NCBI RefSeq assembly: GCF_002869745.1
Contig: NZ_PNOS01000029.1
Location: forward strand, 1-63,321
DNA: 63,321 nucleotides
Source: Oceaniglobus roseus
GTDB lineage: Bacteria > Pseudomonadota > Alphaproteobacteria > Rhodobacterales > Rhodobacteraceae
Direction of reading: 5' to 3'
Each line of letters opens with the position of its first letter. Positions within the stretch are counted from its first letter, which is position 1. A model generated the notes under the pieces. The model was given only the letters and a program-made list of their open reading frames with translations, was not told where the DNA came from and ran no database searches. Position numbers and translations under genes: made by a program. Below, one piece after another: positions 1-63,321 of this stretch.

Positions 1-1
1 G

Positions 2-694
2 CCCGGACCGGGGCAGGAGCCCGGCGCGCAGTCGCTTCCCGCCCCGGTCGACGCCGACCCTGCCGCCCCCGCCGTGGCCGCGGCCCCCGATCCGCGCCCG
101 CGCGGCGCGGTGCCGGGCGATTCCGAGAGGCCCGGACGTCCGTCGGCCCCGCAGGCCGCGCGGGTCATGGTCAGCGGTCCCGAGGGGGTACAGGTGCTCC
201 AGGATCCCGGTCCAGCCCCCGATGCGCAGCAGCAGGTGATGATCGACTCCATCGGCTATGACAGCGCGGGGGCGGTGGTGCTGGCGGGGCGTGGCCGGGC
301 CGACCGGCACGTGCGCGTCTACCTCGACAACCGCGCGATCCTGACCGCGCCGATCGCCGAGGACGGCCAGTGGCGCGCCGACCTGCCGCGGATCGACACC
401 CGGGTCTATGACCTCAGGATCGACGAGGTGGACGCGGCGGGCACCGTCACCTCGCGGGCCGAGACGCCGTTCCGCCCCGAGAGCCCCGAGGCACTGGCCG
501 CCCTGCCGCAGGACGAAACCGGCGCTCCGGTGACGCTGGTCACGGTGCAGCCGGGTTTCACCCTCTGGCGGATCGCGCGCGAGAACTACGGCGAGGGGAT
601 CCTCTATGTCCGGGTGTTCGAGGCCAACTCCGACAAGATCCGCGATCCGGACCTGATCTATCCCGGCCAGATCTTCACTGTCCCGACCCCCTGA
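2..694 (+). CDS. LysM-domain protein, 5' end outside window
   Basis: The reading frame is open from the first bases of the window, so the start lies upstream and only the last 230 residues are visible. The N-terminal visible part is Pro/Ala-rich and probably a flexible linker. A short beta-rich segment follows (around HVRVYLDNRAIL, resembling a bacterial Ig-like fold). The last ~55 residues form a LysM module (GFTLWRIARENYG then DLIYPGQIFTVP), which in this family binds peptidoglycan or chitin-like glycans. The protein is probably periplasmic or envelope-associated, but the signal sequence is not in view. The next gene starts about 80 bp downstream on the same strand. Confidence 0.85.
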   Translation, partial: PGPGQEPGAQSLPAPVDADPAAPAVAAAPDPRPRGAVPGDSERPGRPSAPQAARVMVSGPEGVQVLQDPGPAPDAQQQVMIDSIGYDSAGAVVLAGRGRADRHVRVYLDNRAILTAPIAEDGQWRADLPRIDTRVYDLRIDEVDAAGTVTSRAETPFRPESPEALAALPQDETGAPVTLVTVQPGFTLWRIARENYGEGILYVRVFEANSDKIRDPDLIYPGQIFTVPTP

Positions 695-773
695 CCGGCG
701 CGCGCCGCCGCTCTGGTCATTCCCGGGCGTGCCGCATACCCTTCGTCACCCTTCCCCCCTGACGGAGTCGCCC

Positions 774-2684
774 ATGGCCCCCCGCTCTCCTGCCGTCCCC
801 GCAACGCCCGGCGATCCCCCCGAAAGCGCCGGGCTTTCGGTGATCCGGCGGGTCGCGCCCTATCTCTGGCCCGAGGGCCTGGCCTGGGTGAAGCGGCGGG
901 TGGTGCTGGCGCTGGCGATGCTGCTGATCTCGAAGGTCGTGGCCGTCGGAACGCCCTTCTTCTACAAGGCCGCGGTCGATGCGCTGTCGGGCGAGGGAGC
1001 GGCGGACGCGGCCTGGACGCTCGGGGCCGGGGCGGTGGGCCTGACCGTGGCCTACGGCATGGCGCGGGCGATGAACATCGGCTTCCAGCAGCTGCGCGAC
1101 GTGATCTTCGCCAGCGTCGGTCAGCGCGCCCTGCGCCAGCTCGCGCTCGAGACCTTCACCCACATCCACCGCATGTCCATGCGCTATCACATCACCCGCA
1201 AGACCGGGGGCCTGTCCCGGATCATCGAGCGGGGGGTGAAGGGGGTGGAGTTCCTGCTGCGCTTCCTCCTGTTCTCCATCGGCCCGCTGCTGCTGGAGTT
1301 GCTGATGATCGCCGTCGTGCTCGCCGTGGTGTTCGACATCTGGTATCTCGTCGTCGTCGTCGTCACCATCGCGCTCTACGTCTGGTTCACCTTCGCCGTG
1401 ACCGAGATGCGGGTGAAGATCCGCCGCGAGATGAACGCCGAGGACACGGACGCCAACCAGAAGGCGATCGACAGCCTGCTGAACTTCGAGACGGTGAAGT
1501 ATTTCGGCGCCGAGGCGCGGGAGGCCGAGCGCTACGACGGGGCGATGGGCCGCTATGTCGCGGCGGCGCTGAAGACGCAGTATTCGCTGGCGGTGCTGAA
1601 CTTCGGCCAGGCGCTGCTGATCACCGCGGGGCTGGTCGTGGTGATGGTCATGGCGGCGCGGGGCGTCGCCGCGGGGACGCTGACGGTGGGCGACTTCGTC
1701 ATGGTCAACGCCTACATGATCCAGATCACGATGCCGCTGAACTTCCTCGGCACGGTCTACCGCGAGATCCGGCAGGCGCTGGTGGACATGGGGCAGATGT
1801 TCGGCCTGCTCGAACAGCCTGCCGAGGTGCAGGACAAGCCCGGCGCGCCGCCCCTGCGGGTGGGCGAGGGGGTGGTGAAGCTCGAGGATGTCCACTTCGG
1901 CTACGATCCCGCCCGCCCGATCCTGAAGGGGGTGTCGCTGGAGGTGCCGGCGGGGCGGACGGTGGCCATCGTCGGCTCGTCCGGGTCGGGCAAGTCGACC
2001 ATCGGGCGGCTGCTGTTCCGCTTCTACGACGTGACGGCGGGGCGGCTGACCATCGACGGGCAGGACGTGCGCGACGTGACCCAGGACAGCCTGCACGCCA
2101 GCATCGGCGTCGTGCCCCAGGACACGGTGCTGTTCAACGACACGATCCGCTACAACATCGCCTACGGCCGACCCGACGCCACCTTCGCCGAGATCGAGGC
2201 GGTGGCCCGCGCCGCCCGGATCCACGACTTCATCGCCGCCCTCCCCGAGGGCTACGACACCGCGGTGGGCGAGCGGGGGCTGAAGCTGTCGGGGGGCGAG
2301 AAGCAGCGCGTCGGGATCGCCCGGACCCTGCTGAAGGATCCGCCGATCCTGCTGCTCGACGAGGCGACGAGCGCGCTCGACACCGAGACGGAGGCCGAGA
2401 TCCAGATCCAGCTGAAGGGCCTCGGGCGCGGACGCACGGTGCTGGTGATCGCCCACCGCCTGTCGACCATCGCCGACGCCGACCAGATCGTGGTGCTGGA
2501 GGACGGCGAGATCGTCGAGCGCGGCTCCCACGCCGAACTGCTCGCGCGGCAGGGCCGCTATGCCGCACTCTGGTTCCGCCAGCAGACGGAGGAGGCGGCC
2601 TGGGTGCCAGGCCGCCGCCCCGCCGCGGGGGTCAGAGGAAGTCGATCTGCCCGGCCAGTCCCTGCAGGGTGCCGTAGTCGCTGA
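774..2684 (+). CDS. Atm1/HMT1-type ABC exporter (fused permease-ATPase)
   Basis: A 636-residue half-transporter, fused TM domain plus nucleotide-binding domain. The N-terminal half carries six hydrophobic segments. The ATPase half has Walker [10 protein letters not shown] (about residue 401), signature LSGGEKQR (about 505) and Walker [13 protein letters not shown] (about 525). The pattern ([10 protein letters not shown] in the TM domain) fits the Atm1/ABCB7 family, which exports glutathione-conjugated metals or sulfur species from the cytoplasm. The ATG at 774 was preferred to an upstream GTG at 729 because the family normally starts near the PAVPATPG-type leader. The 3' end overlaps the convergent RTX gene by 53 bp, so the last ~18 residues are encoded opposite that gene's end. 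Substrate is inferred from family only. Confidence 0.9.
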
Positions 2685-4215
2685 GGATCAGCCGCCCCTC
2701 GGAGCCGAAGTCGAGGACGACGGCGCCGTTGCTCGCCACGAAGGCGTGGTCGGCCACCACCTCGGCCGCGGTCTTCGTGCCGGCCCAGAGCTGCTGGTCC
2801 AGCACCAGGCGGTCGGACTCCCCGCCGGTGGTCGTGAAATCGATCACGATGTCGGTGCCCGAGTCGATGGTGAAGATGAACCGGTCGCTGCCCGCCTCGC
2901 CGATCAGGATGTCGTCGCCGGCGCCGCCGTTCAGGAAGTCGTTGGCGTCGCCGCCAAGCAGCCGGTCCTCGCCGCCGCCGCCGTTCAGCGTGTCCGATCC
3001 GCCGCCGCCGAGGATGTCGTCGTCCCCGTCGCCGCCGTTCGCGCGGTCCTTGCCGCCGTTCAGGACGATCCGGTTGTCCCTGAAGTTGCCGATGATGTCG
3101 TCGTCGCCATTGGCGGTGGTAATGCGCTCGATGCTGTTCACCGCGAGAAAGCCGAGGCCGACCTGCTGGAACCCGGTGGACTCCAGCGTGAACTCGACCG
3201 CAGCGGTCCCGAGGCGCTGGAAGTTCAGCTCGTCCGTGCCGTTGCCGCCGGAGATCCGTCCGCCGCCGTCGGCGACCATGGTGTCGATGATGAACTTGTC
3301 GTCGTCGTTGCCGCCCTGCGTCAGGCCGATGCCCTCGGCGCCGAAGCGGACGATGTCGTTGCCGTTGCCCGTGGAAACGAAGCCGATGTAGCCGTCACCG
3401 GAATTGACCACGTCGTTGCCGTCGCGAGTGACGATGCTGTCGACCCCGAGCGAGGTGAAGATCCTGTCGTTGCCGCTGCTTGTGCGGATCGACCCGGCAA
3501 AGTCGTTGAGCACCACGATGGCGCGGTTGTCGTCGTAGATCTGGAGCGCCCCGAGATAGCCGTCGGAGGTGATGCGCTGCAGGCCGCCGTCGCCCGAGAG
3601 CGTGACCTGCGAGACGCCGCCGGTTCCGAAGTGCAGGGTGTTCCGGCTTTCGTAGGCATAGAAGCTTTCGAGGTTGCCGGACCCGGTGGTGACGTTGTTG
3701 ACGCTGAAATCGAGCTTCATCAGGAAGACGCGGGAACTGCCCTGGAGGTCGATCGTCGAGGTGCCGCCGTCCATCTGCACCGTCGAGATGCGTCCTCCGT
3801 CCGCGAGGGTCAGGCTGCGGTCGCCGTCGCCGCCGAGGCGCACGAGGTCGGAGTTGGTGGCGCCGTAGCTGATGTCATAGTCGTGGCCGAAGCCCCTCAG
3901 GACATCGATGCGGGTCCTGGACAGGTCGACGATCGCGTTGTCTCCGAGATCGACGAACTGGATGCGCCTTTCCGCATCCGAATCGAGATCGCGAAGCGTC
4001 ACGTTCATGGTCGAGTCGCCGGAGAACCGGAGGGTCTGCATGTACCAGTCCGCGCCGACCAGGTTGATCGTCAGGTTGTGGGTGTTGGCGGGGGTGGGTT
4101 CGAAGAAGCTGACCCAGCTGGCAAATCCGCCGTCCCAGTTCACCGAGGTACGGTATTGGGGAATGGACAGGTCGGTGACGCCATCGAAGGTGAAGGCCCT
4201 GTTGAAAACAGCCAT
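2632..4215 (-). CDS. RTX calcium-binding secreted protein
   Basis: A 527-residue acidic, Gly/Asp-rich protein with no Sec signal peptide. Its C-terminal part (about residues 390-470) has tandem nonapeptide RTX repeats (NGGDGDDDILGG, LNGGGGEDRLLGG, LNGGAGDDILIGE), which bind calcium in a beta-roll. The C-terminus (DRFIFTIDSGTDIVIDF and onward) resembles the peptidase-M10 serralysin C-terminal/type I secretion region, so export by a type I system is expected; none is encoded nearby. No catalytic motif was recognised in residues 1-380, which look like irregular beta-solenoid repeats. The ATG at 4215 was chosen because AAGGAGG lies 10 nt upstream. An upstream -35/-10 pair gives it its own transcription start. 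Confidence 0.88.
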   Translation of the reverse strand: MAVFNRAFTFDGVTDLSIPQYRTSVNWDGGFASWVSFFEPTPANTHNLTINLVGADWYMQTLRFSGDSTMNVTLRDLDSDAERRIQFVDLGDNAIVDLSRTRIDVLRGFGHDYDISYGATNSDLVRLGGDGDRSLTLADGGRISTVQMDGGTSTIDLQGSSRVFLMKLDFSVNNVTTGSGNLESFYAYESRNTLHFGTGGVSQVTLSGDGGLQRITSDGYLGALQIYDDNRAIVVLNDFAGSIRTSSGNDRIFTSLGVDSIVTRDGNDVVNSGDGYIGFVSTGNGNDIVRFGAEGIGLTQGGNDDDKFIIDTMVADGGGRISGGNGTDELNFQRLGTAAVEFTLESTGFQQVGLGFLAVNSIERITTANGDDDIIGNFRDNRIVLNGGKDRANGGDGDDDILGGGGSDTLNGGGGEDRLLGGDANDFLNGGAGDDILIGEAGSDRFIFTIDSGTDIVIDFTTTGGESDRLVLDQQLWAGTKTAAEVVADHAFVASNGAVVLDFGSEGRLILSDYGTLQGLAGQIDFL

Positions 4216-4293
4216 TGTCGGAAATCCTCCTTGCCGGAAATGCGGGATGCGAGAAAAATCGGAAATCGCATGGGTACGGAAACGCTGCGTGAA

Positions 4294-4322
4294 AGCGTAT
4301 GGAGCAGGCAAAAACCTGTCAA
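4294..4322 (-). promoter_or_regulatory. Sigma70-like promoter of the RTX gene
   Basis: Reading on the minus strand, TTGACA (4322-4317) is followed by a 17-bp spacer and TACGCT (4299-4294). This is a perfect -35 with a fair -10, about 79 bp upstream of the RTX start codon. The leader between them contains a short ACGCT/AGCGT inverted repeat. It implies that the RTX gene is not only read through from the RND operon upstream. Confidence 0.6.
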
Positions 4323-4386
4323 TCGGCCCGAACCTTGGGCCAGAGCGCAACGTCCGGCCATCATGGCGCTGAACAAACGGGCCGCG

Positions 4387-7300
4387 CTACTCGGCGGCCC
4401 GCAGATGCTGCGCGGGATCGTCGGCGGACCCGTCGGGGCGCTCCGCGCCGTCCGCGTCCCCCGTCTCCCACAGGATCTCGGGCGAGCGGACCTTGCGCGC
4501 GGCGCGGTTCGTGGCGAGGTCGCGGCGGACGCTGCGGCTTGACAGCGATTTCAGCGCGGCGAGCGAGCGGTAGGCCCCGGCCGAAAGCCAGATCCTGAGC
4601 GCCAGCATCGCCGGGGTGAAGATCAGCGTCAGCACCGTCGCGATGCCGAGGCCGAAGACCACCGCCGTCGCCAGCTGCTTCCACCAGAGAGCGGTGGGGC
4701 TGTCGATGGAGTATCCGCCGCCGATGAAGTCGAGGCTGAGGCCGAACATCATCGGCGCGAGGCCCGCCATGGTGGTGATCGTGGTCAGGAGCACGGGGCG
4801 GATGCGGTCCTCGGCGGTGCGCACGATGGCCTCGATCTTCGGCATGTACTGGGAATATTCCTGGAACGTGTCGATCAGCACGATGTTGTTGTTCACCACG
4901 ATCCCCGCCAGCGCGACGATCCCCGTGCCGGTCATGATGATCGAGAAGGGCTGGCCCATGACCAGCATCCCGATCAGGCAGCCCGCCGTCGAGAGCACCA
5001 CGGCCAGCAGAACCAGCACCGCGTTGTAGAAGCTGTTGAACTGCGCGAGCAGGATGATGAACATGAGGCCGAGCGCGCCCGCGAAGGCCTTCATCAGGAA
5101 GGCGCCGGATTCGGCCTGTTCCTCCTGGTCGCCGGTCCATTCCCAGGTCACGCCCGGCGGCAGGGGGCGGTCGTCCTCCAGCCATTCCGTCAGCGTCTCG
5201 ATCCGCTCGTTGGCGTTGATCGGCACCTCGGCGCCGCCGGGGCCCTCCTTCGTCAGGCCGGCGGTGACGTCGGCCTTCACGTCGAAATAGCGCTGCTGGT
5301 CCACGCGGTCGATCTGGCCGAGCTTCGGCACCGGTTTCCGCGTGATGAAGTTCGACAGCGGCACCAGCCCCTCGTTGGTGCGCACCTTGAGGGTGTCGAG
5401 GGTCGAGAGCACACGGTCCTCCTCGGGCAGGCGCACGCGGATCTCGATCTCCTCGTCCGAGCTTGGCACCCGCATGGTGTCGAGCAGGATGCCCCGCGTC
5501 ACCAGCTGCACCATGCCGCCCACGGTCTGAACGTCCGCGCCATAGCGGCCGGCCTTCTCGACATCGACGTCGATCTGCCAGTCGATGCCGGGCAGGGGGC
5601 GCGTGTCCTCGATGTCGGTCAGGCCTTCCGTCGCCTCGAACTTCGCGCGGGCGGTGGCGGCGGCCTCCTGCAGCGCGGCGAAGTCGTCGCCCTTCAGCCG
5701 CAGGTGCACCGGCTTGCCCTGGGCGGGGCCCTGGGCAAGGTTCAGGATCTCGGTGCGGATGCCGGGGATCTTGTCGAGCCGCGCCTGGAGGTCGGCCAGC
5801 ACCGCGTCGCCGTCGAGTTCCGCCAGCGTCACCTCCTCGGGGTGGCTCCGGGCATAGGCGGGGCGGTCGTCCCACGGGATCAGCTCGATCTGGACCTGGC
5901 CGATGGCGTCGAGCGGGCCCTGGGCGCCGCCGGTGTTCGAGTTCAGCCCGCCTGCGCCCGCGAAGGCGAAGGCGCTGTCGATGCCCTTGGTGGTGAGGAC
6001 GACATCCTCGACCTCGCGCAGGATCGCGTCCTTCTCGGCGAGCGAGAGGTTGCCGCGGGCGCGGACATAGACGATGGCCTGCTCGGGCTCGCTTTCCACG
6101 AAGAATTCGACGCCGTTGTTGTGCTGGCCGAAGTACCCGAAGGTCGCGACGACGAAGCCGACGACGGCGGCGATGGCGACGAGCGGCATCACCGGGTTGC
6201 CCGCGATGGCCTTGGTGAACCAGCCGAACAGCGTCCGGCGGCGTCCCGCGCGGATGCGCCTCGGCGTCCTGTGGATCGCCACCGCGCCGAGGGTGATCGT
6301 CGTCAGGATGCAGCCCGCGATGAAGAGGAGGCCGCCGGGGAGGATCCGCAGCGCCGGGGGCAGGGGATTGCCCGCCGGGAACAGGTAGTCGGGGTTCAGC
6401 ATCTGCATCGCCGCGACGAAGACCAGCAGCGCCGACGGAACGACCAGCACGGCGCGCACGAACCACCAGGGCAGGAGCCTGCGCAGCCCGTCGGAGGTGT
6501 TGCCGAACATCCGGCTCATCCGGCCCGCGACGCCGCCCATCACGGGGAGGTAGACCAGCGCCACCACCAGCGAGGCCGAGAGCACGAAGATCAGCGTGAC
6601 CGGCAGCATCCCCATGAACTCGCCCGGCACGCCCGGCCAGAACAGCATCGGCAGGAAGGCGCAGAGGGTCGTCGCAGTGGAGGACACGATGGGCCAGAAC
6701 ATCCGCTTGGCCGCCTCGACGAAGGCGGTCATGGGGCCGGCACCCTCCTCGATCCGCTTGTCGGCGTATTCGACGACGACGATGGCGCCGTCCACCAGCA
6801 TCCCCACGGCCAGGATCAGGCCGAACATCACGATGTTGCTGATCGTGATTCCCATCATCCCGAGCAACAGGAAGCAGAGCAGGAACGAGGTCGGGATCGC
6901 GAAGCCGACCAGCAGGGCCGAGCGGATGCCGAGCGAGCCGAGCACGACGATCATCACCAGCGCCACGGCGGTCAGCACGGACCCTTCCAGCTGCTGCACC
7001 ATCGACTTCACCTGCCGCGATTGGTCGTTCGAGGTGCCGACTCGGATCGCCTGTCGCAGGTCCTCGGGCCAGTCGGCCTGCGCCTTCTCCACCTCCTCGC
7101 GCACCAGCGCCGCCGTGTCGATCAGGTTGAAGCCCTTGCGCTTGACCACCTGCAGTGCGACCGTCTTCTCGCCGTTGAAGCGGGCGGTGCCCTGGCGGTC
7201 CTCGAAGGTCAGGCGGATGTCGGCAAGTTCGCCCAGCGTCACCACGCGGTCGCCCTCGGTCTTGATCGGCAGGGCGTAGATGTCCTGCTGGTCGTCGAAG

Positions 7301-7995
7301 GACGAGGGGATCTTGACCGCGAAGGCGCCCTGGTCGCTCGTCACCTTGTCGGCGGCGATCAGCAGGTTGTTGTTCTGCACCACGCCGATCAGCTCGTTCG
7401 CGGTGACGTTGTAGGCCTCGAGCCTGAGCGGGTCGATCACCACCTCGAGCATCTCGTCGCGGTCCCCGGAAAGCCCCGCCTCCAGCACCGGCTCGAGCCC
7501 CTCGAGACGGTCCTGAAGATCCTTGGCGACGCGCAGCAGCGTACGCTCGGGCAGGTTGCCGGTGAGGTTGACGATGATGATCGGGAATTCCGAGAAGTTG
7601 ATCTCGGAGATCGTGTATTTCTCCGCCCCGGCGGGAAACTTCGCCTCGACCGTGTTCATCCGGTCGCGCACGTCGGCCAGGATCTTGGTCTTGTCCCAGC
7701 CGAACTCGAACTCCATCGCGACGCCGGCATAGTTCTCCGAGGCGGTGCCCGACAGCTTCTTCAGCCCGTCGAGGTCGGAAAGCTCGGTCTCCATCGGCTT
7801 GACCAGCAGCTTCTCGCTGTCCTCGGCGCTGATGCCGGGGAAGGGGACGGAAACGAAGAGCGCGGGGATCTCGATGTCGGGCTCGCCCTCCTTCGGCAGC
7901 GAGACATAGGCCAGCCCCCCCGCCATCAGGGAGAGCAGGATGAAGGCGATGACCATGCGGGCGCGCGCGGCGGCCCAGTCGACGATGCCGATCAT
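4387..7995 (-). CDS. RND efflux permease with extended centre
   Basis: A 1202-residue inner-membrane proton-driven RND transporter, longer than the usual ~1040. The TM4 segment LAVGMLVDGAIVVVEYADKR carries the expected acidic residues, and large periplasmic loops follow TM1 and TM7. Between the two halves (roughly residues 500-590) are two extra hydrophobic stretches, FVRAVLVVPSALLVFVAAM and LPGGLLFIAGCILTTITLG, before the second-half TM7. The start codon overlaps the stop of the upstream fusion-protein gene (ATGA, 7992-7995), so the two subunits are translationally coupled. An outer-membrane channel gene is not adjacent. Substrate unknown. Confidence 0.92.
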   Translation of the reverse strand: MIGIVDWAAARARMVIAFILLSLMAGGLAYVSLPKEGEPDIEIPALFVSVPFPGISAEDSEKLLVKPMETELSDLDGLKKLSGTASENYAGVAMEFEFGWDKTKILADVRDRMNTVEAKFPAGAEKYTISEINFSEFPIIIVNLTGNLPERTLLRVAKDLQDRLEGLEPVLEAGLSGDRDEMLEVVIDPLRLEAYNVTANELIGVVQNNNLLIAADKVTSDQGAFAVKIPSSFDDQQDIYALPIKTEGDRVVTLGELADIRLTFEDRQGTARFNGEKTVALQVVKRKGFNLIDTAALVREEVEKAQADWPEDLRQAIRVGTSNDQSRQVKSMVQQLEGSVLTAVALVMIVVLGSLGIRSALLVGFAIPTSFLLCFLLLGMMGITISNIVMFGLILAVGMLVDGAIVVVEYADKRIEEGAGPMTAFVEAAKRMFWPIVSSTATTLCAFLPMLFWPGVPGEFMGMLPVTLIFVLSASLVVALVYLPVMGGVAGRMSRMFGNTSDGLRRLLPWWFVRAVLVVPSALLVFVAAMQMLNPDYLFPAGNPLPPALRILPGGLLFIAGCILTTITLGAVAIHRTPRRIRAGRRRTLFGWFTKAIAGNPVMPLVAIAAVVGFVVATFGYFGQHNNGVEFFVESEPEQAIVYVRARGNLSLAEKDAILREVEDVVLTTKGIDSAFAFAGAGGLNSNTGGAQGPLDAIGQVQIELIPWDDRPAYARSHPEEVTLAELDGDAVLADLQARLDKIPGIRTEILNLAQGPAQGKPVHLRLKGDDFAALQEAAATARAKFEATEGLTDIEDTRPLPGIDWQIDVDVEKAGRYGADVQTVGGMVQLVTRGILLDTMRVPSSDEEIEIRVRLPEEDRVLSTLDTLKVRTNEGLVPLSNFITRKPVPKLGQIDRVDQQRYFDVKADVTAGLTKEGPGGAEVPINANERIETLTEWLEDDRPLPPGVTWEWTGDQEEQAESGAFLMKAFAGALGLMFIILLAQFNSFYNAVLVLLAVVLSTAGCLIGMLVMGQPFSIIMTGTGIVALAGIVVNNNIVLIDTFQEYSQYMPKIEAIVRTAEDRIRPVLLTTITTMAGLAPMMFGLSLDFIGGGYSIDSPTALWWKQLATAVVFGLGIATVLTLIFTPAMLALRIWLSAGAYRSLAALKSLSSRSVRRDLATNRAARKVRSPEILWETGDADGAERPDGSADDPAQHLRAAE

Positions 7996-9209
7996 TGGCC
8001 CGCATCCTTCCAGGTGACGGCCAGAGGCACGCCGTCGCTGACGTATTCCTGCCCAGTGACGATCACCGCCACCTCGTCGGGCAGCCCCGCAAGCCAGACC
8101 CCCTCGGGCGTGTCGCGCACCACGCTGACGGAGGCGAAGCGGGCGACCTCGCCCTCGGCCACGACCCGCACGCCAAGGTCGCCCTCGTCGTTCAGGGTCA
8201 GGGCGGACTGGGGCAGGAGATGCGCGGTGCGTCCCTCGGCGGCGATCATGATCTCGACGGTCTGGCCGTCGCGGATCGCGAGGTCGGCGTTGGCGACGTC
8301 GATCTCGGTGCGGAAGGTGCGGGTTGCGGGATCGGAGGCGCGGCTGAGGAAGGTCACGCGCCCCTGCACCTCGCGCCCCGTGGCGAGCCTCGCGCCCGCG
8401 GGCGCGCCGACCTGCACGCGGTCGACCTGCACCTCGGGGACGTAGCCGACCAGCTTGATCGGGTCGAGCTGGAGGATCGTGGCGCAGAGCGCGCCGGGCT
8501 GCATCAGGGTGCCGAGCTCGGCCGTGTCGGTTTCCAGCAGCCCCGCGAAGGGGGCGTGGATCTTCAGCTTCTCGATCTCGCGCGTCGCGGCGGCGACGGC
8601 GGCGGTGGCGGACTGCACCCCCGAGGCCGCGGATTCCATCCCCGACTTCGCCGCCTGAAGCGCGGCGCGGGCGGATTCCACGGCCGCCTCGGTCGCGGCG
8701 ACGCGGGTCTGCGAGGCGAAGCCGCCCTGCGACAGCTTCGAGGCCGCGTTGTCGTTTATCTCGGCCTCGTTCAGCCGCGCCTCGGCCTCGGCCACACGCG
8801 CCTCGGCCTCGGGGCCGCGGGCCTTCGCCTCGCTCAGCCGCGCCTCGGCCTCGGCCAGCTGCGCCTCGCGGGTGCCGGGGTCGAGTTCGCACAGAAGCTG
8901 GCCCTCGTTCACGAAGGCGCCCTTGCGCAGCGGCGGCGAGACGATGCGCCCCGTGGTCTCGGCCGCGACCGAGACCTGGCGCGCCGCCTCGGTCCGGCCG
9001 CGCAGCAGCACGGCGCTGTCGATGTCTCGGGCACGGGACTTCAGGGCGACGACGGAGACGCGGTGCTCCCCTTCCGTCTCCTCCGCCTCGGCCGCCGCGG
9101 ACGCGGGCGCGTCCTGCCCGGCGAAGGCCAGCAGGGTCGGGCGCTCGAACACCAGCAGGTAGAGAACGCCGGCAACCAGCAGGGCGATCAGGACGGAGAA
9201 CAAGCGCAT
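7992..9209 (-). CDS. RND periplasmic adaptor (membrane fusion protein)
   Basis: A 405-residue HlyD/AcrA-type adaptor that would bridge the neighbouring permease to an outer-membrane channel. It has one N-terminal hydrophobic anchor (MRLFSVLIALLVAGVLYLLVF), then a biotinyl-lipoyl-like half (VSVAAETTGRIVSPPLRKGAFV), a long Ala/Glu-rich coiled-coil hairpin with repeated LxEAEARL segments (about residues 110-190), the second lipoyl half (KIHAPFAGLLETD) and a beta-barrel domain. The ATG at 9209 is used because the anchor starts there. Residues encoded upstream to 9302 would read through the operator region and are unlikely to be translated. It forms an operon with the permease through a 4-bp overlap. 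Confidence 0.9.
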   Translation of the reverse strand: MRLFSVLIALLVAGVLYLLVFERPTLLAFAGQDAPASAAAEAEETEGEHRVSVVALKSRARDIDSAVLLRGRTEAARQVSVAAETTGRIVSPPLRKGAFVNEGQLLCELDPGTREAQLAEAEARLSEAKARGPEAEARVAEAEARLNEAEINDNAASKLSQGGFASQTRVAATEAAVESARAALQAAKSGMESAASGVQSATAAVAAATREIEKLKIHAPFAGLLETDTAELGTLMQPGALCATILQLDPIKLVGYVPEVQVDRVQVGAPAGARLATGREVQGRVTFLSRASDPATRTFRTEIDVANADLAIRDGQTVEIMIAAEGRTAHLLPQSALTLNDEGDLGVRVVAEGEVARFASVSVVRDTPEGVWLAGLPDEVAVIVTGQEYVSDGVPLAVTWKDAGQ

Positions 9210-9275
9210 GGCGGCCTCGGGGCAGAAGGGCGGCGGTTCGGACGGTCGGCGGAGCCGGGTCTGGACGGGGATACG

Positions 9276-9293
9276 CTGAACCGACCGGTTCAG
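9276..9293. promoter_or_regulatory. TetR-like operator upstream of RND operon
   Basis: A perfect 7-bp inverted repeat, CTGAACC-GACC-GGTTCAG, lies 67-84 bp upstream of the fusion-protein start and next to an A/T-rich patch (ATTAAACAT). Size and symmetry resemble operators of TetR-family efflux repressors. No TetR gene is visible nearby, so the regulator must be encoded elsewhere. Confidence 0.55.
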
Positions 9294-9414
9294 ATTAAAC
9301 ATTTACGCGACGTCCGGCAAGGTGCCGAATCCGCGGCCTTCGTCCCACGGTCTAGTGCCCTTGGCAATCGCGGCGCCCTCGGGGTATGAGGGGCCCGCAG
9401 ACAGGAGGCCACGC

Positions 9415-10068
9415 GTGAGCAACAGCGACAGTTTCATCGACGAAGTCAACGAGGAGGTCCGGCGCGACCGGCTCTTCACGATGATCCGCCGCTATGGCTG
9501 GATCGCGGTCGCGGCCGTGGTCCTGCTGGTGGGGGCCGCCGCCTGGCGCGAGTGGTCGATCGCGCAGGAGGCGGCGCGGGCCCAGGCCTTCGGCGACAGC
9601 CTGAACGCGGCACTGGAGAACAACGATGCCGCCGCCCGCTCCGAGGCGCTGGCGGCGATCGAGCCCGCCAATCCCTCGCAGGAAGCGGTGATCGCGATGT
9701 ACGAGGCCGATGCGGGCCCCGGTGAGACCCCCGCGCCCGACGTCGCCAAGCTGGAACAGCTGGCCGCCCAGGAGAACCTGCCGCAGGTCTACCGCGACCT
9801 CGCCGCGCTGAAGGCGGTGATGGCGGCGGGCGACACGCTGGAGCCCGACGCGAAGATCCAGCGGCTGGAGCCGCTCACCACCCCCGGCGCGCCTTACCGG
9901 CTGCTCGCGCTCGAGCAGACGGCGCTGGCCGAACTCGCCAAGGGCGAGAAGGATGCGGCGCTGGCGCGACTGAAGGGGATTCTGGCCGAGGATCAGGTCA
10001 GCGAAGGCTTGCGCCGCCGGGCGTCTCAGTTGATTGTGGCCCTGGGCGGGACGCTGGACGCAACCTGA
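9415..10068 (+). CDS. YfgM-like TPR membrane protein
   Basis: A 217-residue protein with a cytoplasmic N-terminus (SDSFIDEVNEEVRRDRLF), one TM helix (about residues 28-45, GWIAVAAVVLLVGAAAW) and an Ala-rich helical periplasmic part of TPR type. This is the architecture of YfgM, the ancillary SecYEG subunit that cooperates with periplasmic chaperones. The GTG start at 9415 is supported by AGGAGG at 9403-9408. Its position directly before bamB and der is the same as in gamma-proteobacteria and supports the assignment. Individual TPR motifs are degenerate, so exact function is inferred from architecture and synteny. Confidence 0.75.
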   Translation: MSNSDSFIDEVNEEVRRDRLFTMIRRYGWIAVAAVVLLVGAAAWREWSIAQEAARAQAFGDSLNAALENNDAAARSEALAAIEPANPSQEAVIAMYEADAGPGETPAPDVAKLEQLAAQENLPQVYRDLAALKAVMAAGDTLEPDAKIQRLEPLTTPGAPYRLLALEQTALAELAKGEKDAALARLKGILAEDQVSEGLRRRASQLIVALGGTLDAT

Positions 10069-10108
10069 GACAGGGCGCGGCGGAAACGGGGCAGGGAGAG
10101 ACCTGGAC

Positions 10109-11434
10109 ATGCGCAAACTGAAACCGGTTCTGGCGGTCGGCTCGGCCCTTGCGCTGCTCGTCTCCTGTGGCGAGCCCGAGGTGATCCTGACCGGCGAGCG
10201 GCTGGACCTGCGCGCCGACCTGAGCGCCCCGACCGATGACACGGCCGGTGACGCCGCCGACGCCTCCCGCGCGATCGGCCTGCCCGCGCCGCGGGTGAAT
10301 GCCGGCTGGACCCAGAAGGCCGGCGGGCCGGATCACGACAGCGGCCATCTTGCGCTCGGCGCGACGCCGCGGCGGATCTGGAGCGCCCCGATCGGCGAGG
10401 GCAACGACCGCCGCCACCGGATCGGCGCCGATCCCGTGGTCGCCGACGGGCGGATCTTCGCCGTCGACAGCCGCGCCCGCGTCACCGCCCACGGCCTGAA
10501 CGGCGCGCCGATCTGGTCGGTCGACCTGACGCCGCCCGCCGACGATCCGGGCGACGCCTCGGGCGCGGGGCTGGCGGTGGCGGGCAGCACGCTGTTCGTG
10601 ACGACGGGCTTCGGCGACCTCGTGGCGCTGGACGCCGCAACGGGGCGCGAGATCTGGACGCAGGAGCTCGACGCGTCGCCCACCGGCGCGCCGACGGTGA
10701 TCGACGGGCTGGTCTATGTCGCAAGCCGCGACGCCACCGGCTGGGCCGTCGACGCGGGCAACGGCCGGGTGCGCTGGACGCTCTCGGCCCTGCCGAGCCC
10801 GGTGGGCGTCGCGGGGGGCGCGGCCCCGGCGGTGAACGACCGGCTGGCCGTCTTCCCCTTCGCCAGCGGCGAACTGGCGGGCGCGCTGCGCGAGGGCGGC
10901 ACGAAGATCTGGACCGGCAACGTCGCCGGAACGCGGCCCGGCAAGGTCTATGCCCGGATCACCGACATCAGCGGCGATCCCGTCATCGCGGGCGACCGGG
11001 TCTATGCCGGCTCGGCCTCGGGCCGCATCGCCGCGTTCGACCTGGCGGGCGGCACGCAGGTCTGGTCCGCGACCGAGGGCGCGGTGAGCCCCGTGGTCGT
11101 CGCCGGCGGCTCGGTCTTCGCCGTCACCGACCTTGGCGAACTGGTGCGACTCGACGCCGAGACGGGCGCCCGCGTCTGGGGCACGCCCCTGCCGTATTAC
11201 GTCCGCCCGCAGGCACGCAAGCGTCAGGCGGTCGTGGGCAACTTCGGCCCCGTGCTGGCGGGCGGTCGGCTGTGGGTGGCCTCTGGCGACGGCCAGCTGC
11301 GCGCCTTCAGCCCCGAGACCGGGCTGCTGGTGTCGTCGGTCGACATGCCCGGCGGCGCGGCCAGCAACCCCGTGGTGGCGGGCCAGACCCTTTACGTCGT
11401 GACGCAGGACGGGCAGCTTCACGCTTTCCGTTAG
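10109..11434 (+). CDS. bamB: BamB-like PQQ/beta-propeller lipoprotein
   Basis: A 441-residue outer-membrane lipoprotein that would serve as the BamB scaffold of the BAM complex, which inserts beta-barrel proteins. The signal peptide ends in a lipobox, LLVSCG. The mature part is a series of PQQ-type propeller blades with recurring AxDAxTGxxxW (for example ALDAATGREIW, ALDA-like RLDAETGARVW, AFDLAGGTQVW). The ATG at 10109 places the lipobox correctly, and GGGAGAG lies upstream. It lies between the YfgM-like gene and der on the same strand, the conserved order for this gene. Confidence 0.85.
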   Translation: MRKLKPVLAVGSALALLVSCGEPEVILTGERLDLRADLSAPTDDTAGDAADASRAIGLPAPRVNAGWTQKAGGPDHDSGHLALGATPRRIWSAPIGEGNDRRHRIGADPVVADGRIFAVDSRARVTAHGLNGAPIWSVDLTPPADDPGDASGAGLAVAGSTLFVTTGFGDLVALDAATGREIWTQELDASPTGAPTVIDGLVYVASRDATGWAVDAGNGRVRWTLSALPSPVGVAGGAAPAVNDRLAVFPFASGELAGALREGGTKIWTGNVAGTRPGKVYARITDISGDPVIAGDRVYAGSASGRIAAFDLAGGTQVWSATEGAVSPVVVAGGSVFAVTDLGELVRLDAETGARVWGTPLPYYVRPQARKRQAVVGNFGPVLAGGRLWVASGDGQLRAFSPETGLLVSSVDMPGGAASNPVVAGQTLYVVTQDGQLHAFR

Positions 11435-11483
11435 CGCCGATTGGGTGTAAGGCGCGGTTTTCCGTCAGCTCCGTGAGGGCCCC

Positions 11484-12965
11484 ATGAGCTTTCCCCTGGC
11501 CATCGTCGGACGGCCCAACGTGGGCAAGTCCACCCTGTTCAACCGCCTCGTCGGCAAGCGGCTGGCGCTGGTCGACGACCAGCCCGGCGTCACCCGCGAC
11601 CTGCGCGAGGGCGAGGCGCGCCTGGGCGATCTGCGCTTCACCGTGATCGACTCGGCGGGGCTGGAAGAGGCGACGGATGACAGCCTTCAGGGCCGGATGC
11701 GCAAGCTGACCGAGCGGGCGGTCGAGATGGCGGACGTCTGCCTGTTCCTGATCGACGCGAGGGCCGGGGTGCTGCCCGCCGACGAGGTCTTTGCCGACAT
11801 CCTGCGGAAGAAGAACTCTCACGTCATCCTTGCCGCCAACAAGGCCGAGGGGCGGGCGGCCGATGGCGGCGTGATCGAGGCCTATTCGCTTGGCCTGGGC
11901 GAGCCGATCCGGCTTTCGGCCGAGCATGGGGAGGGGCTGAACGACCTCTACCAGCAGCTCCGTCCGCTGGCCGACGGGTTCGAGGCGGCGCTGGAGGAGG
12001 TGACAGAGGCGCCGATGATGGACGTCGACGTGGACGAGGAGGGCCGGTCCGACGCGCCCCGCGTGCCGACCCGCGCACGCCCCCTGCAGGTGGCGATCGT
12101 GGGGCGGCCGAACGCGGGGAAGTCCACTCTGGTCAACCAGTTCCTCGGCGAGGAGCGGATGCTGACGGGACCCGAGGCGGGGATCACGCGGGATGCGATC
12201 TCGGTCAACATGGAGTGGCCGGGGCCCGACGGGCCGGTGCCGGTGCGCCTGTTCGACACCGCGGGGATGCGCAAGAAGGCCAAGGTGCAGGAGAAGCTCG
12301 AGAAGCTGTCGGTGTCCGACGGGCTTCGGGCGGTGAAGTTCGCCGAGGTGGTGGTGGTGCTGCTGGACGTGGCGGTGCCGTTCGAGCAGCAGGATCTGAG
12401 GATCGCCGACCTGGCCGAGCGCGAGGGGCGCGCGGTGGTCGTGGCGGTCAACAAGTGGGACCTGGAAGACGACAAGTCGAACAAGATCCGCGACCTGCGC
12501 GAAGCCTTCGAGCGGCTTCTGCCGCAGCTGAAGGGGGCGCCGCTGGTGACCGTCTCGGCGAAGACGGGGCGTGGGCTGGACCGCTTGCAGGAGGCGGTGA
12601 TCCGGGCGCACGAGGTCTGGAACCGGCGCGTCACCACGGCGCAGCTGAACCGCTGGCTTGCGGGAATGATGGAGGCGCATCCGCCCCCCGCGCCGGGCGG
12701 GCGGCGGATCAAGCTGCGCTACATGACCCAGGCGAAGACGCGGCCGCCCGGCTTCGTCGTCATGTGTTCTTACCCCGACAAGATGCCCGCGAGCTATTCC
12801 CGCTATCTCGTCAACGGGTTGCGGGCCGATTTCGACATGCCGGGCACGCCGATCCGGCTGTGGTTCCGCGGCCAGGGGGACGACAACCCCTACCGCAACC
12901 GGACGAAATCGACGCCGTCGCGGCTGAGGAAGCACCTCGGCAAGGGGCGCGCGGACGAGGTCTGA
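11484..12965 (+). CDS. der: GTPase Der (EngA), ribosome assembly
   Basis: A 493-residue tandem GTPase for 50S ribosomal subunit maturation. Two G domains are visible: GRPNVGKST (about residues 8-16) with DxxG-type DSAG and NKxE, and GRPNAGKST (about 208-216) with DTAG and NKWD. A C-terminal KH-like domain follows ([27 protein letters not shown]). An acidic linker ([13 protein letters not shown]) separates the G domains. It is the last gene of the block with the YfgM-like gene and bamB. Two GC hairpins follow the stop codon. Confidence 0.97.
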
Positions 12966-12998
12966 GGGCGCCTGCGACTGCCGCACAGGGACGGGAGA

Positions 12999-13030
12999 GC
13001 CGGGCTTCGGCCCGGCGCCACCTCGGTGGC
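12999..13030. terminator. Tandem hairpins between convergent genes
   Basis: GCCGGGC-TTCG-GCCCGGC (12999-13016) is followed immediately by GCCACC-TC-GGTGGC (13017-13030). The UUCG-loop hairpin is very stable. There is no T-run, so it is at best an atypical bidirectional terminator between der and the convergent TspO-like gene. Confidence 0.5.
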
Positions 13031-13055
13031 CTGACTTGCGGTAGGGCCGTTTGAC

Positions 13056-13769
13056 CTATGCCGAACGGGCTGCGCCGCTTCGCGCAAGGGCGCCCTTCAG
13101 GGTCAGTCCGGCGATCAGCGCCGCACCCGCCAGGGCCAGCAGCACCAGCGCGATGTCGCTGCCGAGGTTCTGCACCGCGACCGCCACCAGCGCCCAGGTC
13201 ACCGCCGCGCCATAGGCCAGGCCCGGGCGCAGGCGCAGCACAAGGGCGGCGGAGGCCAGAGCGGCGAGAAGACAGACCCAGGCCGCGACCGGCCCCGACA
13301 CAAGACCCCAGCCCGCCAGCGTGAGCCCGAGCGACACGAAGCTCGCCGCCGTGAGCCAGCCGGTGTAGAGCCCCACCGGCGCCTCGGCCCACCAGCGGTC
13401 GGCACGGGGCGCGCGGAGGTAGGCGGCCAGCGCCGAGGCCAGCATCACGAAGATCATCACCGTCGCCGCCAGCGGGTTGACCAGCGCCACCGGCAGCCAT
13501 GCGGCGCCGACGGCAAGCGAGACGGTCAGCGGCAGGCGCATCTCGTCCCAGGCCGGAACCTCGCGCCGCTTCCAGAGGCCGAAGACCGCATGGGCGATCA
13601 GCCAGAGATAGATCGGCCCCCAGATCGCGAAGGCATAGCCCGCGGGTTGCACCGGCGGGTCGGTCTGCGGGATCGGGAAGCGGTCGGGGTCGAAGCCGCC
13701 GAACTCGGGGTTCAGGAACGGCGAGACGGCGAAGGCCAGCGTGACGACGAGAAGCAGGATCGGTTTCAT
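13056..13769 (-). CDS. TspO-like tryptophan-rich membrane protein
   Basis: A 237-residue integral membrane protein with about seven hydrophobic segments. The motif AGYAFAIWGPIYLWLIAH near residues 47-62 recalls the Trp/Pro-rich signature of TspO/MBR tryptophan-rich sensory proteins, but it is longer than classical TspO (~160 residues) and the match is distant. The ATG at 13769 has AAGGGG just upstream; a longer N-terminal extension would read through unrelated sequence. It is convergent with der and divergent from the ion-channel gene. Ligand and role cannot be stated from the sequence. Confidence 0.6.
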   Translation of the reverse strand: MKPILLLVVTLAFAVSPFLNPEFGGFDPDRFPIPQTDPPVQPAGYAFAIWGPIYLWLIAHAVFGLWKRREVPAWDEMRLPLTVSLAVGAAWLPVALVNPLAATVMIFVMLASALAAYLRAPRADRWWAEAPVGLYTGWLTAASFVSLGLTLAGWGLVSGPVAAWVCLLAALASAALVLRLRPGLAYGAAVTWALVAVAVQNLGSDIALVLLALAGAALIAGLTLKGALARSGAARSA

Positions 13770-13893
13770 CCCCTTGGTGTAGCGTGGCCGGGCGATGGCC
13801 GGAAGGGGCGGCGTCAAACGGGCTGTCGCTACACCCGGAGCGGTCTGCCAACAGGTCTTGGCGGCGCGCGCCGAAGACGGCATGGTGCCCGCC

Positions 13894-13917
13894 ACCGCAA
13901 CCGCAACCGCTACCGCA
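13894..13917. repeat. Four-copy hexanucleotide repeat ACCGCA
   Basis: ACCGCA, ACCGCA, ACCGCT, ACCGCA run head to tail, ending 13 bp before the GTG start of the ion-channel gene. A hexamer array in a leader can change promoter or ribosome-site spacing if its copy number varies. Confidence 0.7.
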
Positions 13918-13930
13918 ACGGGGCCGCTTC

Positions 13931-14692
13931 GTGCTGGATCGACTGAGAGAACTCTACGAGGCCGACACGCCGCGGGCGGTGCGGTTCCGCTATGGGCTTC
14001 TGGCCTTCGACATCGTGACGGTCATCTTCGTCATCGTCACCTCGTTCTTCCCGCGCACCCGCGTCGTGGAAGTCGCCGACATCGTGTTCGGCGTGCTGAT
14101 CCTGGCCGACTTCCTGATCCGCTTCGCCCTGGAGCGGCGCAAGGCGCGGTCGCTGATGACGCTTTCGGTCTGGGCCGACATCGCCGCCGTGCTTTCGTTT
14201 CTCCTGCCCGTGGCGGGCGAGGGGTTCGGCTTCCTCAGGGTGCTGCGCACGCTCAGGCTCCTGCACACCTACCAGCTGCTCGCCCGGCTCCGGCAGGACT
14301 TCCGCTATTTCCGCGAGAACGAGGACATTGTGCTCGCCTGCCTGAACCTCGGGGTGTTCCTGTTCATCATGACCGGGCTGATCTATGCCTCGCAGGGGCG
14401 GAGCAATCCCGACATCTCGAACTATGCCGACGCGCTCTATTTCACCGTCACGACGCTGACCACGACGGGGTTCGGCGACATCATCCTGACCGGCACCTGG
14501 GGGCGGATGCTGTCGGTGGCGGTGATGATCTTCGGGGTCACGCTGTTCCTGCGGCTGTTGCAGGTGCTGTTCCGCCCCTCGAAGGTGCGGGAGGAGTGTC
14601 AGGTCTGCGGGCTGGTGCTGCACGACGCTGACGCGGTGCACTGCAAGCATTGCGGCACCACGATCCACATCACCACGGAAGGAAGCGTCTGA
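13931..14692 (+). CDS. Voltage-gated-type ion channel with C-terminal zinc ribbon
   Basis: A 253-residue six-TM cation channel subunit. S1-S4 include a charged helix FLRVLRTLRLLHTYQLLARL. The pore helix and filter read TVTTLTTTGFGDI, with TGFGD the potassium-channel-type filter. After S6 the short cytoplasmic tail ends in a zinc ribbon, CQVCG followed by CKHCG (about residues 221-242), which is not part of the usual channel fold. The GTG at 13931 is the only suitable start; its ribosome site is weak. The gene stands alone, facing away from the TspO-like gene and convergent with serS. Potassium selectivity is inferred from the filter. Confidence 0.82.
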   Translation: MLDRLRELYEADTPRAVRFRYGLLAFDIVTVIFVIVTSFFPRTRVVEVADIVFGVLILADFLIRFALERRKARSLMTLSVWADIAAVLSFLLPVAGEGFGFLRVLRTLRLLHTYQLLARLRQDFRYFRENEDIVLACLNLGVFLFIMTGLIYASQGRSNPDISNYADALYFTVTTLTTTGFGDIILTGTWGRMLSVAVMIFGVTLFLRLLQVLFRPSKVREECQVCGLVLHDADAVHCKHCGTTIHITTEGSV

Positions 14693-14697
14693 CGCCC

Positions 14698-15987
14698 TCA
14701 GGCGAGAATGCCCTCGGCCGTCACCCGCGTCCGGCCGCCAAGATAGGGATGCAGCGCCTCGGGCAGCTCGACCGAGCCGTCCTGCTGCTGGCCGTTCTCC
14801 AGCACCGCGATCAGCGTGCGCCCCACGGCAAGGCCCGAGCCGTTCAGCGTGTGCACGAACTCGGGCTTGCCGCCCGCGCTCGGCCTGAAGCGGGCATTCA
14901 TGCGGCGGGCCTGGAAGGCGCCGGTGTTGGAGACCGAGCTGATCTCGCGATAGGTGTCCTGCCCGGGCAGCCAGACTTCAAGGTCGTGGGTGCGCCGCGC
15001 GCCGAATCCCGTGTCGCCTTCGCAGAGCAGCATCACGCGGTAGGGCAGGCCGAGGCGTTCCAGCACCGCCTTCGCGCAGTCCGTCATCCGCCGGTGTTCG
15101 GCTTCGGACTGGTCGGGGTGGGTGATGCTGACCATCTCGACCTTCTCGAACTGGTGCTGGCGCAGCATCCCCGCCGTATCCTTGCCCGCGCTGCCGGCCT
15201 CCGAGCGGAAGCAGAGCGAATGGGCGGTCAGGCGGATCGGCAGCTCGGCTTCCTCCAGCGTGCTTTCGCGGACGGAGTTGGTGAGGGTGACTTCCGAGGT
15301 CGGGATCAGCCACCAGCCGTTGGTGGTCTGATAGCTGTCCTCGGCGAACTTCGGCAGCTGGTTGGTGCCGTACATCGCCTCCTCGCGCACCAGCACGGGG
15401 GCGTTGGTTTCGCTGAGCCCGTGTTCCGCGGTGTGCAGGTCCAGCATGAACTGCGCGAGGGCGCGGTGCAGGCGGGCCATGGCGCCGCGCAGCACGACGA
15501 AACGCGCGCCCGAAAGCTTGCCCGCGGTGGCGAAGTCGAGGCCCTGCGCCGCGGGCAGCTGGTAGTGCTCCAGCGGCTTGAAGTCGAAGCTGCGGGGCGT
15601 GCCCCAGCGGTGGATTTCCTTGTTCTCCGTGTCGTCGCGGCCCGCAGGCACCGCGTCGTCCAGCACGTTCGGCAGGGTCAGAAGCAGGTCGGTCAGCTCC
15701 TGGTCCAGACCCTTCGCCTCGGTCTCCATCCGCGCGACCTCGGCCTTCTTGGCGGCGACGAGGGCGCGCAGCTCCTCGAACTTCGCCTCGTCGCCCGCGG
15801 CCTTGGCGGCGCCGACCTGCTTGGACGCCGCGTTCTGCTCGGCCTTCGCCGTCTCGGCGGCATGGATCGCGGCGCGGCGGGCCTCGTCGATCTTCAGCAC
15901 CTTGTCGGAGACACCCGACAGGCCCCGGCGCGCCATGGCGGCGTCGAAGGCTTGGGGGTCGTCGCGCAGGGTGCGGATGTCGTGCAT
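14698..15987 (-). CDS. serS: Seryl-tRNA synthetase
   Basis: A 429-residue class II synthetase charging tRNA-Ser and tRNA-Sec. The N-terminal antiparallel coiled-coil arm (about residues 30-100, rich in Ala/Lys/Glu) is present. Motif 2 reads [22 protein letters not shown], shown here only in part as [12 protein letters not shown], and motif 3 contains [15 protein letters not shown]. Length is normal. The ATG at 15987 begins [11 protein letters not shown], the typical SerS start, so an upstream ATG adding 21 residues was rejected. Convergent with the ion-channel gene with a 5-bp gap. Confidence 0.98.
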
Positions 15988-16071
15988 GGTGGCCTCTCTC
16001 GGTTCGCTCTGGGCCATATGCCGGAAAGCGGTCCGAAATTGAAGCCGCAAAAGCGGGCGAGGGCGGGGCCG

Positions 16072-16281
16072 CTACTTCTTCTTCGGCTTGCCCTTCGCGC
16101 CCATCTTGCGGGCCTGCGCGGCTGCGGCGCGGATCTCTTCGGCGATCTCCTCGGCCTCGTCGGGGTCGAAGTCGAGCGGCAGGTCCACGCCGTCGCCCTC
16201 GACATAGATCCTGACCATGCCGAGCGTCGTCGGCCCGATTTGCAGGTTCGCCGCGACGTCGCTTTCCTTGTCGATTCCCAT
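16072..16281 (-). CDS. Small conserved protein, DUF6324-like
   Basis: A 69-residue soluble protein starting MGIDKESDVAANLQIGP, with an acidic middle (VDLPLDFDPDEAEEIAEEI) and a very basic tail (KMGAKGKPKKK). I recognise it as a small family restricted to alphaproteobacteria, probably DUF6324, but the number is from memory. No catalytic motif, TM helix or signal is visible. It lies 84 bp upstream of serS on the same strand and could be cotranscribed. Function unknown. Confidence 0.75.
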   Translation of the reverse strand: MGIDKESDVAANLQIGPTTLGMVRIYVEGDGVDLPLDFDPDEAEEIAEEIRAAAAQARKMGAKGKPKKK

Positions 16282-16400
16282 GGGGGCCTCCGTTCCAGAC
16301 AGCTTGGCCTATCCCTGCGATTGCAGGCTGGCAAGCAGGGAACGCTTGACTTCGGCAAGCTTTCCGGTCCCATGGACGGGGCAGGGCGGGAGGCAGGACC

Positions 16401-17300
16401 ATGGACGAGATCGACCGGATGCGGCGGTTCAACCGCTTCTACACGCGCCACCTCGGGCTTCTCGACCGCCAGTACCTCGGCAGCGGCGCGACCCTGTCGG
16501 AAGTGCGGCTGCTGCACGACCTCGAAGACGGCGGCACGGCGCGGGACCTGGCGCGGGACCTGGGGCTTGACGAGGGCTATGTCAGCCGGGTCCTGGCGCG
16601 GTTCCGCGCGCAGGGGCTGGTCGCGCGGGAGGCGGACCCGAAGGACCGGCGGCGGCAACGCCTGCGGCTCAGCGCGGCGGGGCAGGCGCGGCTTGCCGGG
16701 CTGAAGGCGCAGGCGCGGGCCGCGGCGGAGCAGGCGGTGGCGCATCTGGACGGCGCGGGCCGGGCCGAGCTGGTGGCGGCCATGGCGCGGGTCGAGGCGC
16801 TCCTGTCGCAGGAGCCGGAAGAGGTGCGGCTGCGGGATCTGGAGCCGGGGGACGCGGGCTGGATCGTGGCGCGGCACGGGGCGCTCTATGCCCGCGACGA
16901 GGGGTTCGATTCGAGCTTCGAGGCGCTGGTGGCCGAGATCGTCGCGGCCTTCCTGCGCAGCCACGATCCGGGCACCGAGCGGGGATGGATCGCAGTGCGC
17001 GGCGACCGGCGGCTCGGCTCGATCTTCTGCGTCCGGTCGGGGGTGCCCGGCGTCGCCAAGCTGCGGCTGTTCCTGCTGGAGCCCGAGGCCCGGGGGCTGG
17101 GGCTGGGGCGGCGGATGCTGCACGCCTGCATGGCGTTCGCGCGCGCGGCGGGATACGCGCGGATGTCGCTCTGGACCCACGAAAGCCACCGGGCGGCCTG
17201 CGCGCTCTATGCCCGCGAGGGCTTCACCATGACCGACAGCCGCCCGGCGCGGTCCTTCGGGCAGGACGTGGTCGAGCAGAACTGGGAGATCGGATTGTGA
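16401..17300 (+). CDS. MarR-type regulator fused to GNAT acetyltransferase
   Basis: A 299-residue two-domain protein. Residues 1-135 are a MarR winged helix (TLSEVRLLHDLEDGGTARDLARDLGL, shown in part, then the wing ADPKDRRRQRLRL). Residues ~140-299 are a GNAT N-acetyltransferase with the acetyl-CoA loop LEPEARGLGLGRRML, and the end NWEIGL. Such fusions combine DNA binding with acetyl transfer to an unknown small molecule or protein. The start ATG follows GGGAGGCAGGACC. It is monocistronic, followed by tRNA-His. The acceptor substrate is unknown. Confidence 0.9.
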   Translation: MDEIDRMRRFNRFYTRHLGLLDRQYLGSGATLSEVRLLHDLEDGGTARDLARDLGLDEGYVSRVLARFRAQGLVAREADPKDRRRQRLRLSAAGQARLAGLKAQARAAAEQAVAHLDGAGRAELVAAMARVEALLSQEPEEVRLRDLEPGDAGWIVARHGALYARDEGFDSSFEALVAEIVAAFLRSHDPGTERGWIAVRGDRRLGSIFCVRSGVPGVAKLRLFLLEPEARGLGLGRRMLHACMAFARAAGYARMSLWTHESHRAACALYAREGFTMTDSRPARSFGQDVVEQNWEIGL

Positions 17301-17376
17301 GAGGTGGTGCCGGAGGCGATTTTCGCGCCCGGAGCCTCTTGCAATGCGGCGTCGGTCTTTGTATCTGGAGGGCCGT

Positions 17377-17453
17377 GCCGCCTTAGCTCAGTTGGTTAGA
17401 GCGCCTGATTGTGGATCAGGAGGTCCCTGGTTCGAGACCAGGAGGTGGTACCA
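17377..17453 (+). tRNA. tRNA-His (GTG), G-1-less type
   Basis: A 77-nt cloverleaf with encoded CCA. Acceptor GCCGCCT pairs with AGGTGGT. The D stem is GCTC/GAGC, the anticodon arm is CCTGA-TTGTGGA-TCAGG (anticodon GTG, His), and the T arm is CCTGG-TTCGAGA-CCAGG. The base before G1 is T, not G, position 72 is T (G1-U72 wobble) and position 73 is A. This is the unusual histidine tRNA of a subset of alphaproteobacteria. A T6 run at 17458-17463 follows as terminator. Confidence 0.97.
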
Positions 17454-17477
17454 CCCCTTTTTTCCGCAGGTCCGGCC

Positions 17478-18059
17478 CTAGCGCTCCAGCAGCAGGCGGT
17501 TGTTCGCGATCTCGATTCGCCCGAACCGCTGGAGATAGCTCATCCCGAGAAGCGAGCCGTCCATCTCGCCGCCGTTGACCGAGGCGAGCACGTTGCGGTC
17601 CGCCATCCCGCCGAGGGTGACGCTGTCCAGCCGCACCTGCGCGATGGGCACCACGCCGTTCGCCGTCCGGGCCTGTCCGAGATAGGCGAGGCGGTCGAGG
17701 GCGATGCCGACGCGGCGGGCGTCCCGCGCGCTCAGCACCATGTCCGAGGCGCCGGTGTCCACCACGAAGTCCACCGGCACGCCGTTGATCCCGAGCCGAA
17801 GATAGTAGTGGCCGTCGACCGCGCGCGGCACCTCGATCGTGCCGGTCCCCTCGATGAAGCTCTGGCGCGGCATCACGTCGTCGCGCACGTCCTGCCAGAG
17901 CCCCGCGGCGGCGATGGCGCCGACGAAGATCAGCCCCCAGAGCAGGGCCTGCCGCGCCGTCTGGCCCAGGTTCTGCCGGTTCGCGGCGATGAAATAGCCG
18001 CCGATCACCGCGCCGAGGAGGACGAGGTAGATCAGGCGGGGAAGGTCGTTGCTGTCCAT
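17478..18059 (-). CDS. Membrane-anchored retropepsin-like aspartic protease
   Basis: A 193-residue protein with two N-terminal TM helices (about residues 8-25 and 39-53) and a C-terminal clan AA aspartic protease domain (TIGR02281-like). The catalytic motif VVDTGASDMVL places Asp at residue 101. The single motif means it must act as a homodimer, as in retropepsins. The domain should face the periplasm. The substrate is unknown. It is convergent with tRNA-His and followed upstream by the MarC-family gene on the same strand. Confidence 0.85.
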   Translation of the reverse strand: MDSNDLPRLIYLVLLGAVIGGYFIAANRQNLGQTARQALLWGLIFVGAIAAAGLWQDVRDDVMPRQSFIEGTGTIEVPRAVDGHYYLRLGINGVPVDFVVDTGASDMVLSARDARRVGIALDRLAYLGQARTANGVVPIAQVRLDSVTLGGMADRNVLASVNGGEMDGSLLGMSYLQRFGRIEIANNRLLLER

Positions 18060-18099
18060 GGTCCGGAAGTGGGGACTCGGGGCGCGAAATGCCAGAGGA

Positions 18100-18711
18100 T
18101 CAGGGCATCAGCGCGCGCACGCCATCGACCACGAACTGCACCGAAAGCGCGGCCAGCAGCATCCCGAGAAGCCGCGTGACCACGTTGATGCCGACATCGC
18201 CGAGCGCATGTTCCAGAAGGCCCGAGGCGAGGAACAGCGCCCAGGTCAGCAGCAGCACGGCGAACAGGACAAGATGGATCAGCAGGATCGCCGTCCAGTC
18301 GCCGTCGGTCTGGCCGGTAAGCAGGATCATCGTCGCGATGGCACCGGGGCCGGCGATCAGCGGCGTGGCGAGGGGAAAGACCGAGGGATCGTCGGTGTGG
18401 CTGTCGGCCTGTCCCTGTCGACGCTGGGTGCGGCGTTCGAACAGCATGTCGAGGGCGGTGAGGAACAGCAGGATGCCGCCCGCGATGCGGAAGGCGGGCA
18501 TGGAGATGCCCGCGAAGCCCAGCACCGCCTCGCCGAAGAGGCCGAAGAGGGTCAGCAGCGCGGCGCCGATGACCAGCGCGCGAAGGCCGATGGCCTGGCG
18601 GTGGGCCGGGTCCATCCCTGCGGTCAGGGCGACGAACAGCGGGGCAAGGCCGACCGGGTCGATCACCACGAACAGGGTGACGAAGGAGGTGATGTAGAAA
18701 GCGAGGTCCAT
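18100..18711 (-). CDS. MarC-family integral membrane protein
   Basis: A 203-residue protein with six predicted TM helices and the MarC/UPF0056 patterns FVVIDPVGLAPLF near the N-terminus and PLATPLIAGPGAI in the middle. A charged cytoplasmic loop (FERRTQRRQGQADSH) separates the two halves, consistent with an internal duplication. MarC proteins were once linked to multiple antibiotic resistance, but that role is not supported; the function is unknown. Same strand as the aspartic protease gene, 40 bp upstream of it, and possibly cotranscribed. Confidence 0.9.
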   Translation of the reverse strand: MDLAFYITSFVTLFVVIDPVGLAPLFVALTAGMDPAHRQAIGLRALVIGAALLTLFGLFGEAVLGFAGISMPAFRIAGGILLFLTALDMLFERRTQRRQGQADSHTDDPSVFPLATPLIAGPGAIATMILLTGQTDGDWTAILLIHLVLFAVLLLTWALFLASGLLEHALGDVGINVVTRLLGMLLAALSVQFVVDGVRALMP

Positions 18712-18877
18712 CGTCTAACCTTCCGAGTTTATGGCGACTTCCGCTTCGTTCTCGAATGCCGCCGGGAGGGTGCGGCTTCCGGGCCGTACCGCAGCAGCCG
18801 TGCCGGGGCGGTGGTCGTCTCCGCTCCGGCCTGGTGCGGCGCAGCTTGAAGGGTCTTCGTGTCCCGCGCGAAGATGG

Positions 18878-18906
18878 TTGCGCAAAGCGTTGGTATCGCT
18901 TATAAT
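18878..18906 (+). promoter_or_regulatory. Sigma70-like promoter facing the ABC-F gene end
   Basis: TTGCGC, a 17-bp spacer and a perfect TATAAT lie in the 200-bp gap between the MarC and ABC-F genes. It points right, so a transcript would run antisense into the 3' end of the minus-strand ABC-F gene. No plus-strand protein gene follows. Confidence 0.4.
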
Positions 18907-18913
18907 ATCGGCA

Positions 18914-20776
18914 TCACGCCGGGGCGCCTTCCAGTTTCTCCAGCGCGGTCATCCACAGGGCCTCGGCGCGTTCGGTCGCCTCCATCACCTCGGCGTACTT
19001 CTTGTTCCAGGTCTCCAGCTCGCCCACCCGAGTGTCCTCGTAGAGCGCGGGATCGGCAAGCTTGGCGGCCAGCTTGTCGCGCATCTCGGACAGCTTCTCG
19101 ACCCGGGCCTCGCATTTGCGGACCTCGGCGCGCAGGGCCATCAGCTCCTCGCGGGTATGTTCCTTGCGCTTCGGTTCCGGCTTCGCCTCCTCCTTCTTCG
19201 CCTTCTGGGCGGGGGTGTCGGCGGAGAGCAGCATCCGGCGATAGGCCTCCAGATCGTCCTCGTAGGGGGCCACGCGGCCGTCCCTCACCAGCCACAGCCG
19301 GTCGGCGACGAGCGACAGCAGGTGCATGTCGTGGGAGACGAGGATCACGGCGCCCGAATAGGCGGTCAGCGCCTCGACCAGCGCCTCGCGCGATTCCATG
19401 TCGAGGTGGTTCGTCGGCTCGTCGAGAATCAGCATGTGCGGCGCGTCGAGCGTGGCGAGCAGCAGCGACAGCCGCGCCTTCTGCCCGCCCGAAAGGCGGC
19501 CGACCACGGTTTCGGCCTGCGCGGCGGCCAGCCCGAACCCGGCGAGGCGGGCGCGGTGCTTGCCCGGCAGTTCGGCGGGGCGCAGGCGGCGGAGGTGATC
19601 GAGCGGCGTCTCCTCTGCCCGGAGCTCGTCGAGCTGGTGCTGGGCGAAATAGCCGATCCTGAGCTTGCTCGACTGGGTGAGCGAGCCCGCCATGCGTTCG
19701 AGCTTGCCCGCGAGCAGCTTCGAGAGCGTCGACTTGCCCTCGCCGTTGCGCCCCAGGAGCGCGATCCGGTCGTCCTGGTCGATCCTGAGGTTCAGCTTCG
19801 ACAGGACGGGCTTGCCGTCATAGCCGACCTGCCCGCCCTCGATGGCGACGATGGGCGGCGACAGTTCCTCGGGCTCGGGGAAGGTGAAGGCGCGAAGGGC
19901 GGCTTCCTGGGGCGTCGAGATGGTTTCCAGCTTCTCGATCATCTTGATCCGGCTCTGCGCCTGCTTGGCCTTGCTGGCCTTGGCGCGGAAGCGGTCGACG
20001 AAGCTTTGCAGGTGGGCGCGGCGCGCCTCGGTCTTGCGGCCCTGCGCCTCGGCCACGGCCAGGCGGGCGGCGCGGGTGCGGGCGAAGGCGTCGTAGTTGC
20101 CCGCGTAGAGGGTCAGCTTGCGGTCTTCGAGGTGCAGGATGTGGTTCACGGCGCGGTTCAGCAGGCCCCGGTCGTGGGAGATGACCAGCACCGAATGGGG
20201 ATACCTGCCGAGGTAGCTTTCGAGCCAGAGCGCGCCTTCGAGGTCGAGATAGTTCGTCGGCTCGTCGAGCAGCAGCAGGTCGGGCGCCGCGAAGAGGACC
20301 GCGGCGAGGGCCACGCGCATCCGCCAGCCGCCGGAGAAGGCGGAGCAGGGCATCAGCTGTTCGGCGTGGGTGAAGCCGAGGCCGCGCAGGATGCTGGCGG
20401 CGCGGGCTTCGGCGGACCAGGCGTCGATGTCGGCGAGGCGGGTCTGGATCTCGGCGATGCGGGTGCCGTCGGTGGCGGTCTCGGATTCCGCCAGCAGCGA
20501 CGCGCGTTCGGTGTCGGCGGCCAGCACGGTGTCGATCAGCGACACCTCGCTGCCGGGCACCTCCTGCGCGACGCCGCCGATGCGGGCCTTGGCGGGCACG
20601 CGGATGTCGCCGCCTTCCAGCACGAGCTGCCCGCGGATCAGGTTGAAGAGCGTCGTCTTGCCGGTGCCGTTCCGCCCGACGATGCCGACCTTGTGGCCCG
20701 CGGGAATCTGGGCGCTGGCCCCTTCGAACAGGGGACGGCCTTCGACGGAATAGGTGATGTTCTCGATGCTGAGCAT
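18914..20776 (-). CDS. ABC-F family ATPase (translation factor type)
   Basis: A 620-residue soluble protein with two ABC ATPase domains and no TM helices. Walker A motifs are GRNGTGKTT (about residue 36) and GRNGEGKST. Signature motifs are FSGGWRMRV and LSGGQKARLS, with Walker B LLLDEPTNYLD and LILDEPTNHLD. The linker between domains is Ala/Lys/Arg-rich helical (the P-site tRNA interaction motif in ABC-F proteins). The C-terminal ~90 residues are a Lys/Glu-rich coiled coil. It resembles the YheS/Uup branch. ABC-F proteins act on the ribosomal E site rather than as transporters; the precise role here is not known. Confidence 0.92.
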   Translation of the reverse strand: MLSIENITYSVEGRPLFEGASAQIPAGHKVGIVGRNGTGKTTLFNLIRGQLVLEGGDIRVPAKARIGGVAQEVPGSEVSLIDTVLAADTERASLLAESETATDGTRIAEIQTRLADIDAWSAEARAASILRGLGFTHAEQLMPCSAFSGGWRMRVALAAVLFAAPDLLLLDEPTNYLDLEGALWLESYLGRYPHSVLVISHDRGLLNRAVNHILHLEDRKLTLYAGNYDAFARTRAARLAVAEAQGRKTEARRAHLQSFVDRFRAKASKAKQAQSRIKMIEKLETISTPQEAALRAFTFPEPEELSPPIVAIEGGQVGYDGKPVLSKLNLRIDQDDRIALLGRNGEGKSTLSKLLAGKLERMAGSLTQSSKLRIGYFAQHQLDELRAEETPLDHLRRLRPAELPGKHRARLAGFGLAAAQAETVVGRLSGGQKARLSLLLATLDAPHMLILDEPTNHLDMESREALVEALTAYSGAVILVSHDMHLLSLVADRLWLVRDGRVAPYEDDLEAYRRMLLSADTPAQKAKKEEAKPEPKRKEHTREELMALRAEVRKCEARVEKLSEMRDKLAAKLADPALYEDTRVGELETWNKKYAEVMEATERAEALWMTALEKLEGAPA

Positions 20777-20827
20777 GGGCGCGGTGTGCGTCAGGCGGGG
20801 CTGTCTGTCAACGCGGGTTTGCGGCGC

Positions 20828-21469
20828 TCACCCGGGCGGAGTCTCGGGCGGCGTCTCGGGCGGGATCGTGCCGGTCCATTCGGTTTCGATCCGGACGGTC
20901 ACGGTGTCGCTGACGCCGAACTGCGTGCCCACCGGCGGCACGCCCTGGCCCATCCCGAAGGCCGAGCGCAGGAACGTCCCCGTCGCCGAGAAGCCGAGGC
21001 GGGGGCCGGGTTCATAGGGGGGGCCGGGCCAGGCGCCGTTGAAGGTGGCGTGGAGCGTCACGGGCTGTTCGGTGCCGCGGAAGGTCAGCAGGCCCTCGAT
21101 CGTCGCGGCCTCGCCGTCGGGGATGATCGCGGTTGAGCGATAGGTGATCTCGGGGTGGGCTTCGGCATCCAGCCAGTCGGGGCCGAGCAGCATCTCGCGG
21201 AAGCCTTCGGGCGGCTTCGGGATGTCGAGGGAGCCGGTGGAGATGGTGACGGAAAGCTGCGCCTCCTGCGGCGCGGCGGTGTCGAGTTCCAGCGTGCCCG
21301 CTATCTCGTCGAAGGTCGCGGTGAAGCGGGAAAAGCCGAGGTGGTCGAGCGAGAACACGACGGTGCTGTGCGCGGGGTCGAGCGTGTAGGTCTGCGCCGG
21401 GTACCCGGGCGCGCCCTGCGCGGCGGCGTGGCTGGCAAGGAGGGCGGCGGCAAGGGGGAGGAGGCGCAT
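20828..21469 (-). CDS. YceI-family periplasmic lipocalin-like protein
   Basis: A 213-residue exported protein with a signal peptide (MRLLPLAAALLASHAAAQG) and the YceI beta-barrel pattern: YTLDPAHSTVVFSLDHLGFSRF at the N-terminus, then LDIPKPPEGFREMLLGPDWLD and FLRSAFGMG near the end. The family binds polyprenyl-type or amphiphilic molecules in an extended barrel; the physiological ligand here is unknown. A Pro/Glu tail (TIPPETPPETPPG) follows the barrel. The ATG at 21469 fits the signal peptide. It is divergent from ndk with a 232-bp gap. Confidence 0.9.
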   Translation of the reverse strand: MRLLPLAAALLASHAAAQGAPGYPAQTYTLDPAHSTVVFSLDHLGFSRFTATFDEIAGTLELDTAAPQEAQLSVTISTGSLDIPKPPEGFREMLLGPDWLDAEAHPEITYRSTAIIPDGEAATIEGLLTFRGTEQPVTLHATFNGAWPGPPYEPGPRLGFSATGTFLRSAFGMGQGVPPVGTQFGVSDTVTVRIETEWTGTIPPETPPETPPG

Positions 21470-21701
21470 GGCGGGCTCGCTTCGGACATGGGTCGGGTGC
21501 GACCTTAGCGGCCGTTCGCGCCCGCGCAACGAAACCTTCGCGGTCGGCGAGATGGCGCCGGGGGCAGGGGGGCGAGGGAACGGCCGTGGCCGTGGCCCGC
21601 GCCCGGTCCTGTGCCCTTCCTTTCACCGACTCCCCATGCTAGCAGGGCGCGCAAATTGCGGGCGGGCATAGGGTCCGCCCAGAGCGAGAAAGAGGATTTC
21701 C

Positions 21702-22124
21702 ATGGCCACCGAGCGCACGCTGTCGATCATCAAGCCCGACGCCACCCGCCGCAACCTGACCGGCAAGATCAACGCCAAGTTCGAGGATGCGGGCCTCCGG
21801 ATCATCGCGCAGAAGCGGATCCACCTGACGAAGGCGCAGGCCGGCAAGTTCTATGCCGTCCACTCGGAGCGTCCGTTCTACGACGAGCTGTGCGAGTTCA
21901 TGGCGAGCGAGCCGGTCGTCGTGCAGGTGCTGGAGGGCGAGGGCGCCATCAGCAAGAACCGCGAAGTGATGGGCGCGACCAACCCCGCCGATGCCGCGCC
22001 GGGCACGATCCGCGCCGAGTTCGCCGAATCGGTCGGCGAGAACTCTGTCCACGGTTCGGACGCGCCGGAGACGGCGGCCGAAGAGATCTCGTTCTTCTTC
22101 TCGGGTCTCGAACTGGTCGGCTGA
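21702..22124 (+). CDS. ndk: Nucleoside diphosphate kinase
   Basis: A 140-residue enzyme transferring the gamma phosphate of ATP to NDPs through a phospho-histidine. The active-site segment is [14 protein letters not shown], with His117. Start [18 protein letters not shown] is the family signature. Normal length. Ribosome site AGAGGAT lies 6-12 nt upstream. A GC-only palindrome after the stop may end transcription against the convergent methyltransferase gene. Confidence 0.98.
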
Positions 22125-22148
22125 GCCGGTCCGACATGACATCGCCTT

Positions 22149-22164
22149 CGGCCCCGCGGGGCCG
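22149..22164. terminator. GC palindrome between ndk and methyltransferase
   Basis: CGGCCCCGCGGGGCCG is a perfect 16-bp palindrome in the 46-bp gap between two convergent genes. No T-run follows, so its role as terminator is inferred from position. Confidence 0.45.
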
Positions 22165-22170
22165 GGGCGT

Positions 22171-23427
22171 TCAGGCCTTGCGGGCAGCCATGGCGAGCCC
22201 CGCGACGGGCTTGAAGAACTCGGTGCGCAGCGCATCGCGCAACAGCGCCTCGACCGAGGCGAACCCGGTCTTCTGCAGAACCTCCCTGAGGTAGGGTTCG
22301 GAGTGGCTGATCCGCCCCGAGGGCGTGACGGCATAGCCGTCGCCCTGCTGTTTCTCCTCCACCGTGAACACGAACCGCCCGCCCGGGTTCAGCACGTCGA
22401 AGATGTTGGTGAACGTCCGGGTGAGGTCGGGGATGTAGACCAGCACGTCGGCGCAGACGACAAGGTCGAAGGTGCCCTGCGGATAGGTCTCGGCCGCGGC
22501 GAGATCGGTGCGGGTCAGCAGGTCGTAGCTGTTCTTTGCGCGGCATTTCTCAAGCATCCCGATGGACAGGTCGTTGCCGTGCAGCAGCTTCGCGTAGGGC
22601 CGCAGGAACGGCGCGCAGAGCCCGGTGCCGCAGCCCGCGTCGAGCACGTCGAGACGGACATCGGCGGGCAGGGCGATCTCCTTCAGGATGCGGTCGATCA
22701 TGGCCGGGCCGTTGTTCTGGATCGCGGCGAGGTTCTGGTCGTAGGTCTCGGCGAAGCCGTCGAACAGCATCACGGCATCGGCGCGCTGCGAGTCGGGATC
22801 GGTGCGGCCGTGCAGGGCGTCGTCGATGCGCCGCAACACGCGCCTGTCGCGGTCGTCGCGCACCGCCGCGCGGGCGCGGTCGACGAGGCGCAGGGCGTCC
22901 TCGTGGCGGCCGAATGTGGCGAGCATCTTGATGATGCCGCCGAGGAACACCACCGGGTCGGACGATGCGGCCAGCACCGGCTCGACATCGAAGCCGCCCG
23001 GCGGATAGGCGTCGGTGCGCAGCGTCGCCATGTAGCAGAAGCGCAGGGCGTCGGGGTCGGCGGGCGTGCGGGCCAGCGCGGCCGTCCCGAGTTCGACCGC
23101 CCGCGCGCCAAGCCCGAGCTCGAGGCAGATCGCCGCGACCTCGCGCAGCGCCTCGACGTTGTCGCCGTGATCCCGCAGGGTCTTGTCGGCGACCTGCAGA
23201 AGCCCCGCGCGCACCTGGTCGGCGATGCCGTCCTGTCCGAGCTCGCGCAGCAGCTGTTCGATCTTGATGCCCATGGGCACGGGGACGTCCGGCGACCTGA
23301 GCGCGGCGATGCAGGCTTCGGTGGCGGCGGACGTGTCGCCGTTCCGGGCCAGCGCCCGGGCGCGCGCCACGTGGGCAGCGCAGCTTGTCGGCGCGGGCGT
23401 CTCGGCGGTTTCGGCAGGCTCGGTCAT
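22171..23427 (-). CDS. TPR-containing SAM-dependent methyltransferase
   Basis: A 418-residue protein. Residues ~15-215 are Ala/Leu-rich helical repeats of TPR type. Residues ~220-400 are a class I methyltransferase with motif I VLDAGCGTGLCAPFL and the acidic motif II/IV region FDLVVCADVLVYIPDL. The ATG at 23427 has GGAGGAG 8 nt upstream. TPR plus methyltransferase proteins of this type often modify small molecules or proteins, but the substrate cannot be told here. It is convergent with ndk and 85 bp downstream of the TfoX-like gene on the same strand. Confidence 0.85.
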   Translation of the reverse strand: MTEPAETAETPAPTSCAAHVARARALARNGDTSAATEACIAALRSPDVPVPMGIKIEQLLRELGQDGIADQVRAGLLQVADKTLRDHGDNVEALREVAAICLELGLGARAVELGTAALARTPADPDALRFCYMATLRTDAYPPGGFDVEPVLAASSDPVVFLGGIIKMLATFGRHEDALRLVDRARAAVRDDRDRRVLRRIDDALHGRTDPDSQRADAVMLFDGFAETYDQNLAAIQNNGPAMIDRILKEIALPADVRLDVLDAGCGTGLCAPFLRPYAKLLHGNDLSIGMLEKCRAKNSYDLLTRTDLAAAETYPQGTFDLVVCADVLVYIPDLTRTFTNIFDVLNPGGRFVFTVEEKQQGDGYAVTPSGRISHSEPYLREVLQKTGFASVEALLRDALRTEFFKPVAGLAMAARKA

Positions 23428-23512
23428 GGGCGCTCCTCCGCGGGCGGTGGTTGCCGTAAGGGAAGCGCAAACCGGGCGGCCCCGCCACCCCTTTCTGCGC
23501 GCTGCGCCGAGG

Positions 23513-23842
23513 TCAGGGGCGCGGACGCACGCCGATGCGGTCCAGCTCCGCCTCGAGCGCGGCGCGCCCCGCATCGTGGCCGCGCGCCTTCAGGGCGTCG
23601 AATCGGGCGCGCAGGGCGGCCTTCTCGGCGCCCTTGCAGTCGTTCCAGGGGCGGCCCTGAAGCCCCATCTCGATCACGTAGTAGGCGATGAAATGCGGCC
23701 GGTGCCCGTGTTCGAGCAGCCGGAGATAGGCGGCATCGGTCCCGAGGGCGCGCAGGGTCTCGGCGCTGTCGATACCGACGGCGGCAAAGGCCCGCTCCAT
23801 GGCGGGACCGAGGTTGCGGATGCTCGAGACGGGATCGGCCAT
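23513..23842 (-). CDS. TfoX C-terminal domain protein
   Basis: A 109-residue protein consisting only of a TfoX/Sxy C-terminal helical domain: SSIRNLGPAMERAFAAVGI, then ETLRALGTDAAYLRLLE and IEMGLQGRPWNDC. In gammaproteobacteria TfoX is a competence regulator, but its N-terminal domain is absent here and stand-alone C-terminal domains have no proven role. It precedes the TPR methyltransferase gene on the same strand. Confidence 0.88.
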   Translation of the reverse strand: MADPVSSIRNLGPAMERAFAAVGIDSAETLRALGTDAAYLRLLEHGHRPHFIAYYVIEMGLQGRPWNDCKGAEKAALRARFDALKARGHDAGRAALEAELDRIGVRPRP

Positions 23843-23880
23843 GGCACCAGACTAGGGTGCCGAGGACCGGTCCGGAAGTC

Positions 23881-23985
23881 TCAGATCGCGGCCCAGTCGC
23901 TGAACGACACCGGGCCGGTCGGGGCCGGGGTCGGTTGCGGAGCTTGTGCCGGGGCGGGTGCGGGGCGGGGTTTGGAACTGGCCAT
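23881..23985 (-). CDS. Candidate 34-residue Pro/Ala-rich small protein
   Basis: A short frame ATG 23985 to TGA 23881 encodes a protein that starts MASSKPRPAPAPAQAPQ, continues as an Ala/Pro/Thr/Gln low-complexity stretch and ends with a distinct hydrophobic cap, PVSFSDWAAI. The ribosome site is weak (AGAAGAC about 8-14 nt upstream). It sits alone in a ~385-bp gap upstream of the TfoX-like gene, same strand. The non-random split into proline-rich stem and aromatic C-terminal tip suggests it could be a real microprotein binding a partner by its tail. It matches nothing I recognise. Confidence 0.35.
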   Translation of the reverse strand: MASSKPRPAPAPAQAPQPTPAPTGPVSFSDWAAI

Positions 23986-24103
23986 GGTACTTTGTCTTCT
24001 GCTGCGGGACGATCCCCCGAGGATGCCCCTCCATTTTGCCTCTATTGCGGCGAGTTCAATCCCATTTTCGGGCGATCCCGCACAAGTGAGCAGATCGCCC
24101 CGG

Positions 24104-24125
24104 CCTGTGGAAAACCCGCCACAGG
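24104..24125. other. 7-bp hairpin in intergenic gap
   Basis: CCTGTGG-AAAACCCG-CCACAGG is an inverted repeat with an 8-nt loop in the gap between the small-protein candidate and the exported hypothetical gene. It could be a terminator of the latter or a regulator site. The rest of 23986-24227 holds nothing I can identify. Confidence 0.35.
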
Positions 24126-24227
24126 TGCCCCCGCGTCACCTGCACGGCAATTCATCGCCATCACGCGAATGAGAGCGTCGGGGCCGGTCGTGACCGCCGA
24201 CCTCCCGCGATGCCGTCCGACTCGGTG

Positions 24228-24872
24228 TCAGGCCGAGCGCAGCAGGACCTTGTTGCTCTCCAGCGCCTCGGCGATCTGGGTATAGGCGACCTTGCGCCGC
24301 TCCGAGCGTTCGGCGCTGCGCAGCAGGAGCGTCTGGCCTTCCTCGACGATCTGCGCCGCGCGGACCCGGGCGGCCTTGGTGCGCGCGCGGTCGATCGGCA
24401 CGATCGGCCGGCTGCTGGCGTGGGCCGTCTTGGTCCCGGCCAGCTGCGCGGGCTGCGCATCGGCCGCCCGATTCGCCGCGGCAAGGCCGCGCAGGCGCTT
24501 CGAGGTCTGCTCGATGGCCTGGCGCGCCCCGGCATATTCGCCGTTGCGCGCCATCGTCGAGGCGACCTGTTCGTACTGGTCGGCCAGGCAGTCGACCTCG
24601 TACCGCCGGTCGGGCAGCTTCGAGCAGAACGCACCGATGCTCTGGACCAGGAAAACGATCTGTTCCGTCGCGAGATTGGTGATGCGGTTGAACGAGACGC
24701 CCGCGCCCCCGGGGCGAATCAGGCTGCCCGCCCCGCCGATGGTCGCGCTTGCGCCCCCCCGCGACTGCGCCTGCGCATCCTGCGGGACACCTGTCGCAAC
24801 GACGAGGGTCGTGGCGACGATTGCGCAACCGGTTGCGATACAGCCGAAAACCAGCTTCGGTGTCTGGGTCAT
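24228..24872 (-). CDS. Exported hypothetical protein
   Basis: A 214-residue protein with an N-terminal signal (LVFGCIATGCAIVATTLVV, cleavage near AQAQS). The mature part is a short Gly/Ser-rich stretch followed by long amphipathic helices rich in Ala/Arg/Glu (for example DCLADQYEQVASTMARNGEY and RVRAAQIVEEGQTLLLR), so probably a helical periplasmic protein. Two Cys (in GAFCSK and VDCLAD) could form a disulfide. The ATG at 24872 has a perfect AAGGAGG 7 nt upstream. No family recognised. It lies between the small-protein candidate and the CAT tRNA. Confidence 0.8.
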   Translation of the reverse strand: MTQTPKLVFGCIATGCAIVATTLVVATGVPQDAQAQSRGGASATIGGAGSLIRPGGAGVSFNRITNLATEQIVFLVQSIGAFCSKLPDRRYEVDCLADQYEQVASTMARNGEYAGARQAIEQTSKRLRGLAAANRAADAQPAQLAGTKTAHASSRPIVPIDRARTKAARVRAAQIVEEGQTLLLRSAERSERRKVAYTQIAEALESNKVLLRSA

Positions 24873-25080
24873 CTGGGCCTCCTTCCAGCACCAACGCACC
24901 TCTCGCGATCCCCCTGGACCGGCCTCCCTGGGCACGATGACGACAAGGCCAGTTTGCCGCTCCGACGGATGGCGATCAAGGGTGATGAGGCTCATATGCG
25001 GAGCAGATGCGCCCGACCCGCGAACCGGAACGCCGTTCCTCCCTGCGATGCGCAGATGCGTTCCGGCACGGTGCGGTTCT

Positions 25081-25157
25081 TGGTAGGCCCGGCAGGACTT
25101 GAACCCGCAACCAAAGCGTTATGAGCGCTCTGCTCTAACCAATTGAGCTACAGGCCC
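25081..25157 (-). tRNA. tRNA with CAT anticodon (Ile2 or elongator Met)
   Basis: A 77-nt cloverleaf with encoded CCA. The acceptor GGGCCTG pairs with CGGGCCT. D arm GCTCAATTGGTTAGAGC, anticodon loop CTCATAA, T arm GCGGG-TTCAAGT-CCTGC. The C4-G69 and C5-G68 pairs are known recognition elements for TilS, which makes lysidine-34, so tRNA-Ile2 is possible. A generic scanner would call tRNA-Met. A Met/Ile2 decision needs comparison with the other CAT tRNAs of the genome. Confidence 0.9.
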
Positions 25158-25191
25158 GCTGTCCCTCGGAGTAGCAGAGCCGCCGGGCCGG

Positions 25192-25467
25192 TCAAGACTC
25201 GATGAGGTTGAACGCCTCCATGGTGCCGAGCGGCGCGGTGCCCAGCACCTGGCCGAGCACCACCATCTTGCGTCGCTCGTCGGCGGTGAAGGTCGCGGGG
25301 TCGCCGTCGATCTCGGCCATGGCGCGCAGGCCGATGGTGTCGAGGTCGGGCGCATCGAGGGTGGCGGGGTGGACGGGGTCCATCTGGAGCGCGTCAAGCG
25401 CCGCGCCGACGGGCAGCATCAGGAGCGCTGTGCCGGTGACAGCGGCGGTCAGGGTGCGTCTGATCAT
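25192..25467 (-). CDS. Small exported hypothetical protein
   Basis: A 91-residue protein with a signal peptide ([26 protein letters not shown]). The mature part of ~65 residues is acidic at first ([17 protein letters not shown]), then has a helix [18 protein letters not shown]-like stretch and ends NLIES. No cysteines remain after cleavage and no motif was recognised. It sits just downstream of the CAT tRNA on the same strand and is divergent from purM. Function unknown. Confidence 0.7.
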
Positions 25468-25657
25468 CTGTCGATCCTCAAAGTCCTGCCCTTGTTTCAG
25501 GGCGTTGCCTGGGATCCGAACGCGATGGGGGCTGATTCGTTCCGCCCGGTTGCCGGTGCGGGCCTTCTCCGGCGTTGCGGCGCGGATGGGGATCGTCTAT
25601 CCCCGCGCCGATCATGGGCGCCGTCGCTGCGGCGCCGCGGGCCAGTGGGGGCGGGCG

Positions 25658-26704
25658 ATGGAGACGGGCAGGAACGGTCTGACCTATGCCGAGGCGGGGG
25701 TGGACATCGACGCGGGCAACGCGCTGGTCGAGCGGATCAAGCCGGCGGCGAAATCGACCGACCGGGCAGGGGTCATGGCGGGGCTCGGCGGGTTCGGCGG
25801 GCTGTTCGACCTGAAGGCGGCGGGATTTTCCGATCCCGTCCTGGTGGCGGCGACAGACGGCGTGGGCACCAAGCTCCGCATCGCCATCGACACGGGCCAC
25901 ATGGACGGCGTGGGCGTCGACCTGGTGGCGATGTGCGTGAACGACCTGATCTGCCAGGGCGCGGAGCCGCTGTTCTTCCTCGACTACTTCGCCACCGGCA
26001 AGCTGGAGCTCGACCAAGCGGCCCGGGTGATCGAGGGGATCGCGCGGGGCTGCGCGGCCTCGGGCTGCGCGCTGATCGGCGGCGAGACGGCCGAGATGCC
26101 GGGCATGTACCACGGCGGCGACTTCGACCTCGCGGGCTTCGCCGTGGGCGCGATGGAGCGCGGCGCGGCGCTGCCCTCCGGGGTGGCCGCGGGCGACGTG
26201 CTGCTCGGCCTCGCCTCGGACGGGGTGCATTCCAACGGCTACTCGCTGGTGCGCCGGATCGTCGAGGTCTCGGGGCTGTCCTGGGACGCCGACAGTCCCT
26301 TCGGGGAGGGAACGCTCGGCGCGGCGCTGCTGACGCCGACTCGGCTCTACGTGCGCCCGGTGCTGGAGGCACTGCGCGCCAGGGGCGTGCATGGCCTCGC
26401 CCACATCACCGGCGGCGGGCTGACCGAGAACCTGCCGCGGGTGCTGCCCGAAGGATGCGGCGCGACGGTGGACCTCGGGGCTTGGCAGCTGCCGCCGGTG
26501 TTCCGCTGGCTGACCGAAACCGGCGGGCTGGCGCAGGCCGAACTGCTGAAGACCTTCAACGCCGGGATCGGCATGGTGGCCGTGGTCGCGCCCGAACGGG
26601 CCGACGCGCTGGAGGCCCTGCTCGGTGACGCGGGCGAGACGGTGTGCCGCCTCGGCCATGTGACCGAAGGGCAGGGCGTGCGCTACGAGGGCCGCCTGAC
26701 GTGA
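25658..26704 (+). CDS. purM: Phosphoribosylformylglycinamidine cyclo-ligase (AIR synthetase)
   Basis: A 348-residue enzyme closing the imidazole ring in purine synthesis (FGAM + ATP to AIR). Typical PurM motifs are [33 protein letters not shown] (nucleotide/metal loop), [21 protein letters not shown]-like and [12 protein letters not shown], quoted in part. Length normal. The ATG at 25658 gives the conserved N-terminus; no strong ribosome site is seen. The stop overlaps the purN GTG (26701-26704). The 190 bp upstream contains no recognised riboswitch. Confidence 0.97.
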
Positions 26705-27303
26705 AGCGGGTCGCGATCCTGCTTTCGGGCGGCGGGTCGAACATGGTGAAGCTGGTCGAGAGCATGACCGGCGACCACCCCGCGCGCCCGGTGCTGGTGC
26801 TGTCGAACGATCCCGCCGCAGGCGGGCTGTCGCGGGCCGCCGAGCGCGGTGTGCCGACGGCGGCCGTCGATCACCGGCCGTTCCGGGGCGACCGCACGGC
26901 CTTCGAGGAGGTGCTGCACGCCCGCCTGCTGGAGGCCGCGCCCGACATCCTCTGCCTCGCCGGCTTCATGCGGATCCTGACCGCGGGCTTCATCGACCGC
27001 TGGCAGGGGCGGATGCTGAACATCCACCCCTCGCTCCTGCCGAAATACCGTGGGCTGCACACCCATGCCCGGGCGCTCGCGGCGGGCGAGACCGAGGCGG
27101 GCTGCACCGTGCACGAGGTGACGGCCGATCTCGACGACGGGCCGCTTAGGGGGCAGGCGCGGGTGCCGGTGCTGCCCGGCGACACGGCCGAGGTGCTGGC
27201 GGCGCGGGTGCTGGCGGCCGAACACCTGCTCTACCCCGCGGTGCTGCGGCGTTTCGCGGCCGGGGACCTGACGCCGGTCCGGCTCGACAGTGCGGCGGGC
27301 TGA
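26701..27303 (+). CDS. purN: Phosphoribosylglycinamide formyltransferase
   Basis: A 200-residue enzyme transferring formyl from 10-formyl-THF to GAR. Signature [16 protein letters not shown] (His109) and [16 protein letters not shown] with the catalytic Asp in LDDGP. N-terminal Rossmann start [16 protein letters not shown] start overlaps the purM stop as GTGA, the usual purM-purN coupling. Arg-Gly after the DDGP (PLRGQ) replaces the more common aliphatic pair, a minor variation. Confidence 0.97.
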
Positions 27304-27384
27304 GGGCGGTTTGGCTTCCCTTCCGCCGCCAATGTGCCTATCACGGGCGGAACGCGGGGCAGAGAGCGGACGAAGCTGGGCCGA

Positions 27385-28542
27385 ATGATCACCATCACCA
27401 CCACCGAGGGGCTCGCCGCCTTCTGCGAGAAGGCCCGGCGCCACCCCTATGTCACGATCGACACCGAGTTCCTGCGCGAACGGACCTATTACTCGAAGCT
27501 CTGCCTGATCCAGATGGCGGTGCGCGGCGACGCCGAGGACGACGCGGTGCTGGTCGATCCGCTGGTCGGGGGCCTGTCGCTGGAGCCGCTCTATGACCTC
27601 TTCCGCGACCAAGGCGTGGTGAAGGTGTTCCACGCGGCGCGCCAGGACCTCGAGATCTTCTTCGTCGAGGGCGGCGTGTTCCCCGAGCCCCTGTTCGACA
27701 CCCAGGTCGCCGCCATGGTCTGCGGCTTCGGCGAGCAGGCGGGATACGAGACGCTGGTCAGGAAGATCGCGAAGCAGCCGCTCGACAAGACCTCGCGCTT
27801 CACCGACTGGTCGCACCGGCCGCTGTCGGAGGCGCAGAAGGCCTATGCCCTGGCCGACGTCACGCACCTGCGCGATATCTACGAACACCTCGCGGCGAAG
27901 CTCGACAAGACCGGCCGCACGCCCTGGGTCGAGGAGGAGCTGTCGGTGCTGACCGACCCCGCGACCTATACCGTGCATCCCGAGGAGGCGTGGAAACGGG
28001 TCAAGACGCGCACCAACTCGGGCCGCTTCCTTGCCATCGTGAAGGAGCTGGCGCAGTTCCGCGAGACCTATGCCCGGGACAACAACGTGCCGCGCAGCCG
28101 GGTGTTCAAGGACGACGCCCTGCTCGAACTCGCCTCGACCAAGCCCGCGAGCGCGCAGGACCTGGGGCGCTCGCGCCTGCTGCTGCGCGAGGCGCGCAAG
28201 GGACCGATCGCCGACGGGATCCTCGCCGCCATCGCGGCGGGGCAGGCGGCGGACCCGAAGCATTTCCCGAAGCCCGACCTGACCCGCGACAAGCTTCAGG
28301 TGAACCCGGCCCTCGCCGACCTGTTGCGGGTGCTGCTGAAGGCCAAGTCCGACGGCGCCGACGTGGCGAGCAAGCTGATCGCCACCTCCGCCGACCTCGA
28401 CGCCATCGCCGGCGGCGAGCGCGACGTGCAGGCGCTGAAGGGCTGGCGCCGGACCGTCTTCGGGGCCGACGCGCTCAGGCTCTGCAAGGGCGAGGTCGGG
28501 CTGGTCGTCAAGGGCGAGAGCGTGCAGGTCTTCGAGATCTGA
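27385..28542 (+). CDS. rnd: Ribonuclease D
   Basis: A 385-residue 3'-5' exoribonuclease for tRNA and small-RNA maturation. The DEDD exonuclease domain begins VTIDTEFLRERTYYSKLCLIQ (Asp26, Glu28), then FHAARQDLEIF and the final QKAYALADVTHL. A C-terminal HRDC-like helical region follows (PRSRVFKDDALLELASTKP and onward). Normal length. The ATG at 27385 is used because MITITTTEGL is the natural start. It follows purN by 80 bp on the same strand, with its own function. Confidence 0.95.
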   Translation: MITITTTEGLAAFCEKARRHPYVTIDTEFLRERTYYSKLCLIQMAVRGDAEDDAVLVDPLVGGLSLEPLYDLFRDQGVVKVFHAARQDLEIFFVEGGVFPEPLFDTQVAAMVCGFGEQAGYETLVRKIAKQPLDKTSRFTDWSHRPLSEAQKAYALADVTHLRDIYEHLAAKLDKTGRTPWVEEELSVLTDPATYTVHPEEAWKRVKTRTNSGRFLAIVKELAQFRETYARDNNVPRSRVFKDDALLELASTKPASAQDLGRSRLLLREARKGPIADGILAAIAAGQAADPKHFPKPDLTRDKLQVNPALADLLRVLLKAKSDGADVASKLIATSADLDAIAGGERDVQALKGWRRTVFGADALRLCKGEVGLVVKGESVQVFEI

Positions 28543-28618
28543 GGCCATCGAACGGGGCTGCGCCGCCGCGCCCCTGTCTCCGGCGGCGTGCCCGCGGAGG
28601 GTTCGGGAGCCTCCGGCG

Positions 28619-28708
28619 GGGATATTTGAGAAAGCAAAGATGAGCTGGACGATGAGGCGGGCGGGTGCCGCTCCTCCGCAGGGTTCATCTTTGCTTTTCA
28701 AATATCCT
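28619..28708. repeat. Imperfect inverted repeat with ~22-24-bp arms
   Basis: GGATATTTGAgAAAGCAAAGATGA (left arm, 28619-28643) and its reverse complement (28685-28708) flank a 41-bp GC-rich core. The A/T-rich arms stand out in a ~70% GC genome. CCTCCGGCGGGGATATTT-type sequences occur as a recurrent intergenic repeat in Rhodobacteraceae genomes, from memory. It lies after rnd, convergent with the lipoprotein gene. Confidence 0.65.
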
Positions 28709-28733
28709 CGGGGGGAAAGGCGCGCAGCGCCTT

Positions 28734-28752
28734 GGGGGGCAGACGGCCCCCC
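28734..28752. terminator. G/C hairpin after the inverted repeat
   Basis: GGGGGGC-AGACG-GCCCCCC forms a 7-bp stem with a 5-nt loop shortly before the stop codon of the convergent lipoprotein gene. No T-run. Possible bidirectional terminator for rnd and the lipoprotein gene. Confidence 0.4.
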
Positions 28753-28789
28753 CTCGACGGCTCCGTCCCGCGGTGGCGTCGGGAGCCGC

Positions 28790-29254
28790 TCAGCGGCGGA
28801 CGGCGCGGGCGTTGCGCGCAGCGGAGACGCGGATCTCGCGCACGTTCTCCAGCGCCTGGCGGGTCAGGTAGAGGCCGACGACAACCTCGCGCGAGCGCGG
28901 GGTGGAGACGCGGGTGGGGGCCGGGGGCGGCATGATGCGGAACTGGTACTGGAGGACGCCGTCCACCGGGTCCTCGTCGCCAACCAGCAACAGCTCGCCG
29001 TCCCAGTGGCCTTGGGTCGGCGGCAGGCCGGTGGCGCGGACGATGGCGCCGCCCGGCGTCCGCTCGACCTCGAGCGTGGTGATCTGGTCGATCAGCGGGC
29101 GGGGGTCGCCGGTTTCGTCCGGCGTGACCGGAACCGCGGTCACGGCCTGGCTGCGGCCGAACCAGTTGAACGGGTTCAGGCGCGAGTTCGAGACCCGCGC
29201 GCAGCCCGCCACGACGGACAGGATCAGAAGTGTCGCGATCAGCCTTCGTGCCAT
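28790..29254 (-). CDS. Small outer-membrane-type lipoprotein
   Basis: A 154-residue lipoprotein, lipobox VVAGC at residues ~14-18, followed by a short basic/aromatic segment (LNPFNWFGRSQ) and a beta-rich domain with conserved-looking EVERTPGGAIVRATGLPP and LQYQFRIMPPP, ending SREVVVGLYLTRQALENVREIRVSAARNA (quoted in part). The FNWFG segment right after the lipid anchor is typical of a group of Rhodobacteraceae lipoproteins of unknown function. GGAGGGG lies 7 nt upstream of the ATG. Monocistronic, divergent from sufE. Confidence 0.8.
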   Translation of the reverse strand: MARRLIATLLILSVVAGCARVSNSRLNPFNWFGRSQAVTAVPVTPDETGDPRPLIDQITTLEVERTPGGAIVRATGLPPTQGHWDGELLLVGDEDPVDGVLQYQFRIMPPPAPTRVSTPRSREVVVGLYLTRQALENVREIRVSAARNARAVRR

Positions 29255-29364
29255 TCCGGTCCCCTCCGCTCTGCCCTCCGGTTAGCCGAAAGCGGCGGGG
29301 TTGAAAAGGCTTGTGGCGCGGCGGGGGGATGCTTAGGCAGGGGCTGTGACATCGGGAGAGCGCC

Positions 29365-29787
29365 ATGGCCACCGAAGCCTTTGAAGAGATTGCCGACACC
29401 TTCGAGTTCCTGGACGACTGGGAGGACCGCTACCGCCATGTGATCGAGATGGGCAAGGCGATGACGCCCCTTCCGGACGCCTTCCGCGTGCCCGCGACCA
29501 AGGTTAACGGCTGCGCGAGCCAGGTCTGGCTGGTGCCGCAGATCGAGGGAGAGGGGACGGGTGCGACCTTCCGCTTCCAGGGCGACAGCGACGCGGTGAT
29601 CGTCAAGGGCCTGATCGCGGTGCTGGGCGCGCTCTACAACGGCGTTCCGGTGGGCGAGGTCGGCAACATCGACGCCCCGGCGGAACTCGGGCGGCTGGGG
29701 CTGAACGACCACCTGTCGGCGCAGCGCTCGAACGGGCTCCGCGCGATGATCGCACGGATCCGCGAGGTCGCGGCGGCGGCGGCCTGA
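29365..29787 (+). CDS. sufE: SufE-like sulfur acceptor
   Basis: A 140-residue protein that accepts persulfide sulfur from a cysteine desulfurase for Fe-S cluster assembly. The acceptor Cys50 is in TKVNGCASQVWLVP, the family motif. Length and the C-terminal helix (NGLRAMIARIREVA) are normal. No suf operon is next to it, so this is an unlinked sufE. It converges on the DUF1638 gene with a 6-bp gap. Confidence 0.95.
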   Translation: MATEAFEEIADTFEFLDDWEDRYRHVIEMGKAMTPLPDAFRVPATKVNGCASQVWLVPQIEGEGTGATFRFQGDSDAVIVKGLIAVLGALYNGVPVGEVGNIDAPAELGRLGLNDHLSAQRSNGLRAMIARIREVAAAAA

Positions 29788-29793
29788 GGACGA

Positions 29794-30420
29794 TCAGAGC
29801 CGGGCGAGCGCCGTGGCGAGGTCGCCGTAGCCGGTGAAGCGGCGCTCGAAGCCGAGGCCGAGGCGGGCGGCGCAGGCTTCGGCCTTCGCGGTCAGGGCCG
29901 GATCGTCGGTCTGCGCCTGGTAGACGAGTTTCGTGTAGTTGCCAAAGTACATCTCGCGCAGGTCCGGGTGACGGTCGAGGCCGAGGGGCTCCCACACGAA
30001 GGCGTCGAACTGGCGCACCAGGAAATCGGTCAGGTAGAAGGCGGTGATCTCGTCCTCGGCGGTGCGCGCGAAGGTCTCGACCCCCTCGTAGAAGGCATAG
30101 CAGTGGGGGCCCGGCACCATCTCGACCCCCATCTCGGCGCAGGCGGCCTGAAGCTGGCCGCCGGTGCCGCAATCGGCGTAGACGACGAAGATCCGGCCAT
30201 AGGCGGCGCGGTGTTTCTCCACCGCGGCGCGGACGGCGTCGGTGATGCGCTCGGGGTGGTTGTGCAGGATCGCGGGCAGGCAGGTGAGGTCGAGGTGGGT
30301 CCAGCCGTTGACGTCGCGCAGGGCCAGGATCTCGCGCGCGAGGGCCCCGCAGGCGATCAGCAGGACGCGGCCGCCGTCCCGCAGTGTCGTGCCGTCGTGG
30401 GTGAGGGTCGCGTCGTCCAT
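29794..30420 (-). CDS. DUF1638 domain protein
   Basis: A 208-residue soluble protein with the DUF1638 pattern: VLLIACGALAREI, LDLTCLPAILHNHPERI, VVYADCGTGGQL and GPHCYAFYEG. Conserved Cys in ACG, TCLP, DCGTGG and HCY could bind metal or a cofactor. In other bacteria DUF1638 genes often neighbour corrinoid methyltransferases, but none is present here. The ATG at 30420 is preferred; an in-frame ATG at 30462 would add 14 residues without a better ribosome site. Function unknown. Confidence 0.85.
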   Translation of the reverse strand: MDDATLTHDGTTLRDGGRVLLIACGALAREILALRDVNGWTHLDLTCLPAILHNHPERITDAVRAAVEKHRAAYGRIFVVYADCGTGGQLQAACAEMGVEMVPGPHCYAFYEGVETFARTAEDEITAFYLTDFLVRQFDAFVWEPLGLDRHPDLREMYFGNYTKLVYQAQTDDPALTAKAEACAARLGLGFERRFTGYGDLATALARL

Positions 30421-30580
30421 GCCGGACAGGTGGACCCTTTCGCAGCCTCGCGCAAGCGGCATGGAGGCGGGCGAAACAATCGTAACCTTGACGTGGGCGT
30501 CAGGTAACAATGTGGCGGGGCGTCGCTGGGATCCCTTAATGCCGGTCATTGACGTCACCATGATCCAAGGAGCGCCGAAG

Positions 30581-31090
30581 ATGACCGCCACCTCCCCCGT
30601 TTCCCTGCGCCGGCCCGGCGCGTTTCCGTCCATATCGCCGAGTACCCTGATGGTGCTGCTCGTGTCCGGATCCACCGCGACCGTCGCCTTCGACATCTGG
30701 GGACAGGCGATCAGCCCGATGCTGGGCTACGGCAACCTCTCGCCCGACGGTCTGGCGCGCAGCCTGCTCGGACGGCTCGGCCTGCCGGACGGGGCGGCCG
30801 CGGGCAACTTCATACATCTCCTCGTCATCGGGCTGCTGGCCTATCCGATCGGCTGGCTCGCCGTGTTCCGCCCGCTCCAGGAGCGTTTCGCGCCGGGTCT
30901 CGGCTGGCTCGCGGCGTCGGCGATCTACGGCTTCGGGCTCTGGATCCTCGCCATCGGGTTCGTCGCCGGCTTCGCGCTCGGCCAGCCGTTCCTGAAGTTC
31001 ACCACGATCGCTTGGGTCGCGCTGGTGGGGCATGTCCTCTACGGGATCGTCTGCGGCGCCACGGTGGTCTGGCTCGAGCGGCGGCGCTGA
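30581..31090 (+). CDS. Four-TM hypothetical membrane protein
   Basis: A 169-residue integral membrane protein with four hydrophobic segments (near STLMVLLVSGSTATVAFDIW, FIHLLVIGLLAYPIGWLAVF, ASAIYGFGLWILAIGFVAGF and IAWVALVGHVLYGIVCGATVVW). The short N-terminus is Pro/Ser-rich. The ATG at 30581 has AAGGAG 8 nt upstream, which decides it over an in-frame ATG at 30560. It resembles uncharacterised Rhodobacteraceae membrane proteins; no transport or enzyme motif was seen. Divergent from the DUF1638 gene. Confidence 0.8.
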   Translation: MTATSPVSLRRPGAFPSISPSTLMVLLVSGSTATVAFDIWGQAISPMLGYGNLSPDGLARSLLGRLGLPDGAAAGNFIHLLVIGLLAYPIGWLAVFRPLQERFAPGLGWLAASAIYGFGLWILAIGFVAGFALGQPFLKFTTIAWVALVGHVLYGIVCGATVVWLERRR

Positions 31091-31094
31091 ACCC

Positions 31095-31436
31095 TCAGCA
31101 CGGGACGAGGCGGACGGCGGTGCCGTAGAACACCACCTCGGAGGCCTGCTGGCCGATGGTCGAGGTCTGCATCCTGGCCCCGACCACGGCATCCGCCCCG
31201 AGCCGCCGCGCGTCCTCCAGTATCCGGTCCAGCGCCTGTTCCCGGGCGGCGGCGAGAAGCTGGGCGTATTCCCGCACTTCCCCGCCGACGAGATTGCGCA
31301 GCGACGCGACGATGTCGCTGCCAATGTGCTTGGCGCGGACGGTGGAGCCACGCACGAGCCCGAGGACTTCGGCGATCTCGCGCGTGGCGACCCGGTCGGT
31401 CGTCACGACGAGGATCTCACTTCTCGATGGTGTCAT
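31095..31436 (-). CDS. YbjQ/UPF0145-family protein
   Basis: A 113-residue protein of the YbjQ (heavy-metal-binding-domain) family: VVTTDRVATREIAEVLGLVRGSTVRAKHIGSDI quoted in part, LRNLVGGEVREYAQLLAAAREQA, and ADAVVGARMQTSTIG. The family forms beta-barrel pentamers; metal binding is assumed but not seen as a motif. Its start overlaps the stop of the small TM gene upstream by 20 bp, so the two are read together. Convergent with the four-TM gene, 4 bp apart. Confidence 0.88.
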   Translation of the reverse strand: MTPSRSEILVVTTDRVATREIAEVLGLVRGSTVRAKHIGSDIVASLRNLVGGEVREYAQLLAAAREQALDRILEDARRLGADAVVGARMQTSTIGQQASEVVFYGTAVRLVPC

Positions 31437-31632
31437 AGTGGTCGTCCTCGGGGTTGTTCAGCCGCTGCGCGATCACCCGCCAGAGCACCGCCACGGCGAG
31501 GACGACGGGAACGGCGAGGAACCAGAGACCGGGAGCCGTGGTGGCGGCGGCGATGGCCGTGGCGATCCACACGCTCAGGCCTGCGGCGGCGAAGACGATC
31601 ACGAGGATCAGGACGAACCGGTCGAGGGGCAT
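31417..31632 (-). CDS. Small two-TM protein upstream of ybjQ-like gene
   Basis: A 71-residue membrane protein with two helices (FVLILVIVFAAAGLSVWIATAIA and GLWFLAVPVVLAVAVLWRVIA, quoted in part) and a charged tail NNPEDDHYDTIEK. The ATG at 31632 has AAAGGA upstream. An in-frame ATG at 31656 would add MGIERNWP but has no ribosome site. Its 3' end overlaps the YbjQ gene by 20 bp, implying translational coupling. No family recognised. Confidence 0.8.
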   Translation of the reverse strand: MPLDRFVLILVIVFAAAGLSVWIATAIAAATTAPGLWFLAVPVVLAVAVLWRVIAQRLNNPEDDHYDTIEK

Positions 31633-31699
31633 GGGCCAATTCCTTTCGATGCCCACCGCATATGGGAGGTCGGTTGGGGCGGCGAAAGGTGCGGACCTG

Positions 31700-31891
31700 C
31701 TATGCCTCGGCCCTGGCAGCGCGGTGCGTCAGGCGCACGAGCAGCAGGACGGAGAGGACGACCGGCACCAGCAGGGCGATCTGGCTGGCCATCAGCTCGG
31801 GTCCGCTGGCAAGGATCGCCCGCGCGACGCTGGCGGTCCCGAACAGGGCGAAGATGCAGACGACGGTCCTGAAAAATGTGCGGGGGGTCAT
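31700..31891 (-). CDS. Small two-TM protein
   Basis: A 63-residue membrane protein: TVVCIFALFGTASVARAILAS, then SQIALLVPVVLSVLLLVRLTH, quoted in part, with a basic tail (RAARAEA). Ribosome site AAAGGGA is 10 nt upstream. It lies upstream of the other small TM gene and the YbjQ gene on the same strand and is likely part of that set. No homologue recognised. Confidence 0.65.
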   Translation of the reverse strand: MTPRTFFRTVVCIFALFGTASVARAILASGPELMASQIALLVPVVLSVLLLVRLTHRAARAEA

Positions 31892-32043
31892 GGCAGCGTC
31901 CCTTTCTAAATGCCTTGTTAACCAATTTGTGATCGCGCGATGTGGCCAGATCTGGGCGGAGTCCGGGTGCTTCCCGGACCATACCGGGGCGGTCGAAGGC
32001 GGGATTCCGGCATTCCGGGGCTGGACCCTGCGCGGGCAGTCGC

Positions 32044-32060
32044 TATATGCCGCATATAAT
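32044..32060 (+). promoter_or_regulatory. -10 box inside a MarR-type operator
   Basis: TATATG-CCG-CATATA is an inverted repeat at 32044-32058, and the overlapping TATAAT at 32055-32060 is a perfect -10 hexamer. Binding of the repressor encoded 31 bp downstream would cover the promoter. This is the usual MarR autoregulation layout. Confidence 0.6.
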
Positions 32061-32090
32061 ATCTTTCACTTATCAAATCGGCAGGCAGCC

Positions 32091-32561
32091 ATGGCCACGG
32101 ACATCGACCGGGATCACATCGCCTTTCTCGTCGGCGACCTTGCGCGGCATTTCCGCGCCGCTTTCGAGCGCGCCATCGAGACGGGAGAGGTGGGGCTGAC
32201 CACCTCCGAGGCGCGGGTGCTGTCGCAGGTCGCGCGCTGCGGGCCGATCCGGCAGAGCTGCCTCGCCGACCTGCTCTGCGTGGCACCGATGAGCCTTTCG
32301 GTGTTCCTCGACGGGCTGGAGAAGGCGGGGCTGGTGCGCCGCGATCCCGATCCCGACGACCGGCGCGCGAAGCTGGTCAGCCTGACCGGGGCGTCGGGAC
32401 CGGCGCTGGAGCGGATGGAGACGGTGGGCCGGAGGCTCCGCGCCGCGGCGCTGGAGGGGATCGCGCCGGAAGACCGCGAGAAGTTCTCGGAGGTGGCGCG
32501 GCAGATGCGCACCAACCTCGAGACGCTCCGCGGCCTGCGCGCGGCGGAGGTGGAGGTATGA
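32091..32561 (+). CDS. MarR-family repressor
   Basis: A 156-residue winged-helix regulator: TTSEARVLSQVARCGPIRQSCLADLLCVAPMSLSVFLDGLEKAGLV (quoted in part) is the helix-turn-helix, and RDPDPDDRRAKLVSLT is the wing. Cys residues in the DNA-reading helix (RCGPIRQSCLADLLC) could respond to oxidants. Its stop overlaps the next gene (ATGA at 32558-32561), a Bcr/CflA exporter, so it very likely controls that pump through the palindrome upstream of itself. Confidence 0.92.
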   Translation: MATDIDRDHIAFLVGDLARHFRAAFERAIETGEVGLTTSEARVLSQVARCGPIRQSCLADLLCVAPMSLSVFLDGLEKAGLVRRDPDPDDRRAKLVSLTGASGPALERMETVGRRLRAAALEGIAPEDREKFSEVARQMRTNLETLRGLRAAEVEV

Positions 32562-33838
32562 GCGGCGCACCCGTCATGAGCGAGCGCCGGGTGAGCATGA
32601 TCGGCGCGATGCTGGTCGCCATCGGGCCGGTGTCCATGGCGCTCTACACCCCCGCGATGCCCGAGCTGGTGCATGCCTTCGGCTCGACCGACGCCGTGGT
32701 GAAGCTGACGCTGACGCTCTATTTCGGCGGTTTCGCCTGCGCGCAGCTGATCGCGGGCCCCCTGTCGGATGCGCTCGGGCGCAGGCCGGTGACGGTGGCC
32801 TTCATGGCGCTCTACTGCGCGGCCAGCCTGCTGGCGCTGTTCTCGCCCACCGTGGGAGTGCTGATCGCGGCGCGGTTCCTGCAGGGCATCGGCGCCTCGG
32901 CCGGGATCGCCATCTCGCGGGCCATCGTGCGAGACCTCTTCACCGGCGAGAAATCGTCGCGGATCATGAACCTGATCGGCATCATCCTGGCGCTCGGCCC
33001 CGCGCTGTCGCCGACGCTGGGCGGGCTGACCCTGGCCTTCGCGGGGTGGCGGGCGATCTTCGCGCTGATGCTGCTGATGGGCGCCGCGGTGATCCTGACC
33101 GCGCTCTTCGCGATGCGCGAGACGGTGGTGCCGGACCGGTCGCGGCTGAACCTTCCCGCGCTCGGACGGACCTACCGGATGCTGCTGACGAACGGGCATT
33201 TCCTGACCGCCTCGGGCGTCATGGCCGGGGCGCTCGGCGCGCTCTATGCGCAGGCGACCTTCCTGCCGTTCATCCTGATGACCGAGGTCGGGCTGACGCC
33301 GACCGAGTTCGGGGCGGGGATGCTGATGCAGTCGGGCTTCTTCTTCGCCGGCTCGCTGGCGGTCCGGGCGCTGATGGAGCGCAAGGGCGCCTATGCGCTG
33401 GTGCTGCCGGGGCTCTGCTTCATCCTGCTCGGCAGTCTCGGAACGGCGACGCTGCTGATCTGGCCGCCCTCGTTCCTGCACGTGATGATCCCGGTGGCGG
33501 TCTATGCCTTCGGCATCGCCTTCGTCATGCCCGCGATGTCCACCGCGGCGCTGGCGCCCTTCGGGCGAAGCGCGGGGGCGGCGGCATCGCTGCTCGGCTT
33601 CCTGCAGATGGGGTCGGGCCTGCTGGTCGGGACCATCGGCGCGATGATGGGCGATGCGGTGCTGGCGATGGGGCTGCTGATCCCGCTGATGGGGGTCGCG
33701 GCCTGCGCGGCCTACGCGCTTTACCGCAGCCGCCCGCACCTGGCCGAGCCCGAGCCGTCGCCCGAGGTCACCGTGGCGCCGCCCACGGGACGGGCGGTGC
33801 TGGCGGGCGACAGCGCCCCGGAGCCTGCGCACAGGTGA
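32558..33838 (+). CDS. Bcr/CflA-type MFS drug exporter
   Basis: A 426-residue 12-TM major facilitator protein. Motif A of the DHA1 family reads GPLSDALGRRPV between TM2 and TM3. YTPAMPELVHAFGSTDAVVKLTL and FLQGIGASAGIAISRAIVRD (quoted in part) are typical of Bcr/CflA exporters for chloramphenicol/bicyclomycin-like drugs. The C-terminal 45 residues are a soluble Pro/Glu-rich tail. Cotranscribed with the MarR gene by a 4-bp overlap. Substrate inferred from family only. Confidence 0.92.
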   Translation: MSGAPVMSERRVSMIGAMLVAIGPVSMALYTPAMPELVHAFGSTDAVVKLTLTLYFGGFACAQLIAGPLSDALGRRPVTVAFMALYCAASLLALFSPTVGVLIAARFLQGIGASAGIAISRAIVRDLFTGEKSSRIMNLIGIILALGPALSPTLGGLTLAFAGWRAIFALMLLMGAAVILTALFAMRETVVPDRSRLNLPALGRTYRMLLTNGHFLTASGVMAGALGALYAQATFLPFILMTEVGLTPTEFGAGMLMQSGFFFAGSLAVRALMERKGAYALVLPGLCFILLGSLGTATLLIWPPSFLHVMIPVAVYAFGIAFVMPAMSTAALAPFGRSAGAAASLLGFLQMGSGLLVGTIGAMMGDAVLAMGLLIPLMGVAACAAYALYRSRPHLAEPEPSPEVTVAPPTGRAVLAGDSAPEPAHR

Positions 33839-34016
33839 GTCTCCAGAACCGCACATATTGCGGCCGAATTGCCTGCTTCGTGGGCATTCCGAGGCTTTCG
33901 GCGACCGGGACGGCCTGCCGCGGCCCCTTGCGGTCCGGAACGGTCGCCCGCTAGAAGCGCAGCGCTATCTCCTGCGTGAAATCACATAGAGAACTGAACA
34001 GAGAGAGGTCGGCCCC

Positions 34017-35228
34017 ATGGTCAGACGCCACCGCGCCGCGAAGATCCTGACGCTGCTGACCCTGCTCGGCACCGCAACCCTCGTCGCCTTCCCGGCCCGC
34101 ACCCAGCAGGGGCAGGGCGGGGGCGAGCGTCCGCCCCAGGCGGTGACGGTCGTCACGCTGAAGGCGCAGGACGTCACCCTGACCTCGACCCTGCCGGGCC
34201 GGGTCAAGGCCAGCGCCATGGCCGAGGTGCGTCCGCAGGTCAACGGCATCATCACCGAGCGTCTTTTCACCGAGGGCGGCAAGGTCAGCGAGGGCGATCC
34301 GCTCTACCAGATCGACCCGGCGAGCTATGACGCCGCGGTGGCCCAGGCCGAGGCGGCGGTGGCCCAAGCCCAGGCGCAGCTGAACGCGGCGATCAAGTCG
34401 GCCAACCGCGTCGACGAGCTGTCGCAGAGGAACGTCGCCAGCCAGCAGGCCAAGGACGACGCCGATGCCGCGCGGGCCAGCGCCCAGGCCAACCTCCAGG
34501 CGGCCCAGGCGCAGCTGGCCGCGGCCCAGATCGACCGCGACCGCACCACGATCCGCGCCCGCCTGACCGGCGAGATCGGCGTCTCGCAGACCTCGCAGGG
34601 GGCGCTGGTGACGGCAAGCCAGGCAACCCCGCTGGCCGTGATCCGGGCGATCGACCCGGTCTATGTCGATGTCACGCAATCGGCGGCGGACCTGCTGGAG
34701 TGGCGCCGCGCGCAGAAGGCCGGGAACTTCTCGGCCGGGGCGGAAGACGTCAAGCTGACGCTGGCCGACGGCAGCACCTTCGATCAGACCGGCAGCCTGA
34801 AGGCGGCCGAGCCCAGCGTGGACGAGCAGACGGGCGTGGTTCTCCTGAGGATGGAATTCGCCAATCCCGACAAGCTGTTGCTGCCCGGAATGTATGTGCA
34901 GGTCGAAGTGCCGACGCGAAGCGTGGAGGGGGCCTTCCTGGTGCCGCAGGAGGCGGTGAGCCGCGACCAGCGGGGCGAGCCGACGGTGATGGTGGTGAAC
35001 GCCGAGAACAAGGTCGAGAAGCGCCAGCTGACGGTGCTCCAGGACCAGGGCCACGACTGGATCGTGACCGATGGCGTGGCCGATGGCGACCGGGTGATCG
35101 TCGCCGGGCTCCAGAAGGTCGGCCCCGGCGCGACCGTCGCCCCCGAGGAGCAGGCCTCGGCCGCCGCCGACGCCGGACAGGACACCGCGAAGGTCACACG
35201 GACCGCCGAGAAGAGCGCCGTCGACTGA
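34017..35228 (+). CDS. RND periplasmic adaptor (AcrA-type)
   Basis: A 403-residue fusion protein with a signal peptide (MVRRHRAAKILTLLTLLGTATLVAFPART, no lipobox Cys), the lipoyl halves (PGRVKASAMAEVRPQVNGII and IRARLTGEIGVSQ), an Ala/Gln coiled coil with repeats of AQAEAAVAQAQAQL and a beta-barrel domain (QTGVVLLRMEFANPD, LLPGMYVQVEV). The Ala/Asp-rich C-terminus is unstructured. It is followed at 70 bp by the permease. Two drug-export systems therefore sit side by side (MarR/Bcr upstream). No dedicated regulator is visible. Confidence 0.93.
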   Translation: MVRRHRAAKILTLLTLLGTATLVAFPARTQQGQGGGERPPQAVTVVTLKAQDVTLTSTLPGRVKASAMAEVRPQVNGIITERLFTEGGKVSEGDPLYQIDPASYDAAVAQAEAAVAQAQAQLNAAIKSANRVDELSQRNVASQQAKDDADAARASAQANLQAAQAQLAAAQIDRDRTTIRARLTGEIGVSQTSQGALVTASQATPLAVIRAIDPVYVDVTQSAADLLEWRRAQKAGNFSAGAEDVKLTLADGSTFDQTGSLKAAEPSVDEQTGVVLLRMEFANPDKLLLPGMYVQVEVPTRSVEGAFLVPQEAVSRDQRGEPTVMVVNAENKVEKRQLTVLQDQGHDWIVTDGVADGDRVIVAGLQKVGPGATVAPEEQASAAADAGQDTAKVTRTAEKSAVD

Positions 35229-35298
35229 CGGCCCTTCGCCCCGCACCTCTTTCCGCCCAACCGATCCGCACCCTGTTCAGCGCCGCGAAAGGCAGACC

Positions 35299-38200
35299 AT
35301 GGCCCGCTTCTTCATCGACCGCCCGATCTTCGCCTGGGTCATCTCGCTGTTCATCTCCGGCCTCGGGATCCTGTCGATCCTGAACCTGCCGGTGGCGCAG
35401 TATCCCCAGATCGCCCCGCCCACCGTGACGATCAGCGCCGCCTATCCGGGCGCCTCGGCCGAGACGGTGGCCAACACCGTGACCCAGGTGATCGAGCAGC
35501 AGATGACCGGGCTCGACGGGTTGCGCTACATCTCGTCGAGTTCGACCTCGGCCGGGGGCGCCTCGATCACGCTGACCTTCGAGACGGGGACCGACGCCGA
35601 CATCGCCCAGGTGCAGGTGCAGAACAAGCTCTCGCAGGCGACGACGCTGCTGCCCGACGTCGTGCAGCGGCAGGGCGTGGCGGTGCGCAAGTCCTCGGCC
35701 GGGTTCCTTATGGTGGTCGGCCTGATCGGCGAATCCGGCGCCTACGACGCCACGGACCTTTCCGATTACCTCAGCTCCAACCTCGTGAACGAGATCAGCC
35801 GCGTCGACGGCGTGGGCAACGTGCAGGTGTTCGGCGCGCAGTACGCCATGCGCATCTGGCTCGATCCCTCGAAGCTTGCCGCGTTCAACCTGACGCCCTC
35901 GGACGTCGTGGCGGCGGTGTCGGAGGAGAACGCGCAGATCTCGGCCGGCGCCTTCGGGTCGCGCCCCGCGGTGGAGGGGCAGGAGCTGAACGCGACGATC
36001 ACCGCCCAGTCGCTGCTGAGGACGCCCGAGGACTTCCGCCAGATCGTGATCCGCGCCGAGACCGACGGCGGGCTCGTGCTGCTGAACGACGTGGCGCGGG
36101 TCGAGATCGGGGCCGAGAACTATTCCACCATCCCCCGCTTCAACCGCAACGCGGCCAGCGGCATGGCGATCTCGCTCGCCCCCGGGGCCAACGCGCTGGA
36201 CACCGCCAACGCCGTGAAGGCGCGGCTGGACGAGCTGGCGGCCTTCTTCCCCGAGGGCATGAGCTATGTCATTCCCTACGACACGACGCCGTTCGTGCTG
36301 ATCTCGATCGAGGAGGTGGTGAAGACCCTGTTCGAGGCGGTGGTGCTGGTCTTCCTCGTGATGTTCCTGTTCCTGCAGAACCTCCGCGCGACGATCATCC
36401 CCACCCTCGTCGTCCCGGTGGTGCTGCTCGGCACATTCGGAATCCTCGCCGCCGCGGGCTTCTCGATCAACTCGCTGACGATGCTCGCCATGGTGCTGGC
36501 GATCGGCCTTCTCGTCGACGACGCCATCGTGGTGGTCGAGAACGTCGAGCGGATCATGGAGGAGGAGGACGTCGGCCCGGTCGAGGCCACGCGCAAGTCG
36601 ATGGACGAGATCACCGGCGCGCTGATCGGCATCGCCGTGGTGCTGACGGCGGTGTTCGTGCCCATGGCCTTCTTCCCGGGCTCGACCGGCGTGATCTACA
36701 AGCAGTTCTCGATCACCATCATCTCGGCCATGGCGCTGTCGGTGGTGATGGCGCTGACGCTGACCCCGGCGCTCTGCGCGACGTTGCTGAAGCCGAAGAA
36801 GGGGCAGGCGCGGGGGCCGTTCCGCTGGTTCAACAGCGGCTTCGGCGCGACGACCCGGGGCTACGGCAAGTTCGTCGGCTGGATCGTGCGCCGCCCGGTC
36901 AGGAACGGCCTGTTCTACCTCGCCATCATCGCCGCGACGGTGTTCCTGTTCCTCAGGACGCCCGGCGGCTTCCTGCCCGACGAGGACCAGGGGATCCTGT
37001 TCACCCTGATCCAGACACCGACCGGCGCGACGGCGCAGCGCACGCTCGACGTCGTGCAGCGGGTCGAGGATTACTACCTGGACCAGGAGAGCGATGTCGT
37101 GACCTCGGTCTTCGGCGTCGCGGGCTTCAGCTTCGCAGGGCAGGGGCAGAACCAGGGCCTGGCCTTCGTGCGGCTGAAGGACTGGGACGAGCGGACGGAG
37201 CCGAGCCAGAGCGTGCAGGCGCTGGCCGGGCGCGCCTTCGGAGCGCTGAGCCAGATCCAGGACGCGATGGTGTTCCCGATCGTGCCGCCCTCGGTCAGCC
37301 AGCTCGGCAACGTCTCGGGCTTCGACTTCTACCTCCAGGCGCGGGGCGGCCAGACCCACGAGGAGCTTCTGGCGGCGCGAAACCAGCTTCTGGGAATGCT
37401 GGCGCAGAGCCCGAAGATCGCCTCCGCCCGGCCGAGCGGTCTGGAGGACGCGGCGCAGTTCAACCTCGACATCGACTGGCGGAAGGCGGGGGCCATGGGC
37501 GTCTCTGCCACCGATGTCGGCAACCTGCTGACCATCGGCTGGGCGGGCCGCTATGTGAACGACTTCATCGACCGCGGCCGGATCAAGCGCGTCTACGTCC
37601 AGGGCGAGGCCGAGGCGCGGGCCACGCCGTCGGACCTGGCCAAGTGGCGGGTGCGCAACGCGAGCGGCGGTCTCGTGCCCTTCTCCAACTTCGCCACGGC
37701 AGACTGGGTCTACGGGCCGCAGGGGGTGAACCGCTACAACGGCGTGCCGTCGATGCAGATCCAGGGCTCGCCCGCGCCCGGCGTCTCCTCGGGCGAGGCG
37801 CTGGCGGAGATCGAGCGGCTGGTGGCGCAGCTGCCCTCGGGCTTCCAGGCGGCCTTCACCGGGCTCTCGCTGGAGGAGCAGCAGAGCGGCAACCAGGCGC
37901 CGCTGCTCTATGCGCTGTCGCTCGCGGCGGTGTTCCTGGCGCTGGCCGCCCTCTACGAAAGCTGGTCGATCCCCTTCGCGGTGATGCTCGCCATGCCCAT
38001 CGGCGTGCTCGGCACGCTCTGCGCGGCCTATATCGGCAGCTTCGACAACGGCGTCTTCTTCCAGGTCGGCCTGCTGGTCGTGATCGGCCTGACCGGCAAG
38101 AACGCGATCCTGATCGTCGAGTTCGCGCGCGAGCAGCTGGAGGCCGGGGAACCGCTGTTCAAGGCGACCGTCCACGCGGCGCAGCAGCGGTTCCGCCCGA

Positions 38201-38439
38201 TCATCATGACCTCCATGGCCTTCTCGCTCGGGGTCGTTCCGCTGGTGCTAAGCTCGGGCGCGGGGTCGGGCGGGCGGCAGGCGATCGGTGCGGGGGTGCT
38301 GGGCGGCACGATCTCGGCCACCGTGCTCGGGGTGCTGCTGGTGCCGCTGTTCTTCGTCACCATCGCCCGTCTGACCGGCGCGGCGAAGGTGCGCGACGGC
38401 AACGACGGCAAGGCCCGGTCCGCGGCCGAACCCGCCTGA
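35299..38439 (+). CDS. RND multidrug efflux permease (HAE1 family)
   Basis: A 1046-residue inner-membrane transporter of normal AcrB length. N-terminus MARFFIDRPIFAWVISLFI is canonical. TM4 contains GLLVDDAIVVVENVERIM, the Asp-Asp proton relay. FFQVGLLVVIGLTGKNAILIVEFA marks the second half (quoted in part). The C-terminus ends with charged linker residues (KVRDGNDGKARSAAEPA). With the adaptor upstream it forms a tripartite pump; no outer-membrane channel gene is adjacent. Transcription ends at a 13-bp hairpin 34 bp downstream. Confidence 0.97.
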   Translation: MARFFIDRPIFAWVISLFISGLGILSILNLPVAQYPQIAPPTVTISAAYPGASAETVANTVTQVIEQQMTGLDGLRYISSSSTSAGGASITLTFETGTDADIAQVQVQNKLSQATTLLPDVVQRQGVAVRKSSAGFLMVVGLIGESGAYDATDLSDYLSSNLVNEISRVDGVGNVQVFGAQYAMRIWLDPSKLAAFNLTPSDVVAAVSEENAQISAGAFGSRPAVEGQELNATITAQSLLRTPEDFRQIVIRAETDGGLVLLNDVARVEIGAENYSTIPRFNRNAASGMAISLAPGANALDTANAVKARLDELAAFFPEGMSYVIPYDTTPFVLISIEEVVKTLFEAVVLVFLVMFLFLQNLRATIIPTLVVPVVLLGTFGILAAAGFSINSLTMLAMVLAIGLLVDDAIVVVENVERIMEEEDVGPVEATRKSMDEITGALIGIAVVLTAVFVPMAFFPGSTGVIYKQFSITIISAMALSVVMALTLTPALCATLLKPKKGQARGPFRWFNSGFGATTRGYGKFVGWIVRRPVRNGLFYLAIIAATVFLFLRTPGGFLPDEDQGILFTLIQTPTGATAQRTLDVVQRVEDYYLDQESDVVTSVFGVAGFSFAGQGQNQGLAFVRLKDWDERTEPSQSVQALAGRAFGALSQIQDAMVFPIVPPSVSQLGNVSGFDFYLQARGGQTHEELLAARNQLLGMLAQSPKIASARPSGLEDAAQFNLDIDWRKAGAMGVSATDVGNLLTIGWAGRYVNDFIDRGRIKRVYVQGEAEARATPSDLAKWRVRNASGGLVPFSNFATADWVYGPQGVNRYNGVPSMQIQGSPAPGVSSGEALAEIERLVAQLPSGFQAAFTGLSLEEQQSGNQAPLLYALSLAAVFLALAALYESWSIPFAVMLAMPIGVLGTLCAAYIGSFDNGVFFQVGLLVVIGLTGKNAILIVEFAREQLEAGEPLFKATVHAAQQRFRPIIMTSMAFSLGVVPLVLSSGAGSGGRQAIGAGVLGGTISATVLGVLLVPLFFVTIARLTGAAKVRDGNDGKARSAAEPA

Positions 38440-38472
38440 CGGACGGGCGAGGACCGGAACACGACGCGCCGG

Positions 38473-38503
38473 AAAGGCGCCCGCCGGCCCGGCGGGCGCC
38501 TTT
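38473..38503 (+). terminator. Strong intrinsic terminator after RND permease
   Basis: AAAGGCGCCCGCC-GGCCC-GGCGGGCGCCTTT: a 13-bp perfect stem with a 5-nt loop, ending in TTT. This is the best intrinsic terminator in the window and separates the efflux genes from the chemotaxis cluster. Confidence 0.85.
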
Positions 38504-38565
38504 CGCGTTCCCGGGGCGGCGCCCACGACAAATGCGGCAATTCGAGCGAACCCGCCCGGGCGCCC

Positions 38566-38596
38566 TTAACCGCGCCTAAAGAGTTCGCACCGATAA
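38566..38596 (+). promoter_or_regulatory. Possible flagellar-type promoter of chemotaxis cluster
   Basis: TTAA (38566), TAAA (38577) and ACCGATAA (38589-38596) lie 48 bp upstream of the Cache-sensor start. CCGATAA matches the -10 element of sigma-28 promoters, but the spacing from TAAA (8 bp) or TTAA (19 bp) does not fit the standard 15 bp. Confidence 0.3.
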
Positions 38597-38643
38597 CGGT
38601 CCCGTCACGACGCCCGCGCGTCGCTCCCCAAGAGGACCGATCC

Positions 38644-39218
38644 ATGTTTTCCCGCCTCCGCAGTCTCTCGTTCGGTTTCACCTTCGCGCTGGCCGCTGCC
38701 CCCTTCAGGCGGCCGAGCCCGAGGCGATCGCCTTCGTGCGCAGCCAGCTTGCCACGCTCGCCGCCACGCCGGATGTCCTGGCGGCCGTCGCCGCCGGCAA
38801 CAACCGCCATGCCGCCATGGACGAGGCCGCGATCCTCGTCGCCGATGCCGAATGGCGGGCCGAGGTCGGGACCACCAACGACGGCATGATCACGGCGATG
38901 ACCGAGTCGCCGGCCTCGGCCGCGCTGCGCGCCATGGTCGAGGCTTCCAATGGCCAGATCACCGAGATCATCGTGATGGACAACAAGGGCATGAACGCCG
39001 CCATCAGCGCCGTCACCTCGGACTACTGGCAGGGCGACGAGGCGAAGTTCCAGGAGACCTACCCCAAGGGCGCCGCAGCCATCCACGTCGCCGAGATCGA
39101 GTTCGACGAATCCAGCCAGATCTACCAGCAGCAGATCTCCGTGACCCTGGTCGATCCCGCCCTCGGGCAGCCGGTCGGCGCCGTGACCTTCGGTCTCGAC
39201 GCCGGCGCTTTCTACTGA
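38644..39218 (+). pseudogene. Frameshifted secreted Cache-like sensor protein
   Basis: A start MFSRLRSLSFGFTFALAA at 38644 encodes a signal peptide in one frame. The rest (AAEPEAIAFVRSQLATLAATP, quoted in part, to the stop at 39218) is in another frame. Restoring one base at the CCCCC run (38699-38703) would give a single ~191-residue protein. The body has the periplasmic Cache/PDC pattern EIIVMDNKGMNAAIS and SDYWQGDEAKFQETYP. It has no TM helix after the signal, so would be a free periplasmic sensor. It precedes the MCP gene by 25 bp and probably delivers a ligand signal to it. Either a real frameshift or an assembly error. Confidence 0.7.
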
Positions 39219-39243
39219 GCCTGGACCGGAGGAGGGCCCGAAC

Positions 39244-41760
39244 ATGACGTCAACAGACAAGCTGCGACTGGGCGGTTCCATCGCCTTCAAGTTCGCGATC
39301 GCCGTGATCCTGTCCATCGCCGCGGTGGTCTTCATCATGGCATACCTGCACGGGCGCGATTTCGACAAGTTCACGGTCGAGGCCGTGTCGTCCGATGCGC
39401 GGGTGCAGGGACGGATGATGTCGGAGCTGCTGCCGGCCCCCGTCGCCTTCGACAAGGGGGACGCGGTGCAGGAGCTTGTCGATCAGTACGTGACGGCCTC
39501 CAACGGCAATTTCACCGATGTCCTGATCCTGAATGCCGAGGGGCAGCCGGTGGTGCGGCGCGGCGACGGCGCAGATGCGCTGATCGACTTCGGACGCACC
39601 GCGATCGGGGCCCAAGGGGCGGTCATCGACGACGATCAGCGCCTCGTGGCCTATCCGCTGACCTACGGCGCCGACCGGGTGGTCGGTTCCATGACGACCC
39701 GGTGGAGCACGGCGCGACTGCAGGACTTCTCGACAGATCTCGAGATGCGGGCGCTCGCGATCGCCGCCATCGTCGCGCTGATTGCCCTTGCGGCGACCTT
39801 CCTGGCCTTCCGCGCCCTGGTCCTGAAGCCGCTGGCCGCGCTCACCGGCAATGTCGACGCCTTGCGCCGTCGCGAGTACGACACCGCGATCGCGGGCCAG
39901 GCACGCGGCGACGAATTCGGCGTCCTCTCGCGCAGCGTGGACCATCTGCGCGAAGACCTCGCGGCCGCCGCCGTGGCCGGGCGCGAGGCCCGGTTCAAGA
40001 GCGAGGCGTTCAAGAACTCTTCCGCCGCCATGGTGCTCGCCGACGAGGCGGGCGAGATCTTTGCGGTCAACCCGTCCTTCGAGGCGCTCTGCAACAAGCA
40101 TGTCGACGAGTTCCGCAAGCGCTTCCCCGGCTTCGACGCCGCCGCGCTGGTCGGCAAGCCGCTGTCCTACTTCCATCCGCGCAGCAACCGCATGTTGGAT
40201 CTCACCCGCGACGGCGTCTCCTCCACGATCGCGATGGGCGACACACGGCTGGCGTTGAACATCCAGTCGATCGAGGATGCGGAGGGCCACCAGATCGGCT
40301 GCGTCCTGGAATGGCAGGACATCTCCGAGCAGTGGAAGGACATCGCGCTCATCGACGCGATCAACGTCACCCAGCTGCGCGCCGAATTCACGCCCGACGG
40401 TCGGCTGACCGCCGCCAACGACATCTTCGCCCGGACCATCGGCACCGGCGAGGGGGGCGGGCGCGGCATGACGCTGCGCAGCCTCTCGCCCGGCGATTGC
40501 GACGCCATCATTGCGCAGCTTGCGGAGAACAGCGCCTTCGTCGGCGAGATGAGGATGCGCAGCGTCACCGGCGCCGATCTGACCCTCGAGGGAAGCGTGA
40601 CCTCGGTGCAGGGGACCGACGGCAAGCCCTACCGGCTGTTCCTCCTCGGCCGCGACGTGACCGAGACCAAGGCCGAAGCCGAACGCATCCGGGCCGAGCG
40701 CGACGAAAGCGATCGCGAGCGTGCCGATGTCGTCGCCGCGCTTCAGGTCGGGTTGAAGCGTCTGAGTGACGGCGATCTTCGCGCCGTTCTGCCGACCCCC
40801 TTCGCCGCCCGCTACGAGGAACTGCGGGAGGACTACAACCGTGCGGTGGAACGGCTCTGCGAGGCGCTGAGCGGCATCGCCGAGCGGGCGGAGACCATTC
40901 GCAGCGAGTCCCAGGACATCAGCGGCACCGCGGAAACCCTGTCGCGGCGTACGGAGAGCACGGCGGCGACCCTGGAACAGGCGGCCGCGGCGCTCGACGC
41001 CCTGACCGGTGCGGTGCGCGGCGCCGCCGAGAGCGCCCAGAAGGCCGACACCATGGTGACGGAGGCGAAATCCAACGCCGAGGCCAGCGGCCAGGTGGTG
41101 TTGAAGACCGTCTCGGCCATGGACGAGATCGCGACCTCGTCCGAAAAGGTCGCCTCGATCATCAAGGTGATCGACGACATCGCCTTCCAGACCAACCTGC
41201 TGGCGCTGAACGCCGGGGTCGAGGCGGCCCGGGCCGGCGAGGCAGGACGCGGCTTCGCTGTCGTCGCCTCGGAGGTCCGTGCGCTGGCACAGCGCTCTTC
41301 CGAAGCCGCGCGCGAGATCAACGGCCTGATCGCCGCCTCCGGGGCGCAGGTCAAGGTCGGCGTCGACCTGGTCGGAGAGACCGGCCAGGCGCTGCGCCGC
41401 ATCGTTGCCTCGGTCAGCGAGATCTCCGGCCAGGTTTCGGAGATCGCGGGCTCTGCGAAGCAGCAGGCGCTGACACTGGAAGAGATCAACTCGTCGGTGA
41501 ACCAGCTCGACCAGTCGACCCAGCAGAACGCGGCGCGCCTGGAAGAGACCACCGCGGCCAGTGACGCGCTGCGCAGCGAGGCGGTGTCGCTGGTCGAGAC
41601 GATCGGACACTTCAGGCTTTCCGAGAAGGTCGTACAGATGCCGACGAAGAAGCCGCGCCAGGCCGCACCGTCCCGTCCGTCAAGGCCGGCCTCCGACACG
41701 GCGCGAGAGGGCAGCGAGGGCAACATCGGCGTCGCCACTGGCACCTGGACGGATTTCTGA
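39244..41760 (+). CDS. Methyl-accepting chemotaxis protein with two PAS-like domains
   Basis: An 838-residue chemoreceptor. TM1 lies at about residues 13-32 and TM2 at about 167-195, enclosing a ~135-residue periplasmic domain. A HAMP segment follows ([23 protein letters not shown]). Residues ~245-370 and ~375-485 are PAS-like ([21 protein letters not shown]). The signalling hairpin reads [33 protein letters not shown], the highly conserved MCP tip, quoted in two parts. The C-terminus ends in TWTDF, matching xWxxF, the CheR/CheB tethering pentapeptide. It is the receptor of the cluster that follows. Confidence 0.93.
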
Positions 41761-41805
41761 GATGGGTCGCGGCGCGCCGGATCGGCGAACAGGGAAAGGC
41801 AGCAC

Positions 41806-42354
41806 ATGGCGGTGATCGAACCCCGACTGCGCGACACCGGGCAGGAAAGGGAACTCCTGGTGCTGCAGGGCGAGTTCCGGGTCAGCGGCGACCCTTCGGT
41901 CGTGCTGACGACCCTTCTTGGCTCCTGCGTCGCGACCTGCCTCTTCGACCCGGTGGCCCGGGTCGGCGGCATGAACCACTTCCTCCTCGCCGCCGGTCCC
42001 GAGGGGATCGCGCCGTCGGAACGCTATGGCTTCTACGCCATGGAGGTGCTGATCAACGGCCTTCTCAAGCTCGGGGCGAGGAAGCCGCGCATGGAGGCGA
42101 AACTGTTCGGAGGGGCCACCATGGGGGGGCGCATGGGGCACATCGGCGAGGAGAACGGACGTTTTGCCCTGGGCTTCCTGACCGCCGAAGGCATCCCCTG
42201 CCGCTCGATGAGCCTTGGCGGCAGCCAGGCCCGGCGGTTGCGCTACTACCCCACGACCGGCCGCGTGAGCCAGAGGCTGGTGGACCGGATCGACCGCGAG
42301 GAGGTGCCGGTCCGGTCCCCGCGGGCGAGCGATGTCCAGTTCTTCGAGGAGTGA
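41806..42354 (+). CDS. cheD: Chemoreceptor glutamine deamidase CheD
   Basis: A 182-residue enzyme that converts Gln to Glu at receptor methylation sites. The catalytic triad residues line up: Thr35 and Cys41 in LTTLLGSCVATCLFDP and His58 in GGMNHFLLA, with the same Cys-His spacing (17) as the characterised CheD. KLFGGATMGGRMGHIGEENGR is the second signature, shown here only partly as KLFGGATMGGRM. It follows the MCP gene by 45 bp and precedes the STAS gene, in the che operon. Confidence 0.97.
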   Translation: MAVIEPRLRDTGQERELLVLQGEFRVSGDPSVVLTTLLGSCVATCLFDPVARVGGMNHFLLAAGPEGIAPSERYGFYAMEVLINGLLKLGARKPRMEAKLFGGATMGGRMGHIGEENGRFALGFLTAEGIPCRSMSLGGSQARRLRYYPTTGRVSQRLVDRIDREEVPVRSPRASDVQFFEE

Positions 42355-42358
42355 GACG

Positions 42359-42634
42359 ATGAGTGCCGAAATCGTACTGGCAGAGAGACTGCCGTCGTCC
42401 GCCGTGGAAGACATGCGCCGCAGCCTTCGTGCCGCAACCGGTCCGGCGGCACGGATCGACGGCCGCCACGTCCGCTCGATCGGGGCCCGCGCCGCCGAGA
42501 CGCTTGCCCGCTTCGCCGCCGCGGCGCGGGGCGAAGGGCGCAGCGTCACGGTCCGGGTCTCGCGCGACATGGAGGACGACCTGCGCATCCTCGGCCTTGC
42601 GGCCGCGGTTCTTGGAGAGGAAATCGCCCAATGA
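42359..42634 (+). CDS. STAS-domain protein of the che operon
   Basis: A 91-residue single-domain protein resembling anti-sigma-factor antagonists (STAS): an alpha/beta fold with a start MSAEIVLAERLPSSAVEDM and a segment HVRSIGARAAETLARFAAAARGEG at the position where phospho-acceptor Ser/Thr normally sits; here it reads VRSIGA. GAGGAG lies upstream of the ATG. Its stop overlaps cheY (ATGA 42631-42634). Similar small STAS genes precede cheY in Rhodobacter-type che operons (for example orf10 of cheOp1, from memory). Role in the pathway unknown. Confidence 0.75.
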   Translation: MSAEIVLAERLPSSAVEDMRRSLRAATGPAARIDGRHVRSIGARAAETLARFAAAARGEGRSVTVRVSRDMEDDLRILGLAAAVLGEEIAQ

Positions 42635-42999
42635 ATATTCGCGTTCTTGCGATCGACGATTCGCGCACGATGCGCGATCTCCTGCGTGCGGCGCTGGAGA
42701 AGGCCGGGTTCTGGGTGGCCACGGCCGAGGACGGGGCCGAGGCGGTCGAGCAGCTGGAAGCCGCGGCGCCCGATGTCATCATCACCGACATCAACATGCC
42801 CCGTCTCGACGGCTTCGGCGTGATCGAGGCGGTGCGCGGCTCCCGTTGCGCCGCCACGGTGCCGATCCTCGTGCTCAGCACCGAAAGCAGCCCCGAGATG
42901 AAGAATCGCGCCCGGATGAGCGGGGCCACCGGCTGGATCGTCAAGCCGTTCGACGACGCGCGGCTCATCTCGGCCATCCGCCGGGTTGCAAGGGTCTGA
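42631..42999 (+). CDS. cheY: Response regulator CheY (first copy)
   Basis: A 122-residue single receiver domain. The acidic pair is Asp9/Asp10, the phospho-acceptor is Asp53 (IITDINMPRLDG), Thr84 lies in LVLSTESS and Lys105 in IVKPFDD. All five switch residues are in place. It overlaps the STAS gene by 4 bp and is followed at 4 bp by cheA. It carries the phosphoryl group from CheA to the flagellar motor or acts as a sink; which cannot be told from sequence. Confidence 0.96.
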   Translation: MNIRVLAIDDSRTMRDLLRAALEKAGFWVATAEDGAEAVEQLEAAAPDVIITDINMPRLDGFGVIEAVRGSRCAATVPILVLSTESSPEMKNRARMSGATGWIVKPFDDARLISAIRRVARV

Positions 43000-43003
43000 C
43001 GAC

Positions 43004-45230
43004 ATGGCAAGTCTCAGCGAAATCCGCCAGCTTTTCTTCGTCGAATGCGAGGAGCAGCTCGAGCAGCTCACCGACGGGCTGAACGCGATCGAGGCGCTGC
43101 CGCCGGGCGCCGACCCCGATGCCGAGACGGTGAACCAGATGTTCCGCGCGGTGCATTCGATGGAGGGGGGGCGCCGCGTCCTTCTCCCTCGACGGGATCA
43201 CCCGGTTCGCCCATGCCTTCGAGACGATCCTCGACGAGGTGCGCAGCGGCAAGCTGCACCTGACCCCCGAGATCCTGCGCGTCTTCTACCGCGCGGCGGA
43301 TCGGCTGGCCGACCTCGTCGCGCTGGGCGCCGATGACGAGATGTGGGACGAACCTGCGCTGCGCCGCCAGATCGACGAGATCCTCGCCCTGTCCTGCGCA
43401 GCCGAGCCGGCTGCGGCCTCACCGGCCTCGCCGGACGACTCCGGAGATGCGGCCGCCGACGGTGATCTCCTGGCACAGTTCACCCCGACGGCGCTGGACT
43501 TCTCCTTCGTTCCGCCGGGGCAGGAGGCTGCGGCGTTCCGGCGCCACCGGATCACCTTCGCACCAACGGCCGAGCTGTTCGCAAACGGGCACGAGCCGGT
43601 CCATCTGTTCCGGGAACTCGCGGCCCTGGGAGAGCTGAACGTCGAGGCGCAGCTGGACGCCGCCGCAGCCTGGGACGCCGATGCGCCTGCCATAGTCTGG
43701 ACCCTGACGCTCGACACGGCTCAGACGCGGACCGAGATCCAGGAGATCTTCGAGTTTGCCGAACCCTTCGCGGAAATCCGGATCGAGGAGGACGGCCACG
43801 ACCCGGCGGGGACGGAGTCCGGCACTTCCGGCTCCGATGCCCTTGCGCCGGAGAGGGCGCCCGCGCCGGGGGCCATGGCCGACATCGCGTCCAACGACCC
43901 AGTGCCGATCGATATGCAACCGCTCTCGACCGGCCCCGCCGGACCCGCGAGGGGAACGGAGCAGGTCGATGCGCCACAGGGCGCTGCGGACCGGGCGCAG
44001 CCCGACAAGGCGGTCAAGACGGGTTCCCGGGCGACCGTCCGGGTCGACCTCGAACTTGTCGACGCCCTGATCAACATGGTCGGCGAACTGGTCATCACGC
44101 AGTCGGTCATGAACCAGTCCATCGTCGAGGCCGGCCTCGCGAGCGACCGGCGCATGGCGTCGACCCTCGAGGAATTCCGCACCCTGACCCGGCAGATCCA
44201 GGAAGGGGTGATGGCGATCCGCGCCCAGTCGGTGAAACCGCTGTTCCAGCGGATGGGCCGCATTGTCCGCGAGACCGCCCAGATCGCCGAGAAGAACGTG
44301 CGGTTCGTCACCGAGGGGGAGGACACCGAGGTCGACCGCACGGTGATCGAGCGTCTGGTGGATCCGCTGACGCACATCCTGCGCAACGCCATCGACCACG
44401 GGCTGGAGCATGCGGAGCGTCGCCGGGCGGCCGGCAAGGATCCCACCGGCACCGTCACGCTTTCGGCGGCGCACCGGTCGGGTCGCGTCGTGATCGAGGT
44501 CAAGGACGACGGCGGCGGCGTCGACCGCGACAAGGTCCTGGCCTCGGCGATCGCAAAGGGGCTGGTGCCCGCGAACGCGAACCTTTCTCCCGCCGAAATC
44601 GACCGCCTGCTGTTCACGCCCGGCTTCTCCACCGCGAGCAAAGTGACCAACCTGTCGGGGCGCGGCGTCGGCATGGACGTGGTCAACAACGAGATCCGCA
44701 GCCTCGGCGGCCGGGTGGCAATCATCTCGGAACCGGGTCAGGGGACGACGATCTCGATCAGCCTGCCGCTGACCCTCGCGGTGCTCGACGGCATGATCGT
44801 CGACGTCGGCGGGCAGACCATGGTCGTACCGATCTCGGCGATCGTCGAAACCATCCGGCCGCAACCGTCGCAACTGCACTGGATCGGCCCGGAGGCGCGG
44901 ATGATCTCGGTGCGCGACCTGATGATTCCCGTCATCGACCTGGCCGCTGTCTTCGATTACGCCGGCGGGTCCGGCGCGCTGGAACGCGAAGGCGTGCTGC
45001 TGCTGGTGGAGAACGATCGCGGCGAACAGCGGGCGCTGGCGGTGGACCGGATCCATGACCAGCGCCAGGTGGTCATCAAGAGCCTCGAGTCCAATTACGG
45101 CCATGTGCCTTATGTCGCCGCGGCCACGATCCTCGGAGACGGCCAGATCGCCCTGATCGTGGACCTCGACGAGATCACGCAGGGGACGCCCGCCCTGCCG
45201 ACCCCACCGCAAGCGAGGAAATCCGCATGA
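43004..45230 (+). pseudogene. cheA: CheA histidine kinase with poly-G frameshift in HPt domain
   Basis: From the ATG at 43004 the frame encodes the HPt domain (phospho-His51, RAVHSMEGG) and breaks at a GGGGGGG run (43165-43171). Removing one G gives a 741-residue CheA. The downstream frame continues with the rest of P1 (FSLDGITRFAHAFETILDEV), a linker, then dimerisation (LELVDALINMVGELVITQSVM), the HATPase (HILRNAIDHGLE, GRGVGMDVV) and the CheW-like domain to 45230. All are otherwise intact. As written, the protein would stop after ~110 residues, or a P1-truncated form could start at GTG 43239. Sequencing error, phase variation and true loss are all possible. Confidence 0.8.
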
Positions 45231-45700
45231 TCCACGAGAACGATCCGGCGCGGGCCGGCAAGCACGAGCTGATCACCTTTTCCGTCGGGCAGCAGGATTT
45301 CTGCATGGACATCATGCTGGTGCGCGAGATCCGCGGCTGGACCAACGTGACCGTCCTGCCGCATTCGCCCGCAGACGTGCTGGGGGTGATGAACCTGCGC
45401 GGCGCCGTGGTGCCGATCGTCGACCTTTCGGCGCGTCTCGGGCTCGGGGCCTGCCGACCCGAAGCGCGCAACGTCATCATCATCGCGCTGATCGGTCGGC
45501 AGACCGTCGGCTTCCTTGTCACCGCCGTGTCCGACATCGTGAGCGCCGCTCCCGAGGACATCCAGCCGCTGCCCCAGGTCGGCGGGACCGCAGCCGGGAA
45601 TTACGTGAAGGGTATCATCGCGTCGCGCCACCAGACGCTCCGGGTGCTGAACATCGACATGCTGGCCGCGGCCATCACCGAGGAGTCGGAAGTCGCATGA
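45227..45700 (+). CDS. cheW: Chemotaxis adaptor CheW
   Basis: A 157-residue SH3-like scaffold joining CheA to receptors. Patterns are ITFSVGQQDFCMDIMLVREIRGW, VLPHSPADVLGVMNLRGAVVPIVDL (quoted in part) and IIIALIGRQTVGFLVTAVSDIV. It overlaps cheA and cheR by ATGA each. It has normal length and is complete, unlike the neighbouring cheA. Confidence 0.97.
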   Translation: MIHENDPARAGKHELITFSVGQQDFCMDIMLVREIRGWTNVTVLPHSPADVLGVMNLRGAVVPIVDLSARLGLGACRPEARNVIIIALIGRQTVGFLVTAVSDIVSAAPEDIQPLPQVGGTAAGNYVKGIIASRHQTLRVLNIDMLAAAITEESEVA

Positions 45701-46593
45701 CCGGCGCGGCACTGTCCACACCCGCGGCGGGGACGGATTTTCCCCTGTCGGACGCGCAGTTCGAAAGGATCGGACGGATCATGCGCCTGCAAAGCGGCAT
45801 CTGCCTGGCCGACGGGGCGCAGAAACTGGTTGTGTCGCGGCTTTCCAAGCATCTCAAGCGGCTCGGGCTTCCGGGCTTCGAAGCCTATCTGGACTTCGTC
45901 ACTGGCCCCCAGGGGGCCGAGGAACAGAAGCGGATGATCGACGCGCTGACCACCAACACCACGCGGTTCTTCCGCGAGGAGGGCCATTTCCGCCTGCTCG
46001 AGACCGGGCAGATGCCGCGGCTGATCCGCAAGGCGCGGGAGGGCGGCCGGGTGCGGCTGTGGTCGGCCGCCTGTTCCAGCGGCGAGGAACCCTACAGCAT
46101 GGCAGCGACCGTGCTGCGGGCCTTCCCCGACGCCGGACAGCACGATTTCCGCATCCTCGCGACAGACATCAACACGGCGATGCTGACCCGGGCGAAGGCC
46201 GCGATCTATGCGGCGGAAGCGGCGCGAGACGTGCCGGCGGACCTGGCCCGCCTCATGTTCGAACCGGGCCCCGGCCCCTCGCAGGTGCGCGTCCGCCAGC
46301 CCCTGCGCGACCTCGTCTCGTTCCGCTACCTCAACTTCATGGAGCCTTGGCCCGTGCGCGGCCCGTTCGACGCGATCTTCTGCCGCAACGTGACGATCTA
46401 CATGGAGCCGGAAATCCAGATGCGGATCTGGACCGGGCTCGAACGGGTCCTGGACGAGGAGGGCAGTCTCTTCATCGGTCATTCCGAACGGATCGGCCCC
46501 AGCCTTGCCGACCGTCTGGAGCTCTACGGGCCGACGTCGTTCCGCCGTCCCGGAAGCCGGCCGACTTCCACGCAGTCCAGAATTGGAGCCTAG
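45697..46593 (+). CDS. cheR: Chemoreceptor methyltransferase CheR
   Basis: A 298-residue SAM-dependent enzyme methylating receptor Glu residues. An N-terminal helical domain comes first, then LWSAACSSGEEPYSMA (motif I) and FDAIFCRNVTIYM (motif IV). A beta-subdomain for pentapeptide binding appears present between ILATDIN and FRYLNF. The receptor upstream ends in TWTDF, the kind of tether CheR binds. There is no cheB in the cluster. Starts with ATGA overlap to cheW. Confidence 0.97.
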   Translation: MTGAALSTPAAGTDFPLSDAQFERIGRIMRLQSGICLADGAQKLVVSRLSKHLKRLGLPGFEAYLDFVTGPQGAEEQKRMIDALTTNTTRFFREEGHFRLLETGQMPRLIRKAREGGRVRLWSAACSSGEEPYSMAATVLRAFPDAGQHDFRILATDINTAMLTRAKAAIYAAEAARDVPADLARLMFEPGPGPSQVRVRQPLRDLVSFRYLNFMEPWPVRGPFDAIFCRNVTIYMEPEIQMRIWTGLERVLDEEGSLFIGHSERIGPSLADRLELYGPTSFRRPGSRPTSTQSRIGA

Positions 46594-46595
46594 CC

Positions 46596-46982
46596 ATGTC
46601 CCTTCGTGATACCCTCCAGGTTCTCGTCGTCGACGACACCAGCGTCAGCCGGGGTCTCGTCTGCATGTCGCTCGAGGAGATCGGGATCAAGAACGTCGAC
46701 TTCTGCAAATCCGGCGACGAAGCCTTCGACATCGCAACCCGCCGCGGCGTGCATGTGGTCATCTCGGACCAGAATATGCCCGGGCTGACGGGGATCCAGC
46801 TGCTGGAGAAACTCAGGATGCAGAAGGCGACGTCGCGCATCGGCTTCATCCTGATCAGCGGCTCGATGAACCAGCAGCTGCTGGATTCGGCGCGCAAGTG
46901 GGGGCTGAACAACTTCCTGTCCAAACCCTTCGACACGCCCAAACTGAAGACCTGTCTCGAGACCGTGACGGGGCCGCTGTGA
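46596..46982 (+). CDS. cheY: Response regulator CheY (second copy)
   Basis: A 128-residue single receiver domain: Asp13/Asp14, phospho-acceptor Asp58 (VISDQNMPGLTG), Ser88 at the Thr position and Lys110 (FLSKPFD). It is divergent from the first CheY in the operon (different alpha-4/beta-5 surface, GSMNQQLLDSARKWG), so the two probably have separate targets. Two CheY genes flanking cheA-cheW-cheR is the Rhodobacter cheOp1 pattern, from memory. GTGA overlap with the next small gene. Confidence 0.95.
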   Translation: MSLRDTLQVLVVDDTSVSRGLVCMSLEEIGIKNVDFCKSGDEAFDIATRRGVHVVISDQNMPGLTGIQLLEKLRMQKATSRIGFILISGSMNQQLLDSARKWGLNNFLSKPFDTPKLKTCLETVTGPL

Positions 46983-47317
46983 TCGCCCCCGATCCGACGC
47001 TGTCCGAGGTACTGAACCGTCTGGGCCGGGAACTGGCACGGGTCGAGGACATGGGCCTCAGGCTCGAGGACAGCGTGGCGGAACTGGTGTCCGGCACGGC
47101 CGACGCGGCGCCGTCCTCGTTGCAGACGCTGGACCTGATGGTGCAGACCTGCCGCGATCTCAAGTGCTTCGCCCTGCACATGGCCGAAACAATGCCGAGG
47201 TGTGGTGCGCCGGAGCTTGAGGAGTCGCTGCGCGTGGTGCGCCTGGCCCGCGTGCGGCAGGCGCTGTCCGGCCACTTTGCCGACCAGGAGGAGGAGCGGG
47301 ACGCGCACATCTTCTGA
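46979..47317 (+). CDS. Small helical protein with CheZ-like DxxxQ motif
   Basis: A 112-residue all-helical protein, last in the che operon, start GTG overlapping the second cheY stop (GTGA). It contains SSLQTLDLMVQTCRDL, in which Asp52 and Gln56 form D-x-x-x-Q, the spacing of the catalytic Asp/Gln in CheZ (QDLTGQ region). N-terminal segment LNRLGRELARVEDMGLRLEDSV could form the other arm of a hairpin. CheZ itself is longer (~214 residues) and mainly gammaproteobacterial; small CheZ-like proteins (for example CheT) are known in alphaproteobacteria. Phosphatase activity towards a CheY is a hypothesis. Confidence 0.7.
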   Translation: MIAPDPTLSEVLNRLGRELARVEDMGLRLEDSVAELVSGTADAAPSSLQTLDLMVQTCRDLKCFALHMAETMPRCGAPELEESLRVVRLARVRQALSGHFADQEEERDAHIF

Positions 47318-47640
47318 GGCGCCGGGCCCGGGCAAGACCAAGGGGCGGGGTCCGAGGCCGAGCCTGCCAACTCTGCCGAGTGATCGGGAAGAGCCGCTCT
47401 GCTTGCTCAGTTTCGACCTGTTCGCACCCGGCGGGCGAGCCGTAAGATGGGTCATATGACCCATCCTACCTCGGCCGCGCGAGGGCGCCTCAGAACGGTT
47501 CCCCGGGTGTCCGAAGCGAGGCGCAGAAGCTGCAAGAACCCAGACCCTCGGATCCGCCGGAAGCTGACGGTGGAGGCCCGGGAAGTGTCGGACTCGAGGC
47601 ACGACCGGCGCACTCCGTACGCCCGCCGCCAGCCGGGGTT
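47318..47640. other. 323-bp convergent gap, one palindrome
   Basis: No gene is supported between the chemotaxis cluster and the convergent aminoacyltransferase gene. The gap is ordinary GC-rich sequence apart from the palindrome listed separately. A few short frames are not plausible proteins. Confidence 0.6.
47442..47469. repeat. Near-perfect 28-bp palindrome
   Basis: GATGGGTCATATGACCCATC is a perfect 20-bp palindrome (47446-47465). With GTA/TAC flanks it extends to 28 bp with one mismatched pair. It sits between two convergent transcription units, so it could be a bidirectional terminator or a member of a REP-like family (GTAGGATGGGT-type sequences are common in alphaproteobacteria, from memory). 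Confidence 0.75.
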
Positions 47641-48480
47641 TCACTTCTTCGCCGTGGTGGGGCGGGTGTCCGGGAGGTTGATCTGGGCGACCTGCTCGGC
47701 GATCGGGTCGGTCGAGAGGGGGTGCAGGTCGGCGGAGTAGGACTTCGGGTCGCCCATCGGCTGCCATTTGCCCCCGACATAGACCTCGACCGACGAGAAC
47801 TTGGCCTTGTAGCCCATCTTCGGGCTGCCGGGCACCCAGTAGCCGAGATAGACGTAGGGCAGCCCGGCCTCCTGCGCGATGCGGATGTGATCGAGGATCA
47901 CGTAGGTGCCGAGGCTTTCGGCCGGGTGGGTCGGGTCGTAGAAGGAATAGACCATCGACAGCCCGTCCGACAGCACGTCCGTCAGGCAGACCGCGGCCAG
48001 TTCGCGCCGCCGTTCGGAGGTGCCGGGGCGGGAGTACTCGACGACGCGCGAGCGGATCGGCGTCTCCTCGATCATCGCGGCGAATTCGAAGATGTCCATG
48101 TCGGCCATACCGCCTGTCGCATGGCGGCTGTCGAGGTAGGCACGGAACAGGGCGAACTGGTCCTCGGTCGCCCAGGGTGAATTGGCCTCGCGGCGCAGCG
48201 CGGCGTTGCGCTTCATCAGCTTCTTCTGGGTGCGCGACGGGGTGAAACCGTCGACCTTCACGCGCACCGACAGGCAGGCGGAACACTCGGCGCAGGAGGG
48301 GCGGTACAGCACGTTCTGCGAGCGCCGGAAACCCTGCTGGGACAGGGAATCGTTCAGCTTCTCCGCATACTCGCCCTGCAGCGCGGTGAAGAGCTTGCGC
48401 TCCATCCGGCCGTCGAGATAGGGGCAGGGCTGCGGCGCCGTGACGTAGAACTGCGGCGCGATCGGCAGGGTGTGGCGCAT
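47641..48480 (-). CDS. bpt: Aspartate/glutamate leucyl/arginyl-tRNA-protein transferase
   Basis: A 279-residue N-end-rule enzyme of the Bpt/Ate family, adding an amino acid from aminoacyl-tRNA to proteins with N-terminal Asp/Glu. Conserved features: the N-terminal [18 protein letters not shown], the Cys-rich [17 protein letters not shown], and the C-terminal [18 protein letters not shown]. The ATG at 48480 begins [17 protein letters not shown], the usual start. The RDD gene lies 82 bp upstream on the same strand. Whether Leu or Arg is transferred is not shown by sequence alone; bacterial Bpt proteins use Leu. Confidence 0.93.
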
Positions 48481-48562
48481 GGATTCCCCGGGTCCGTTTC
48501 GCGGCAGGTTAGCAACGAAGACAGCAGCCGCCAACCCTTTTGGTGGGTCGATCCGCGCCCTC

Positions 48563-49018
48563 TCAGGACGCGGCCGCGCGGTTGATCGCCGCAGTCCCCA
48601 GAAGGTGGTCGGTCAGGCCCTGGCCGCGGGAGGTCGTCAGCATCAGGACCACGGACACGAGCTGCAGCGGGAAGACCGTCATGCTCGCCGTGTAGCCGAT
48701 GGTATGGAGAAGCGCCGCGGTCAGATCGAAGGTCTCGCCCCGGGCGGTGCGGAACTCGATCGACATCACCCGCATCCCCGGCGTGGCCGAGCGGTTGGCG
48801 AGGCTCGCCGTGCGGTAGAGGAAGCCGACCGTGATCCAGATCAGCGGGAAGAAGAACAGCCCGAGGAACAGGGTGAAGGGCAGCGTCAGCACCGAGATCA
48901 GCCCGATCAGCAGCACGTCGATCAGCCAAGCGAAGAACCGCTTCGTCGCCACGTCCGCGTAGAAGTCGGCGTCGCGGTCCGGGTCGGGCAGGCCGAGGGC
49001 GGGATCGTGGAAGGTCAT
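48563..49018 (-). CDS. RDD-family membrane protein
   Basis: A 151-residue protein with an RDD domain: [20 protein letters not shown], with Arg-Asp-type residues, TM helices 2 and 3 ([38 protein letters not shown]) and the conserved [20 protein letters not shown]. The RDD family may act as small transporters or scaffolds; function not known. In a minus-strand run with the DUF2852 gene upstream and the bpt gene downstream. Confidence 0.9.
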
Positions 49019-49079
49019 CGTCGGGCTCCGGGAGGCAGGGGGGCGGAAGGCCCGCCGAAGCGGGCCGGTGCAGGGACGA

Positions 49080-49499
49080 TCAGGCGTCCTGGACGGTGGT
49101 GTCGCCGTTGCCGTTCTTGCGGGCGCGGTCTTCCATGAACTGGTCGAACTCGGCCTTGTCCTTGGCGGCGCGCAGACGCTCGAGGAAGGACTGGAAGGCG
49201 TCCTGCTCTTTTTCCAGGCGGCGCAGGGTGTCGGCCTTGTAGGCGTCGAACGCGGAGTTGCCCGAGCTGCGGAAGGCGGCGGCGGTGTGGCGGGTGCGCG
49301 ACAGGGCGCAGGAGGACTTGCTGAACATGCGCTTGCTCCAGATCATGTAGGCGAGGATGGCGAGCCCGACGGGCCAGAAGGCGATGAAGCCGAGGACCAT
49401 GGCCGCGATCCACGCGCCCTTGCCCTTGTCGTCAAGCCAGGCCTCGGAGCGCGCAAGCCACGACATGCGGGTTGCGGGGGTGTCTGCGTAGTAGCTCAT
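49080..49499 (-). CDS. DUF2852 single-TM protein
   Basis: A 139-residue protein with one TM helix at about residues 28-50 (GAWIAAMVLGFIAFWPVGLAILAYMIW, quoted in part) and a charged helical C-terminal half (FDAYKADTLRRLEKEQDAFQSFL), the DUF2852 pattern of alphaproteobacteria. The ATG at 49499 has GGGAGAG upstream; a frame start at 49544 reads into the operator region and was rejected. Its promoter region carries two similar palindromes (49529-49603). Function unknown. Confidence 0.88.
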   Translation of the reverse strand: MSYYADTPATRMSWLARSEAWLDDKGKGAWIAAMVLGFIAFWPVGLAILAYMIWSKRMFSKSSCALSRTRHTAAAFRSSGNSAFDAYKADTLRRLEKEQDAFQSFLERLRAAKDKAEFDQFMEDRARKNGNGDTTVQDA

Positions 49500-49528
49500 T
49501 GCTCTCTCCCGTGTCGGGTTGGGGGTGA

Positions 49529-49603
49529 TGTGAATGTCTTTCACATCCCCAAGATCGGGACGGCGGGGCGCTGCTTCAAGGGTTGATGTGAAAGTAATTT
49601 ACA
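49529..49603 (-). promoter_or_regulatory. Two 17-bp operator-like palindromes upstream of DUF2852 gene
   Basis: TGTGAATGTCTTTCACA (49529-49545; arms GATGTGAA/TTCACATC with 5-bp spacer) and TGTGAAAGTAATTTACA (49587-49603) share TGTgAA-N5-TTyACA. Their starts are 58 bp apart, nearly 5.5 helical turns. Both lie between the YbaK stop and the DUF2852 start. A TTGAAG -35-like box is between them. A dimeric regulator, unidentified, probably binds both. Confidence 0.55.
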
Positions 49604-49612
49604 TTTTCGCGA

Positions 49613-50083
49613 TCAGGCCGTGAAATCAGAGACTTGCGCGCCGGTCACGCGCAGCAAGTCGGGCGGGGCGATGGCGAAGACGTGGCGCGGCGTGCCCGCG
49701 GCGGCCCAGATCAGCGCGAAATCCGACAGGTGCGGGTCGTAGAAGCTGCGGATCGGGTGCAGGTGGCCGACCGGCGAGACGCCGCCGATGGCAAAGCCCG
49801 TGCGCGCGCGAACCAGCGCGGCATCCGCCTTGCCGAGGGGGCATCCCGCCGCCCGCGCCGCCTTTTCCGGGTCCACGTGGTTGTTGCCGGCGGTCAGGAA
49901 CAGCACCGGCTCGCCGCTCGTCTCGTCGCGGAAGACGATGGACTTGGCGATCTGGTCGATCGCGCAGCCCACTGCGGCGGCGGCGTCGGCGGCGGTGCGG
50001 GTCGTCTCCGCCATCTCGCGCACCTCGGTGGCCAGACCCGCCGCCTCCAGCGCCGCCTTCACCCGGGTCAGGCTTTTGCTCAT
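49613..50083 (-). CDS. YbaK/EbsC-type aminoacyl-tRNA deacylase
   Basis: A 156-residue protein of the YbaK/ProRS-INS superfamily, which hydrolyses mischarged Cys-tRNA-Pro or related species. The conserved pieces are AKSIVFRDE, VLFLTAGNNHVD and TGFAIGGVSPVGHLHPI, with the Gly-Gly-Val-Ser-Pro loop at the active site. Length is right. Start MSKSLTRVKAALEAAG. The glnE gene runs the other way from it. Confidence 0.92.
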   Translation of the reverse strand: MSKSLTRVKAALEAAGLATEVREMAETTRTAADAAAAVGCAIDQIAKSIVFRDETSGEPVLFLTAGNNHVDPEKAARAAGCPLGKADAALVRARTGFAIGGVSPVGHLHPIRSFYDPHLSDFALIWAAAGTPRHVFAIAPPDLLRVTGAQVSDFTA

Positions 50084-50167
50084 GGATCCCCGCTGCTGTC
50101 ATCTTTGCGTCTGATTCAGGTATGACTTGGGTATGTGCAATTCGATCCCAAGCTCAAGGCCCGTTCC

Positions 50168-52972
50168 ATGACCTTCGCCGCCCGCATGACCCGCTGCCCC
50201 CGTCCCTTCGAAACGGACCGTCGTCCCGAGGCCGCGCCCCTCGAAGCGCTCGCGCCGGAGCTGGCTGACCTGTTGGAAGGTGCGGCGGGATGCAGCCCGT
50301 TCCTGAAGGGCGCGATGGAGCGCGAGGCGGAGTGGCTGGCCGAGGCGCTGTCGGTCGCGCCCGAGGCGGCCTTCGCGGGGATCCTCGACGACATGCAGGC
50401 GCTGGAGGACGGGCAGCTGGCGGCGGGGCTGCGGGTGGCGAAGCGGCGGACGGCGCTGCTGACGGGGCTTGCGGACCTGGCCGGGGTCTGGCGCCTGGAA
50501 GAGGTCACGGGGGCGCTGACCGCCTTCGCCGACCTCGCGGTCGCGCGGGCGCTGGCCTCGACCGTCGCGGCCGAGATCCGGCGGAAGAAGCTGCCGGGGC
50601 TGACGGAGGACGACATCGCCACCGCGGGCGGCATGGTGGTGCTGGCCATGGGCAAGATGGGGGCGGGGGAGCTGAACTATTCCTCCGACATCGACCTGAT
50701 CTGCCTCTTCGACGAAAGCCGCTTCGATCCGGCCGAGCTGATGACCGCCCGTGCCGGGTTCGTGCGCGCGACCCAGCGGATGTGCGCGCTGCTCTCGGAC
50801 CGCAGCGCCGAGGGCTATGTCTTCCGCACCGACCTTCGGCTGCGCCCCGATCCTTCGGTCACGCCGGTCTGCGTCGGCATGGAGGCGGCCGAGCGGTATT
50901 ACGAAAGCCTCGGGCGGACCTGGGAGCGGGCGGCGCATATCAAGGCGCGGCCCTCTGCCGGAGACGTCATCGCCGGGGAAGCCTATCTTGAACGGCTCCG
51001 CCCCTTCATCTGGCGGCGTCATCTGGACTTCGCGGCGATCAAGGATGCCCACGACATGCGGCTGAGGATCCGCGCCCACAAGGGGTTGAACGGCCGACCG
51101 GCGCTGGAGGGCTACGACCTGAAGCTCGGGCGGGGCGGCATCCGCGAGATCGAGTTCTTCACCCAGACCCGGCAGATCATCGCGGGCGGGCGCGACCCCT
51201 CGCTCCGCGTCCGCGGCACCTGCGAGGGGCTCGACCGGCTGGTGGCGGCGGGCTGGGTGCAGGGCGGGACGGCCGAACAGCTGAAGGCGGATTACGTCGA
51301 ACACCGGACAGTCGAGCACCGGGTGCAGATGGTGAACGACGCCCAGACCCACGCCCTGCCGCAGGACGGCGAGGGGTTCGCGCGGCTTGCCGCGATGATG
51401 GACCGCGACACCGAAGCCCTGCGCGACGAGATCGAGGCGCGGCTCGAGCGGGTGGCGGGCCTGACCGAGCCGTTCTTCGATCCCGCCCACGAGTCCCGCG
51501 ACGGGCAGGAGCCTTCGGAGCCGCCCGAACTGGACGAGAAGCAGGCGGCGATCGTCGCCCGCTGGCGCGGCTATCCGGCGCTGCGGTCGCAACGCGCGCA
51601 GGAGATCTTCGACCGGCTGCGCCCCGACCTGCTGGCCCGCCTCTCCGAAAGCGCCGACCCCGAGCAGGCGCTGCTGCACCTCGACGGCTTCCTTGCCGGG
51701 CTGCCCGCCGGGGTGCAGCTGTTCTCGCTCTTCGAGGCCAATCCGCAGCTGATCGACCTGATCGTCGACATCGCCGACACCGCGCCGGACCTCGCGCGGT
51801 TCCTGTCGCGCAATGCCGGGGTGTTCGACGCGGTGATCGGCGGCACCTTCTTTACCCCCTGGCCCGGGCCCGAGGCGTTGCGGGAGGACCTGGAGGCGCG
51901 GCTGGCCGATGCCGCCGACTACGAGGCGCGGCTGGACCTGGCGCGGGCCTGGGCGAAGGAGTGGAAGTTCCGCATCGGCGTCCACCACCTGCGCGGGCTG
52001 ATCGGGGCCGATGCGGCGGGGCGGCAGTATGCCGATGTCGCCGACGCGGTGCTGGGCGTTCTCTGGCCGCTGGTCGGCGCGCATTTCGCCGAACGCCACG
52101 GCGCGGCGCCGGGGCGGGGGGCGATGGTGCTGGGCATGGGCTCGCTCGGTGCGGGGCGGCTGAATGCGGCCTCGGACCTGGACCTGATCGTGATCTACGA
52201 CGCCGACGGGGTCGAGGCGAGCGAGGGCAAGCGGCCGCTGGCCTCGCGCCTCTATTATGCCCGGCTGACGCAGGCGCTGGTCACGGCCCTGTCGGCCGCG
52301 ATGGCCGAGGGCAAGCTCTACGAGGTCGACATGCGGCTGCGCCCGTCGGGGCGGCAGGGGCCGGTGGCGACCGCGCTCCCGGCCTTCCGCACCTACCAGC
52401 GCGAGGAGGCCTGGACCTGGGAGCACCTGGCCCTGACCCGCGCGCGGGCCGTGGCCGGGGCGGCAGAGCTGTGTGACGCGGTCGAGTCGTTCCGGCTGGA
52501 GCTGCTGGCCGCACCCCGCGAGGCCGCGCCGGTGCTGAAGGACGTCGCCGACATGCGCGACCGGCTGGCGGCGGCGCAGGGCGCCTCGGGGCCGTTTGAC
52601 GCCAAGGCGGGACCGGGGCGGTTGCAGGACATCGAACTGGCGGCCTCGGCGGCGGCGCTGCTGGCGGGCTGTCCGTCACGGGCGGTGCCCGAACAGCTCG
52701 AGGCAGGGGCGGCGGCGGGCGTGCTGCCGGCCCACGTGGCGCAGGACCTGGCCGAGGCGCACGGTGCCTTCTGGCGGCTTCACGCGGCGGCGCGGCTGCT
52801 GAGCCCAGGGCGGCTCGCGCCCGACCACCTGGGCGCGGGGGGCGCTGCGCTCCTGCTGCGCGACAGCGGGGCGGAGACGCTGGAGGAACTGGCGGCGGCC
52901 ATGGCGGAATTGGCCGGGAAGGCGGCGGCCCATGTCGCGGAAATGCTTGGCAGCGCGGCCGACAGGGCCTAA
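50168..52972 (+). CDS. glnE: Glutamine synthetase adenylyltransferase/deadenylylase
   Basis: A 934-residue bifunctional enzyme that adenylylates GlnA at its Tyr and reverses it, under PII control. Two nucleotidyltransferase domains: MGKMGAGELNYSSDIDLICL (about residues 158-177) and MGSLGAGRLNAASDLDLIVIY (about 655), quoted in part. A regulatory helical domain lies between. Its length matches the family. The ATG at 50168 was chosen over GTG 50135 for its AAGG spacing. Monocistronic here; convergent context downstream. Confidence 0.97.
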   Translation: MTFAARMTRCPRPFETDRRPEAAPLEALAPELADLLEGAAGCSPFLKGAMEREAEWLAEALSVAPEAAFAGILDDMQALEDGQLAAGLRVAKRRTALLTGLADLAGVWRLEEVTGALTAFADLAVARALASTVAAEIRRKKLPGLTEDDIATAGGMVVLAMGKMGAGELNYSSDIDLICLFDESRFDPAELMTARAGFVRATQRMCALLSDRSAEGYVFRTDLRLRPDPSVTPVCVGMEAAERYYESLGRTWERAAHIKARPSAGDVIAGEAYLERLRPFIWRRHLDFAAIKDAHDMRLRIRAHKGLNGRPALEGYDLKLGRGGIREIEFFTQTRQIIAGGRDPSLRVRGTCEGLDRLVAAGWVQGGTAEQLKADYVEHRTVEHRVQMVNDAQTHALPQDGEGFARLAAMMDRDTEALRDEIEARLERVAGLTEPFFDPAHESRDGQEPSEPPELDEKQAAIVARWRGYPALRSQRAQEIFDRLRPDLLARLSESADPEQALLHLDGFLAGLPAGVQLFSLFEANPQLIDLIVDIADTAPDLARFLSRNAGVFDAVIGGTFFTPWPGPEALREDLEARLADAADYEARLDLARAWAKEWKFRIGVHHLRGLIGADAAGRQYADVADAVLGVLWPLVGAHFAERHGAAPGRGAMVLGMGSLGAGRLNAASDLDLIVIYDADGVEASEGKRPLASRLYYARLTQALVTALSAAMAEGKLYEVDMRLRPSGRQGPVATALPAFRTYQREEAWTWEHLALTRARAVAGAAELCDAVESFRLELLAAPREAAPVLKDVADMRDRLAAAQGASGPFDAKAGPGRLQDIELAASAAALLAGCPSRAVPEQLEAGAAAGVLPAHVAQDLAEAHGAFWRLHAAARLLSPGRLAPDHLGAGGAALLLRDSGAETLEELAAAMAELAGKAAAHVAEMLGSAADRA

Positions 52973-53001
52973 CGCATGGACAGCAAAGCGAGGTGCGCGC
53001 G

Positions 53002-53274
53002 ATGGATTCTGCAATGACCGACCCCAAGGGCCTGATCCGCGAGAGCTACAACATCGAGGGGATCACGGCGGGCGAGTGCCGGTCGATCTTCCTCGACTGG
53101 GCACTGTCGCTCCCGGCCGAGGCCGTCCCGGCCGAGGCGCTGGCGGCGCTGTTGGAACACTACGAGGACGCGAACCCCGGCCATCCGATGAACACCGTGC
53201 TGCGCGACGGTCTGGCGGCGGCGGACTCGCCCGTGCGGCGGGGCGGGGGGGCGGCGCGGGTGCCGCCTGCGTGA
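53002..53274 (+). CDS. Small conserved hypothetical protein
   Basis: A 90-residue soluble, acidic protein beginning MDSAMTDPKGLIRESYNIEGITAGECRSIF, quoted in part, with FLDWALSLPAEAV and YEDANPGHPMNTVLRDGL. The C-terminal Gly/Ala/Arg stretch is low complexity. The ATG at 53002 has an AGGT purine run 8 nt before it; an in-frame ATG at 53014 is also possible. It follows glnE by 29 bp on the same strand. I know homologues only from Rhodobacteraceae and no function. Confidence 0.75.
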   Translation: MDSAMTDPKGLIRESYNIEGITAGECRSIFLDWALSLPAEAVPAEALAALLEHYEDANPGHPMNTVLRDGLAAADSPVRRGGGAARVPPA

Positions 53275-53277
53275 AGG

Positions 53278-53922
53278 TCAGGCGTCGAGTGCGGCGGCCT
53301 CGCGGGCCAGCGCCTCGATTCCGGCCCAGTCGCCGGACTCCACCTTGTCCTTCGGCGCGACCCAGCTGCCGCCGACGCACAGCGTATTCGACAGCGCCAG
53401 GTAGTCGCGGGCGTTCTTCGGCGACACGCCGCCGGTCGGGCAGAAGCTGACCTGCGGGATCGGCGCGCCGATCGCCTTCAGCGCGGGGACGCCTCCGGAG
53501 GCTTCGGCCGGGAAGAACTTCTGCGTGGTATAGCCGCGTTCGAGCAGCGCCATCGCCTCGGTCGCCGTGGCGGCCCCGGGCAACAGCGGCAAGCCCGCTT
53601 CCTCGCAGGCCGAGAGCAGGCGGTCGGTGGCGCCTGGGGAGACGCCGAAGGTCGCGCCCGCATCCACCGCGTCCTGCACGTCCTTCGGGGTCAGGAGCGT
53701 GCCCGCGCCGACGACGCCGCCCTCGACCTTCGCCATCTCGCGGATGGCGTCGAGCGCGGCGGGGGTGCGCAGGGTGACTTCCAGCGCGGGCAGGCCGCCC
53801 GCGATCAGCGCGCGGGCCAGGTCGGCGGCGCGGGACGCATCGTCAATGACGAGGACCGGAACGACGGGGGCGAGGCGGCAGATCTCGGCGGCCTTCTGGG
53901 AAGCGAGATGGGGCGTCATCAT
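53278..53922 (-). CDS. eda: 2-dehydro-3-deoxy-phosphogluconate aldolase
   Basis: A 214-residue KDPG aldolase, last enzyme of the Entner-Doudoroff pathway, giving pyruvate and G3P. The Schiff-base lysine is in TTQKFFPAEASGG, the proton-transfer Glu in ALEVTLRTPAALD, and VVGAGTLLTPKDV is the usual phosphate loop. Normal size. Ribosome site AAAGG is 9 nt upstream of the ATG. Unusually, edd is not next to it: a lipoprotein gene on the other strand intervenes. An inverted repeat lies just upstream. Confidence 0.97.
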   Translation of the reverse strand: MMTPHLASQKAAEICRLAPVVPVLVIDDASRAADLARALIAGGLPALEVTLRTPAALDAIREMAKVEGGVVGAGTLLTPKDVQDAVDAGATFGVSPGATDRLLSACEEAGLPLLPGAATATEAMALLERGYTTQKFFPAEASGGVPALKAIGAPIPQVSFCPTGGVSPKNARDYLALSNTLCVGGSWVAPKDKVESGDWAGIEALAREAAALDA

Positions 53923-53942
53923 GGCGGACCTTTCAATCAGCG

Positions 53943-53956
53943 GTGCAGCACTGCAC
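53943..53956. promoter_or_regulatory. Inverted repeat upstream of eda
   Basis: GTGCAG-CA-CTGCAC, 6-bp perfect arms with a 2-bp spacer, lies 21-34 bp before the eda start. It may be an operator for a carbon-source regulator or a leader hairpin. The arms do not match the repeat upstream of edd. Confidence 0.4.
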
Positions 53957-54185
53957 TAGCCGAGTGCCGTCGGCCTGTCCACCGGGCAGGATCGCTCGCC
54001 CTTGGGTTGACGAAATTTCATCACTGAAACAGGCATTTGGGCTTGATCGTTAAAGGGTTCCAGATAACGTAACGTCATCGGACATCAATTTATTGGCAGT
54101 TTATCGCCCGGCCGAGATGTCTGACCGGGCGAATGCGTTCCCGTGCGCGTCATTCTCTGCACGGGGTCTCGAAAGGAAGGTATGG

Positions 54186-54884
54186 ATGGATTTGAAGAAC
54201 TGGCCGCGTGGTGTGCGGGCGGGCGCGCTGGCGCTTGGCGCCGTCGCGCTTGCGGGCTGCGTGAACAACGGGACGGCCACGCCGGGCGGCGGCACGGGCG
54301 GTGGAGGCGGCGGAACGCCGCCGGCGACCCCGGCCACCTACCAGGCGAACCTCGACGCGGTGCAGGCCCTTGTGCCCACGTCCGACATGCCCGTGTCCGG
54401 GTCCGCGACCTACACCGGCGCCACCCGGCTCGATATCGTGCAGGGCGGGACGGGCGAGCTTTACGGCGACGTGTCCTTCGACGTCGATTTCGCCGCCGCC
54501 AACAATGCCGCCATCAGCAACGGCGTGGCAAACAACTGGCGCGGCACGGTCGACGGCCAGGCGGTCGCCTTCAACGGCGAACTGCGCACCGGCCCCAAGT
54601 ATCCCTCTTCCTTCAACAACGACGAGCAGCCGATCGTCGCCCCGCCGGGCGTGATCCTGCCGCCGGGCACGCCGACCAGCGTCCGGCCGGGCAGCGCGTC
54701 GATCGCGCTTTACGGCGATATCGACGATGCCAATGCGGGCAACAGCGAGGTGCTCCTGACCCTCGGCGGCAACTTCACCGGTCCGCAGGGGCAGGCAATC
54801 CATGGGCCAGCGCAGATCCAGCAGATCACCGGCACGTCGGTGGCCGAGCGGGCGGGCGCGGGCACCTGGTACGCCGAGCGCTGA
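54186..54884 (+). CDS. Lipoprotein with transferrin-binding-like beta-barrel
   Basis: A 232-residue lipoprotein, lipobox GAVALAGC at residues ~18-25, then a Gly/Thr/Pro linker ([18 protein letters not shown]) and a beta-sheet domain with [21 protein letters not shown] and [19 protein letters not shown], quoted in part, resembling TbpB-type surface lipoprotein barrels. The repeated [13 protein letters not shown] and [14 protein letters not shown] pattern fits the handle/barrel of that group. AAGGAAGG before the ATG supports the start. Its place between eda and edd on the opposite strand looks like an insertion into the operon. Ligand unknown. Confidence 0.75.
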
Positions 54885-54902
54885 GCCGCATCGGCTCCAC
54901 GT

Positions 54903-54942
54903 GATCCCTCGGGATCGGGGAGGGCGGGCGATGTCCCGCCCT
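54903..54942. terminator. Paired hairpins between lipoprotein and edd genes
   Basis: GATCCC-TC-GGGATC (54903-54916) and AGGGCGGG-CGATGT-CCCGCCCT (54921-54942) in the 79-bp gap between convergent genes. The second ends in a short TTCC. Likely a bidirectional terminator region. Confidence 0.6.
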
Positions 54943-54963
54943 TCCGCGTTACGGGCAAAGGCG

Positions 54964-56769
54964 TCAGACCACGACGCCGGCGCCCTGCGAGGCCAGGCCG
55001 ACGTTCTGGCGGAACACCTCGAACAGCTCGCGGCCCACGCCGTTGCCGTTGCCGCCGAGGTCGGCCTTCACCGGCTCGCGCGTCTCGAGGTCCACGCCCA
55101 CGACGTCGAGCGTCCCCTTCACCGCGTCCACCCGCACCACGTCGCCGTCCTTCAGCCGGCAGAGCGGCCCGCCCATCGCCGCCTCGGGCGAGACGTGGAT
55201 GGCCGAAGGCACCTTGCCCGACGCGCCCGACATCCGCCCGTCCGTCACCAGCGCCACCTTCAGGCCGCGGTCCTGGAGCACGGCGAGGGTGGGGGTCAGC
55301 GAATGCAGCTCGGGCATCCCGTTCGCCCGCGGCCCCTGGAAGCGGACCACCACCACCGTATCCTCGGTGAACTCGCCGCGCTGGAAGGCGGTCTTGACGT
55401 CCTTCTGGTCGTGGAAGATGCGGCAGGGCCCCTCGATCACGTGGCGCTCGGGCGCGACGGCCGAGACCTTCATCACCCCGCGCCCCAGGTTGCCCTGGAG
55501 ATCCTTCAGACCGCCGGTCTTCTGGAACGGATCCGACGCGGGGCGCAGGATCTTGTCGTTCAGGCTCTCCTTCGGACCGGCGCGGTACTGCACGGCGCCC
55601 GCGTCCAGCACCGGCTCTTCGGTGTAGAGGTGCAGCCCGTCGCCCGCCACGGTCTTGACGTCGGGGTGCAGCAGACCCGCCTCCAGCAGCTCGCCGATCA
55701 TGTAGCCGAGACCGCCCGCCGCGTGGAAATGGTTCACGTCGGCCAGCCCGTTGGGATAGACCTTGGCGAGCAGCGGAACGGCGTCAGACAGCTCGGCGAA
55801 GTCGGCGAGGTCCAGCTGCACCCCCGCCGCCCGCGCCATGGCGGGCAGGTGGATGACGAGGTTGGTCGAGCCGCCCGTCGCCATCAGCCCGACCATGCCG
55901 TTCACGAAGGCTTTCTCGTCCAGGATGTCCGAGACCGGGCGGTAGTCGTTGCCGAGCGCCGTGATCTCCAGCGCGCGCTTCGCCCCGGCCTCGGTCAGCG
56001 CCTCCCGGAGCGGCGTGCCCGGGTTGACGAAGGAGGCGCCGGGCAGGTGCAGGCCCATGAACTCCATCAGCATCTGGTTGGTGTTGGCGGTGCCGTAGAA
56101 GGTGCAGGTCCCGGGGCCGTGGTAGGAGGCCATCTCGGCCTCCATCAGCTTGTCGCGGCCGACCTCGCCGCTGGCGAACTGCTGGCGCACCTTGGATTTC
56201 TCGTCGTTCGGCAGCCCGCTGGTCATCGGCCCCGCGGGCAGGAAGACGCCGGGGATGTAGCCGAAGGTCGCCGCGGCGATGACGAGGCCCGGCACGATCT
56301 TGTCGCAGACGCCGAGGTAGACGGCGGCGTCGAAGACGTTGTGGGACAGCGCCACGCCGGTCGCAAGCGCGATCACGTCGCGGGAGAACAGCGACAGCTC
56401 CATGCCGGTCTGGCCCTGGGTGACGCCGTCGCACATGGCTGGCACGCCGCCTGCGACCTGGGCGGTGGCGCCGTTCGCGCGGGCGGTGCGGCGGATCAGC
56501 TCGGGGTAGGTCTCGAACGGCTGGTGGGCCGAGAGCATGTCGTTGTAGGCGGTGACGATCCCGAGGTTCGGCGCGGTGCCCTTGGCCAGCGCTTCCTTGT
56601 CTTGGCCCATGGGGGCATAGGCGTGGGCCTGGTTGCCGCAGGTCAGGTGGGCGCGGCGGGGGCCTTCCTCGGCCGCGCGGGCCATGTGATCGAGATAGCG
56701 GGCGCGGCTGTCGCGGCTGCGGTCGATGATGCGTTCGGTGACGGCTTCGACGGTCGGGTTCAGGGCCAT
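54964..56769 (-). CDS. edd: 6-Phosphogluconate dehydratase
   Basis: A 601-residue IlvD/Edd-family Fe-S dehydratase converting 6-phosphogluconate to KDPG. Cluster and active-site regions include [19 protein letters not shown] (quoted in part), [37 protein letters not shown] and [16 protein letters not shown]. Length equals Edd. The ATG at 56769 begins [18 protein letters not shown], the usual N-terminus. Transcribed toward eda but separated from it by the lipoprotein gene on the other strand. Confidence 0.97.
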
Positions 56770-56905
56770 GGTCGGGTCTCCGGCGGATTGGGGTACATGC
56801 GACGCCGCCATCGTGCGGCGAGGGGCTTGGCCTTCCTTACCATGGGCTGTTTGCGCTAACAACGGGGCGGGGCGGATCGGTTCCCCGGGGGCGTTCGCAA
56901 ACTGC

Positions 56906-56920
56906 ATGCATTTTGTGCAT
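56906..56920. promoter_or_regulatory. Inverted repeat upstream of edd
   Basis: ATGCA-TTTTG-TGCAT lies ~140 bp upstream of the edd start, in the region divergent to the small 57-aa gene. It could be bound by a GntR- or LacI-type sugar regulator, none of which is encoded nearby. Confidence 0.4.
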
Positions 56921-57007
56921 ACCGGGTCTGTCGGGCTGTCTGTGGTGGCGGCCGGTGGGGGGGCATAGGTGAGGTGCCGAACGAAACAGCCCCCGAAGGA
57001 GATCGTC

Positions 57008-57181
57008 ATGATCCCGAAAAAGACCAACCCGAACGACGCCATCGACCTGTTCGAGATCGAGCGTCAGGCCCGTGCGCTGCGCGCCGCCACCCTGCGCGAT
57101 TTCGGCGCCACGGTTCGCGCCTGGTTCGCCAGCCGTCCGACCAAGGCCCCGGCTCGCGGGCTTCAGCCGCTGAAAGGCTGA
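57008..57181 (+). CDS. Small basic protein, RSP_7527-like
   Basis: A 57-residue protein: [20 protein letters not shown] then [20 protein letters not shown] and a basic tail. The pattern resembles the short DUF1127-like proteins of Rhodobacteraceae (RSP_7527 family from memory), which carry an Arg-rich amphipathic helix. AAGGAGAT precedes the ATG. Function is unknown; the related DUF1127 proteins affect RNA turnover and phosphate metabolism in other species, which is an extrapolation here. Divergent from edd. Confidence 0.72.
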
Positions 57182-57226
57182 CCGCTGCCCCTTCCGGGGG
57201 CACGCGCAAGAGGGTAGAGAGCGGTC

Positions 57227-58456
57227 ATGGAACCGCATGAACCCTCCGCATCGCAGCCAGACACGACGGGCCTTCCCGTGGTCCGGCTGCGCCCCAAGAC
57301 CGACGCCCGCGCGATCCGCCGCGGCAGCCCTTGGGTCTTCGACAACGAGCTGGTCGTCGACCGGCGCACCTCGAAACTGGCTCCGGGCACCATCGCGCGC
57401 CTGGAAGACGCCGAACGGTCGCCGATGGGCCTTGTCGCCGTCAATCCTTCCTCCAGGATCATCGCCAGGATGCTGGACCGCGATCCGGCGGCCACGGTCG
57501 ACCGCGCCTGGCTTTCCGCGCGCATTTCCCGCGCGCTGGCGCTGCGCGAGCGCCTTTACGACGCCCCCTTCTACCGCCTGATCCATGCCGAGGCCGATGG
57601 CCTGCCCGGCGTCGTCATCGACCGCTTCGGCGATGCCGCGGTGGTGCAGCCGAACGCCGCCTGGGCTGAAGTGCTGCTGGACGACCTGGTGGACGCCCTG
57701 GTGGAGGTCACGGGCGTTTCGACCGTCCTGAAGAACGCCACCGGCCGGGCCCGCAGCCTGGAAGGGCTGGACGAGGACAGCAGGGTGCTGCTTGGCGCTG
57801 TGGACGGATCCGTCCCGGTGCCGATGAACGGCGCGACCTACATGGCGGACCTTCTCGGCGGGCAGAAGACGGGGCTGTTCTACGACCAGCGCCCGAACCA
57901 CGCCTTCGCCGCCGGGCTGGGGAAGGGCGCGCGGGTGCTCGACGTCTTCTCCCATGTCGGCGGCTTCGCGCTCGCCGCGCTGGCGGCGGGGGCGGAGTCG
58001 GCGCTGGCCGTTGACGGCTCGGCCCCGGCGCTGGAGCTGGCGGAGCAGGGCGCGGCGGCCTCGGGCGTGGCCGACCGCTTCGCCACCCGGCGCGGCGATG
58101 CCTTCGAGGTGATGGCGGCGCTGGCGGAGGAGGGGGAGCGCTTCGGCCTCGTCGTCTGTGACCCGCCCGCCTTCGCGCCGAACAAGCCCGCGCTGGAGGC
58201 TGGCCTGCGCGCCTACGAGCGTGTCGCGCGCCTTGCCGCGCCGCTGGTGGCGCCGGGGGGCTACCTCGTGCTCTGCTCCTGCTCGCACGCCGCCGACCTC
58301 GCCCGGTTCCGCGGCGCCTGTCTCTCGGGGATCGGGCGGTCGGGACGCTGGGCGCAGCAACTGCACACGGGCTTTGCCGGGCCGGACCACCCGCAGCTGC
58401 CGCAGCTGGCCGAGTCGGCCTACCTGAAGGCGCTGTTCTTCCGCCTCGACGGATGA
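57227..58456 (+). CDS. rlmI: RlmI-like 23S rRNA cytosine methyltransferase
   Basis: A 409-residue SAM-dependent methyltransferase. The N-terminal PUA domain (LRPKTDARAIRRGSPWVFDNEL) is followed by a central alpha/beta segment (HAEADGLPGVVIDRFGD) and the catalytic domain with MADLLGGQKTGLFYDQRPN and VLDVFSHVGGFALAA. The motif VVCDPPAFAP (motif IV) and CSCSHAADL follow, with Cys positions expected for m5C chemistry. In E. coli RlmI modifies C1962. Its stop overlaps the PIN gene (ATGA 58453-58456). Confidence 0.9.
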   Translation: MEPHEPSASQPDTTGLPVVRLRPKTDARAIRRGSPWVFDNELVVDRRTSKLAPGTIARLEDAERSPMGLVAVNPSSRIIARMLDRDPAATVDRAWLSARISRALALRERLYDAPFYRLIHAEADGLPGVVIDRFGDAAVVQPNAAWAEVLLDDLVDALVEVTGVSTVLKNATGRARSLEGLDEDSRVLLGAVDGSVPVPMNGATYMADLLGGQKTGLFYDQRPNHAFAAGLGKGARVLDVFSHVGGFALAALAAGAESALAVDGSAPALELAEQGAAASGVADRFATRRGDAFEVMAALAEEGERFGLVVCDPPAFAPNKPALEAGLRAYERVARLAAPLVAPGGYLVLCSCSHAADLARFRGACLSGIGRSGRWAQQLHTGFAGPDHPQLPQLAESAYLKALFFRLDG

Positions 58457-59013
58457 AGGTCCTTCTGGACGCGAACGTGCTGTTCCCGACGGTGCTGCGC
58501 GAGATCCTGCTGGCCTGCGCCGCGGCGGGCCTGTTCCGCCCGCTCTGGTCGCCCCGGATCCTCGAGGAATGGGCGCGCGCGACGGTGAAGCTCGGTCCCG
58601 GCGCCGAGGTCGTGGCGCGCGGCGAGATCGCCGCGCTGTCCGCCGCCTGGCCCGGCGCCGCGGTCACGCCGAAGGACGGCGACCTGCGGCGGCTCTGGCT
58701 GCCCGATCCCGACGACGTGCACGTGCTGGCCGCTGCGGTGGCGGGCTCGGCCGACCTGATCGTGACGCTGAACGCGAAGGACTTTCCGCGTCATGTGCTG
58801 GCGGAGGAGGGGCTGGAGCGGCTGGATCCCGACCAGTTCCTGCTGTCCCTTCACGCCGCCGCCCCCGATGCCGTCGCCGCCTCTGTCGCCCGCGTCCATG
58901 CCGAGGCCGAGCGCCTGGCGGGCGAGCCTCTGCCTGCCAAGGCGCTTCTGAAGCGCGCCCGCCTGCCGCGCCTCGGCAAGGCACTGGCGCGCGACGGCGC
59001 CTTGCCGAACTGA
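58453..59013 (+). CDS. PIN-domain protein (RSP_2648-like)
   Basis: A 186-residue protein with a PIN nuclease fold: start MKVLLDANVLFPTVLREILL (Asp6), WSPRILEEW, DPDDVHVLAAAVAGSADLIVTLNAKDFP with the acidic residues at the right places. It is not paired with an antitoxin gene, so it is not an obvious VapC toxin. Coupled by 4 bp to the rlmI-like gene, which suggests a role linked to ribosomal RNA. A family I know from Rhodobacteraceae as RSP_2648, function unproven. Confidence 0.85.
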   Translation: MKVLLDANVLFPTVLREILLACAAAGLFRPLWSPRILEEWARATVKLGPGAEVVARGEIAALSAAWPGAAVTPKDGDLRRLWLPDPDDVHVLAAAVAGSADLIVTLNAKDFPRHVLAEEGLERLDPDQFLLSLHAAAPDAVAASVARVHAEAERLAGEPLPAKALLKRARLPRLGKALARDGALPN

Positions 59014-59124
59014 CCCCGCGAGGGACCTCGCAGCCGCAGGAGACCGGAGCTTCCGGGCTCAGGCCCCCGCGTTCTTCCCGTTGATACTCGGATCCGAGGC
59101 CCCGAACCGGCCCGCCGGGCGCCC

Positions 59125-60447
59125 CTATCGCGCCAGCACCAGGTCCGCCCTCAGCCCGCCGAGCCGTGCCGAGCGGTCCAGCCGGAGCGTGCCGCCATGC
59201 TGGCGGGCGATGTCGAAGGCGATGGACAGGCCCAGCCCCACGCCGCCGCCCCGGTTCTGGCTGCGCGCCCGGTCGAGGCGCGAGAAGGGGCGCAGCGCTT
59301 CCTCGCGGGCGTCCGGGGGAATGCCGGGCCCGTCGTCTTCGACCGAGAAGACGACCGCCCGCTCGCTGACGACGCAGGACAGTTCCGCCCGGCTGCCGTA
59401 CCGCACCGCGTTGCCGACGAGGTTCTCCAGCGCCCGGCGCACGGCGAGCGGGCGCAGCACCACCTTGCCCGCGCCCGGCAGCGCGGCGACGGTCACGTTC
59501 TGCCCGACCCGGTCCGCCTGGGCGACGAGGCTCTTCAGGATCTCGCCCGGCTCCACCGCCTCGGCGTCGTCCAGGCTGTCGGAGCGCGCGAAGTCGAGGA
59601 AGGTGTCCAGCATCGCCTCCATGTCCCGCACGTCGCCGAGCATCGCCTCCACCTCGGCGTCCTCGTCCAGCATCGACAGCCCCAGCTTCAGCCGCGTCAG
59701 GGGCGTGCGCAGGTCGTGGCTGACCCCGGAGAGCATGATCGTGCGCTGTTCGATCTGCCGCTCGATCCGGTTGCGCATGTCGAGGAAGGCCGCCCCCGCG
59801 GCGCGGGTCTCGGTCGCGCCGGAGGGGCGGTAGGCATGGTCGCGGCCGCGCCCGAAAGCCTCGGCCGCCTCGGCCAGGCGCCGGATCGGGCGGATCTGGT
59901 TCTTCAGGAACAGGAAGGCGATCAGGCTCATCAGCACGCTGACCCCGCCCGTCAGCACCAGGAGCTGGTGCGGGTTCGAGGCCGAGACGAGCGAGCGGGG
60001 GATGCCGACGCTCATCGGCCCGAGCCCGGTCTCGAACCCGACCACCGCGTGGCTGTCCGAGCGGATCAGGTCGGCCCCGGACAATCCCCTCAGGTTCTCG
60101 TGCAGGGTGTCGATCACCTTGCGCCCCGCGAGATCGAAGAAGCGGCGGCGGTCCGCCATCGGCGCGTCGGGGTCGGGCAGGGTCAGGGTGAGGCGCAGCG
60201 CGCGCGCCAGGCGGCGCACCTCCTCCGGGTCGCGCCCCTCGGCCGCCGCCGCGTCGACCCGGCGCTGGATATAGGCCAGCTCCAGCGCCACGGCGCGGGT
60301 CATCTGCACCGTCACGTCCTCGTAGTGGCGCTGGACGAACATGATCGTCAGCACCAGCTGCAGCGTGATGATCGGCGTCAGCAGGATCAGCGCCGCCCGT
60401 CCATAGAGCGACCGCGGGACATAGCGCTTGAGCCAGGCGAAGGTCAT
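59125..60447 (-). CDS. EnvZ-like orphan sensor histidine kinase
   Basis: A 440-residue kinase. TM1 (about residues 18-38) and TM2 (about 157-177) enclose a ~115-residue periplasmic domain; a HAMP domain (LAEAAEAFGRGRDHAYRP) follows. The HisKA box is SGVSHDLRTPLTRLKL, with phospho-acceptor His244, then NAVRYGSRAEL (N box), DDGPGIPPD (G1) and GVGLGLSIAFDIARQHGG (G2). The family is that of EnvZ. No response regulator is adjacent, which is unusual. The ATG at 60447 begins MTFAWLKRYVPRSLYGR. It is divergent from the MBL gene by 40 bp. Confidence 0.94.
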   Translation of the reverse strand: MTFAWLKRYVPRSLYGRAALILLTPIITLQLVLTIMFVQRHYEDVTVQMTRAVALELAYIQRRVDAAAAEGRDPEEVRRLARALRLTLTLPDPDAPMADRRRFFDLAGRKVIDTLHENLRGLSGADLIRSDSHAVVGFETGLGPMSVGIPRSLVSASNPHQLLVLTGGVSVLMSLIAFLFLKNQIRPIRRLAEAAEAFGRGRDHAYRPSGATETRAAGAAFLDMRNRIERQIEQRTIMLSGVSHDLRTPLTRLKLGLSMLDEDAEVEAMLGDVRDMEAMLDTFLDFARSDSLDDAEAVEPGEILKSLVAQADRVGQNVTVAALPGAGKVVLRPLAVRRALENLVGNAVRYGSRAELSCVVSERAVVFSVEDDGPGIPPDAREEALRPFSRLDRARSQNRGGGVGLGLSIAFDIARQHGGTLRLDRSARLGGLRADLVLAR

Positions 60448-60487
60448 CCCGCTTGCTATCGCGCGCGGCGACGGCAAGAAAGGGGCC

Positions 60488-61420
60488 ATGGCGCCTGCAC
60501 ACCAATTTGACCCCGCCGCCTTCGATCCCGTGCCCGGCCGCCCCGAGACGGTGGCCCCGGGCGTGCGCCGGATCCTCGCGCCCAACCCCTCGCCGATGAC
60601 CTTCCGCGGCACCAACACCTATGTCGTGGGGCAGGGGGAGGTGGCGCTGATCGACCCCGGCCCCCTCGACATGGCCCATGCCGCGGCGCTGCGCGCGGCG
60701 CTGGCGGGGGAGCGTGTCACCCACATCCTCGTCACCCACGCCCATCTCGACCATTCGCCCCTCGCCGCGCCGCTCGCGGCCGAGACGGGCGCCCCCGTCC
60801 TCGCCTTCGGACCCGCCACCGCGGGGCGGCGTCCGGTGATGGCGGCGCTGGCGGCGGAGGGGCTTGCCGGAGGGGGCGAGGGGGTGGACGCCGCCTTCGC
60901 ACCGACGGAGAGCCTTGCGGACGGCGCGGTGATCGCGGGGGCCGGCTGGCGGATCGCGGCGCTGCACACGCCGGGGCACATGGCGAACCACATGTGCTTC
61001 GCCTTCGGCGACCTGCTCTTCACCGGCGATCACGTCATGGCCTGGTCGACCTCGCTGATCTCGCCGCCGGACGGCGATGCCGCCGCCTTCATGGCCTCCT
61101 GCGACCGGCTCTCGGGGCGGGGCGACCGGCTGTACCTGCCGGGCCACGGACCCGCCGTGTCCGATCCTGCCGCCCGGCTCGCCGCGCTGGTCGCCCACCG
61201 GCGCGGGCGCGAGGCGCAGATCCTCGCCGCCCTCGCCGAGGGCCCGGCCGCCGCGGCGACCCTGACCCGTCGCCTCTACGCCGACATTCCCGCCGCCCTC
61301 CACCCTGCCGCCCTGCGCAACGTCCTCGCCCATCTCGTTGATCTCCATGAGCAAAAGCGGGTCACGGCCGCGCCGGCCCTGAGCGCAGACGCGGTTTTCG
61401 CCCTGTCCCCGAATTTCTGA
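60488..61420 (+). CDS. MBL-fold hydrolase (LACTB2-like)
   Basis: A 310-residue metallo-beta-lactamase-fold enzyme. Zinc motif THAHLDHSP (His84, His86, Asp88, His89), TPGHMANHMCF and LFTGDHVM are the metal ligands. The N-terminal FRGTNTYVVG and C-terminal winged-helix-like tail (RNVLAHLVDLHEQKRV) resemble LACTB2-type endoribonucleases or hydrolases; which substrate is not known. AAAGGGG before the ATG supports the start. 40 bp divergent from the histidine kinase. Confidence 0.93.
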   Translation: MAPAHQFDPAAFDPVPGRPETVAPGVRRILAPNPSPMTFRGTNTYVVGQGEVALIDPGPLDMAHAAALRAALAGERVTHILVTHAHLDHSPLAAPLAAETGAPVLAFGPATAGRRPVMAALAAEGLAGGGEGVDAAFAPTESLADGAVIAGAGWRIAALHTPGHMANHMCFAFGDLLFTGDHVMAWSTSLISPPDGDAAAFMASCDRLSGRGDRLYLPGHGPAVSDPAARLAALVAHRRGREAQILAALAEGPAAAATLTRRLYADIPAALHPAALRNVLAHLVDLHEQKRVTAAPALSADAVFALSPNF

Positions 61421-61470
61421 CAAAACCCTCTGGACGCCACCGGCGGCTGTTGTTATGACCCGCGCCATGG

Positions 61471-61545
61471 TCCGGCGTAGCTCAGCGGTAGAGCAGTTGA
61501 CTGTTAATCAATTGGTCGCAGGTTCGATCCCTGCCGCCGGAGCCA
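61471..61545 (+). tRNA. tRNA-Asn (GTT), probable integration site
   Basis: A 75-nt tRNA: acceptor TCCGGCG/CGCCGGA, D arm GCTC/GAGC, anticodon arm TTGA-CTGTTAA-TCAA (anticodon GTT), T arm GCAGG-TTCGATC-CCTGC, G73, encoded CCA. The 3' end (from about 61515) is intact on this side and would be the attL core of the element that follows. Confidence 0.97.
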
Positions 61546-61624
61546 AAATCCCCCAGATATAGGCGAAACGCCTTGTTTCATTGGGTTTCCCACGAGGTGA
61601 CCTCCGACCAGAGTCGGAGCCACC

Positions 61625-61651
61625 TGTGCACGTGCACAAATTGTTGCACAA
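61625..61651. repeat. TGCAC-containing palindromes before integrase
   Basis: TGTGCACGTGCACA (14-bp perfect palindrome, 61625-61638) is followed by TTGT-TGC-ACAA (61641-61651). TGCAC recurs again just downstream (61669). Possible arm-type sites for integrase/excisionase or an operator for the integrase promoter. Confidence 0.5.
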
Positions 61652-61719
61652 ACCCGTGCCCGAACCGGTGCACCACCGCGACTCCCGGATGCCCTGGAAC
61701 TGTTTTCGGAGCACCTGCC

Positions 61720-63234
61720 ATGGCTGGAGTCGCACACACACCACACCTCGAAAAACGCCCGTCGGGCTACTTCTTCCGGCGCCGTCTGCCGAAGGCCTGG
61801 GTCGAGATATCGAACCCTGGTCAAAGTTCGGCCATCTGTCTCAGCCTTCGGACCGACGTCCTCTCCGAAGCGACATGCCGCGTCCGCGCCCTCACGGCGC
61901 TCACGGACCTGGCCGTCGCGCTGACGACGGAGAGACCGGTGGATCATCTGAGCCCCGAGCACGTGACATTGCTGACCGAATTGGCGCGCTGCCAGATCGC
62001 CGCCCACGAAGCCCTGCGGGCGTCGGCCGACCCGCGTTCCGAGGCGGCGGCGAATTTCGCGGCGCAGACCGAGCGTGCAACCCAGGACATGCTGCGCCGG
62101 GCCCTGGCGCTCGGTGACCGGACTCCGGTCACGGATCCCCTGCGTGAGATGGCGAGGCAGTTCGGCGTGACTCTCGACGAGACCAGCTCAGGCTGGCGCG
62201 CGCTCGCCGTCGAAGCCCTGCGGATCATGCTGGACGTGTCCCGCGAACGGGAACGGCGCGAGGTCGGAACCTACGAGGACGTGACGCCGATCTTCCGGTC
62301 GGTCATGGCGAGCCGGTCAGCCTCCCCCGCTGCCGCCCTGCCCGTGGCTGCCTCCCGATCGTCCGCCCCCGCTCTGCCCAACACGGCAGCAGCCGCATCA
62401 GCCGCGACCTCCATCGCCGTGCCGCCCATGACGGCAGCTTCCACGCCACAGCCGGCAACGGAGGCGGCTGCTCCTCTTCAGGCGCCGGTCGACTCGGCCG
62501 CAGCCCCGGCCGCGAATGCGGCCACAGTGCCGGGGGCACCGGCAACGTCCCAGCCCGCGGCCGGGGACGCGTCCCCGGACACCGCGGCCAAGGATGACGA
62601 CACCGCGTTCCGGATCAAGCTGCGCCCACCGCTCCTGAAGAACATCGACCTGCGGGACCTCTCGCCCGAAACGCGGGAAGTCGTTCTCACAAAGCCCCGG
62701 GGCATCACGCTTCTCGAGGGGATCAAGCTCATGAAGGAGCTCAAGATGGCCGGATACGGAGACGACTTCTCCCTGGAGCAGACCGGCGATGCCGATGCCG
62801 GCAAGAAATGGACGTCCAACAGTGGCAGCGAGGCGAATGTCGCGGAAAAATTCTGGGTGGAGTTCGTCGGAGATGTCCCGTTCGAAGACGCAAATCGGGA
62901 TCACATCCGCGACGCCCTGAAGTTCCTGCCCGAGCTGCCCTTTCAGCATTCCAAGGGGAAGACGAAATTCGTCTCGGAATTCGGATTCAGGGCGTTGATC
63001 GAGGATCTCGAAGCTGAAGAGGAACGCCTTGAGAAGGAAGCCTTGGAGCTGCTTGCTTTGGACGCCAATGCAACCGAAGCCGATCGGGAAAAGGCCGCGC
63101 TGGATGCCCGCATTCCGCGTATCCGCGCCGAGACCCGCGCCAAACATCGCGGCTACATCAAGTCAGTCGGGAAGATGCTCTACGACCTTCAATTGGCTCT
63201 GTTGCACAAATCCCGTGAGGGATTCATCTCGTGA
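61720..63234 (+). pseudogene. Phage-type integrase interrupted by IS
   Basis: The frame is 504 residues and starts MAGVAHTPHLEKRPSGYFFRRR, a DUF6538-like N-terminal domain of site-specific integrases. A ~100-residue Ala/Pro/Thr low-complexity linker (about residues 195-285) precedes a SAM-like core-binding domain (FWVEFVGDVPFEDANRDHI, ALKFLPELPFQHSKGK, RAKHRGYIKSVGKMLYDLQ). The catalytic domain with Arg-His-Tyr residues is missing: at 63195 IS sequence begins, and the last residues (ALLHKSREGFIS) are IS-encoded. GGAG precedes the ATG. The remainder of the gene presumably lies beyond the IS. Confidence 0.75.
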
Positions 63235-63321
63235 ATCCAGCGTGGTAGCTGGTCAGCATGAGCAGACACACACCCCCGACCTACAGAACCAGGAACTGGC
63301 CGGCCTATAACGAAGCGCTCA
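63195..63321 (+). mobile_element. IS5-family insertion sequence, left end
   Basis: GGCTCTGTTGCACAAATCCC at 63195 has the look of an IS5-family terminal inverted repeat. Downstream is the hairpin GGATTCA-TCTCG-TGAATCC and a transposase start at 63258. Other end outside the window. Confidence 0.75.
63258..63321 (+). CDS. IS5-family transposase, 5' part
   Basis: The frame starts MSRHTPPTYRTRNWPAYNEA and runs off the window. TYRTRNWPAYNEAL is the N-terminal signature of a large group of IS5-type (DDE) transposases of Proteobacteria. Only 21 residues are visible, so the catalytic residues cannot be checked. Confidence 0.8.
   Translation, partial: MSRHTPPTYRTRNWPAYNEAL

Follow-up and report, generated by a model that had tools for sequence, protein, structure and literature searches.

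The opposing actions of CheR and CheB are the textbook memory of chemotaxis. How, then, would a receptor be reset in a bacterium whose chemotaxis operon contains cheR and cheD without cheB, and what might a secreted Cache protein contribute at the head of such an operon? Both questions are raised by a cluster in a contig of Oceaniglobus roseus, a bacterium related to Rhodobacter (the window, i.e., the whole stretch of 63,321 nucleotides analysed here). The reading that we consider the most probable one, if by no means certain, is a cheOp1-type operon, probably driven by CtrA, with a two-part double-Cache receptor and a lost cheB.

Layout and relatives of the che cluster

The cluster consists of ten genes, all on the + strand, in the order Cache-like protein, MCP, cheD, STAS protein, cheY, cheA, cheW, cheR, cheY and DxxxQ protein. 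This order agrees in all ten genes with an earlier, sequence-only reading, which had, however, missed that two of them, cheA and the sensor gene, do not form continuous frames in the assembly (discussed below). The features are:

38566 to 38580, +: CtrA-type box TTAA-N7-TAAA, presumed promoter element of the operon (motif match)
38644 to 38735, +: part of the sensor gene that codes for the signal peptide, in a frame other than that of the mature domain (leader intact in relatives)
38736 to 39218, +: mature part of the free periplasmic protein with a predicted Cache domain
39244 to 41760, +: MCP chemoreceptor, with TM, sCache periplasmic domain, TM, HAMP, PAS regions and MCPsignal
41746 to 41757, +: WTDF, the xWxxF tail of the MCP (W present in 34 of 35 long-class partner MCPs)
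41806 to 42354, +: cheD (PF03975, E 2.5e-21)
about 42359 to 42634, +: cheS-like gene for a STAS protein (PF13466 STAS_2, 29.5 bits, cut-off 29.2)
42631 to 42999, +: cheY1 (PF00072)
43004 to 43171, +: first part of cheA, with the HPt domain, ending at the frame change (PF01627, E 6.9e-6)
43173 to 45230, +: remainder of cheA, with H-kinase_dim, HATPase_c and CheW-like domains (domain matches)
45227 to 45700, +: cheW (PF01584)
45697 to 46593, +: cheR (PF01739 and PF03705)
46596 to 46982, +: cheY2 (PF00072)
46979 to 47317, +: cheT-like gene for a CheZ-type DxxxQ protein (NF047973, E 6.1e-7, 29.5 bits, under the cut-off of 200)

The first ATG of the STAS frame is at 42332. For the last gene, a start at 46898 had been assumed; the GTG at 46979, which yields a protein of 112 aa, is the most likely one. 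The C-terminus of the MCP reads GTWTDF. The genome as a whole encodes one CheA, one CheD, one stand-alone CheR and two MCPs. The same gene order recurs in related genomes and is therefore not a chance arrangement; in two of these genomes (G051 and G091) it occurs without the sensor gene.

The presence of cheD, STAS, cheY, cheA, cheW, cheR and cheY in a single operon, with no cheB inside the cluster, is the cheOp1-type arrangement, and the resemblance to Rhodobacter cheOp1 noted in the sequence-only reading is supported. An excerpt of a review describes this Fla2 chemotaxis operon as CtrA-activated and lists for it MCP genes, cheD, cheX, cheY, cheW, cheR and cheY (PMC7277832); MCP genes, cheD, cheY, cheW, cheR and cheY are common to the two operons. 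The list omits cheB, but cheA1 is missing from it as well, so that it might be incomplete. According to the same excerpt, cheB1 and cheB2 of R. sphaeroides are located outside this operon, in different ones (PMC7277832), whereas no stand-alone CheB was found in the genome studied here. Unlike cheOp1, the window operon is headed by the gene for the free Cache protein.

Control of the cluster by CtrA is probable, as judged from motif matches. With at most one mismatch, TTAAN7TTAA matches twice in the 63 kb, against 0.14 matches expected, and a CtrA-type box is found in 12 of the 15 same-order upstream regions (shuffled controls: mean 0.54, largest 4). The three regions without a box are those of P. 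salina, P. pelagia and T. aquatica; the first two belong to the nearest relatives, and the absence of a box from the 330 bases scanned there argues against CtrA control.

Two small proteins of the cluster that had been taken for little known (the STAS protein) or least described (the terminal protein) resemble regulators from other alphaproteobacteria. CheS was reportedly described by Dogra in 2012. The STAS protein, a single STAS domain in the slot before cheY1-cheA that is common to the family, resembles this protein of alphaproteobacteria (PMC12654446, in excerpt), a likeness drawn from the PF13466 match (29.5 over 29.2) and gene order. CheS of S. meliloti binds CheA and favours dephosphorylation of CheY1, as the excerpted review has it (PMC12654446). 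The terminal protein resembles CheT (Agbekudzi 2024, as given in the excerpt of PMC12654446): its gene is the last of the operon, and it carries the DxxxQ motif within a QxxDxxxQ whose Q, D and Q are the same in all 86 rows of the alignment. Because it scores below the NF047973 cut-off (29.5 bits versus 200), we name it CheT-like and do not file it as a CheT equivalog; the terminal proteins of three relatives gave 25.3 bits, 16.8 bits and no match. The window thus shares with the Sinorhizobium/Agrobacterium che cluster a STAS protein of the CheS type, a DxxxQ protein of the CheT type, two CheYs and CheD; the Agrobacterium cluster has cheB, in contrast to that of the window, and a free Cache protein goes unmentioned in the excerpt (PMC12654446).

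CheB, CheR and CheD

The sequence-only reading had singled out the cheR-cheD pair without cheB, and the genome search for cheB that it proposed upholds this for stand-alone CheB. With CheB called from Pfam PF01339 and a catalytic profile, the sole PF01339 match in the 4.41-Mb, 87-contig genome lies within a frame of 1426 aa in which CheR is encoded too, i.e., a CheB-CheR fusion, and a CheB with the receiver and methylesterase domains of E. coli-type adaptation is lacking. Nor is there a cheB beside a second copy of the cluster, the finding named in advance as counter-evidence, because the genome has only one CheA.

Across the family, a CheB match was found in 71 of the 78 genomes with CheA, CheR and CheD, among the matches listed, which counts against a CheB-free reading; seven have none and three more appear to be fusion-only, again among the matches listed, the fusion-only call for genome G063 being presumptive as to a second match there. 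None of the 14 same-order genomes has cheB in the operon: among the matches listed, five are devoid of PF01339 matches, five have only fused or fusion-length frames and four carry CheB within a second operon that includes a CheA too. In Solirhodobacter, which is not firmly placed in the same-order operon tree, a short cheB, apparently without the receiver, is located between mcp and cheD, where cheB probably once resided in the present lineage as well before its putative loss. In vitro, CheA1 of R. sphaeroides phosphorylates neither CheB1 nor CheB2, according to an excerpt of PMC2829493, which we count in favour of the CheB-less reading. In the CheA tree, eight changes are needed for the 13 CheB-less rows, at least four of them forced by starred branches, with G091, coded as CheB-bearing in the CheA-tree groups, excluded from the last change count.

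The catalytic set of CheD deamidases is Thr, Cys and His, and all three are present in the window's CheD; Cys and His are each found in 65 of 65 rows, and Thr in 35 or 60 of the 65, depending on the choice between two neighbouring columns. Methylesterase activity of CheD is not known outside Thermotoga, for which it is conveyed by the name of an NCBIfam model. The window's CheD falls far below the cut-off of this model (87 bits versus 240), which argues against such a role.

Both MCPs of the genome keep methylation-type EE/EQ sites, and the WTDF (xWxxF) tail is what we take to be the CheR-tether type. With sites, CheR and tether all retained, one-way methylation would be odd, and this is the objection to a reading in which methyl groups are never removed, CheR acts once, and adaptation proceeds through CheD binding and, on the phosphate side, through CheS and CheT. 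We regard this reading as rather doubtful, although it fits the seeming lack of a receiver in Solirhodobacter CheB and, in excerpts of the respective papers, the binding of S. meliloti CheT to CheR with a role in termination (PMC12654446) and the increase in kinase activation upon CheD binding itself in B. subtilis (PMC3513319).

The free Cache protein and its neighbouring MCP

The free protein and the periplasmic domain of the MCP adopt Cache (PDC) folds in both structure predictions, and a profile comparison of the two yields a probability of 79 (E 1.6e-5). No Pfam Cache model matched the window's free protein; among 56 relatives, dCache_1 matched four, MCP-like_PDC_1 (the model of the first PDC of MCPs) three and sCache_3_2 one. 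Matches to BP39L lectin (far under the cut-off), DUF6507 (under the cut-off) and lysozyme (E 0.78) were dropped. A hydrophobic leader is present in 110 of the 114 short sensor forms, and a second TM, as in a membrane-anchored receptor domain, in none of the 114.

An MCP is encoded directly downstream of the sensor gene in 39 of the 57 family copies and at 63 of the 80 named loci, some genomes being in both sets; the co-occurrence that the sequence-only reading had made the touchstone of a two-part receptor is thus real. CheA is present in 50 of the 53 sensor-bearing genomes versus 43 of the 145 sensor-less ones (p 2e-17). Furthermore, the sensor co-diverges with the MCP periplasmic domain (r 0.62) more than with the MCP signalling domain (r 0.31), and the partial correlation with the former, taken inside the classes and controlled for CheA, is 0.45 to 0.63 (p 0.001), although neighbouring, co-inherited genes co-diverge in any case. 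Together with the shared predicted fold, these patterns support the idea of a two-part receptor. The long, PAS-bearing MCP, which had been made part of the pairing, is not required, as 58 of the partner MCPs in 93 pairs are short and 35 long.

Counting against a two-part receptor are the 18 of 57 family copies and 17 of 80 named loci without an adjoining MCP, six of the 18 being long forms with further domains. This minority, and the better conservation of the free protein (56% mean column identity) compared to the partner MCP domain (32%), would suit an independent periplasmic binding protein, a scavenger or carrier sharing only its transcript with an MCP that responds to the same nutrient. 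The placement of the sensor gene upstream of the MCP on the same strand, the closer co-divergence with the periplasmic domain and the eight downstream frames scanned at MCP-less loci (thiolase, kynureninase, protein kinase, PilJ twice and three unmatched, with no transporter family among them) make this explanation unlikely in our view.

Maltose-binding protein with Tar is the classical binding-protein-dependent chemoreceptor. The arrangement proposed here is alike in that a soluble periplasmic protein would feed a membrane receptor, and unlike it in that the soluble part is a predicted Cache domain, the fold of the receptor's own domain, with no transporter partner seen. YycH, the partner of WalK, is membrane-anchored and not known to be a Cache domain, in which it differs from the window's free protein; WalK-YycH (entry 9a5d) is comparable in that the sCache domain of a receptor, the kinase WalK, has a protein partner outside the cytoplasm. 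According to an excerpt of PMC549065, a stand-alone Cache protein of Rhodopseudomonas is encoded in a predicted operon with a homologue of ligand-gated ion channels and, by prediction, cooperates with a membrane receptor as well; the receptor in this case, which concerns one bacterium, is a channel instead of an MCP. We recognised no report on the pairing of an MCP with a free Cache protein in the open-licence literature, which is no proof of absence.

Broken frames, the CheB-CheR fusion and the proposed circuit

In the sensor gene as sequenced, the signal peptide and the mature domain are in different frames, the change falling at the C run 38699-38703; cheA is broken at the H-box, at the G run 43165-43171. 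The H-box reads HSMEGG at the break, compared to HS[IV]KG in 82 of the 85 family CheA rows (the remaining three, the window's included, have no such match in the frame used). Intact versions of both genes occur in relatives. The breaks, one of them with an altered H-box, and the missing cheB could be stages of strain-level decay; also in favour of this are the long branch of the window's CheA in the CheA tree (1.44, median 0.54), broken CheA in G006, broken CheR in G137 and the lack of matches for CheA, CheD and sensor in G183, a genome of the same genus. Such decay appears quite unlikely: both breaks lie in homopolymers, where assembly errors typically fall; identity of CheA to Palleronia salina (70% over 54 residues before the break, 64% from just after it) is normal for the cluster, the other genes of which show 37-75%; the terminal branch of MCP and CheD is short (0.41, median 0.81); and all nine further named loci of the same order, with G137 and G128 not tallied a second time, have CheA and CheR in one frame each. 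Supply of CheB function in trans by the CheB-CheR fusion, which is present in this genome (G000) and G006, is highly improbable given the five same-order genomes without PF01339 matches mentioned above, the CheB domain in 17 of 105 CheA-less genomes, many in long frames (among the matches listed) and G183 with its 1065-aa CheR frame being one of them, and the Phaeobacter inhibens chimera, unchanged in CtrA-relay mutants while che genes fell up to 32-fold (PMC12363192, in excerpt).

Under the favoured reading of a CtrA-driven, cheB-less operon with a two-part receptor, the secreted single-Cache protein would dock on the MCP at its sCache domain or pass ligand to that domain, the two working together like a double-Cache sensor, and the signal would reach CheA by way of HAMP and PAS domains. 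The distribution of phosphate between CheY1 and CheY2 may be governed by the CheS-like protein and its removal by the CheT-like protein, while CheR, tethered to the WTDF tail, would methylate the receptor; demodification would fall to CheD (a deamidase, possibly also a methylesterase) or be uncoupled from CheA.

It is possible, if tentative, that the locus exemplifies a family of split double-Cache receptors, in which a single sensor is built from an sCache MCP and a soluble Cache partner, attached to a CheB-free circuit where CheD takes over receptor demodification from CheB and a CheT-CheR link ties adaptation to signal termination, cheB having been lost several times with CheR and CheD retained. 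Bacteria with CheR and CheD but without a chemotaxis CheB, here with only two receptors, would offer a small natural test of CheB-free adaptation, and the free Cache/MCP gene pair makes the assembly of a two-part receptor directly testable.

The cheOp1-type operon and its parts

The sequence-only reading had described a compact chemotaxis cluster of ten genes, and its gene order proved correct:

38644-47317, + strand: che operon, in the order free periplasmic Cache-domain protein (the sensor gene), MCP, cheD, STAS protein, cheY, cheA, cheW, cheR, cheY, DxxxQ protein

From cheD to the operon end, neighbouring stop and start codons overlap or almost touch. The operon belongs to the cheOp1 type and includes two proteins that resemble CheS and CheT. 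The STAS protein has a STAS_2 match and occupies the CheS position; the last protein produces a weak match to NCBIfam CheT (E 6.1e-7, 29.5 bits, below the cut-off of 200), with the Q, D and Q of the QxxDxxxQ motif invariant in 86 aligned rows (a few genomes being entered twice). A review describes both proteins from Sinorhizobium and Agrobacterium: CheA, when bound by CheS, is better able to distinguish two CheYs, and the CheZ-like CheT dephosphorylates one CheY and binds CheR (PMC12654446). Such a core is unremarkable in this family, because STAS, CheY, CheW, CheR and CheT are all present in 69 of the 87 loci with CheA, a sample in which the 80 best-scoring further ones of 119 CheA places were fetched; incomplete cores mostly miss CheT (14 of 87), partly at contig ends. 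The loci L149, L186 and L196 (family genomes G187, G085 and G125, respectively) have a core che operon with cheR missing from its usual place, and searches of G125 yielded no match for CheR, CheB or CheD.

In a 20-row tree of MCP plus CheD, the operon lies closest to the ones in Palleronia salina and P. pelagia (support 100). By eye, large + strand frames on either side resemble an RND efflux pump gene (35299-38439, just before the operon) and GlnE (50135-52972, after it). Genes for FliF and MotA were found, and flagellar parts are therefore encoded.

The operon MCP has a periplasmic domain of ~140 residues flanked by two TM segments. Its signalling domain (PF00015, E 4.7e-50) comes after HAMP and PAS regions, and the protein ends in WTDF, the tether. 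The genome's other MCP (G000:C9) ends without a tether, which is limited to the operon's MCP; EE/EQ methylation-type sites are kept in both. The free Cache protein and the operon MCP may form a receptor complex. Elsewhere, six loci (L079, L089, L101, L110, L113, L116) encode long secreted-looking sensor forms (475-576 aa frames) with no adjoining MCP; L079 and L110, the two scanned with Pfam, contain two PilJ domains each, and one of the genes downstream at L079 and L101 encodes a further double-PilJ protein. In loci of Sulfitobacter and of an uncultured Roseobacter (L213, L218, L221, L238), the sensor gene is divergent beside a STAS-first che operon, again with no adjoining MCP.

A CtrA-type box upstream of the sensor gene

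The window contains two CtrA-type sites with at most one mismatch (0.14 expected), one of them at 38566-38580, 63 bases upstream of the sensor start; the other lies at 31907-31921. Among 15 upstream regions of 330 bases from loci sharing the che gene order, Solirhodobacter included, 12 have such a box (shuffles: mean 0.54, largest 4), the regions without one being those of the nearest relatives, P. salina and P. pelagia, and of Tabrizicola aquatica. The box falls within a fixed position range in 10 of the 15, versus 21 of 120 other sensor genes, of which 34 have it anywhere upstream. On these data, the operon probably begins with the sensor gene. CtrA control, suggested by these sites, is a lead; published work places cheOp1 (PMC7277832) and the Phaeobacter che genes (PMC12363192) under CtrA.

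Frame changes in the sensor gene and cheA

Two genes are broken in the sequence as it stands. The frame of the sensor gene shifts at a C run (38699-38703), so that signal peptide and mature domain are separated; that of cheA shifts at a G run (43165-43171), at the box of the phosphorylated histidine. Both genes are intact in Palleronia. Decay seems less likely than an assembly error or a change of very recent date, since CheA is as conserved on both sides of the break (70% identity to P. salina before, 64% after) as the other genes (37-75%). Decay, the less likely explanation, does draw on several observations. Homopolymer error alone does not account for the substitutions in the window's H-box, HSMEGG: 82 of 85 family CheA rows match a loose pattern, all as HS[IV]KG, and three rows, the window's included, have no match in the frame used. 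Furthermore, the end branch leading to the window CheA is long (1.44 vs a median of 0.54), and a che gene is also broken in two of the four other same-order genomes of the family set, namely cheA of G006 (L083) and cheR of G137 (L062), both counted as CheB-less.

Absence of chemotaxis CheB

The sequence-only reading had also pointed to cheR and cheD without cheB, and this was borne out: chemotaxis CheB is absent while CheR and CheD are kept, and the window's genome (G000) has CheB only as a CheR fusion, judged by domains. Among the 198 family genomes, CheA was found in 93, CheB in 101, CheR in 109 and CheD in 80, with CheA, CheR and CheD together in 78. A PF01339 match is absent from seven of these 78 (G003, a single-contig genome; G118, 84% complete; G005, G092, G103, G128 and G137), and in three more CheB seemingly occurs only as a CheR fusion, by domains in G000 and by CheB and CheR in one frame in G006 and for one of two matches in G063.

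None of the 14 same-order genomes (five of the family set and nine named ones) carries cheB inside the operon. Five have no CheB match anywhere (G092, G128, G137, Roseivivax lentus, T. aquatica); five have only fused or fusion-length CheB frames (G000, G006, P. salina by length alone, and P. pelagia and Heliomarina with broken frames); and in four (P. abyssalis, P. marisminoris, Tranquillimonas, R. jejudonensis) CheB is encoded in another operon, one that has a CheA gene of its own. In the CheA tree, the five same-order family genomes (G000, G006, G137, G092, G128) cluster together (SH-aLRT 99) with no CheB-bearing row among them, and the 13 CheB-less rows require 8 changes, at least 4 of them forced.

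Of the 80 named loci, only that of Solirhodobacter olei includes a CheB domain; its cheB (L289:1373-2296), apparently without a receiver domain, lies between mcp and cheD on a contig that stops after cheY. This mcp-cheD gap is likely the ancestral place of cheB, and the receiver-less protein is likely a step in its loss. Among the matches listed, G135, G171 and G187 likewise have short CheB frames.

The CheB-CheR fusion is a poor stand-in for chemotaxis CheB, because a CheB domain is present in 17 of the 105 family genomes without CheA and because the chimera of Phaeobacter inhibens is not co-regulated with the che genes (PMC12363192). The 17 include G183, of the window's own genus, where a CheB domain and a CheR frame of 1065 aa were found but searches for CheA, CheD and the sensor gene gave nothing. 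In CheD, whose catalytic set we take to be Thr, Cys and His, the Cys and His are kept in 65 of 65 rows and the Thr place varies (T, S or A). Both the way in which this CheB-less system adapts and the receptor complex are inferences. What is of real interest in the system is the putative split Cache receptor, together with the lack of chemotaxis CheB where CheR and CheD are kept.
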